The notes beneath the pieces were generated by a model, which saw only the letters and a list, made by a program, of their open reading frames with translations, was not told where the DNA came from and did not search any database. A program made the translations under genes and the position numbers. From Vicingaceae bacterium (GTDB lineage: Bacteria > Bacteroidota > Bacteroidia > Flavobacteriales_E > Vicingaceae), in NCBI GenBank assembly GCA_026003395.1, contig BPHE01000020.1, forward strand, positions 1 to 37,511: a DNA stretch of 37,511 nucleotides. Reading direction: 5' to 3'. Below are positions 1-37,511 of the stretch, one piece after another (the first letter of the stretch is position 1; each line of letters starts with the position of its first letter).

Positions 1-1066
1 CGGTCTCGGTTATTACCATATTGATGGCTGCCGACCGGCCACGACGCGTTTTTTTGTGGTAATTGTCCAAAAGATTTTGATCGTTGGTATAGGCATGTAC
101 GGTTTCTATATGTCCTTTTTCAATTCCGAAGAAATCGTTGATTACTTTTAATACCGGAACAATGGCATTGGTTGTACATGAAGCAGCAGAAAAAATTTTT
201 TCTTTTTCAATATCCAATGATTTGTGGTTTACACCGTATACAATATTGGGTACTTCTTTACCCGGAGCAGTTAATATAACCTTTTCTATTCCTTTGGCTT
301 GTAAGTGACGTGAAAGTGCATTGCGATCCTTGAATACTCCCGTATTGTCAATTAACAAAGCATCATGAATGCCATAATCTTCATAATTGATATCTTCAGG
401 ATTGTTGGCAGCAATCATATGTACAATTTGCCCGTTAATAATCAGGCATTTATTCTCAAGATCAATGTCCACCTGTCCTTTGAATGGTCCGTGTACCGAA
501 TCCATTCTTAACAAAGCAGCACGTTTGCAAATTTCTTCATCAGAGTTGCCGCGGGTAACAATGGCTCTCAATCTTAATTGCTGGCCTTTTCCTGCTTGTT
601 TTATCAGTTCACGAGCGCAAATACGCCCAATTCTTCCAAAGCCAAACAAAACAACGTCTTTGGGAGTAAGCTTAAAATCAACGTTCCCGATAAAATTTTT
701 CAATTTATTTTCTAAAAACTCTTTTTTAGATGCATAATTATTTTTTTCCTCCATCCATTCAGCGGCAAGCTTCCCTATGTCTATTTTTGATGGGGCTAAA
801 TCAAGCGCACACATGGATTTTGCCAACTCGGCAGTATCAAAAATGGAAATAGGTTTTTTCACCACTTCGGCAGCATATTTATGAAGATTGAGTACCTCCG
901 AAACACTTTGATCCACAAGATGATTTCTAAATAAAACCAATTCTACCGATTTGGTATAAAGTAATGAACCGATGGCATTGATTAGTTCAACAGCAGCTTG
1001 TTCTTTGCTGACCCAATCAGCCAATGTTTTGTCGAAAGAAACCGCCGATTTAAGTTCTGTTGCCAT
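1..1066 (-). CDS. gap: Glyceraldehyde-3-phosphate dehydrogenase, 5' part (C-terminus outside window)
   Basis: Oxidises and phosphorylates glyceraldehyde-3-phosphate with NAD(P)+ in glycolysis, in the cytoplasm. I translated the minus strand by hand from ATG at 1066; it stays open to the window edge (355 codons). A Rossmann start, LFGFGRIGR, lies after an N-terminal extension of roughly 130 residues. The catalytic motif SCTTNA has Cys at residue 297 (codon 178-176), and the conserved VHAYTNDQ follows it. Classic GAPDH is about 335 aa with the Cys near 150, so this is the long form (about 480 aa expected) found in Bacteroidota. The C-terminal catalytic part lies beyond position 1. It is divergent to queD, with a shared palindromic promoter candidate at 1085-1103. 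The family call is firm. The cofactor and preferred direction (glycolytic or gluconeogenic) cannot be read from the sequence. Confidence 0.93.
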   Translation of the reverse strand, partial: MATELKSAVSFDKTLADWVSKEQAAVELINAIGSLLYTKSVELVLFRNHLVDQSVSEVLNLHKYAAEVVKKPISIFDTAELAKSMCALDLAPSKIDIGKLAAEWMEEKNNYASKKEFLENKLKNFIGNVDFKLTPKDVVLFGFGRIGRICARELIKQAGKGQQLRLRAIVTRGNSDEEICKRAALLRMDSVHGPFKGQVDIDLENKCLIINGQIVHMIAANNPEDINYEDYGIHDALLIDNTGVFKDRNALSRHLQAKGIEKVILTAPGKEVPNIVYGVNHKSLDIEKEKIFSAASCTTNAIVPVLKVINDFFGIEKGHIETVHAYTNDQNLLDNYHKKTRRGRSAAINMVITET

Positions 1067-1084
1067 AATTTAAGTTTTAATTGT

Positions 1085-1103
1085 TAATTTTGCGGCAAAA
1101 TTA
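1085..1103. promoter_or_regulatory. Perfect palindrome carrying two opposed -7-like boxes between gap and queD
   Basis: The 19-bp sequence TAATTTTGCGGCAAAATTA is a perfect 9-1-9 inverted repeat. Each arm reads TAATTTTG, a match to the Bacteroidota -7 element TAnnTTTG. One box points right towards queD (ATG 1149), the other left towards gap (ATG 1066). No -33 TTTG sits at the ideal 17-20 bp: the nearest candidates are 22 bp away on the plus strand and about 15 bp on the minus strand. The promoter reading is an inference. The symmetry could equally be an operator. Confidence 0.4.
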
Positions 1104-1148
1104 TACATTCTTCAAAATCAACCATAATAATATTTTTAAAAATCTGAC

Positions 1149-1505
1149 ATGGAATTGTTTATAGAAACTTCTTTCGATGCGGCTCATTTTCTTCCTTATG
1201 TACAAGAAAACCACAAATGTCGGAGATTGCACGGACATACTTATATTTTGACCGTGTATGTCGAGGGACCATTGGATGATCGCATGGGATGGGTGATAGA
1301 TTTTGCCGAACTGAAAGAAAAGGTAAAAAGTGTCGTGAAGCGTTTGGACCATTATTTATTAAATGACATACCAGGTCTTGAAAATCCCACAGCAGAAAAG
1401 CTGTCGGTGTGGATATGGGAACAATTAAAACCCGAAGTGCCAATGTTAAAAAAAATCATTTTAAAAGAAACTCCAACCTCCGGGGTTGTATATACAGGTA
1501 GGTAA
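1149..1505 (+). CDS. queD: 6-carboxy-5,6,7,8-tetrahydropterin synthase (QueD/PTPS family)
   Basis: Converts 7,8-dihydroneopterin triphosphate to 6-carboxytetrahydropterin, an early step to queuosine and other 7-deazapurines, in the cytoplasm. The 118-aa length is typical of QueD. The zinc ligands are visible as His13 (AAHFL) and His28/His30 (LHGHTY), with Cys24 as the catalytic thiol in HKCRRLHGH. Further conserved pieces are the mid-protein LDHYLLND and a C-terminal LKET containing the substrate-binding Glu. ATG 1149 is the first start after the divergent promoter region. prfC follows after 2 bp, so the two are probably co-transcribed. The other queuosine genes (queC, queE, queF) are not in the window. 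A eukaryote-like PTPS role is less likely given the CxxxHGH spacing. Confidence 0.93.
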
Positions 1506-1507
1506 TT

Positions 1508-3109
1508 ATGAATACAAAAGAAATCAACAGACGACGCACTTTTGCCATCATCAGTCATCCTGATGCAGGTAAAACAACATTGACGGAAAAATTGTTGCTT
1601 TTTGGAGGGGCCATTCAAACAGCAGGTGCTGTTAAATCAAACAAAATAAAAAAAACAGCTACTTCGGATTTCATGGAAATTGAAAAACAGAGGGGAATAT
1701 CTGTTTCTACTTCTGTTATGTCTTTTGAATACGGAGGTTTAAAGATTAACATATTGGATACACCCGGTCACAAAGATTTTGCCGAAGACACATACCGTAC
1801 CTTGACAGCCGTTGACAGTGTAATATTGGTAGTGGATGCCGCAAATGGTGTTGAAGAACAAACGTATAACCTGATGCAGGTGTGCCGCATGCGCAATACT
1901 CCGGTATTGATTTTTATCAATAAAATGGATCGCGAAGGCAAAGACCCCTTTGATTTACTTGATGAATTGGAGAATAAGCTGTCTGTTCGCGTAAGACCGA
2001 TGACTTGGCCTATTGGCATTGGTTCTACATTCAAAGGTGTTTATAATATCTACAGAAATGAATTGTTGCTTTACAAGCCCAATAAAACCAAAATAGAAGA
2101 TGATGTCACAAGAATAGAAAATTTGGATGATCCCAAGCTCTTGAATTTTATCTCGGAAAAAGAAAGAGATTTGTTGAAAGAAGAGGTGGAAATGATCAAT
2201 GGAGTATATGACCCTTTTTCAAGAGAAGATTATTTGGCCGGGAAAACTGCTCCGGTTTATTTTGGAAGTGCTTTGTATAGCTTTGGTGTTCAGGAATTGT
2301 TAAATTCCTTTATAGAATTTTCTCCATCACCTCAAGGAAGGCAAACAAATGTAAGGTTTGTAAATCCGGAAGAGCCTGCTTTCACCGGATTTGTTTTTAA
2401 GATACATGCCAATTTAGACCCAAAACATAGAGATAGAATTGCATTTGTCAGAATAGTATCAGGAAAATTTGAAAGAAATAAATTTTATCACCACGTAAGA
2501 TTGGAAAAAAACTTACGCTTTGCCAATCCTACTTCATTTATGGCATCTGATAAAACCGTGGTGGATGAGGCCTGGCCGGGTGATGTGGTGGGTTTGTTTG
2601 ATACAGGTAATTTTAAAATTGGCGATACTCTCACAGAAGGTGAAAAAATAATGTTTCAAGGCATACCTTCTTTTTCACCCGAAATTTTCAAAGAGTTGAT
2701 CAATATGGATCCGATGAAAACAAAACAACTGGAAAAAGGAATTGAGCAGTTGACAGATGAGGGCGTTGCACAGTTGTTTAAAATGCAGCCGGGAAGTCGT
2801 AAAATTATAGGAACAGTGGGAGAATTGCAGTTTGAAGTAATAAAATATCGTTTGGAGCATGAATATGGCGCCAAATGTGAATTTAAACCTTTGCCACTTT
2901 ACAAGGCCTGTTGGATTGTTGCAGAAAGTCCACATGTGTTACAAGAATTTCTTAATCGCAAACATGGCTACATTGCTTATGATAAAGACGATAACCCTGT
3001 CTATCTGGCAGAATCATCCTGGATGTTGGAAACCGCTCAAAGAGATTTCCCGGACATTCAATTTCATTTCACTTCTGAATTTAAATTGAAAACCGGCTCG
3101 ATAGCTTGA
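1508..3109 (+). CDS. prfC: Peptide chain release factor 3 (RF3)
   Basis: GTPase that recycles RF1/RF2 from the ribosome after termination and takes part in post-peptidyl-transfer quality control. It is a 533-aa translational GTPase. The order is G1 [12 protein letters not shown] near residue 16, switch [11 protein letters not shown]4 NKMDRE, then the RF3 central and C-terminal domains. RF3 is distinguished from EF-G by its N-terminus ([16 protein letters not shown]) and by [16 protein letters not shown] 1508 begins 2 bp after the queD stop. Its stop TGA (3107-3109) overlaps the TTG start proposed for the next gene, suggesting translational coupling. The reading frame is intact. Confidence 0.96.
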
Positions 3110-3951
3110 AAAATATTAACTATCAAATATTTAAATCTTTATTTAAACTTTTGGCATCTTTGCCTTTACCTGTTTTATATGGCATCTCGGACTTCATGTA
3201 TTTTGTATTGTTTTATTTAATAAAATACCGAAGACAGGTAGTTAGAAAAAACCTAATTAGCTGTTTTCCAGAGAAATCATTGAAAGAAATTGAACAAATA
3301 GAAAAAAAATATTACAAGCATCTTTCAGATCTGATAGTGGAAAGCTTGAAATCGTTTAAAATTTCAAAAACACAACTCAAAAATAGGATTAAATTTAATA
3401 ATCCTGATTTTTTCAGAGATATTTTAAAGCAATATTCGAGAGTTATTGTTGTAATGGGGCATACGGGAAATTGGGAGTGGGCCGGTTTATTGATGGGCCT
3501 GAGCTCGCCGGCCAAACATTTTACAGTTTACCGTCCTATTAAAAATTCACTTTTTGACCGTTTGATGTATGATATGCGATCATCAACCGGAACAATCCCT
3601 GTACCAATGCAAATGATCGGACGTTATTACCTGGAAACTCAAGAACCTTCCGTATTTACTTTCATAGCTGATCAAAATCCCCCAAAAGAAAGTGCTTCGT
3701 GGCATAATTTCTTTGGAAAAGAAACGGCTTTCTTCCGTGGTTATGAAAAACTGGCCCTTAAAAAATCTGCTGCGGTGGTTTTTGTTTATATTTGTAAAAT
3801 TAAACGAGGGAATTATGAAATCTTTTGTGAAAAATTACCTCCAAATAAATCATATTCCGGATCTTTTGCCGAGTTGTTGGAAAAAAGTATACGGCGTCAA
3901 CCATACAATTGGTTATGGTCTCATAAGCGTTGGAAATATACTCGCAATTAG
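3106..3951 (+). CDS. LpxL/HtrB-type lipid A acyltransferase family protein
   Basis: Likely transfers an acyl chain to lipid A precursor or a related lipid at the inner membrane. The 281-aa length matches the family (280-310). An N-terminal hydrophobic segment (about residues 12-38) would anchor it. The catalytic HX4E motif is visible as GHTGNWEW with His119 and Glu124. The C-terminus ends in the family's [10 protein letters not shown]. Start: TTG 3106 overlaps the prfC stop as TTGA, the only sensible start given that the signal-anchor begins at once. In Bacteroidota these genes are often annotated only as lysophospholipid or lauroyl acyltransferase. The exact acceptor cannot be told. The 3' end is overlapped by the next gene's possible start. 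Confidence 0.85.
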
Positions 3952-6775
3952 CTTATTTCTAACAGGAGTATTTTTTTCTGTAAAAATTCATTCGCAATCA
4001 TTCAACGGGATAGCACAACAAAATTATGCGGGAGTGACCGGCGTTTGGTTGCAACCGGCCTCTATAGTCGATTCAAGATTTAAATTTGACATGCAACTTG
4101 CCGGTTTTTCTACAATGATGTATAACAATTGGCTGCTTTTAAGTCAAAAAGCTATTCGTCCATTGAAAATGAGTCACTGGGACACCACTTTTACCGATCC
4201 TGATTTTCAGAAAAAATATGTGAAAACCCCGCCATTGAATAAACCTTATTCTTTTATTTTTAATACAGAAGTTTATCTACCATCCTTTATGGTTAACCTT
4301 GGTAATAAATCTGCTTTTGCATTAAATGCTAGAGTAAGAACATATACTAACATAGATGGAATTGAACCGCATTTGGCAAGATTGATTTATGAAGGTTTTG
4401 AATACCCTCCCCATTGGAATCAGGAAGTAGTAAATGAGACCCCAATTCAAGTGCAATCTACGACCTGGGCGGAATATGGTCTAACCTATTCGCGGGTTGT
4501 CATGGACAAAGAAAAACATTTTTTAAAAGCAGGGGCGACCTTAAAACTTCTACAAGGGCTTCAATCTTTTTATATTTACATCGATGACTTCCATTATAAA
4601 TTTATCAATCAAGATACGATGGATATATTTAAAACGGATGTTTATTACGGACATTCAAATAATTTTACATTTGATAACTCATCGGTACAATATAAATTTA
4701 TCGCATACCCTACAATAGGAGGGGACCTTGGGATTGTGTATGAATTTCGACCAAAATGGCAAGATTATAAATATAACATGGATGGAGAAACAAATCTCTG
4801 GAGAAAAGACAAAGATAAATATAAATTACGTGTGGGTCTGTCGCTTTTAGATATTGGACGTTTAAGATATAAGAAAGGATATTATTCAGGAAATTTTCAT
4901 TCTGACATAAAAGATTGGTACATAGGAGGTTTGGCGTTTTCTAATGTTAATGATTTAGATGATACGTTAAGAAACAGGTTTACCTATATTCAGGATGAGG
5001 GATTTTATTTGATGCAGTTGCCTACTGCTTTAAGTATGCAAATTGATTACAATGTGTGGAAAAGTTTATATGTAAATGCTACACCATTTTATGCTTTTGC
5101 CCGAAAAAAAGACAAAGAAAAAATAAAGGAATTAACGCGGTTGACAGGTTCTATCAGATGGGACAGACGTTGGTATGGAGTGTCAATTCCTTTTACTTAT
5201 GACGAATATAATAAAACACACGTGGGTTTAGCTTTACGTTTGGGAGTGCTGATGTTAGGAACAACCAATCTGACTCCTATTGTTACCTCTCAGGATATTA
5301 ACGGAGGTGATTTTTATTTTGCTTTAAAAATTCCCGTATTTCAAGGTCATCCGCGCGACAGGGATAAAGATGAAGTTTCTGATAAGAAAGACCAATGTGT
5401 GGATACACCCGGTAAATGGATCTTTCTTGGTTGTCCTGATACTGATGGCGATATGATTGAAGATCGTCTTGACAAATGTCCATTGGTGGCCGGATTGCCT
5501 GAGTTTGAAGGATGTCCGGATAGCGATAATGACGGTATTCAGGATTTAGAAGACGAATGCCCTGAAATACCAGGAATAAAAGATTTTAACGGATGTCCCG
5601 ATACTGACGGAGATTATATACCGGATAAATTGGACAGTTGCCCGGAAATTCCGGGATTAAAAGAGTTTAATGGATGTCCTCCCCCCGCACCAAAAGTTGA
5701 ATATAATTCTTTGAAGTTTATTGTAGAATTTTGCGGCTATCCTAAAAGTAACATTTTAATTTCTTTGTGGGATAATGATAACCGTTTGATTCAAAAAACC
5801 ATATCGGATCAGAACGGAATGTTTCATTTTGACTCATTGGTTACCGGCAAAACATATAAAATTAAAATTGATACCGGGGATTATCTAATTCCACGAAAAC
5901 TTTCTGTGTATATAGCAAATGAACAAGATCAACGAATCATTAAACTATCAAAGGTTGATTATAATGCATTTAGCATGATAACTCCGGGCAAAGAAAGCTT
6001 GCAGACATGGCCGGTAATCGAACCTGCACCTGTTAAAACATACAATGAAAATTCATTGCTTTCAATTCCACTTTACGGTCAAATATACAGAAAAGATCCC
6101 GGTGATTTTAATCAACCTTACGAAATAGAAATTTATGATGCAGATGGATGTTTTATTAAAAAAACAAAGTCGGTGCAACTTGGTAAGTTTAATTTTGAAA
6201 AATTACCTCCCGACAGCAAATATTTCATCAATTTGTTGTCTGTCAATGATAGTGATTTAGTTATATTGATTACCGATGAGAATGGCAAACCAATTGATAA
6301 ACCAAGAAAAATACGAAAATTTCTCTTTGAATATTTCAGATTGCCACCGGATAAAGGATTTATAACATTACTTGACGAAAATGACGAAATTTTGAGAATA
6401 AAAGAAAATGACAAATTTGTTCTGGGTAAAATATATTATGAATACAAAAAATGGGACATTACACCTGAAGCTGCTGAAGAACTTAAGAAACTGGCCAAAA
6501 TTTTGGTAAAAAATCCCCATATCAAAGTAGAATTAGGTTCTCATACCGACTCCCGTGGAAGCGATAAATACAATTTAGAACTTTCTGAGAAACGCGCACA
6601 ATCGGCCAAAGATTTTCTACTTTCATTAGGGGTGAATCCTGATCAGATTGAAAGTAAAGGATATGGTGAAACCCAACCTGTCAATGAGTGTGTCAATGAT
6701 GTTCCATGTTCTGAAGAACAACATGCCAAAAATCGTAGAACTGAGGTGAGAATCATAACTAAACAACAGGAATAA
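3815..6775 (+). CDS. OmpA-family outer-membrane protein with TSP3 repeats (start uncertain)
   Basis: Large envelope protein that probably links the outer membrane to peptidoglycan. From ATG 3815 it is 986 aa. A hydrophobic signal segment ([14 protein letters not shown], ending near IHSQS at about residue 62) is followed by a long beta-rich region resembling the DUF5723 outer-membrane domain. Next, at about residues 512-622, come four or five thrombospondin type 3 calcium repeats (DxDxDxxxD...CP). Carboxypeptidase-regulatory-like segments follow, and then a C-terminal OmpA peptidoglycan-binding domain (about 876-986, [12 protein letters not shown]...NRRTEVRI). The start is odd. There is no ATG, GTG or TTG between 3869 and the signal peptide core. 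ATG 3815 has a purine-rich GAGGG just upstream but overlaps the acyltransferase by 137 bp. TTG 3866 and non-canonical ATT 3947 (at the acyltransferase stop) are alternatives. It ends TAATG with the next gene. Confidence 0.88.
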
Positions 6776-7329
6776 TGAGGAAATTTAAGAAATGGCTGGC
6801 TACATTGATATTTAAAGGCCTGGGGTGGCGAACAGAAGGGGAGATACCTAAAAATTTAAAAAAATATGTGATAATTGCTGCCCCTCATACGAGCAATTGG
6901 GACTTTATTTTTGGACGTTTATATTTTTACATGTATGAAATTCCTATGAAATTTTTGATAAAAAAAGAATTATTCTTTTTTCCCTTGGGACCAATTTTAA
7001 AATGGTTAGGAGGAATTCCTGTGGACCGTTCGAAAAAAACCGATCTTACATCTCAATTGGTTAAGGAGTTTGAGAAACATGATGAGCTGGCTCTTTTAAT
7101 AACTCCGGAAGGAACCAGAAAATATAACCCTAATTGGAAAAAAGGATTTTATTATATTGCCAAAGCAGCAGGAGTGCCAATCATTCTGGGATATATAGAT
7201 TACGAAAGAAAAATTGGAGGCATAGGTCCGGTTTATTATCCCAAAGATGACCCTGATCGCGAAATTGAAGAAATAAGAAAATTTTATTTTGATAAAAAAG
7301 GCAAACATCCTGAGCAGGGGGTTTATTAA
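6775..7329 (+). CDS. PlsC-like 1-acyl-glycerol-3-phosphate acyltransferase family protein
   Basis: Membrane-associated glycerolipid acyltransferase. In 184 aa it shows the HX4D catalytic motif as HTSNWD (His38, Asp43), the acceptor-binding block with GGIPVDRS around residue 80, and the conserved PEGTR near residue 112. It is shorter than canonical PlsC (about 240 aa) because it lacks a long N-terminal membrane segment, as in the compact Bacteroidota subfamily. The start codon overlaps the stop of the OmpA-type gene by one base (TAATG), so the genes are translationally coupled. Together with the upstream LpxL-type enzyme, this suggests an envelope-lipid theme for the operon. The substrate is not determinable. 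Confidence 0.87.
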   Translation: MRKFKKWLATLIFKGLGWRTEGEIPKNLKKYVIIAAPHTSNWDFIFGRLYFYMYEIPMKFLIKKELFFFPLGPILKWLGGIPVDRSKKTDLTSQLVKEFEKHDELALLITPEGTRKYNPNWKKGFYYIAKAAGVPIILGYIDYERKIGGIGPVYYPKDDPDREIEEIRKFYFDKKGKHPEQGVY

Positions 7330-7468
7330 AAAGTGAATCGTTTACGTTTCTAAAATTTATAGAGTGTAGATAATATTCTTTTTTTCTGAAAATCTAATTG
7401 TGTCATTTGTCAATAAAATATTTTACAGAATATTGCATAGAGAGAAATGTAATTTGATATTAAATGGT

Positions 7469-7476
7469 TAAGTTTG
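7469..7476 (+). promoter_or_regulatory. Candidate -7 element upstream of pruA
   Basis: TAAGTTTG matches TAnnTTTG exactly and lies 26 bp before the pruA ATG. The only TTTG upstream (7453-7456) is 12 bp away, too close for a standard -33 element, so the assignment is tentative. The rest of the 172-bp gap after the acyltransferase is AT-rich and shows no terminator I can defend. Confidence 0.35.
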
Positions 7477-7502
7477 CCCTAAACTAATAAAAAAATTAAG
7501 TT

Positions 7503-9131
7503 ATGTCAGGATTTTTTAAAGTACCTGTGGCAAGTAATGAGCCTGTAAGAAATTATGAACCCGGTAGCGAAGACAGGGAAAAATTAAAAGCTAAAATCAA
7601 TGACCTTAAAAATAAAGAATGGGATATACCCATGTGGATTGATGGAAAAGAAGTTAGGACAAATGAAAAAATCAGAATATCTCCACCACACGATCATCGG
7701 TATACTTTAGGTTACTATCACAAAGGAAATGCAGAACATGTAAAGATGGCAATTGAGGCAGCCATGAAAGCTAAGCCTGCCTGGCAGGAAATGTCTTGGG
7801 AAAGCAGGGCTTCTATATTTTTAAAGGCCGCCGAATTATTGGCCGGCCCGTATCGTTATACACTCAATGCAGCCACAATGTTATGTCAATCAAAAAATGT
7901 TTATCAGGCTGAAATTGATTCTGCATGTGAATTGATTGATTTTTTCAGGTTCAATGTGCAATTCATGGCAGAATTATATGCCGAACAACCTTTATCTGCC
8001 CCGGGCGTTTGGAACAGAATGGAATACAGACCCTTGGAAGGATTTGTGTTTGCCCTTACTCCGTTTAATTTTACTTCAATTGCCGGCAATCTCCCTACAG
8101 CCCCGGCATTGATGGGAAACACTGTGGTTTGGAAACCCAGCAATACGCAGATTTTTTCGGCTTGGTTTATTTTGGAATTGCTTAGAGAAGCCGGTTTGCC
8201 CGATGGGGTAATCAACATTGTTTATGGCGATGGGGCCACCGTTGGAGAAGTTGTTTTTGGTCATCGTGATTTTGGAGGTATTCATTTCACCGGAAGTACC
8301 ACTACATTTAAAAACATTTGGCAAACCATAGGAAACAATATTTTTAATTACCGTTCTTATCCCAGAATCGTCGGAGAGACAGGTGGCAAAGATTATATTG
8401 TTGCACATCCGTCTGCAGATGTCAAAGCTTTGATTACGGCCATCTCAAGAGGTGCATTTGAATATCAAGGACAGAAATGTTCGGCTGCCTCTCGAATTTA
8501 CATCCCCAGAAGTATTTGGCCGATGGTAAGAGACGGCGTTATTGCCGATATTGAATCGTTTAAGATTGGCTCGCCGGAAGATTTTACCAATTTTATCAAT
8601 GCGGTTATTGATGAAAAATCTTTTGACAACATTGTTTCTTATATCGAACATGCCCGTAACAGTAATGAAAGCAAGATATTGGCCGGTGGTACTTATGACA
8701 AATCTTCCGGTTATTTCATTACACCTACTTTTATCGAAACCACGAATCCATTTGAAAAATGCCTATGTGAAGAAATTTTCGGACCGGTTCTGACTGCTTA
8801 TGTATATGACGACAATAAGTTTGAAGAAACTTTAAAACTCATCGACGAAAGCAATGATTATGCATTGACCGGTGCTGTGTTTGCTCAAGACAGAAAAGCT
8901 CTTGAAATTGCCACACGATTGTTGGTTAACTCAGCCGGAAATTTTTACATCAATGACAAACCAACCGGAGCCATTGTAGGGCAACAACCCTTTGGTGGAG
9001 CTAGATCTTCCGGAACTAATGATAAGGCCGGTGCAAAAATGAACTTGATGCGTTGGGTAAGTGCGCGTACGATCAAAGAAAATTTTAACCCGCCAAAAGA
9101 TTACCGTTATCCCTTTATGTCGGATAAATAA
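7503..9131 (+). CDS. pruA: L-glutamate gamma-semialdehyde (P5C) dehydrogenase
   Basis: Oxidises glutamate-gamma-semialdehyde to glutamate with NAD+, the second step of proline degradation. The 542-aa length and N-terminus (MSGFFKVPVASNEPVRNYEPGS) match the stand-alone PruA of Bacteroidota and eukaryotes. The ALDH-superfamily catalytic residues are visible: Glu292 in VGETGGKD and the nucleophile Cys326 in YQGQKCSAAS. The conserved C-terminal FGGARSSGTNDKAG, typical of P5CDH, is also present. Proline dehydrogenase is not adjacent. Product glutamate and the downstream methylmalonyl-CoA mutase both feed central carbon flow, but the shared direction alone does not prove co-regulation. The reading frame is intact. 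Confidence 0.95.
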   Translation: MSGFFKVPVASNEPVRNYEPGSEDREKLKAKINDLKNKEWDIPMWIDGKEVRTNEKIRISPPHDHRYTLGYYHKGNAEHVKMAIEAAMKAKPAWQEMSWESRASIFLKAAELLAGPYRYTLNAATMLCQSKNVYQAEIDSACELIDFFRFNVQFMAELYAEQPLSAPGVWNRMEYRPLEGFVFALTPFNFTSIAGNLPTAPALMGNTVVWKPSNTQIFSAWFILELLREAGLPDGVINIVYGDGATVGEVVFGHRDFGGIHFTGSTTTFKNIWQTIGNNIFNYRSYPRIVGETGGKDYIVAHPSADVKALITAISRGAFEYQGQKCSAASRIYIPRSIWPMVRDGVIADIESFKIGSPEDFTNFINAVIDEKSFDNIVSYIEHARNSNESKILAGGTYDKSSGYFITPTFIETTNPFEKCLCEEIFGPVLTAYVYDDNKFEETLKLIDESNDYALTGAVFAQDRKALEIATRLLVNSAGNFYINDKPTGAIVGQQPFGGARSSGTNDKAGAKMNLMRWVSARTIKENFNPPKDYRYPFMSDK

Positions 9132-9145
9132 TAAAACTTTTCTTC

Positions 9146-9457
9146 ATGCAAAAATGGAGAATTCTATATAACAGGTATTTTCTGGCAACCGCAGTTTTTG
9201 TCATTTGGGTTGTTTTTCTCGATCAAAACAACCTGATTACACAATATCTTTACTACCAGGAGTTAAAAAAAGCCGAGGAAGAAATGAACTATTATAAACA
9301 AGAACTCGAAAAGGTAAAAATAGAAATGGATCAGTTGACTTCAGATCCCGCCAAACTTGAAAAATTTGCAAGAGAACGGTATTTCATGAAAAGACCTGAA
9401 GAAGATATTTTTATTATTTTCAACACTGACAAACAAATGGTCGAAGATGAATTTTGA
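9146..9457 (+). CDS. FtsB/DivIC-type septum formation initiator
   Basis: Bitopic division protein expected to complex with FtsL and FtsQ at the septum. In 103 aa it has a short basic N-terminus, one membrane segment (about residues 11-30), then a charged coiled coil (about 38-65, KKAEEEMNYYKQELEKVKIEM). The DivIC signature LEKFARERYFMKRPEEDIFII follows. The start is ATG 9146, 14 bp after pruA. The last codons overlap mutA by 11 bp in another frame. Finding this gene immediately before methylmalonyl-CoA mutase subunit A is, from general knowledge, a common Bacteroidota arrangement. Membrane topology is predicted by eye only. Confidence 0.88.
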   Translation: MQKWRILYNRYFLATAVFVIWVVFLDQNNLITQYLYYQELKKAEEEMNYYKQELEKVKIEMDQLTSDPAKLEKFARERYFMKRPEEDIFIIFNTDKQMVEDEF

Positions 9458-10865
9458 TCAATTGGATTTTAAAGAATTCCCATTTCCGTCAGAATCTGAC
9501 TGGATTGCTGCCATTGAAAAAGAATTAAAAGGACGAAGTATAGAAGAGATTGCATTTATCAATCTTTCGGGTATTAACTACAAACCCTTCTATTCAAAAA
9601 ATGACAGGGTATTTTTAAATGAAGGACTATTTACCCATTCGCAAGTAAAACATCATCAAAATCATTGGAGTATTTTAGAAAGCTTTTGTATTTCTGATGA
9701 ATCGGACGAACCTTATCTTTTATATGAAGCGCTTGAGTACGGAGCCAATGCTATCAATGTTTCACATATTTCTTTGGAAAAAATGCACACCGTTTTTGAT
9801 AAAATACATAAATCTTTCATTCAAACTTTTTTTATTTTGGATGATTTGCATCCTTCTCAAAATCCTTATGATTTGTATGATAAAATTTTGACTGTTTGGC
9901 AAAATGAAAAAGAGCATGTAAAATTTTCGTTCCTTCCTTCCTCATATCTTTTAAAAAATGGGCAATTTTTAATTGGAGAAAGTGAAGATCAATTATTTTT
10001 CAAAGATATTTACAAAAAATACAATATAGTCAATAGTTGGATCATAGATGGAACAATATATCACAACTCAGGATTTGATTCGTGTAGCCAGATTGCATGG
10101 ATGATTCATCAGCTCTCAGATATTTTTGATTGTTATTTGTCAGAATTAGATGCAGATATTATTCCCACTATCATATTCAAGATATCTATTGGACCGAATT
10201 GGATCGAAGAAATTGCCAAGATTAACGCTTTAAAAATTGCCTATTATCGTTTATGTAAAGCATGGAATGTCAAGCCAAATTCTGTCTATTTTTGGGGCGT
10301 CAGTTCTTATTTTTATCAAACTCGTTTAGACCCATACAATAACCTATTGAGACATGCCATAGAAGGTTTGGCGGCTATTTCTGCCGGTGTCGACTACCTT
10401 GAATTTTTACCCTTTGATGTGCCTGACGTCAAAACTTCCACTATAAGGCGCTGGAATAGAAATATTCATCATCTGCTTGTTTATGAATCCAAATTGACAA
10501 GATTTATCAACCCCATGGCCGGATCTTTTGCCATGGAAAATATTACTAAAACGGTTGCGGAAAAGGCATGGGAGATATTTTGCAATCTAGAAGATTCAGG
10601 TACATTTACTCAACATGTTCTCAATGGAACTATTGCTCAACACGCTTCCTCATCATTTAATCAAAGAATTGCACAATTGCATGAGATGAAAATCAAATTG
10701 ACCGGTGTTAATTTATATCCGGACAAGAATCAAATAGCAACTTTGGATGCTTTATCGGAAGAGTTCCCTGTTGTCAAAGGCAAAATAACTGATTATTTAA
10801 AACCTGTGCGATTGGCTGCATCCTTAGAAAATAAGTTAAAAAAAGAACATGAAACCGGAATTTAG
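9447..10865 (+). CDS. mutA: Methylmalonyl-CoA mutase small (beta) subunit
   Basis: Non-catalytic partner of the heterodimeric B12-dependent mutase interconverting succinyl-CoA and (R)-methylmalonyl-CoA. The 472-aa protein has the mutase TIM-barrel fold (PFAM MM_CoA_mutase) but ends before a B12-binding domain. Recognisable segments are [24 protein letters not shown] and [22 protein letters not shown], which parallel the large subunit. The sequence is much more divergent than MutB, as usual for the small subunit. ATG 9447 overlaps the ftsB-like gene by 11 bp, and the 3' end overlaps mutB by 17 bp, so an operon with coupled translation is likely. Confidence 0.9.
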
Positions 10866-12978
10866 GAAATATAAAGGTTTTTTTGATGTTGCCAACACCG
10901 GCCCGGATGTTCAAGAAATTCGAAATGAATACGATCTCTTGTTAAAATCTTTCTACAATCATCATGATGCCGGAGCAAACATCCACGAGAATTATGCTGC
11001 CGGTATTCCGCCATATTTGCGCGGGCCTTATGCGTCGATGTATCTTGTTAAACCTTGGACCATCAGACAATATGCTGGTTTTTCCACAGCCGAAGAGTCA
11101 AATGCTTTTTATAAAAGAAACCTGGCAGCCGGACAAAAAGGATTGTCCGTAGCATTTGATTTGCCCACTCACCGCGGTTATGATTCTGATCATCCTAGGG
11201 TCAAAGGAGATGTCGGGAAAGCCGGTGTGGCTATTGATACAGTTGAAGACATGAAAATCCTGTTTGATGGAATTCCATTGGATAAAATTTCGGTATCGAT
11301 GACCATGAATGGAGCCGTAATTCCTATCATGGCCTTTTACATAGTTGCGGCAGAAGAACAAGGGGTAAAACAAGAACAATTGTCGGGCACCATTCAGAAT
11401 GACATTTTAAAAGAATTTATGGTGCGCAATACGTATATATATCCTCCTGCACCTTCGATGAGAATTATTGGTGATATCTTTAAGTATACTTCGGTACACA
11501 TGCCAAAATTTAATTCTATCAGTATTTCCGGGTATCATATGCAAGAAGCCGGAGCAACCCCCGATTTGGAGCTGGCATTTACATTAAGTGATGGTTTGGA
11601 ATATATCCGAACCGGATTGTCAGCAGGATTGCACATTGACGATTTTGCACCAAGACTTTCTTTTTTCTGGGCTATTGGAATGGATATTTGGAGCGAAGTG
11701 GCAAAAATGAGGGCGGCAAGATTGCTTTGGGCCAAGTTGGTAAAAGCATTTAACCCTCAGAATCCTAAATCAATGGCCCTACGGACACATTGTCAAACCT
11801 CAGGATGGAGCTTGACCGAACAGGATCCTTTCAATAACATTGCCCGTACTTGCATCGAAGCTATGGCAGCTGCTTTGGGAGGCACTCAATCGTTGCATAC
11901 CAATGCTTTGGATGAAGCAATAGCCCTCCCGACAGATTTCTCTGCAAGAATAGCCAGAAATACCCAAATATTGATTCAAAACGAAACGGATATTTGTAAA
12001 ACCGTAGATCCTGTCGGAGGTTCTTATGTAATAGAAACACTCACAAGATTATTGGCTGAAAAGGCCTGGAAAATCATTGGAGAAATCGAACAATTGGGAG
12101 GGATGGCGAAAGCCATCGAACAGGGTTATCCTACTCGTAAAATAGAAGAGGCCGCGGCCAAAAAGCAGGCGGCTATCGACTCAGGATTGGAAAAAATAGT
12201 GGCAGTCAATATTTTTGAAACAGATAATTATGTACCACTTGAAATCTTAGAAGTAGACAATACCGCCGTGCGCGAAAGTCAAATAAAAAAAATTAATGAA
12301 GTAAAAGTTAAACGTGACAAACAAAAAGTGAAAGAATCTCTTGAAAATATTACTCAGATTGCGGCCGGAGAAAAACAAGGAAACCTGTTGGAAGCGGCCA
12401 TCATAGCTGCCCGCCACAGAGCTACTTTGGGAGAGATTTCTTTTGCTATGGAAAAAGTATTTGGTCGATATAAAACAAATCCTCATACCTTAAAAGGAAT
12501 ATATGCTGCCATGTCAAAGGACAACGAATATTTTCAACAAGCCAGAAAACTGGCCGATGAATTTGAACGTCTGGAGGGCAGAAGACCCCGTATTTTGATT
12601 GTTAAACTTGGACAAGATGGCCATGACCGTGGAGCAAAAGTTACGGCCACTGCATACGCCGACATGGGTTTTGATGTAGATATAGGTCCACTTTTTCAAA
12701 CCCCCGAGGAAGCAGTCAAGCAGGCCATTGAAAATGACGTACATATTATTGGAATTTCTTCACTTGCCGGTGCCCATAAAACACTTATTCCGGAAGTGGT
12801 ACGATTATTGCAAGAAAAAGGGAGAGACGATATTTTGGTAGTAGCAGGCGGAGTTATACCGCGGCAGGATTACGAGTACTTGTTTGAGAAAGGTGTTGCA
12901 GCAGTATTTGGACCCGGCACAAAACTACCAAAAGCGGCTGTTGAATTATTAAAAATATTGATAAAACAATATTCTTAA
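10849..12978 (+). CDS. mutB: Methylmalonyl-CoA mutase large (alpha) subunit, B12-binding
   Basis: Catalytic adenosylcobalamin enzyme of the propionate/succinate pathway. The 709-aa length is standard. The N-terminal barrel carries the substrate-contact block with GPYASMY and [16 protein letters not shown]. The mid-region [19 protein letters not shown] and the NEDxx-equivalent [17 protein letters not shown] are conserved. The C-terminal B12-binding domain contains DGHDRG (Asp590, His592, Gly595; the cobalt-ligating DxHxxG), with GxS and GG loops further on ([18 protein letters not shown]). No MeaB/ArgK chaperone or methylmalonyl-CoA epimerase gene follows, though these are often adjacent. The reading frame is intact. 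Confidence 0.97.
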
Positions 12979-13017
12979 ATTTAAAACATGAATTTGATTG
13001 TTAAAAATTTTACTACT

Positions 13018-13875
13018 ATGAAAACACCAATGAAGCTAATATTTCTTTTATTACCGGTATCGATAATACTAACGGTATCTTGTAAAAAAAGGAAACTAAA
13101 CCGTGACACCACTGCATCAAAAGATGATGCTACAGCAGAAGCAATGTTTAATGACGTTTATAAAGTAATGGACGAAAATGCAGCAAGCGAACCGAAATTA
13201 AACGGTCAAAAAACAGGTCAATATTTTTATATGGCGTCAGGTTGTGCCACTGTAACTTTGACACCTTATGACACAAGCACCTATCCCAAAACCATGATTA
13301 TTGATTTTGGAAATGGTTGTCAGGGAAATGACGGTAAAACCAGAAAAGGAAAAATCATAGTGGAATTCACCGGCAAATACCGTCAAGCCGGAACAGTCAT
13401 AACCATTACACCCGATAATTATTTCGTGAACGATTATAAAGTAGAAGGTAAAAAAATAGTCGAAAACAAAGGGAAAAATGCAAGCAACCATACTTATTAT
13501 GCAATTACGGTAGATGGAAAAGTAACACGGCCCGACGGCAAGGTGATTACTTGGAAATCTAACCGTGTGAGAGAATGGATCGAAGGAGAATCTACCACTT
13601 TCTGGAACAGTGGCATCTCCGGAATTTTTGACGATAAATATAAAATTACCGGCAACGGAAGTGGCGTGGCTTCCAATGGTATAAATTATACTGTCGAAAT
13701 TACAGATCCGTTGATTGTTCAATATTGCAGCTATATTCCTGAGATTGTTCAGGGTAAAATTTCATTAAGGCCCGAAGACCTTAAAGAAAGAGTGATCGAC
13801 TTTGGTAATGGTAGTTGCGACAATCAGGCTACTGTGACAATTGGCAATAAAGTATATACTTTTAATTTGAGATAA
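13018..13875 (+). CDS. Uncharacterised lipoprotein
   Basis: I do not recognise the family. From ATG 13018 it is 285 aa, with a short basic start, hydrophobic core and lipobox LTVSC (Cys22) followed by KKRK, a clear signal peptidase II site. ATG 12988 would only add ten residues in front. The mature part is beta-rich, with repeated IDFGNG(S)C motifs (near both ends of the protein) and Gly/Asn/Thr-rich strands. It is therefore probably an all-beta surface or periplasmic lipoprotein. It sits 39 bp after mutB and is followed 24 bp later by a strong hairpin, so it may be the last gene of the mut operon or a separately promoted gene. The lysines after the lipid-bearing Cys do not settle periplasmic or surface location. 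Confidence 0.75.
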   Translation: MKTPMKLIFLLLPVSIILTVSCKKRKLNRDTTASKDDATAEAMFNDVYKVMDENAASEPKLNGQKTGQYFYMASGCATVTLTPYDTSTYPKTMIIDFGNGCQGNDGKTRKGKIIVEFTGKYRQAGTVITITPDNYFVNDYKVEGKKIVENKGKNASNHTYYAITVDGKVTRPDGKVITWKSNRVREWIEGESTTFWNSGISGIFDDKYKITGNGSGVASNGINYTVEITDPLIVQYCSYIPEIVQGKISLRPEDLKERVIDFGNGSCDNQATVTIGNKVYTFNLR

Positions 13876-13899
13876 TATTAAATCATAAATCGAAAAGAT

Positions 13900-13941
13900 A
13901 AACAGAAACGGGGCGGCTATATAGCCGCCCCGTTTCTGTTT
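13900..13941. terminator. Perfect 42-bp palindromic terminator hairpin
   Basis: Two perfect 21-bp arms meet at 13920/13921, with a GC-rich core (GGGGCGGC / GCCGCCCC) flanked by A- and T-rich outer bases, and no unpaired loop in the DNA sense. It begins 25 bp after the lipoprotein stop. A T-rich stretch (TTTCTGTTTGTTTC) falls in and after the right arm, so it should stop plus-strand transcription. Its symmetry also allows it to act on minus-strand transcription. Confidence 0.85.
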
Positions 13942-14281
13942 GTTTCTCAAAATTTTAATCCCGGATGTTAGGATTTTAACATTTGATACAAAAAAAATTA
14001 ACAAAACTTATATTATTGTCTCCAAAACTAAAATACAAGCTTGTTTTCAATTCATACAAACCACATTGGCGGCTTTGGTTATTAAAAAAATACATCCTTC
14101 CATATCTATATTGGAACAAAATGTTGAAAGGAGAAGAAGTATGATTTTGATGTTTCTGACAATTGATAATTTTCAAATTAGCTCAATAAGTTTCCTTATT
14201 CCTAAACTATAGAACGATAAGTTTGAATGTGTTTTCGCCATTTTTCAGAATGCAATTTATTCTTGAAAATTTGCTTGGCTG
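13942..14281. other. Gene-free AT-rich stretch
   Basis: About 340 bp between the terminator and the stop of the next (minus-strand) gene. Short ORFs exist on both strands (for example 13940-14212), but their composition is low-complexity AT-driven and they have no signal sequence or family resemblance. I see no RNA gene, repeat or convincing promoter here. Confidence 0.5.
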
Positions 14282-15602
14282 TCAATAGTTGTTTAAGATA
14301 ACAACATCATCGAATGTGGGATAATAATTATTTATGTGAAGTTGTTGTTTGGTCGTAGTGGAATAAACCGTAAATCCGTAATCGTTTCCTACAAACAATC
14401 TTTGGCCGGGTTGATCATATGCAATGCTGAAAAAATTGTTGGTTATTGATGAGACAAAATTTGAAGATTGATATTGATCGTCGACTTTTATTATAAGGTT
14501 ATTGTTCATTAAACAATAGATTTCACCGTTGCCGCCATCGGCATCCGTGATTGGGCCGCCTCCAAGGGTTTTTTTGTTTGTCAAAAGATTATTGTCCGGA
14601 TTGTATTGATAAAAATAATTCAAATTACCCGAATTGGTCACTATGGTATAATGTTTATCTCCCATTTTAAAAATTCCTACTGGTTTATCGGGCAATGGAG
14701 TTGAAACATTATACTTGGCACCACTGCCCGCATAGAATATAATCAAGCGTTGTTGTGTGCCGTTGTTTTGTTTTTCCACTGCCAAAACCCACTCATCATC
14801 AGCATATACAAGTACCGGATAATAATCCTGCGAACAAAAAAGGGTTTGAATTTGTGCCCCGTCATGTGAATATTTACGAATTATACCTTGACGAAAAGCC
14901 ACATAATAATTGTTACCGGAAGCATAAACGTCGGTCCAGTAATAATCAGGATAATTGGATATGATGTTTTCAGACCAAATTTGTTGATTGGTGTTGGCAT
15001 CGAAACATTGCATGTTCCGGGTATATTCTCCCAAAATTAACCATTGTTGGCTCATAGAATTTCCTACCATTTTCAACAAATCGCCTGATGATGTATGCAC
15101 TTGATTTATATTATAGTAGTTGTCACATTCATAAACAGTAATATCGTTATAACTTTTGTTCAAAAAATAAGCCTTTTTAAATTGTCTTGGTGTCTGATTG
15201 AATATTGATATAAACATAATCATTTCCATATTGTTTCCCGTCAAATGCTTGTGCTTTCAGATAATAACTACCGGCAGGCAGAGTGGGTTCATTGATGATA
15301 AAATCGGTATATATTTCATCTTCTTTTTTATTGACCGTAATGATGACCGAAGAACCGATCGGGGCGTTGTTGTCACTTTTGTAAAGTGAAATTACAACAT
15401 TTTCCACTTTTCTGTCGTCACTCACCATAAGTTGCAAAGGTATGGTGTCCATATTTTTGAAGGTGCTATTTTCATAAGGACTATTGAAATTTATCAAAGG
15501 GGCTTGGTCTTTCTTTTTGCATGATGAAACGAAAATAACAAAACAAGATGAAATCGATAGAAACATTAAGAACAAACGGAGTTTTAAAATATTATTATTC
15601 AT
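14282..15602 (-). pseudogene. Lipoprotein with Ig-like and beta-propeller-like parts, broken by one frameshift
   Basis: Two overlapping minus-strand frames (15602-15177 and 15244-14282) read as one protein. The first, 141 aa, has a lipoprotein signal (FVSSC, Cys28, then KKK) and an Ig-like/cadherin-like domain (INFNSPYENSTF, DDRKVENVVISLY, LPAGSYYLKAQAFDGKQYGNDY). The second continues with YNDITVYEC and a Trp/Tyr/Gly-rich repeat region suggesting a beta-propeller. Removing one T from the AATTTAAAAAGG site (plus-strand 15172-15183) joins them as SDTKTIKKAYFLNKSY, giving 439 aa. The 1321-nt span minus one base is divisible by three. No family function is recognised. It may be a real pseudogene or an assembly error. 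Confidence 0.72.
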
Positions 15603-15724
15603 ATTTTTATTGTTTAATCATTGGGCAATTCATTTCAAAAATGACTCAAAATAACTTAACAAATTTATTTTTTTTTGGAAAAATTGGAATTGAAATTGTT
15701 TAATTTTTTTTGAAAAATTATTCC

Positions 15725-15754
15725 TTTGTCCAAGCAAATTTATTGTTAATTTTA
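15725..15754 (+). promoter_or_regulatory. Candidate promoter of dnaB
   Basis: TTTG at 15725-15728, an 18-bp spacer and TAATTTTA at 15747-15754 fit the Bacteroidota -33/-7 pattern (TTTG, TAnnTTTG) with one mismatch in the last base. It ends 10 bp before the dnaB ATG, implying a very short leader. Confidence 0.45.
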
Positions 15755-15764
15755 CAATCCGATT

Positions 15765-17276
15765 ATGGAAAAAAGCAGAAAAAATAAAAATAAACCAAAA
15801 GGAAGCGAAAACTTTACCGAGATTGCCGGGCGTGTACCGCCTCAATCTACAGATTTGGAAGAAATCGTATTGGGAGGCATGATGATGGAGCCTCAGGCTC
15901 TCTCTCAGGCATTGGAATTGATTCATACAGAGGTTTTTTACAATCCCTCCCATCGCATTATTTTTAACAGCATCGAACAGTTGTTTAAAAACAACAAACC
16001 GGTGGATCTTTCTACAGTGACCGAACAGCTCAAAAAAAACGGAGAATTGGAATCAGTGGGAGGGGCTTTTTATATAGCCAACCTGACCAGAAGAGTTGCA
16101 TCTGCAGCCAATATCGAATACTATTGTCAGGTATTGTTACAAAAGTATATTCAACGTGAACTAATCAATACGGCAACTGATATTATTACCAAAGCATATG
16201 ACCCAACAACAGATGTGCTCGAATTGTTGGACGATGCCGAAAAGAATTTATTTGCCATAACAGAGGGCTCGCTACGTAAAAATTATGAAAAAATGTCTAC
16301 CCTAATCAAGCGGGCAATTGAAGAAATTAAAAATTCAAGCCATTCTGAGACCGGGTTAACAGGTGTACCTTCCGGTTTTGTTGAACTTGACCGCCTCACC
16401 AATGGCTGGCAGAAAACGGATCTCGTAATCATTGCAGCACGTCCTTCAATGGGTAAAACAGCTTTTGTGTTGTCTTTGGCCCGCAATGCCGCAATAACAG
16501 GATATCCTGTGGCCATCTTCTCATTGGAGATGGGTTCTTTACAGTTAGTCAACAGGATGATTGCAGCCGAATCGGAGATTCCATCTGAAATAATTCGCAG
16601 TGGCCGTTTGAGCGATGCCCAGCTTGCCCAAATAATGGAAAAAACTGCACAATTGGCTGAGGCTCCAATTTTTATTGACGACACACCGGCTATTTCTATT
16701 TATGAATTAAGGGCCAAAGCAAGACGTTTAAAGGCCCAACACAATATCCAAATGATCATAATCGATTATTTGCAATTGATGACCACCAGGGATGATAAAT
16801 CGGGCAACAGGGAACAAGAAATCAGTCAAATTTCACGTTCGCTTAAAGCCATTGCCAAAGAGTTGGAAATTCCTGTTCTTGCTCTTTCACAATTGAACCG
16901 GAGTGTTGAAAAAAGAGAACAAAAAGAACCACAATTATCAGATTTGAGAGAATCAGGGGCTATCGAACAAGATGCCGATATGGTGTTGTTTATTCACAGA
17001 CCTGAATATTATAAAATCTACGAAGACGAACACGGTAATTCTACCGAAGGCATTGCAAGCATAATTGTGGCTAAACATCGTAACGGTCCTGTAGGTACAG
17101 TAAACCTGAGATTTAACAAAGAAATTACACGTTTTGAAAATCTTGATCCCGAATCAAGTTTAATGTTTGCTTCCGTTAATTCAGATATTTATCCAAACGA
17201 TACATTTGGCAATACCATTACGATTCCTTCAAGATTAAATGATAGCAGCGAGTATGACAGTGATACGCCATTTTAA
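15765..17276 (+). CDS. dnaB: Replicative DNA helicase DnaB
   Basis: Hexameric 5'-3' helicase that unwinds DNA at the replication fork. The 503-aa length is standard for Bacteroidota, with no intein. The N-terminal DnaB domain (about residues 20-125) opens with GRVPPQSTDLEEIVLGGMM. A linker with a DnaG-interacting helical region follows. The RecA-like C-terminal domain has Walker A ARPSMGKTAF (about 224-233), Walker B IIIDYLQLM, the family block ISRSLKAIAKELEIPVLALSQLNRSVE, and the arginine-finger region SDLRESGAIEQDADMVLFIHRPEYY. The 3' end overlaps the start of the next gene by about 23 bp. Confidence 0.97.
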   Translation: MEKSRKNKNKPKGSENFTEIAGRVPPQSTDLEEIVLGGMMMEPQALSQALELIHTEVFYNPSHRIIFNSIEQLFKNNKPVDLSTVTEQLKKNGELESVGGAFYIANLTRRVASAANIEYYCQVLLQKYIQRELINTATDIITKAYDPTTDVLELLDDAEKNLFAITEGSLRKNYEKMSTLIKRAIEEIKNSSHSETGLTGVPSGFVELDRLTNGWQKTDLVIIAARPSMGKTAFVLSLARNAAITGYPVAIFSLEMGSLQLVNRMIAAESEIPSEIIRSGRLSDAQLAQIMEKTAQLAEAPIFIDDTPAISIYELRAKARRLKAQHNIQMIIIDYLQLMTTRDDKSGNREQEISQISRSLKAIAKELEIPVLALSQLNRSVEKREQKEPQLSDLRESGAIEQDADMVLFIHRPEYYKIYEDEHGNSTEGIASIIVAKHRNGPVGTVNLRFNKEITRFENLDPESSLMFASVNSDIYPNDTFGNTITIPSRLNDSSEYDSDTPF

Positions 17277-18535
17277 AATACATAGAATCTTGCTTTTTAT
17301 GGCATTATTAAGTTTCAATGCCGTAAATGCTCTTTCTTTGCTTATACCCATGGATAAGCAACAAAAAAATCATTTAAAAGCTTATGGTTTGGCATATTGG
17401 ACATTGCAAAACGGTTTAGAAATACATTGGTTGCTCAACTATCGGGGTGGAAGTTTTCTATTGCCATATCATGCCAAAATAGAAGAGGAGGCGCTTATTC
17501 GTAACATAACATTTCGAAAAAATTACCGATGCCAAAGCCCAGGCCATCTTGCAAGAAATTGCCGACCCACAGATAAATATGGATGCCGTAAAACTTGAAA
17601 AAGCTCCCAAAATAGCCGTTTATTCCCCAAAAAACAAACAGCCCTGGGATGATGCTGTGACTCTGGTACTGACCTATGCTGAGATTCCCTATGACGTAAT
17701 CTATGATGAAGAAGTAATCAATGGAAAATTGAAGGAATACGATTGGTTACATTTACATCATGAAGATTTCACCGGACAATACGGCAAATTTTATGCTTCA
17801 TACCGTTATCAACCATGGTATCAGGAAGAGGTGAGAGTTAATGAAGAAATGGCCAAAAAGCTTGGCTTCTCTAAAGTTTCTCAATTAAAGTTGGCTGTGG
17901 CAAAGATGATAAAAGGTTATGTATACAGTGGTGGATTTTTGTTTGCCATGTGCTCGGCCACTGATACATATGACATAGCTTTGAGTGCCGAAGGGGTTGA
18001 TATTTGCGAAGTAATGTATGATGGAGACCCGGCCGAACCCAATTTCAATTCTAAAATTGATTATTCCAAAACATTTGCATTTTATAACTTTACCATAAGT
18101 ACCAATCCTTTGGAATATGAATTTTCAAACATCGATGCGACCCCTATACACAATCGTACCCCGGAAGAATATGATGTTTTCACACTTTTTGATTTCTCGG
18201 CCAAATGGGATCCGGTACCGACTATGTTGTGTCAAAATCATGAGAAAGTTATTAAAGGATTTATGGGGCAGACCACTGCTTACTACAAACAATTTGTCAA
18301 ACCGGGGGTTTTGATCATGGGAGAAAACAAAGCCCTCAATTCGGCAAGATATATTCACGGAGAATATGGCCGGGGAATGTGGACATTTTATGGAGGACAT
18401 GATCCCGAGGATTATCAACACTTTGTGGGTGATCCTCCAACCGATTTAAATTTACATCCAAATTCTCCCGGCTATCGCCTGATTTTGAACAATGTTTTGT
18501 TTCCGGCTGCCAGAAAGAAAAAACAAAAAACTTGA
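17254..18535 (+). pseudogene. Secreted protein of the family labelled 'asparagine synthetase B' in Bacteroidota, one frameshift
   Basis: From ATG 17254 there is a signal peptide (RILLFMALLSFNAVNA), then LLIPMDKQQKNHLKAYGLAYWTLQ and LLNYRGGSFLLPYH in frame 1. The protein continues in another frame as KITDAKAQAILQEIADPQINMDAVKLEKAPKIAVYSPK through to the conserved end NSPGYRLILNNVLFPA. Removing one base at 17512-17522 (T3 or A6) restores 426 aa, the usual length as I remember it. The family is commonly annotated asparagine synthetase B, but I see neither an N-terminal catalytic Cys2 nor an SGGxDS ATP-pyrophosphatase motif, so that name looks unreliable. The downstream frame alone (328 aa from 17549) would lack export. 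Overlap with dnaB suggests co-transcription. Confidence 0.82.
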
Positions 18536-18538
18536 TGT

Positions 18539-19130
18539 TTAATTCTTTTCTGCTATAAAAAACAACTCTCTGCCCATACGGGGATTTATGGAATTGTGGC
18601 AGGTTTCCATCGTTTTGATGGTAAACTTTTTGGAAAACAAAGAAAGATATTCTTGTTTGCTTCCACCAAAAGGAGGATTCACTTCAAATTCACAATTGAA
18701 TAATACACCGGCAATTTTACCTTTGGGCTTAAGTAAGGAATAAACCTTTTCAACATATTTTTCACGGTAGGATGGAGGCAATGCACAAAAAAATGTCTGT
18801 TCCAAAATTAGATCATATTGATCATTGTGTTGAAAAAAATCTTCTACGATGACTTGTTGCTTTGGAAATTCCGGGCATCTCTCAAGAAATCTTCCTGCTG
18901 CGGTATTAGAAATGTCTAAAACATAAATGTTTTTGAATCCGTTTTTCCACAAGAAATTCTGCTTCGTAAGCATTTCCGGCGCCGGGTATGAGAATTTTTT
19001 TGTTTTTGTCTTCCAACTGCATGGCATATTCGATCAACGGTGGAGAGGCATAACCGATATCCCACCCGGTTTCACCTTTGTTCCATCTTTCTTCCCAATA
19101 TTCTCTTTTCATTATTACTTCATTATTCAT
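18539..19130 (-). pseudogene. TPMT-like SAM-dependent methyltransferase, one frameshift
   Basis: Small class I methyltransferase of the thiopurine S-methyltransferase-like family. The N-terminal piece (19130-18906) has YWEERWNKGETGWDIGYASPPL and the SAM motif ILIPGAGNAYEAEFL. The rest (ending 18539) has NIYVLDIS, EDFFQHNDQYDLILEQTFFCALPP and KPKGKIAGVLF. They join by removing one base of the A5 run in the coding strand (plus-strand T5 at 18942-18946), giving FLVENGFKNIYVLDIS and a 196-aa protein, the normal length for the family. It begins 7 bp after the rlmD-like gene and is convergent with the upstream plus-strand gene (3-bp gap). The natural substrate is unknown; thiol, halide or tellurite methylation are known in relatives. 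Confidence 0.83.
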
Positions 19131-19137
19131 GGCTGTT

Positions 19138-20538
19138 TTATTTTTTTAATTTTAATAATACTACATTTTCTACATGATACGTGTGAGGAAACATGTCAAC
19201 CGGTTGCACCAACACAATTTCATACTTTTCGGTGAGCCAATTGAGATCTCTTGCCTGAGTGGCAGGGTTGCAACTGACATAAACAATTTTCTCAGGACAA
19301 ATCTCCAATAATTTTTCACACACATGACGGTCCATGCCATTGCGTGGAGGATCGGTTATCACCACATCGGGCATGCCATTCGCATCAACAAATTGTGAGG
19401 ATAGTATTTTGGCCATATCGCCTGCAAAAAACTCTGCGTTATGGATATGATTTACAGAGGCATTATATTCGGCATCGACAACAGCTTTTTCAACATATTC
19501 AACGCCGATAATCTTTTTGCATCTACGGGCAAGGTATAGTCCGATGGTGCCTACACCTGAATAAAGATCATAAACTATTTCATGACCCTTTAGATCAGAC
19601 AATTTTTCGATCAAATCATATAATTGTATGGTTTGTTTTGTGTTCGTCTGAAAGAATGAAAGCGGATGGATACGAAATTTTAAATGATTCAATTGCTCGG
19701 TCAAATAAGGCCGGCCATATATTAATTTCGGTTCCAAATCATGGATGGCATCATTCTTTTTATTGTTTTGTACGAAATAAACAGATTGCACAAAGGGAAA
19801 AACCTTAGGTAATGAGTTTAGAATGACCGACAAGGGTTGATTTATTTCCGTGGCAGATAAAATTACCATCATTTCTCCTAAAGAGTTCGACCTGATAATT
19901 AAACTTCTCAACACTCCCTGATGTGTAAGTAAATTATATGCAGGAATATTGTATTTTTTGCATTGAGACCGAACGTAGTTTTTAATTTCATTCATTCCGT
20001 CGGGGCAAAGCAAACATTGGTCAATGTCGATCACTTTCTTAAAATTGCCGGGCAAATGAAAACCAAGGGCAAAGGAATGATCAATGGGTTTGCCTGAAAT
20101 GATTTCATCATGGGTCATCCAACGCATGTTTGAAAATGAAAAATCCATCTTGTTGCGGTAGTGCCAAATCTCCGGCGACTTCATTGGTGGCAATATCTCA
20201 GGAAAAGCAAAATGACCAATTTGGGTGAATTGTTCTTTAACTTGTTGATGTTTGACCTCCAATTGCATTTCGTATGGAATATGTTGCCACTTACAACCTC
20301 CACACAATCCAAAATATTGACAATCCGGACTCAATCTTTTGGGATGCGGAGAGATTATTTCCAAAGGAAGTGCTTCTGCATACGAATTTTTGTTTTTCAC
20401 GGTTTTTGCTTTAACAGTTTCGCCCGGAATAACATATGGAATGAAATAAACTTTGCCATCAATTCTTGTCATTGCTTTACCCTCTGATGCCCATTTTTCG
20501 ATGGTTAATTGGTGTATGGTTTCTTTTTTACTCATCAA
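19138..20538 (-). CDS. rlmD: 23S rRNA (uracil-5-)-methyltransferase, RlmD/RumA family
   Basis: SAM-dependent enzyme making m5U in 23S rRNA (U1939 in E. coli for RlmD; some relatives modify U747 or tRNA). The 466-aa protein has an N-terminal TRAM domain (about residues 5-60, GKAMTRIDGKVYFIPYVIPGE). The four [4Fe-4S] cysteines follow: CQYFGLCGGC (three) and a fourth in DIDQCLLC. The C-terminal Rossmann methyltransferase has YDLYSGVGTIGLYLA, VITDPPRNGMD and the catalytic VSCNPATQARDL. The C-terminal PVDMFPHTYHVENVVLL is typical. TPMT-like methyltransferase follows 7 bp downstream. Bacteroidota carry several RumA paralogues, so RlmD is the best guess rather than proven. Confidence 0.92.
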   Translation of the reverse strand: MMSKKETIHQLTIEKWASEGKAMTRIDGKVYFIPYVIPGETVKAKTVKNKNSYAEALPLEIISPHPKRLSPDCQYFGLCGGCKWQHIPYEMQLEVKHQQVKEQFTQIGHFAFPEILPPMKSPEIWHYRNKMDFSFSNMRWMTHDEIISGKPIDHSFALGFHLPGNFKKVIDIDQCLLCPDGMNEIKNYVRSQCKKYNIPAYNLLTHQGVLRSLIIRSNSLGEMMVILSATEINQPLSVILNSLPKVFPFVQSVYFVQNNKKNDAIHDLEPKLIYGRPYLTEQLNHLKFRIHPLSFFQTNTKQTIQLYDLIEKLSDLKGHEIVYDLYSGVGTIGLYLARRCKKIIGVEYVEKAVVDAEYNASVNHIHNAEFFAGDMAKILSSQFVDANGMPDVVITDPPRNGMDRHVCEKLLEICPEKIVYVSCNPATQARDLNWLTEKYEIVLVQPVDMFPHTYHVENVVLLKLKK

Positions 20539-20960
20539 ACTTATGTATACAGTATTGTTTTAGTTGATTAGGGCGTAAATTTAAACATGGAGTTGTTAGG
20601 AGATACTATAATTTGAAAAAATTTTTTGTTTTAACTGAGGATATTTGGAATGAACTTGAAATGCAATACTTACCAAATGATTAAACGGAAATATTAATTT
20701 TTTTCATTGTCATTCGGGCTAATTTAAGTTCATAAATTCATACCGAGCTTATTTGTTAGATAGATTTTATACCTTTTTTATTTATTTCGTAAGATTCAAT
20801 TTTAACACCAATATGGTATTTTTCCAAAAAATCATGCATCGCTTTATACTATTTTTTCCATCTCTATATCAAAAGAATTATTATGATAATTGTTAATAAA
20901 AATTCAAGTTGAAAAAAATAATGCAATTCAAATCAAGTACCTTTGCCAAAAATTTCTTTT
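20539..20960. other. AT-rich divergent intergenic region
   Basis: About 420 bp between divergent rlmD and transketolase genes. It is strongly AT-rich with no ORF having a recognisable product. It ends with a -7 candidate at 20938-20945. I saw no strong hairpin, tRNA or riboswitch-like conserved core. Confidence 0.5.
20938..20945 (+). promoter_or_regulatory. Candidate -7 element for the transketolase operon
   Basis: TACCTTTG is an exact TAnnTTTG match 15 bp before ATG 20961. It overlaps TTG 20943, which argues that ATG 20961 is the true start. No properly spaced -33 TTTG is evident. Confidence 0.4.
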
Positions 20961-21811
20961 ATGGCATCTATCGATGAATTAAAACTAATCTGTAATCAAG
21001 TCAGAAGAGATATTTTACGAATGGTGCATGGAGCTGCTTCCGGGCATCCGGGTGGGTCGTTAGGATGTGTAGAATATTTCGTTGCACTTTATTTTGAAAT
21101 CATGAAACATGATCCCGAGTCATTTTACTATGGTAGGGAAGAAACGAAGATGTTTTTTTTCTCTCCAACGGACACATTTCTCCCGTTTGGTACAGTGTTT
21201 TGGCCCGTAGCGGATATTTTGACATGAAAGAACTGGCTACGTTCAGAAAAATTAATTCAAGACTTCAAGGACATCCGGCTACCAAAGAAGGGCTGCCCGG
21301 CATCAGAATGGCAAGCGGTTCGCTTGGACAGGGTTTGTCAGTAGCGTGTGGTGCTGCTCTTGCCAAAAAATTGGACCAAGATCCCCGATGGGTATTTTCC
21401 TTGCATGGTGATGGTGAATTACAAGAAGGACAAATTTGGGAAGCCGCTATGTTTGCTGCTCATCATAAAATTGACAATTTAATCGCCACAGTCGACTATA
21501 ACAATAAACAGATTGATGGCGACGTTGATAAAGTGATGAGTTTGGGTGATTTGAAAGCTAAATGGGAAAGTTTTGGCTGGATTGTGTTGGATGAACCAAA
21601 TGGCAATGATTTGGTTTCGGTTATTCAGACACTAAACCGGGCTAAACAACTATCCGGCCGGCAACGTCCTGTGGTGATATTGTTGCATACTATCATGGGA
21701 AAAGGCGTTGATTTTATGGAGAATGATCATCATTGGCATGGCGTGGCTCCAAATGATGAACAATTGGCAAGGGCTTTGCAGCAAATACCGGAAACTTTGG
21801 GTGATTACTAA
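20961..21811 (+). pseudogene. Transketolase, N-terminal (TPP-binding) half, frameshifted at a T8 tract
   Basis: Subunit of split transketolase in the non-oxidative pentose phosphate pathway. The first frame reads MASIDELKLICNQVRRDILRM with GAASGHPGGSLG, up to KMFFF at the T8 run 21153-21160. From there the family sequence LSNGHISPVWYSVLARSGYF continues in another frame, with the TPP motif GDGELQEGQ...DYNNKQ intact. Removing two T's (MFFLSNGH, as in homologues I recall) or adding one (MFFFLSNGH) restores about 282 aa. The stop overlaps the next start as TAATG. A run of eight T's is prone to transcriptional slippage and to sequencing miscounts, so this may be functional. The short upstream TTG start at 20943 is less likely. 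Confidence 0.88.
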
Positions 21812-23175
21812 TGTTAAGAAAATTTTTCATAGCAATTTTATTCTTGTCGTTCAATGTTTATTTGCCGGCTCAGACAGATAAAACACGAATATTGTTTTTG
21901 TTTGACGGTTCACAAAGTATGTTTGGCAGATGGGAAGGCCGTCCAAAAATCAAAACAGCAACAGAATTGCTTATTGATGTGGTTGACAGCCTTGGAAAAA
22001 TTCCAAACGTAGAACTCGCCCTCCGTTTATATGGACATCAACATCCCGTTACTTCCTATGGCAGGGATTGCAAGGACACAAAATTGGAAGTCCCTTTTGG
22101 CAGAAACAATGCTCCCAAAATCAAAGAAAAACTCAAAAACTTAGTGCCCAAAGGAACTACTCCTATCGCTTATTCATTGGAACAAGCAGGCAACGATTTT
22201 CCACCTTGTGATGGGTGTCAAAATGTGATTATTTTGATCACTGATGGCATTGAAGAATGTGATGGAGATCCCTGTGCAGTTGCCAAGGTGTTGGCAGAAA
22301 AAAAGATAAGTTTACGCCCTTTTGTCATTGGAATAGGTCTTGATGAAGAATTGTCGAAATCTTTCCATTGTGTTGGTCCTTTCTATAATGCCCGTTATCC
22401 GGGAGATTTCAAACAGTATATGGGTATTATTGTCTCACAAATTTTAAACAAAACCACCTGTCAGGTCAATTTGCTTGATATACATGGCCGGGCCACTGAA
22501 ACCAATGTCAACATGACTTTTTATGATCAAAAGAGCGGTGAAATTTTGTATAACTTTTATCACACGATGAATGACCGCGGTGTGCCCGATACCCTCAATA
22601 TCTCACCATCAATCATGTATAAAATTCAAGTTCATACATTGCCTGATGTCTGGAAAGACAGTGTGCAACTCACAGCCGGTATTCACAACATCATTGCCAT
22701 CGATGCTCCACAAGGTTACTTGCAATTTAAGACCAAGGGCTTTAACGAATATCCTCATTTGCAAGCCATTATTAGAAAAGCAGGCTCTTCAAAAACTCTA
22801 TTCGTTCAAGAAGTCGAACAGATTCAAAAATATCTTGTCGGTAGTTATGACCTTGAAATTTTGACAACGCCGAGAATATACCTTAAAGATGTGAAAGTGA
22901 GTCAAAACCACACCACCATTATCGAAATTCCTGCACCGGGAGTGCTTTTGGTCAATCAAAAAACAAGGTCATTGCTTTCGGTCTATCACGAAAAAGAAGA
23001 TGGACGTTTGGAATGGTTGATGAATTTAAATGAAAATTATTTGCGTCAAAATGTAGTGTTGCAGCCGGGACGCTACAGGGTAGTGCAACGGCCTGTTCAA
23101 GCAAAAGAAACGGAAGAAACTGTTGAAAAAAAAATTACAATTTCACCGGGATTGACAACTTCAATACAATTTTAA
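21811..23175 (+). CDS. Secreted von Willebrand factor A domain protein
   Basis: Exported VWA protein, 454 aa, with a signal peptide (MLRKFFIAILFLSFNVYLPA, cleavage near residue 20). The VWA domain covers about residues 25-210 with a complete MIDAS metal site: DGSQS (Asp32, Ser34, Ser36), Thr in KGTTPIAYS, and Asp in ITDGIEECDGD. Four Cys in the domain could form disulphides. The C-terminal 240 residues are beta-rich repeats of carboxypeptidase-regulatory or PEGA-like character (for example APGVLLVNQKTRSLLSVYHE and LQPGRYRVVQRP). It lies between the two transketolase halves, sharing TAATG with the first and leaving 2 bp before the second, so it is surely in the same operon. The binding partner is unknown. 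Confidence 0.87.
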   Translation: MLRKFFIAILFLSFNVYLPAQTDKTRILFLFDGSQSMFGRWEGRPKIKTATELLIDVVDSLGKIPNVELALRLYGHQHPVTSYGRDCKDTKLEVPFGRNNAPKIKEKLKNLVPKGTTPIAYSLEQAGNDFPPCDGCQNVIILITDGIEECDGDPCAVAKVLAEKKISLRPFVIGIGLDEELSKSFHCVGPFYNARYPGDFKQYMGIIVSQILNKTTCQVNLLDIHGRATETNVNMTFYDQKSGEILYNFYHTMNDRGVPDTLNISPSIMYKIQVHTLPDVWKDSVQLTAGIHNIIAIDAPQGYLQFKTKGFNEYPHLQAIIRKAGSSKTLFVQEVEQIQKYLVGSYDLEILTTPRIYLKDVKVSQNHTTIIEIPAPGVLLVNQKTRSLLSVYHEKEDGRLEWLMNLNENYLRQNVVLQPGRYRVVQRPVQAKETEETVEKKITISPGLTTSIQF

Positions 23176-23177
23176 AT

Positions 23178-24143
23178 ATGGAAACAAGTAAAAAATATCC
23201 TAAATTGGGAGAAAAAGATACCCGTTCGGGATTTGGTGATGCTTTGCTAATTTTGGGAGAGAAAAATGAAAAAGTGGTCGGTTTGTGTGCAGATCTTACC
23301 GGTTCATTGAAAATGGAAGCATTTGCCGAAAAATATCCTCACAGGTTTTTTCAATGTGGAATTGCTGAAGCCAATATGATGGGGGTTTCGGCCGGATTGG
23401 CTAATGGTGGTTATGTGCCATTTGCGGCCACTTTTGCCAATTTTGCTACCGGCAGGGTTTACGATCAAATAAGACAGTCGATTGCTTATGCCGGAAAAAA
23501 TGTGAAAATATGTGCATCGCATGCTGGTTTGACGTTGGGTGAAGACGGTGCCACTCATCAAATTTTAGAAGACATAGGTCTGATGCGTATGCTTCCGGGA
23601 ATGACCGTCATCAATCCTTGTGATTATAATCAAACCAAGGCGGCCACATTGGCAATTGCAGATTACGATGGTCCTGTATATTTGCGGTTTGGAAGACCCA
23701 AATGGCCGGTATTTATTCCCGAAGAGACCCCTTTTGTCATTGGTAAAGCTCTACATTTGTCGAATGGTTCGGATATATCCATTTTTGCAACAGGGCATAT
23801 GGTTTGGGAAGCTCTTCAAGCTGTGGAGTTGTTAGAAAATGAAGGCATCTCGGTGGATTTGATCAATATCCATACCATCAAACCTTTAGACACGGAAGCG
23901 GTATTGAACAGCGTGTCAAAAACAGGATGTTGTCTTGTCGCTGAAGAACATCAGATTTATGGAGGATTGGCAGAATTGATAGCCGGGGTGTTGGGTGAAA
24001 ATTTACCTGTGCCTTTTGCCCGCATTGGGGTGAAAGATTCATTTGGCGAGAGCGGAAAGCCCATGGAATTATTGCAAAAATACGGCCTTACGCATAATCA
24101 TATTGCTTCTGTCGCCAAAAAACTTTTGGAAAGAAAAAAATGA
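23178..24143 (+). CDS. Transketolase, C-terminal (PYR and C-terminal domain) half
   Basis: Partner of the upstream N-terminal subunit; together they form one transketolase active site that moves two-carbon units between sugar phosphates. The 321-aa protein begins KYPKLGEKDTRSGFGDALL, then has GIAEANMMGVSAGLANGGYVPF with the conserved Glu that activates TPP, and ASHAGLTLGEDGATHQ in the PYR domain. The C-terminal domain contains GSDISIFATGHMVWEALQA and EEHQIYGGLAELIAG. The frame is intact. DXP synthase has the same domains but is a single longer protein, so transketolase is preferred. Confidence 0.93.
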   Translation: METSKKYPKLGEKDTRSGFGDALLILGEKNEKVVGLCADLTGSLKMEAFAEKYPHRFFQCGIAEANMMGVSAGLANGGYVPFAATFANFATGRVYDQIRQSIAYAGKNVKICASHAGLTLGEDGATHQILEDIGLMRMLPGMTVINPCDYNQTKAATLAIADYDGPVYLRFGRPKWPVFIPEETPFVIGKALHLSNGSDISIFATGHMVWEALQAVELLENEGISVDLINIHTIKPLDTEAVLNSVSKTGCCLVAEEHQIYGGLAELIAGVLGENLPVPFARIGVKDSFGESGKPMELLQKYGLTHNHIASVAKKLLERKK

Positions 24144-24267
24144 AGTACACAAGGCGATAATGTTATTTTAAAGATGCCAGGATATTCTTTAAGTTCTTAA
24201 ATTTATAATGTTTTGGTTGAAAGCAGTGTGGTGGTTGTTGGAATTTTTACTTGCTGAAATTTGAAAC

Positions 24268-25104
24268 TCAGAGAATATCATTAAAGTTGATAGATTGATC
24301 CATCCTGATGCCTTTTTCGGTTTGTTTTAGATTGCAAAGAACGTTGACCGGATCATGTTCAAAAAAGAGTAAGTAATTATTTTTATAGGCCTCATTCAAA
24401 AAAGATTGTTTTTCCTCCAACGTAAGAAGAGGACGTGTGTCGTAAGCCATTACATAAGGAATGGGTATATGGGCATAAGAGGGGAGAAGGTCGGCCATAA
24501 ATACGATGGTATGTTCTTTATACTTAATTTTTGGCAACATCATGTGGTCTGTATGACCCGAACAATAAATGATGTCAAATACATCAAAAGTTTCTTGGTC
24601 TGTAAATTTCAACACTCCCAATTCTTTCAACGGAAGTATATTTTCTTTCAAGAAACTTGCTTTTTCACGGGCATTGGGGTTGGTAGCCCATTCCCAATGA
24701 CGTGAGTTTGACCAATAAACGGCGTTGGGAAACACAGGTATGATAGCGGTACGATTTTCATTCCATTTTAATGCACCACCGCAATGGTCAAAATGTAAAT
24801 GAGTCAGAAATACATCTGTAATTTCATCATGGGAATATCCTGCTTTTTTTATGGAATCGAGCAAATTGTCATCACCATGAAGATAATAATGGCTGAAAAA
24901 TTTTTCATCTTGTTTGTTTCCAATGCCACAATCTATCAAAACCAATCTGTTTCCTTTTTCAACCAACAAGCAACGCATGGCCCATGTACACATATTGTTT
25001 TCGTCGGCCGGGTTTAATTTGTTCCAGATTGATTTTGGCACAACACCAAACATGGCGCCTCCGTCCAGTTTAAATTTGCCGGTTTCAATCACACTCAATC
25101 TCAT
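24268..25104 (-). CDS. MBL-fold metallo-hydrolase
   Basis: Metallo-beta-lactamase-fold hydrolase, 278 aa, with no export signal. The dinuclear metal motif HLHFDH (His102, His104, Asp106, His107) is complete. The third-ligand regions VFPNAVYWS...HWEWA, CSGHTDHMML (His) and VFMADLLPSYAHI (Asp) are visible, and a C-terminal FFEHDPV carries a further His. This organisation resembles the AHL-lactonase-like/N-acyl-hydrolase branch, but lactonase activity is only a possibility. Its ATG lies 4 bp after the stop of the minus-strand subtilase upstream, so they are transcribed together. It converges with transketolase; the 124-bp gap shows no clear terminator. Confidence 0.88.
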   Translation of the reverse strand: MRLSVIETGKFKLDGGAMFGVVPKSIWNKLNPADENNMCTWAMRCLLVEKGNRLVLIDCGIGNKQDEKFFSHYYLHGDDNLLDSIKKAGYSHDEITDVFLTHLHFDHCGGALKWNENRTAIIPVFPNAVYWSNSRHWEWATNPNAREKASFLKENILPLKELGVLKFTDQETFDVFDIIYCSGHTDHMMLPKIKYKEHTIVFMADLLPSYAHIPIPYVMAYDTRPLLTLEEKQSFLNEAYKNNYLLFFEHDPVNVLCNLKQTEKGIRMDQSINFNDIL

Positions 25105-25108
25105 ATTG

Positions 25109-28100
25109 TTAATCTTGTTTTATCAATTTATAATTTTCTATACCTAAATTTGTTTGGATCCTGATAAAATAAATACCGGCAGCAAAGTTAGAAGAATTGA
25201 CAATGATTTTAGATGCTCTCTCGAAATTTTGATACACTTCTTTGCCGGCTTGGTCGAAAATTCTGATTTGTTCGATCATTGCATTGGGTGAGATAATGTT
25301 AATTTGATCAAAAGCAGGATTTGGATAAATATATGTGTTTGAAGATGTATATTCTTTCACAGACACATTATCATAAATTTTAAAATCGTCTATCGCCATG
25401 TCGCTTGTATAGTTGTTTCCTGTGGTGCCTTTGATGGCTATGGTAATTTTCCCTCCTGCAAATGCTTGTAAAGGAATAGAAGCCACTTTCCATTGGTTTT
25501 GATTGATGTTGATAGGAGGAATAACGTTCGGATACCATAAATCGTTGTGCAAAATATCCACCCTCAGGGTACCCATAGCACTTCCATACATGTGGTAAGC
25601 AAATTCAAATACAGGGTTGGAAAATTGTGATAAATCGATGCATGGACTCAACAAAACGGCTGTTTTATTATAGCAATCATTGGAAGCTTCTGTGTAAAGA
25701 TACTTTCCATTTACAGTTCCCGGATTGTAATCGGTGGTTGGACCCGTATTGACCGAAGGGGTGGAACCATTGTTGACTCTCCAGTCAATATCATCTGAAA
25801 TTGAATTATATACATTCACCCACCCGTTGGAAAGATTGCAAATGGTGGCTTCACAATCGGATGTGGTAGCGCAATTGAACTCTGTTTCCAAATCATAATC
25901 TTGCGGGGTATTGATAGTGGGAGTTATGTATACTTGAGTGGTCGCTTTGGCGGTATCATTGAAAGGATTGACGTCGTTGCTGTTTTTGACCACAAACACA
26001 TAGTTGTAAGTGCCGGCAGAGGTATTTGTTTGCAAGTTATTGATATTGAAAAATACAGTTTGACCGGGTACGAGCAATTGGTTGTATGAAGCAGAGGTTT
26101 CCAAAGAACCGTTTTTATAAACTTCGATCGTTAAATTATTGATATTGTTTTGACCGGTATTTTTAATTCCTATGCCGGGTTTATAAGTTTTTGGGTTGCA
26201 TTCGGTAGAATAATTTGGGGTTAAACCCTGCAATTGAACTATGGCCAAATCGTGAGGGAATGAACAATTGAAAACTCCTGAAGGAGAATAAATGGCATAG
26301 GCTCTTTTGCCTTTTTTGAGGTCACCGGGGGTGAGGGCAATCACTGTAAACCAATGGTCCTGATTTGGATCATTTATCGGAATGACTATAAAGTTCTGGG
26401 TGGTAAAAGCAATCGAATCCATATACATATTTCCAAGCATCCTTACTTCATAACCTCCGGAACCGAATACAGGATTCCATGAAAGTTTCAATGAATCGGG
26501 ACATTTCCAATCTACAGACAAATTAGAAGGCACACCGATTATTGTAAAGGTATGATCACTTATGTCGCTTACCATACCATTTGAGACACGAATTAAAGCT
26601 TTGCCGGTAACAACAGTTGGCACATACCATTGGAAATAACGTGCTGTACCGGATACATTTGATGCAATAAGGTTCCATGTTGCGCCACTGTCTGTAGAAT
26701 ACTCGATTGTAAACGGCAAACTTGTGTTCCATGCATCCCAACGGATATAATGAGTGGAACCGGGCTGTAAACCTTCAAAACCGTTGGGGTAAGTGACGGT
26801 GATATCATCATAAATAAAATCGTAAACCACAAAATACTTTTGTGGCCCTTGGGGGATGTTATACCCTGATATGTTCACGGTATAATTTCCGGGTTGAGGG
26901 TTATCTATCACTATTTGTTCCATATTGTTTAAACTGTCTATTCCGGGGGTCGCAGGTAAATTAAGATTGGTAGCATTGGGTGTAGGGTCAAGAACAAGTG
27001 GTAAAAGCGTATTGGAAGAAGGGTCGGTTATGGTCATATTGATATTGTTGACCAACGCCCATGATGTGTTGACAGTAGCTTCATAATCATGCCAATAAAC
27101 CATTATTTTGGCTTTTTTTACTCCTGCCGGGATTGTAAGTACATGAGTTTTAATTTGTGATTGAACAACAGTATCACTCAGATATTGATTTTGTTGCAAA
27201 AGGTTTAATGCTCTCCGGGCATTGACACGTCCCCATCCAAACTTGAAATCCGGTCCCGGATTACCGAGATCATCGGCAGTATTTAGGATTGTGGCTTTGA
27301 TTAGTGCCGAAGGAGGCATTTGATTGTGTGTTTTGAAATAATAATCATAAAGTTGGGCAAGGATACCTGAAATGGCGGGGCAAGACATGGATGTTCCGGT
27401 GAATGTAGCATATGTATTTGGGTCAATGGTAGAAAAAACTGATGTCCCCACGGCTGAAATATCCGGTTTGATGCGTCCATCGTGGGCCGGTCCCCGGCTG
27501 CTTGATGACGCCAAATTGTCGGTATTACTAACATTTGCAACGGCAATCACATTTTTACCTTGCTTATGGCCTCCGGTAATGTTTCCCCAGCCCGATCCCG
27601 CACCATATCCACAATTTGAAGTGCCGTTGTTGCCGGCAGAAAAAACATGCATTAGTTCAGGCATTTGGCGTATTTGTTGATCCAATTTTTGTGTTAAGGA
27701 TGTATAACCTGCATTACATCCGTCGCTGTAAGATGTTGAGGTAATTCTTACCCAAGGGTTGGCCCAATTGTATTGATTGTAAATACTGTCAAATCCAGGA
27801 TAACCCGAGGCATTATATACAAGAATTTTTGCGCCGGGGGCCATCCCTCTTGCATCGGGGTTATAATTGCCTGCACCCAAAATAATTCCTGCCACATGAT
27901 CACCATGATTGCCGGAATTGTTCGTGGGATATTGAACTATAATACGTCCCTGGTAATCGATATGAGGTCCAATGATACCATCATCATTCATAATCACAGC
28001 CACATTTTCTCCGGTATATTGCGGATTAGGATTGTATTCATTGTCCAGGTTGTTTGAACGGTGATTGTTTTTTCCTTCCCAATCTTCTTTTTGTGGTTCT

Positions 28101-28672
28101 TCGGGTATGTGATCTATAAATTGAACTACCGGAATTTCGGCAAGTTTGGCAAGGTCGTTTTTATTTATCACTGCATCAAAATAACGGCCATTGGCAGAAA
28201 AATACGAGACACTTCCGGGGAACTCAAAAATTTTTGACAATGCGTCGATTAAATGAATTCTCACAGCCACACTGTCTTTTCCTCTAATGGCCCATGCCGG
28301 CCAGTCGTTGTTTTGGACACTTAATGAAAGTTTGGATTGAAAAGGTATTTTTAAAACTGCTTCAATATTGGGAAATTGTTCAATGACTGAAAAATCTTTG
28401 ATAGAAGCATAGTATGTTTTTTGCGGAATATAATCGAGCAACTTGATACCCTTATCCAACAATGATTGACGTTCTTGCAAAGAGGGAATTTGTTTAAAGG
28501 AAATCAATCTGTAATATATATCATTAAATGGTTTTTCATTGACGTCGGGTTTGTCAATTTTTTTTGCCGGAATTTCAATTTGAAAATGTTGCCAATAAAT
28601 TTTTTGTTGAGATTGTATTGTTTTATTTAATAAGAATATAAGGACAAAAAAAACAAATAAACTTTTTTTCAT
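25109..28672 (-). CDS. Secreted subtilisin-like (S8) peptidase with T9SS sorting domain
   Basis: Large secreted protease, 1187 aa. A signal peptide (MKKSLFVFFVLIFLLNKTIQSQ) is followed by a propeptide-like region. The S8 catalytic domain has Asp in VAVIMNDDG (about residue 227), His in GNHGDHVAGI (about 257), the oxyanion Asn in FSAGNNGTS, and Ser in FTGTSMSCPA (about 427). After it come a beta-sandwich proprotein-convertase-like part, Ig/Fn3-like segments, a CARDB-like section, a concanavalin-like/MAM-like section (about 960-1090), and a C-terminal type-A T9SS signal (YPNPAFDQINI ... AAGIYFIRI ... YKLIK). The protein is therefore likely secreted across the outer membrane through the PorSS and anchored or released. 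No transposition or frameshift is seen. Confidence 0.95.
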   Translation of the reverse strand: MKKSLFVFFVLIFLLNKTIQSQQKIYWQHFQIEIPAKKIDKPDVNEKPFNDIYYRLISFKQIPSLQERQSLLDKGIKLLDYIPQKTYYASIKDFSVIEQFPNIEAVLKIPFQSKLSLSVQNNDWPAWAIRGKDSVAVRIHLIDALSKIFEFPGSVSYFSANGRYFDAVINKNDLAKLAEIPVVQFIDHIPEEPQKEDWEGKNNHRSNNLDNEYNPNPQYTGENVAVIMNDDGIIGPHIDYQGRIIVQYPTNNSGNHGDHVAGIILGAGNYNPDARGMAPGAKILVYNASGYPGFDSIYNQYNWANPWVRITSTSYSDGCNAGYTSLTQKLDQQIRQMPELMHVFSAGNNGTSNCGYGAGSGWGNITGGHKQGKNVIAVANVSNTDNLASSSSRGPAHDGRIKPDISAVGTSVFSTIDPNTYATFTGTSMSCPAISGILAQLYDYYFKTHNQMPPSALIKATILNTADDLGNPGPDFKFGWGRVNARRALNLLQQNQYLSDTVVQSQIKTHVLTIPAGVKKAKIMVYWHDYEATVNTSWALVNNINMTITDPSSNTLLPLVLDPTPNATNLNLPATPGIDSLNNMEQIVIDNPQPGNYTVNISGYNIPQGPQKYFVVYDFIYDDITVTYPNGFEGLQPGSTHYIRWDAWNTSLPFTIEYSTDSGATWNLIASNVSGTARYFQWYVPTVVTGKALIRVSNGMVSDISDHTFTIIGVPSNLSVDWKCPDSLKLSWNPVFGSGGYEVRMLGNMYMDSIAFTTQNFIVIPINDPNQDHWFTVIALTPGDLKKGKRAYAIYSPSGVFNCSFPHDLAIVQLQGLTPNYSTECNPKTYKPGIGIKNTGQNNINNLTIEVYKNGSLETSASYNQLLVPGQTVFFNINNLQTNTSAGTYNYVFVVKNSNDVNPFNDTAKATTQVYITPTINTPQDYDLETEFNCATTSDCEATICNLSNGWVNVYNSISDDIDWRVNNGSTPSVNTGPTTDYNPGTVNGKYLYTEASNDCYNKTAVLLSPCIDLSQFSNPVFEFAYHMYGSAMGTLRVDILHNDLWYPNVIPPININQNQWKVASIPLQAFAGGKITIAIKGTTGNNYTSDMAIDDFKIYDNVSVKEYTSSNTYIYPNPAFDQINIISPNAMIEQIRIFDQAGKEVYQNFERASKIIVNSSNFAAGIYFIRIQTNLGIENYKLIKQD

Positions 28673-28685
28673 AGGTGTTTTTTTG

Positions 28686-28718
28686 CCAAATTACCAATTT
28701 TAATTAAAATATCCAAAA
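28686..28718 (-). promoter_or_regulatory. Candidate promoter of the subtilase gene
   Basis: On the minus strand TTTTG (28718-28714), a 20-bp spacer and TAATTTGG (28693-28686) resemble -33/-7 elements, the latter with one mismatch to TAnnTTTG. It lies 13 bp from the ATG at 28672. Spacing is on the long side. Confidence 0.3.
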
Positions 28719-28782
28719 TATTTGACAAGGAATAAAGCAGATTTGAAATGATTTCCTAAATCAATCGGATGGCCGAATTTTA

Positions 28783-30454
28783 TTAAAAAACATGATTTTT
28801 TATAAAGTCGGCCACTCTGAATGAGTTGGCATAAATGGTCCAGGTAAAAGTGACGCTTCCTCCGGTTGGCATAAAACTTCCGTCTGTAACAAATAAATTA
28901 TCAACATCATGAGCCCTGCAAAATTTATCTAATACCGAGGTTTTGGGGTCGTTTCCAAATCTACAACCTCCGGCTTGAAGGTTGGTGGGAGGTGTACTTC
29001 CGGTATTGGAAGAAATATGTTTTGCCCCCATGGTTTTCAAAATTTTTTCACATTTTTCGGCCAAAAATTTACCTACTTTTAAATCGTGCGGATGAGAGTT
29101 TATTCTCACTCTGGCCACCGGGTCGCCCCATTTGTCTTTTACGGACGGGTCGAGAGTCACATAGCAATTATCGGTCGGCAGCCAATCCAAAAAAATTTCG
29201 AAACGTAATTTTTCTTGTGTTTTTAAAATATTTTTCCAATTTGCGTTTTAATGCGGTGCCGTAGACCAATTGATTGTTTTGCCATTTTTGTCTAATGGCT
29301 TTGCCAATCCCTACGGCATGTTCAAATAAAAAATGGGCTGTGCCGCCTTTGATCCGTTTGCCGTTTTCATCTTCAAACTCATAAAATTCATTGAGCGAAC
29401 GGTTGATAAACAAGCCGGGGGTTTTAAGTGCTTCTGCATCCACAGGGTTTAATTCGTCATAGTAAAAATAACCTTCTCCGGTTCCTCCTGCCGAGAAAAT
29501 CAAGTTTTTTCCCACCAGACCATGGTTATTTGCCACTCCGTAAGGAAACTCTTTATTTTTGCTCATCAATAAAAGCCTTGATGTTTCAATGGCTTGACAT
29601 GCAACCACAAATATTTTTGCTTCAATGGATTGTTTTTGATCGTCTGCATCATAATACCATGCCTTTTTGATCTTAAAACTTCCGTTTGTTTCAAGATGAA
29701 AAACTTTGGCATTGGGTATAATGGTGCAATTACCTGTTTTTAAAGCATCGTGAATAAGTGCCGCTCTTGAACTACCTTTGGCGCCCGACGAGCAGCCATA
29801 ACTTCCACAATAATTAGAATAATAACAAGCATTTCTTTCATTTTTTGGTTGCGAAAGGATACAACGAGGCAAGGGAATGACCTCCCATCCCAACTGTTTG
29901 GCTGCTTGATCAATCCATTGGGCAGCAATATTTTCTTGAAGAGGAGGGTAGGGGAAATCTGCCGTAGAACGGGGCTCCAAAAATTTATGTTTTACAACCT
30001 TCCCGGATATTCCAACCACCTGTTCCACTTTTGTGTAGTATGGTTCCAGATCATTGTATGTAATTGGCCAATCAACTATATTGGCGTCTTCAATGGGGCC
30101 ATATTCAGAAAGTAAACGGAAATCTTTGGGTTTCATTCTTTCAAAATAACCACTCATAAAATTTGACGATCCGCCTACACAATTGCCATTCCAAAAACTA
30201 AACCCCGTATCATAGGTATTTTCTGCTATCCATTCATTTTCATCTTCATCAAAGGTTTCAATCACATGCCTTTCATCCTTTAAATTAGGCGAATACATAT
30301 CCCTGCGGGATACTCCAAACTCATCTTTGCTGAAATCGCGTGTTCTATACCAGGGGCCTTTCTCGAGCACCACTACTTTAAATCCGGCTTTTGACAGTTC
30401 ATAAATAACCGGACCGGCACCGGCGCCGCTTCCTATTACGCAAACATCATACAT
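28783..30454 (-). pseudogene. GMC-family flavoprotein dehydrogenase, one frameshift
   Basis: FAD-dependent dehydrogenase of the glucose-methanol-choline family, probably oxidising a sugar or alcohol and passing electrons to a quinone or cytochrome. The N-terminal piece (30454-29168) opens with the FAD-binding CVIGSGAGAGPVIYELSKAG, then GNCVGGSSNFMSG. It shifts frame near 29209-29224 and continues (to 28783) through FLDWLPTDNCYVTLDP, THSGSC-like NTGSTPPTNLQAGGCRFG and the C-terminal DGSFMPTGGSVTFTWTIYANSFRVADFI. Removing one A of the coding-strand A5 (plus T5 29209-29213) gives KNTRKLRFEIFLDWLP and 556 aa. Its ATG abuts the stop of the small subunit with no gap. A His in the GMC active-site region is not obvious. 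The substrate is unknown. Confidence 0.85.
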
Positions 30455-31076
30455 TTACTTGTCATTTAATTGGTCAAATGACGTAATCATTATTTTTTCC
30501 TTTTTCCTTTTTTCCATCAAAACCGGATAAGCATTATCTGCTGAGGGTTGGGGATAACCGGGTGTGTATTCCAACCATTTCCAACCGGTTTCGCCGGGAT
30601 TGCATCCGTAAATGGGGTTTGCCAACAGGGATTCGAATATTAAGCTCAACATGGACGAGGCCCAGGATTCGCCGCCTTCTTCAACAAATTTTTTAAAAAC
30701 TTCCAATTTGAGTTCGTCATCCAGATGATAAAAGTTTTTATTTTCTTGTCTTTTTGAAAAATCGTTTAATCTGTCGGCTCCTTTGATCAAAAATGAATTT
30801 TCCTCCGGATCCCTGTGTCGATCATTTAAAACATTCAAAAGAAACGGAAAAGATTCTATGGCCATTGATCCGGGTGAGGAAGGTTCGTCCGGAAACAAAA
30901 TTTGTTGTGCCCAAATGATATTGGCTTTTTGGGCAAATGTGAGAGGGTGATATTTTGCAAATTTTTGAATGTATTGTTCAACCTCGCTTTTTTCCCATCC
31001 GCAACTGATTAATTGGGGAATTTGGCAGTAAACTGCCGTCAATGCCACTGTTTTTAATAAAATCTCTTCTATTCAC
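30455..31076 (-). CDS. Gluconate 2-dehydrogenase subunit 3-like protein, Tat signal split by a frameshift
   Basis: Small partner subunit of GMC dehydrogenases. The main frame (to GTG 31048) gives 197 aa with the family region (about residues 35-170; QQILFPDEPSSPGS, ELKLEVFKKFVEEGGESW, GWKWLEYTPGYPQPS). Upstream, GTG 31076 in another frame starts a twin-arginine motif NRRDFIK. If one T is removed from plus-strand T5 (31051-31055; A5 in the coding strand), the two join as NRRDFIKTVALTAVYCQIPQL, a normal Tat signal and 206 aa. As sequenced, the main frame would lack the twin arginines. It is followed immediately by the GMC gene. This is the second broken gene of the pair. Confidence 0.82.
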
Positions 31077-31206
31077 GATGAAAATTTAAAAACAATGAAA
31101 AAAGCACTTTTTTGCAAATATAATGATGTTTTATGCTTGCGGTAAAAATTATTTTTTGCCAAATCAAATATTTTTGACATAACTTTTTTTCAAATCTATC
31201 CAATTT

Positions 31207-31237
31207 TTTGTAATCTGATAAAAATGTTATACATTTG
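31207..31237 (+). promoter_or_regulatory. Promoter of the KCGEG lipoprotein gene
   Basis: TTTG at 31207-31210, a 19-bp spacer, and TACATTTG at 31230-31237 match the Bacteroidota consensus (TTTG and TAnnTTTG) without mismatch. The predicted transcript start leaves about 25 nt before ATG 31268. It is the best promoter match in the window. Confidence 0.6.
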
Positions 31238-31267
31238 TCTTGCTATTAACCAATTAAAATTATTCTT

Positions 31268-31546
31268 ATGAATGTAAAACAATTATTGGCATTATTAATG
31301 ATTGCTACAGCCTTTACGTTTGCATCTTGCAGCAATTCGGGAGAAGAAAACTCAAATGCCGAAAATACAGAAGCTGTGGAACAAAGCGATGATACCGAAC
31401 ACGCATCGGCCGAAGAAAGCAAATGTGGAGAAGGTAAATGCGAGGAAGGCAAATGCGAGGAAGGCAAATGTGGAGAAGGTAAGTGTGGGGAAGCCAAAAA
31501 AGATTCGGCAAAATGTGGAGAAGGTAAATGTGGAGAAGGAAAATAA
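31268..31546 (+). CDS. Small lipoprotein with KCGEG pentad repeats (HvfA-like Cys motif)
   Basis: A 92-aa protein. Residues 1-20 are a signal peptide ending in lipobox FASC (Cys21). Residues 22-51 are an acidic Ser/Asn/Glu linker. Residues 52-92 are pentads K-C-(G/E)-E-G: seven with Cys (53, 58, 63, 68, 73, 83, 88) and one degenerate pentad KKDSA at 77-81. The EGKCGEGKCG signature is the same as in HvfA-type oxazolone/thioamide metallophore precursors, which are copper-protective RiPPs modified by a DUF692 (MNIO) enzyme and a DUF2063 partner. Neither gene is in the window, and HvfA normally carries a Sec signal rather than a lipobox. The minimum supported reading is a membrane-anchored thiol-rich protein, possibly metal-binding. 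It has its own promoter and terminator. Confidence 0.85.
   Translation: MNVKQLLALLMIATAFTFASCSNSGEENSNAENTEAVEQSDDTEHASAEESKCGEGKCEEGKCEEGKCGEGKCGEAKKDSAKCGEGKCGEGK
31421..31543 (+). repeat. 15-bp tandem repeat array encoding KCxEG pentads
   Basis: Eight 15-bp units of the form AAATGTGGAGAAGGT or AAATGCGAGGAAGGC run in phase with the reading frame, with the sixth degenerate. Unit length is always 15 bp, so copy-number change would stay in frame. The near-identity of neighbouring units suggests recent duplication by slippage. Confidence 0.85.
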
Positions 31547-31566
31547 AAGGATTTTTTTCAATCTTC

Positions 31567-31591
31567 AAGGCCGGTTTATCCGGCCTTTTTT
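31567..31591 (+). terminator. Rho-independent terminator of the KCGEG lipoprotein gene
   Basis: Stem AAGGCCGG (31567-31574) and CCGGCCTT (31580-31587) with loop TTTAT, followed by a run of six T's ending at 31591. It begins 21 bp after the lipoprotein stop. The next gene's ATG (31600) is only 8 bp beyond the T run. Confidence 0.9.
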
Positions 31592-31599
31592 GTTTGTCT

Positions 31600-32589
31600 A
31601 TGTTCAGAATACCACTATTAACAATAGTTTTTGTTTCTGCAAAGATATTTGCGCAATGCGATTATTGTGATCAAGGAGGTTTACGTCTGAAATTATCCAA
31701 TTTTTGGAAAAAAATTCATGGCAATCATTGTTTAAAATACGCCATCCGTCTGTATTCATTTCCTGTATGCGACAGCACCGGTTATCACCTTGTTTTTGAA
31801 GATAATTTTGAGCAAGAAAAACTCGATACACTTGTTTGGCAGATACAACCGTGGAGACAGGGTGCCTTGGCAACCGATGCATGGATGGAATATAACTCCA
31901 TGGACAATGTTCTGTTAGAAAACGGGCTTTTAAAAATAGTTGCCCGGAAAGATACTGTGGATGCCAAAGCCGTTTATTGGAAAACAGAAGATGAGCATTT
32001 GGAAGACAGCAGGCCAAATTTTCGCCGTTATTTTTATACTTCAGCCAATCTATGGTCGCGATCTGTTTTTTTTATGGGTAAGTTTGAGGCAAGGATCAAA
32101 ATGTCGGCATCTAAAGGGCTTTGGCCCGCTTTTTGGCTTTATGGGGGGAAAAGATGGAACGAAATAGATATTTTCGATAATTATAAACCGGGTTTGATGG
32201 TTACTTCATCGGGATTCGATTTTGATGGGGACGGCAAGGCAGAGGGGTGTCCGGAGACCATAGAAGGCATTGATGTTACACAATGGCATGTCTATACATT
32301 GATTTGGGAATTTGACCGGATTGTATGGCAAGTGGATGGAAAAACCGTAAGGGAATTGCCAAGATTTACCACCTATGGAGGCAAACCGGTTTATTGCGGA
32401 ACAAATGTGAAAAAACGAAAATACCTTGCGGCGCAATTTTTTCCTTTAGAACCCATGCATATTATTTTTAATCTGTCGGTTGGGTCCGGAAAAGGTCCCG
32501 CGGGTCTTCCGGATGATTCGACTTTATTTCCGTCTATGATGGAAATAGATTATATCAAAGTATATCAAAAGATAGATTGTTGGGAATAA
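31600..32589 (+). CDS. GH16-like secreted beta-glucanase family protein with altered catalytic motif
   Basis: Glycoside hydrolase family 16 concanavalin fold, 329 aa. ATG 31600 gives a clean signal peptide (MFRIPLLTIVFVSAKIFAQ); an upstream in-frame ATG (31528) would start within the lipoprotein gene. Family blocks: FEDNFEQEKLDTLVW, ARIKMSASKGLWPAFWLYG, then WHVYTLIWEFDRIVWQVDG and MEIDYIKVYQK. The active-site strand reads E188-I-D190-I-F-D193. The GH16 consensus is ExDxxE, so the last Glu (acid/base) is Asp here. Calcium-like DFDGDG follows. Activity is therefore uncertain. It ends 15 bp before the convergent ABC transporter. It may depend on read-through past the terminator at 31591, since the gap to its ATG has no room for a promoter. 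Confidence 0.85.
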   Translation: MFRIPLLTIVFVSAKIFAQCDYCDQGGLRLKLSNFWKKIHGNHCLKYAIRLYSFPVCDSTGYHLVFEDNFEQEKLDTLVWQIQPWRQGALATDAWMEYNSMDNVLLENGLLKIVARKDTVDAKAVYWKTEDEHLEDSRPNFRRYFYTSANLWSRSVFFMGKFEARIKMSASKGLWPAFWLYGGKRWNEIDIFDNYKPGLMVTSSGFDFDGDGKAEGCPETIEGIDVTQWHVYTLIWEFDRIVWQVDGKTVRELPRFTTYGGKPVYCGTNVKKRKYLAAQFFPLEPMHIIFNLSVGSGKGPAGLPDDSTLFPSMMEIDYIKVYQKIDCWE

Positions 32590-32604
32590 ATATCATGATG
32601 AATT

Positions 32605-33312
32605 TTACAAAAAATCTTCGACAAAACGTTTGTCTTGTTGAATACTTACAGGCGTGTGTGGTATTATTTCACCTTCGTTGAAAAACAATATTTTATCGCA
32701 ATAGCGGAGCATAAAATGTATTTCGTGTGTTGAAATAAAAATTAAGCAATTATTTTGTTTTACGTTATGGCATAAAACTTCAAACAGGTCTTTTTTGGCC
32801 GGTGGGTCCAGAAAGTTGGTTGGCTCGTCAAGCAGCAAAAGTTTCACTTCTTGTATCATGGCGCGGGCTATCTTAACTTTTTGATATTGCCCATCACTCA
32901 GTTCAAACATATACTTGTTTGTCAAATCGGTCAATTGCAACTGTTTGATATAATGTTCGATAATCAATTGATCTTTTTTAGTCAATAATCCCAGCATATT
33001 CAAATAAGGTAAACGGCCAAGCGACAAATATTCCATGACTTTCATGGGAAAAAACAAATGTTCCCTTGCACTGATAAAATTTATGAGGTGGCTGCGGTCT
33101 TTGGGTGGCATGTCGTGAATGTTTGTTTCTTTCCAATAAACTTGCCCTTGTTTGGGCCGAATCCAACCGCTGACAGTTTTCAAAAAAGTGCTTTTGCCGC
33201 TTCCATTCCGGCCGGTTAAGGCAATTAATTGCGGCGCTTCAAAATGACCATCGAATGGCTTGTGCAACCCTTCTTTATATCCACAAACGATATTTTGTAA
33301 TTTTAAGGTCAC
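32605..33312 (-). CDS. ABC transporter ATP-binding protein (BtuD/FecE type)
   Basis: Cytoplasmic ATPase of an iron-chelate/B12-type importer, 235 aa. Walker A GRNGSGKST (residues 34-42), Q-loop in LINFISAREHLF, signature LSDGQ (in MFELSDGQYQKVKIAR), Walker B LLLLDEP and the H-loop ISTHE are all visible. The signature is LSDGQ rather than LSGGQ, a common tolerated variant. It overlaps the permease by 4 bp and is last in the operon. A helper role for heme, siderophore or cobalamin cannot be separated by sequence alone. Confidence 0.93.
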   Translation of the reverse strand: MTLKLQNIVCGYKEGLHKPFDGHFEAPQLIALTGRNGSGKSTFLKTVSGWIRPKQGQVYWKETNIHDMPPKDRSHLINFISAREHLFFPMKVMEYLSLGRLPYLNMLGLLTKKDQLIIEHYIKQLQLTDLTNKYMFELSDGQYQKVKIARAMIQEVKLLLLDEPTNFLDPPAKKDLFEVLCHNVKQNNCLIFISTHEIHFMLRYCDKILFFNEGEIIPHTPVSIQQDKRFVEDFL

Positions 33313-34265
33313 AAATAATTTTTTTTACTGATTACCAGCCAGAGAATAAATGGTCCGGCGATGATGGACAAAAAAATGTTTAATGGAATCACAATGCCGT
33401 TAATTAAATGGTGGGAGAGGAAGTCGGTCAACAACAATGTGAAAATTCCCATAAATGCAGATGCGGGAATTAAAATGAGGTGGTGAGCGGTTTTGTGAAT
33501 CATTCGGGCAAGGTGAGGCATAGCCATTCCTACAAATGCCACAGGTCCGAAATATGCCATAGACAACCCGGTGAGAATAGAAGAAACAAGAATGAAAAAA
33601 TAACCCAGACGTTTCACATGAACACCTGAAAAAAAAGCAAAAACTTCGCCTGCCGAGTAAGCGTTTATGGATTTAGATTGAAGCAATACAATAATGGCTA
33701 TTGAGACGATGCATGGTAAGATATACATGGACGTTTCCGGAGAGGTATTGTCAAAACTACCCATGTTCCAAATAATAAAGGACTTTAATTGTTCAGGTAG
33801 GGCAAATATTTCAATCAAAGCAGTGATGCCAGAAATAACCGAACCTAAGAAAATTCCGGCCAGCAATAAAGTAGTATTTTGATGAATGAACCGATGAAGG
33901 AATAGAAGAATCAATAAAACAGCCATACTGCCCGTAATGGCGGCAAATGGTACCGACCAAACGGGCAATGAGAGTGCATACGTGAAATTTATCAGCATGG
34001 CCACGGCTACGCCAAAACCTGCTCCACTGCCCAGGCCAAGGACATACGGTCCGGCCAATGGATTTCTGAAATAAATCTGCAGCAACATTCCACTAAGGGG
34101 TAATGCTATGCCACAACTGACGGCATTGATTAAACGGGGTAAACGAAAATATTTAAATACAAATGGGTCAATGGGATAATTGCCGGTATAAATGATGGCT
34201 ATTCCGCCTGAAATACACAGTAGCAACCACAAAATCAGCAAATAGATATCTTTTTTTTCTATCAT
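33309..34265 (-). CDS. ABC transporter permease, FecCD family
   Basis: Inner-membrane permease, 318 aa, with about nine hydrophobic segments spread along its length. Family motifs are the N-terminal RLPRLINAVSCGIALPLSGMLLQ (the RLPR...GAxLxxsG type) followed by RNPLAGPYVLGLGSGAGFG, and the later FVGMAMPHLARM coupling helix that docks the ATPase. It overlaps the binding protein gene upstream by 1 bp and the ATPase downstream by 4 bp, indicating translational coupling and stoichiometric expression. It may transport cobalamin, heme or ferric siderophore. Dimeric use of one permease gene (as in BtuC) is expected. Confidence 0.93.
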   Translation of the reverse strand: MIEKKDIYLLILWLLLCISGGIAIIYTGNYPIDPFVFKYFRLPRLINAVSCGIALPLSGMLLQIYFRNPLAGPYVLGLGSGAGFGVAVAMLINFTYALSLPVWSVPFAAITGSMAVLLILLFLHRFIHQNTTLLLAGIFLGSVISGITALIEIFALPEQLKSFIIWNMGSFDNTSPETSMYILPCIVSIAIIVLLQSKSINAYSAGEVFAFFSGVHVKRLGYFFILVSSILTGLSMAYFGPVAFVGMAMPHLARMIHKTAHHLILIPASAFMGIFTLLLTDFLSHHLINGIVIPLNIFLSIIAGPFILWLVISKKNYL

Positions 34266-35305
34266 TATTCTTCGGGCAAACGCTTGTAAAAATACAAGTT
34301 ATCTTCATTTCCTTGATGAAATATAATGTATAAATCCATCAACCAACGGTCGGGATATAATATGCCCGACTCGAAAATATCGTTTGCAGGCCCCTTTTTT
34401 CGTTTTATATAGTTGTATACACGCTTGTTGCGAAATGCTTTAATTTCATTACAAATCTCGAGTTCATTGAGCATGGAAATCATCGTTTCTTTTTCATTGA
34501 CATTTATCCAAACATCGGCCTCTCGAGCATGCAGGTAAATCCATTCTTTGCTTACGGGTAACGTGCCGGAGGGTGACTCGCCCGGAGAAATGCAAATTCC
34601 CCCGGCATCATGGATGATTTTTGCTATTTTAGAATCAGTCGATGGCAAGTACCATTGACCTCGGTAGGGAAAACCACACAAAACTTTCAGGGTATCTTTT
34701 GAATGTATGTTTCGACGAATGGAATCATATCGTTGTTTGATTGCGTCAAAAATTTTTTGTGAAAGTGAATATTGGTTTGCCCAATAACCAAAAAAATTAA
34801 TCCAAGCGGATTGTTGCAAACAGGTAGGTTCCATATAATCCGACAATGGAACTACCTGAATTCCGGATTTTTGTATTTTTTTTACCGTTTCCGATTGATT
34901 GTAATCATGAAGTGTTGTGATCCAGAAAGTTGGATTTAATTTCAAAATATATTCAGGATTTATATTTTCACGAAAGGGGATCAAAGTTATCTTGCCTTGA
35001 CGGATCAAAAATTTCACTTTTTCATTGAATAGGTATGTGGAATCTGTGACATAATTCAATGATGACAAGAGATTCAAGGCGTCGAAGTAGATGGTGGCAT
35101 AGGCGGCTTCTATGGCAATATTTTGAAAATGCCCGGGTTTTAGCTTTATGTTAGATTTTGTCAGTAAAATTTCCTTGCGCACAGAATCAATGGAAAATCC
35201 TTCGGGATCATTTACCGGGTTTTTCTTTTCGCCAGGTTGATGGCAGGATGAAAAAGAAAATAAAATCAAAATGCCCATCAACAATGCATAAAAATGATAT
35301 TTCAT
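34265..35305 (-). CDS. Periplasmic substrate-binding lipoprotein, BtuF/FecB-like
   Basis: Type III (helical backbone) binding protein delivering substrate to the permease, 346 aa. It has a lipoprotein signal with lipobox SFSSC (Cys21). The two-lobe pattern is visible: LKLNPTFWITTLHDYNQSETVKKIQKSGIQVVPLSDYMEP in the first lobe, and PYRGQWYLPSTDSKIAKIIHDAGG then ADVWINVNE in the second. It is the first gene of the three-gene importer. A TonB-dependent receptor is absent from the window. The nature of the ligand is unknown; cobalamin would fit the organism's B12-dependent mutase (10849) but there is no direct evidence. Confidence 0.9.
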   Translation of the reverse strand: MKYHFYALLMGILILFSFSSCHQPGEKKNPVNDPEGFSIDSVRKEILLTKSNIKLKPGHFQNIAIEAAYATIYFDALNLLSSLNYVTDSTYLFNEKVKFLIRQGKITLIPFRENINPEYILKLNPTFWITTLHDYNQSETVKKIQKSGIQVVPLSDYMEPTCLQQSAWINFFGYWANQYSLSQKIFDAIKQRYDSIRRNIHSKDTLKVLCGFPYRGQWYLPSTDSKIAKIIHDAGGICISPGESPSGTLPVSKEWIYLHAREADVWINVNEKETMISMLNELEICNEIKAFRNKRVYNYIKRKKGPANDIFESGILYPDRWLMDLYIIFHQGNEDNLYFYKRLPEE

Positions 35306-35530
35306 AAAGGTATCGTAACAGATATATTCCAGACAGCAAAAGTATCAATAATCTGCGGATAAATTTTTATTGCTAGCAACGATACGTTCATAAAAACGGG
35401 ATTATAGCATAGTTTAGAATAGTATAAATTTTCTTGGCAGCTATAAAAACAATTGCAGTGATATAATGTGATCAAAGGAAAATAAAATAAAAGAAGGAGG
35501 ATTTAAAAAAAGTCGGGGTATTGCAGGGGA

Positions 35531-37330
35531 TTAGTTTTTGGTTCTTTTTCTCTCGTGTTCTTTCAATAAAATTTTTCTTATGCGGATATTTTGCGGAGTG
35601 ACTTCCACATATTCATCGGCCTGAATGTATTCCAGGGCTTCTTCCAAAGAAAATTTTCGCGGAGGGGCAATTTTCATTTTTTCGTCGCTTCCTGCAGCTC
35701 TGATATTGGTGAGTTTTTTGGTTTTAGTCACATTAACGACAAGATCGCCCGGACGGTTATGTTCACCGATGACTTGCCCTTCATAAACGTCTTCATTGGG
35801 TTCGATGAAAAAAATGCCTCTGTCTTGCAGATTGTGTAAAGAATAAGGGATGGCTTTGCCGGTTTCCATGGAAATAAGAGAACCATTGATACGTCCCGGA
35901 ATATCTCCCTTATAGGGTTGATATTCCATAAAACGGTGTGTCATAACAGCCTCTCCGGAGGTTTGTGTCATCAATTCATTTTTTAACCCCATCAAACCTC
36001 TCGATGGGATAATAAACTTTAGGATCATGCGGTCGCCCTTCATTTGCATGTCAACCATCTCGGCTTTTCTCACAGAAACCAATTCTATGGCTTTGCCGTG
36101 AATAGACTCCGGAATGTCGATGGTCAGTTCTTCGACGGGCTCGTATTTTTTTCCATCAAAATCTTTGAAAATCACTTTGGGTTGCCCTATCTGCAATTCA
36201 TATCCCTCGCGCCGCATAGTTTCGATTAAAATGCTCAGATGCAAAACACCCCTTCCGGAAACTATAAACGATTCGGCCGAAGGGCCGGGTTCCACTTTCA
36301 ATGCAAGGTTTTTTTCCAGCTCTCTTTCCAATCTTTCTTTTAAATGCCTCGATGTGACAAACTTTCCTTCTTTTCCATAAAATGGTGAGTTGTTGATGGT
36401 AAACAGCATACTCATCGTAGGTTCTTCAATTTTAATTGAAGGTAATGCTTCCGGACATTCGGCATCAGCCACTGTATCGCCTATGTCAAATTTTTCAATG
36501 CCGGTGATGGCACAAATTTCACCGGCCGCAATCTTATCAACTTTAATTTTGTCAAACCCTTCGAAAATAAATAAATCTTTGATACGGTGTTTTTCAATTT
36601 TGCCATCTCTTTTAACTAGAGATACGGTCTGACCGGAAGCCAGAGTGCCTCTTTGCAATTTGCCAATGGCAAAACGGCCAATATAAGGCGAATGGTCAAT
36701 CGATGTGATGAGGAGTTGTGTTGTTCCATTGGCGACACCAGGTGAAGGAATATACGAAATGATCGTTTGCATCAAAGGTTCAATATTTGACGTGGGAGTT
36801 CTCCAATCGGTGCTCATCCAGCCCTGTTTGGCCGAACCATAAATAATGGGAAAATCGAGTTGTTCGTCAGACGCTCCGAGATTCATCATCAGTTCGAAAA
36901 CACTTTCATAAACTTCTTCAGGATTGCAATTGGGTTTGTCAACTTTATTGACAACCAATACGATTTTGTGCCCCAGCTCGATGGCTTTTTGTGTAACGAA
37001 CCTGGTTTGTGGCATAGGACCTTCAAATGCGTCTACCAGCAGGATGACGCCGTCGGCCATGTTGAGCACACGTTCAACTTCCCCACCAAAATCAGCATGA
37101 CCGGGGGTGTCGATGATATTAATTTTATAATCTTGATAACGGACCGAAACATTTTTTGCCAGAATGGTAATGCCTCTTTCCCTTTCCAAGGGATTGCTGT
37201 CCATGATGAGCTCACCCGGAACTTTATGTTTTTCAAAAAGTTCGGTAAATTCAATCATTTTGTCTACTAAAGTAGTTTTACCATGATCCACATGGGCAAT
37301 GATGGCTATATTTCTGATTTTGCCGGACAT
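35531..37330 (-). CDS. typA: Ribosome-associated translational GTPase TypA/BipA
   Basis: Translational GTPase acting in 50S assembly and stress/cold adaptation. From ATG 37330 it is 599 aa, the normal length; the upstream ATG at 37390 would place 20 extra residues through the tRNA terminator and is rejected. G1 [12 protein letters not shown] near residue 11, switch I with ERGITI, G3 [17 protein letters not shown]4 NKVDKPN. Domain II, the EF-G-like domains III and V ([30 protein letters not shown]), and the BipA-specific C-terminal domain ([25 protein letters not shown]) follow. The frame is intact. Confidence 0.97.
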
Positions 37331-37352
37331 ACAATTGGATTTAAAAAAACAT

Positions 37353-37378
37353 AAACCCGTTGATGCATCAACGGGTTT
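37353..37378 (-). terminator. Rho-independent terminator between tRNA-Gln and typA
   Basis: A perfect 26-bp palindrome (AAACCCGTTGATG and its complement) followed on the minus strand by ATGTTTTTTT, i.e. a run of seven T's. It lies 26 bp downstream of the tRNA 3' end and 22 bp upstream of the typA start, so typA must use another promoter, read-through, or a start within this interval. Confidence 0.85.
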
Positions 37379-37404
37379 GTGAAAAAACATTAGTCGTTAT
37401 TTAG

Positions 37405-37475
37405 TTGCCCGACTAGGACTCGAACCTAGACTTACGGAACCAAAATCCGCTGTCCTGCCATTAGACGATCGGGCA
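37405..37475 (-). tRNA. tRNA-Gln (anticodon TTG)
   Basis: On the minus strand a 71-nt cloverleaf: acceptor stem TGCCCGA (37475-37469) with TCGGGCA (37412-37406) and discriminator A at 37405, no encoded CCA. The anticodon stem is GCGGA/TCCGT with loop TTTTGGT, so the anticodon is TTG (reads CAA; wobble also CAG). The T arm is CTAGG-TTCGAGT-CCTAG. Confidence 0.93.
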
Positions 37476-37511
37476 ATTTTCGGATGGCAAATTTATAAAA
37501 AAATTGATAAA

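Follow-up and report, generated by a model that had tools for sequence, protein, structure and literature searches.

We have identified, in a Vicingaceae bacterium, a small lipoprotein built on a repeated KCGEG pentad, which we tentatively interpret as an MNIO-free, unmodified, membrane-tethered thiolate metal buffer whose function is tied to that of an exported FAD/3Fe-4S dehydrogenase. The components of this interpretation differ in strength, with independence from MNIO being highly probable, a functional link to the dehydrogenase likely and metal binding probable to a slightly lesser degree. The lack of modifying enzymes in the genome and the recurrence of dehydrogenase neighbours in several unrelated bacteria together make an unmodified thiol metal buffer the most likely explanation. 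The window, by which we mean the whole 37,511-nucleotide stretch that was analysed, corresponds to contig C20 of a genome of 2.54 Mb and 97.7% completeness. Its positions 1-5977 recur without a mismatch at the right end of another contig of this genome, C4; the two contigs thus overlap by 5,977 bases and probably adjoin. The neighbouring dehydrogenase genes, overlooked in an earlier note made from the sequence of the window, are the most informative part of the region (Table 1).

Translation of the open reading frame gives MNVKQLLALLMIATAFTFAS/CSNSGEENSNAENTEAVEQSDDTEHASAEES-KCGEG-KCEEG-KCEEG-KCGEG-KCGEA-KKDSA-KCGEG-KCGEG-K, where the slash marks the lipobox, and bears out the earlier description of seven Cys-containing pentads behind an acidic linker and a lipobox. 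As judged by eye, a hydrophobic signal precedes a lipobox (FAS before Cys) whose cysteine, residue 21, is invariant in an alignment of eight lipoproteins, and the mature protein is predicted to reside at a membrane. Five consecutive pentads are followed by a five-residue spacer and two more, and cysteine accounts for 8.7% of the residues, whereas in 17 other genes from the window its overall share is 1.1%. Shuffling the residues of the mature protein 200,000 times never produced more than two pentads. Codon pairs that differ among the pentads were synonymous in 31 cases and nonsynonymous in 16, whereas only about 19% of possible single changes are synonymous, an excess indicating that the repeat is maintained at the protein level. 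AlphaFold2 modelling with eight homologues predicted a signal helix only (mean pLDDT 48.9) and no beta-helix. The gene appears to be monocistronic. A strong promoter of its own had been proposed, and a match to the Bacteroidota-type pattern does lie just upstream, but the window contains three such TTTG-N19-TANNTTTG-type matches where 2.8 are expected; as matches are no commoner than chance, a strong promoter is plausible at most.

Table 1. Coordinates of the KCGEG lipoprotein gene, its sequence elements and the adjacent dehydrogenase genes in the window
Feature	Position	Strand	Evidence or remark
KCGEG lipoprotein gene	31268..31546	+	ATG start, 92 aa; ORF and NCBIfam NF050137, 35.2 bits (cut-off 19.5)
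Lipoprotein signal peptide, lipobox ...FAS/C	31268..31327	+	Sequence, judged by eye
Flexible, acidic linker (residues 22-51) following the lipidated Cys	31331..31420	+	Sequence; AlphaFold2 mean pLDDT <50 there
Seven KC[G/E]E[G/A] pentads, residues 52-91	31421..31540	+	Sequence, codon comparison, shuffles
Bacteroidota-type promoter match TTTG-N19-TANNTTTG	31207..31237	+	Pattern match just upstream of the KCGEG gene
Intrinsic terminator-like hairpin with T tail	31567..31587	+	Sequence
Gluconate_2-dh3 subunit gene, divergent from the KCGEG gene	30455..31048	-	PF13618, 27.8 bits (cut-off 23.4)
GMC oxidoreductase gene, FAD glucose/fructose dehydrogenase type	28783..30454	-	PF00732, E 2.4e-12; two ORFs, 29168-30454 and 28783-29190

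A Pfam search of the lipoprotein found no family above cut-off, and a tblastn search of plasmids with the lipoprotein as query gave no match. The likeness to HvfA that had been claimed, together with a suggestion of a profile search, held for the repeat: the NCBI KCGExKCG_twice domain model NF050137 matches above its cut-off, but the full-length HvfA model NF050188 reached only 52.2 bits, below its cut-off of 95. As in the HvfA and oxazolin (Buf_EGKCG) RiPP precursors, whose cysteines become Cu(I)-binding 5-thiooxazoles, an export signal is followed by repeated (E)GKCGEGKCG units. Unlike those precursors, the lipoprotein has contiguous pentads in place of 17-residue repeats, is neighboured by dehydrogenase genes instead of genes for MNIO, DUF2063 and DoxX, is encoded in a genome without MNIO and DUF2063, and does not carry the leader-like motif considered below. 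The DAG-RiPPs of Bacteroidota (lipidated ChrA/DybA-type MNIO products) share the lipobox and a Cys-containing C-terminal part, but have a CPxCGxG ending and an adjacent MNIO gene (PMC12636315). Orphan and lipoprotein members of the KCGEG family are already known: 67 of 2583 genomes bearing EGKCG precursors have no MNIO, and it was suggested that such precursors may work unmodified or be non-functional (PMC12452194), while lipoprotein signals occur on a subset of MNIO-linked oxazolins (PMC12636315). The oxazolone/thioamide chemistry cited in the earlier note has itself been superseded, being now reassigned to 5-thiooxazole (PMC13419390).

DUF692 and DUF2063 genes had been reported as absent from the window, which was confirmed, and the genome-wide search that had been proposed for them was also negative: neither MNIO (DUF692, PF05114) nor DUF2063 (PF09836) had any match in the whole genome, while control genomes gave matches. 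No MNIO was present anywhere in the five Bacteroidota lipoprotein genomes searched whole (our own, G006, G062 and those of loci L061 and L077) or in the whole genome of the Lysobacterales lipoprotein L074; for G609, G712 and G683 the search covered the locus. The Lysobacterales protein (L074, 338-925), from this MNIO-free genome, is a 195-residue lipoprotein consisting almost entirely of KCG/KC repeats. Filing the Vicingaceae protein as an HvfA-type RiPP was ruled out, as MNIO, DUF2063 and the leader-like motif are all missing. The related idea that it is a precursor whose modifying MNIO has a gene that escaped sequencing draws on the match of the repeat to HvfA models, on a paralogue located beside an ECF sigma/anti-sigma pair and on the 2.3% of the genome that may be missing, a gap in which an MNIO gene could in principle sit. 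We consider this very unlikely given that none of the six lipoprotein genomes searched whole encodes an MNIO, that DUF2063 is lacking as well and that the leader-like motif is missing. Modification of the cysteines by an enzyme of another family is, if anything, less probable again, for the conserved neighbours are the dehydrogenase and its small subunit and no further conserved enzyme gene is adjacent. The reading of the protein as a modified metallophore was therefore not upheld; two of the options offered with it, an unmodified metal buffer and a new lipoprotein version of the family, survive, whereas the third, that it is modified by an enzyme with a gene elsewhere, is unlikely.

KCGEG genes are rare, being found in 2/46 genomes of the order (our own and G006), 21/395 of the class and 5/395 in a draw from the phylum. 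We tabulated 35 such genes from Bacteroidota, 21 adjacent to MNIO and 14, our own included, without MNIO nearby, and assigned lipoprotein status by eye from the N-termini. The MNIO-adjacent group contained no lipoproteins and the MNIO-less group nine, mostly with an acidic linker, so that MNIO was at the locus for 0/9 lipoproteins against 21/26 non-lipoproteins (Fisher p 3e-5, with loci partly related). A leader-like motif, [LM]G[STN][GA][AGS][EQD][LVI]R (LGSGxELR-like), just after the signal peptide was present in 20/21 MNIO-linked genes and in 0/14 MNIO-less genes, including our lipoprotein (Fisher 6e-9, with some genomes closely related); because of this relatedness both Fisher values overstate independence. 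The trend was weaker among KCGEG sequences from outside Bacteroidota, where a different motif (GY/GF) occurred in 37/45 with MNIO in the locus versus 3/9 in MNIO-free genomes. Gammaproteobacterial KCGEG proteins from MNIO-free genomes of Colwelliaceae and relatives (L058, L082, L089, L127 and L128) have no GY/GF motif. The leader-like motif and the presence of MNIO together separate likely modified precursors from unmodified proteins. As far as literature searches show, there is no earlier description of the consistently MNIO-free lipoprotein class, of the difference in motif between the two groups or of the association with the dehydrogenase.

The paralogue mentioned above is a second KCGEG gene of this genome; it lies on contig C7, from base 65761 on, and its signal is not of the lipoprotein type. 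Behind it come a gene for an ECF sigma factor and one for a small protein resembling an anti-sigma factor, both similar to the sigma and anti-sigma genes found in MNIO clusters (33% and 29% identical to those of G095). Its location beside a sigma pair in an MNIO-free genome demonstrates that a sigma-linked KCGEG unit exists without MNIO, and this unit (L033, 7762-9141) could be a sign of a lost MNIO system. The idea that the lipoprotein is a non-functional relic of such a system draws on the second copies: the matching gene of G006, on its contig C4, is frameshifted near the end, and the open frame of our C7 copy starts with a TTG located beyond an ATG in another frame. The lipoprotein gene itself, by contrast, is intact, the differences among its pentads are mostly synonymous and KCGEG genes persist in the dehydrogenase neighbourhood in six genomes, which leaves a relic highly doubtful.

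The GMC protein encoded beside the lipoprotein matches 6a2u, the catalytic subunit of a bacterial FAD glucose dehydrogenase (E 2e-51), and it also matches fructose dehydrogenase. Its two blocks are 62-75% identical to single-ORF homologues of 561 residues, while the Gluconate_2-dh3 subunit is 52% identical to a G006 gene in the equivalent place. Immediately 5' of the Gluconate_2-dh3 ORF, in an A5 run (31048-31076), the reading frame apparently shifts, which cuts the ORF off from a Tat-like NRRDFIK start. Apparent frameshifts affect the GMC gene (28783-30454), the Gluconate_2-dh3 start and also a gene for a transketolase N-terminal part (20943-21811), and look like the product of an indel-prone assembly or damaged genes. 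Three cysteines of the GMC protein align with those of 6a2u and, on this alignment, would bind a 3Fe-4S cluster; the exact motif C-[YF]-Y-S-x2-C-G-S-x-G-C (C-x5-C-x4-C) is present in 5/6 GMC copies, that of G683 being unmatched by the exact pattern.

The pair of a Gluconate_2-dh3 and a GMC gene adjoins KCGEG genes in six Bacteroidota genomes (that of the window, G006, L061, G609, G712 and G683). G006 has the same divergent arrangement as the window; L061 has the lipoprotein, small subunit and GMC genes in that order on one strand; the lipoprotein gene is convergent with the pair in G609 and G712; and in G683 the KCGEG gene encodes a non-lipoprotein and lies ahead of the pair in the same orientation. 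G683 also encodes two KCGEG lipoproteins, one with additional Lys/Cys-rich repeats and, behind it, another small secreted protein rich in Cys (L185, 6208-7254), the other adjoining a large protein that by eye resembles an FAD/Fe-S lactate or glycolate dehydrogenase (L184, 6848-10286). Within the 46 genomes of the order, a Gluconate_2-dh3 gene was found only in our genome and G006, the two with the KCGEG lipoprotein, and no GMC gene was found at any of the 21 MNIO-linked KCGEG loci. When plasmids were searched from the GMC side, the best match was to a Sulfurospirillum plasmid (56% identity), where a divergent gene beside the GMC pair encodes a 73-residue secreted KCG-repeat protein annotated only as hypothetical. 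Genes for the KCG-repeat protein, Gluconate_2-dh3-like and GMC proteins, MsrP, a ferric-reductase-like protein (msrP/msrQ-like) and a two-component system lie side by side on this plasmid (NZ_CP118374.1; L186, 1818-7653). A distant GMC match in Mesorhizobium (33%) belongs to a pair with no evident KCG gene. Our literature searches, whose coverage was incomplete, found no report of an association of GMC with KCGEG genes, and the text of the MNIO landscape paper contains no mention of GMC, gluconate or dehydrogenase. The nearby FecCD, periplasmic-binding and ABC genes (32605-35305) might have supplied a partner in metal import, but this idea was dropped because a GH16 gene intervenes and G006 does not share the arrangement.

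The coupling to the dehydrogenase is not universal, as four lipoprotein versions (G062, L077 and two in G683) and our C7 paralogue are not beside GMC genes. Together with the simple, acidic and flexible composition of the protein, the location of several lipoprotein versions elsewhere would fit a general thiol/redox buffer or acidic surface lipoprotein, whose cysteines do not serve metals and whose adjacency to the dehydrogenase is non-functional. Set against this are the recurrence of the GMC/Gluconate_2-dh3 neighbourhood across families and in a second phylum and the conservation of the KCGEG spacing, and we judge it unlikely.

A different role is suggested by comparison with solved FAD glucose/fructose dehydrogenases, in whose family electrons pass from FAD through a 3Fe-4S cluster to a haem-c subunit (PMC9727119). 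The neighbour genes share with these complexes a catalytic subunit with the three aligned cysteines and a small Tat-type subunit, but a KCGEG gene is present and a multihaem cytochrome c subunit gene is absent nearby: no CxxCH was found in ORFs of at least 60 residues at seven KCG/GMC loci. The lipoprotein might then be a membrane-anchored third component, acting in place of the haem-c subunit as a docking or electron-transfer (metal-thiolate) partner, and in L061 and L181 the KCGEG gene leads what looks like an operon of three genes. There is, we think, a small chance of this, since the chain is of low complexity and predicted to be unstructured, the length of the array is highly variable and in two genomes the gene is convergent with the pair. 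Moreover, a missing haem subunit is not unusual: the gluconate dehydrogenase of Campylobacter jejuni (Cj0414/Cj0415), which we liken to the neighbour pair by its description, is said to oxidise gluconate in the periplasm with two components and to hand its electrons to a soluble periplasmic cytochrome c (PMC4178425). A bolder version, to which we give slightly less credence still, holds that exported FAD/3Fe-4S dehydrogenases form a widespread family in which KCGEG lipoproteins are the third component, with an unmodified metal-thiolate tail replacing the haem-c subunit as electron acceptor, or as donor or guardian of the Fe-S cluster, and with MNIO-modified oxazolins having evolved from or beside it.

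Under the favoured interpretation of an unmodified metal buffer, the lipoprotein would be exported, lipidated on Cys21 and tethered to a membrane, so that some 30 flexible acidic residues followed by seven Lys-Cys-(Gly/Glu)-Glu-Gly units are held outside the cytoplasm. The thiols are expected to stay free because searches of the genome yielded neither an MNIO nor a partner protein, and in this unmodified state they may buffer soft metals as thiolates, most likely Cu(I) and possibly Zn or Fe. The protein would work with the divergently encoded, Tat-exported FAD/3Fe-4S dehydrogenase (GMC and Gluconate_2-dh3), probably protecting it or keeping it metallated.

These findings bear on the annotation of the family, as the NCBI domain model would label the protein an 'oxazolone/thioamide-modified RiPP metallophore', yet our searches of the genome revealed no enzyme that would make one. 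A role of KCGEG arrays that does not depend on the modification is suggested by their repeated association with an enzyme of the glucose/fructose-dehydrogenase type, and this association provides a testable partner for orphan KCGEG proteins in Bacteroidota and possibly Campylobacterota.
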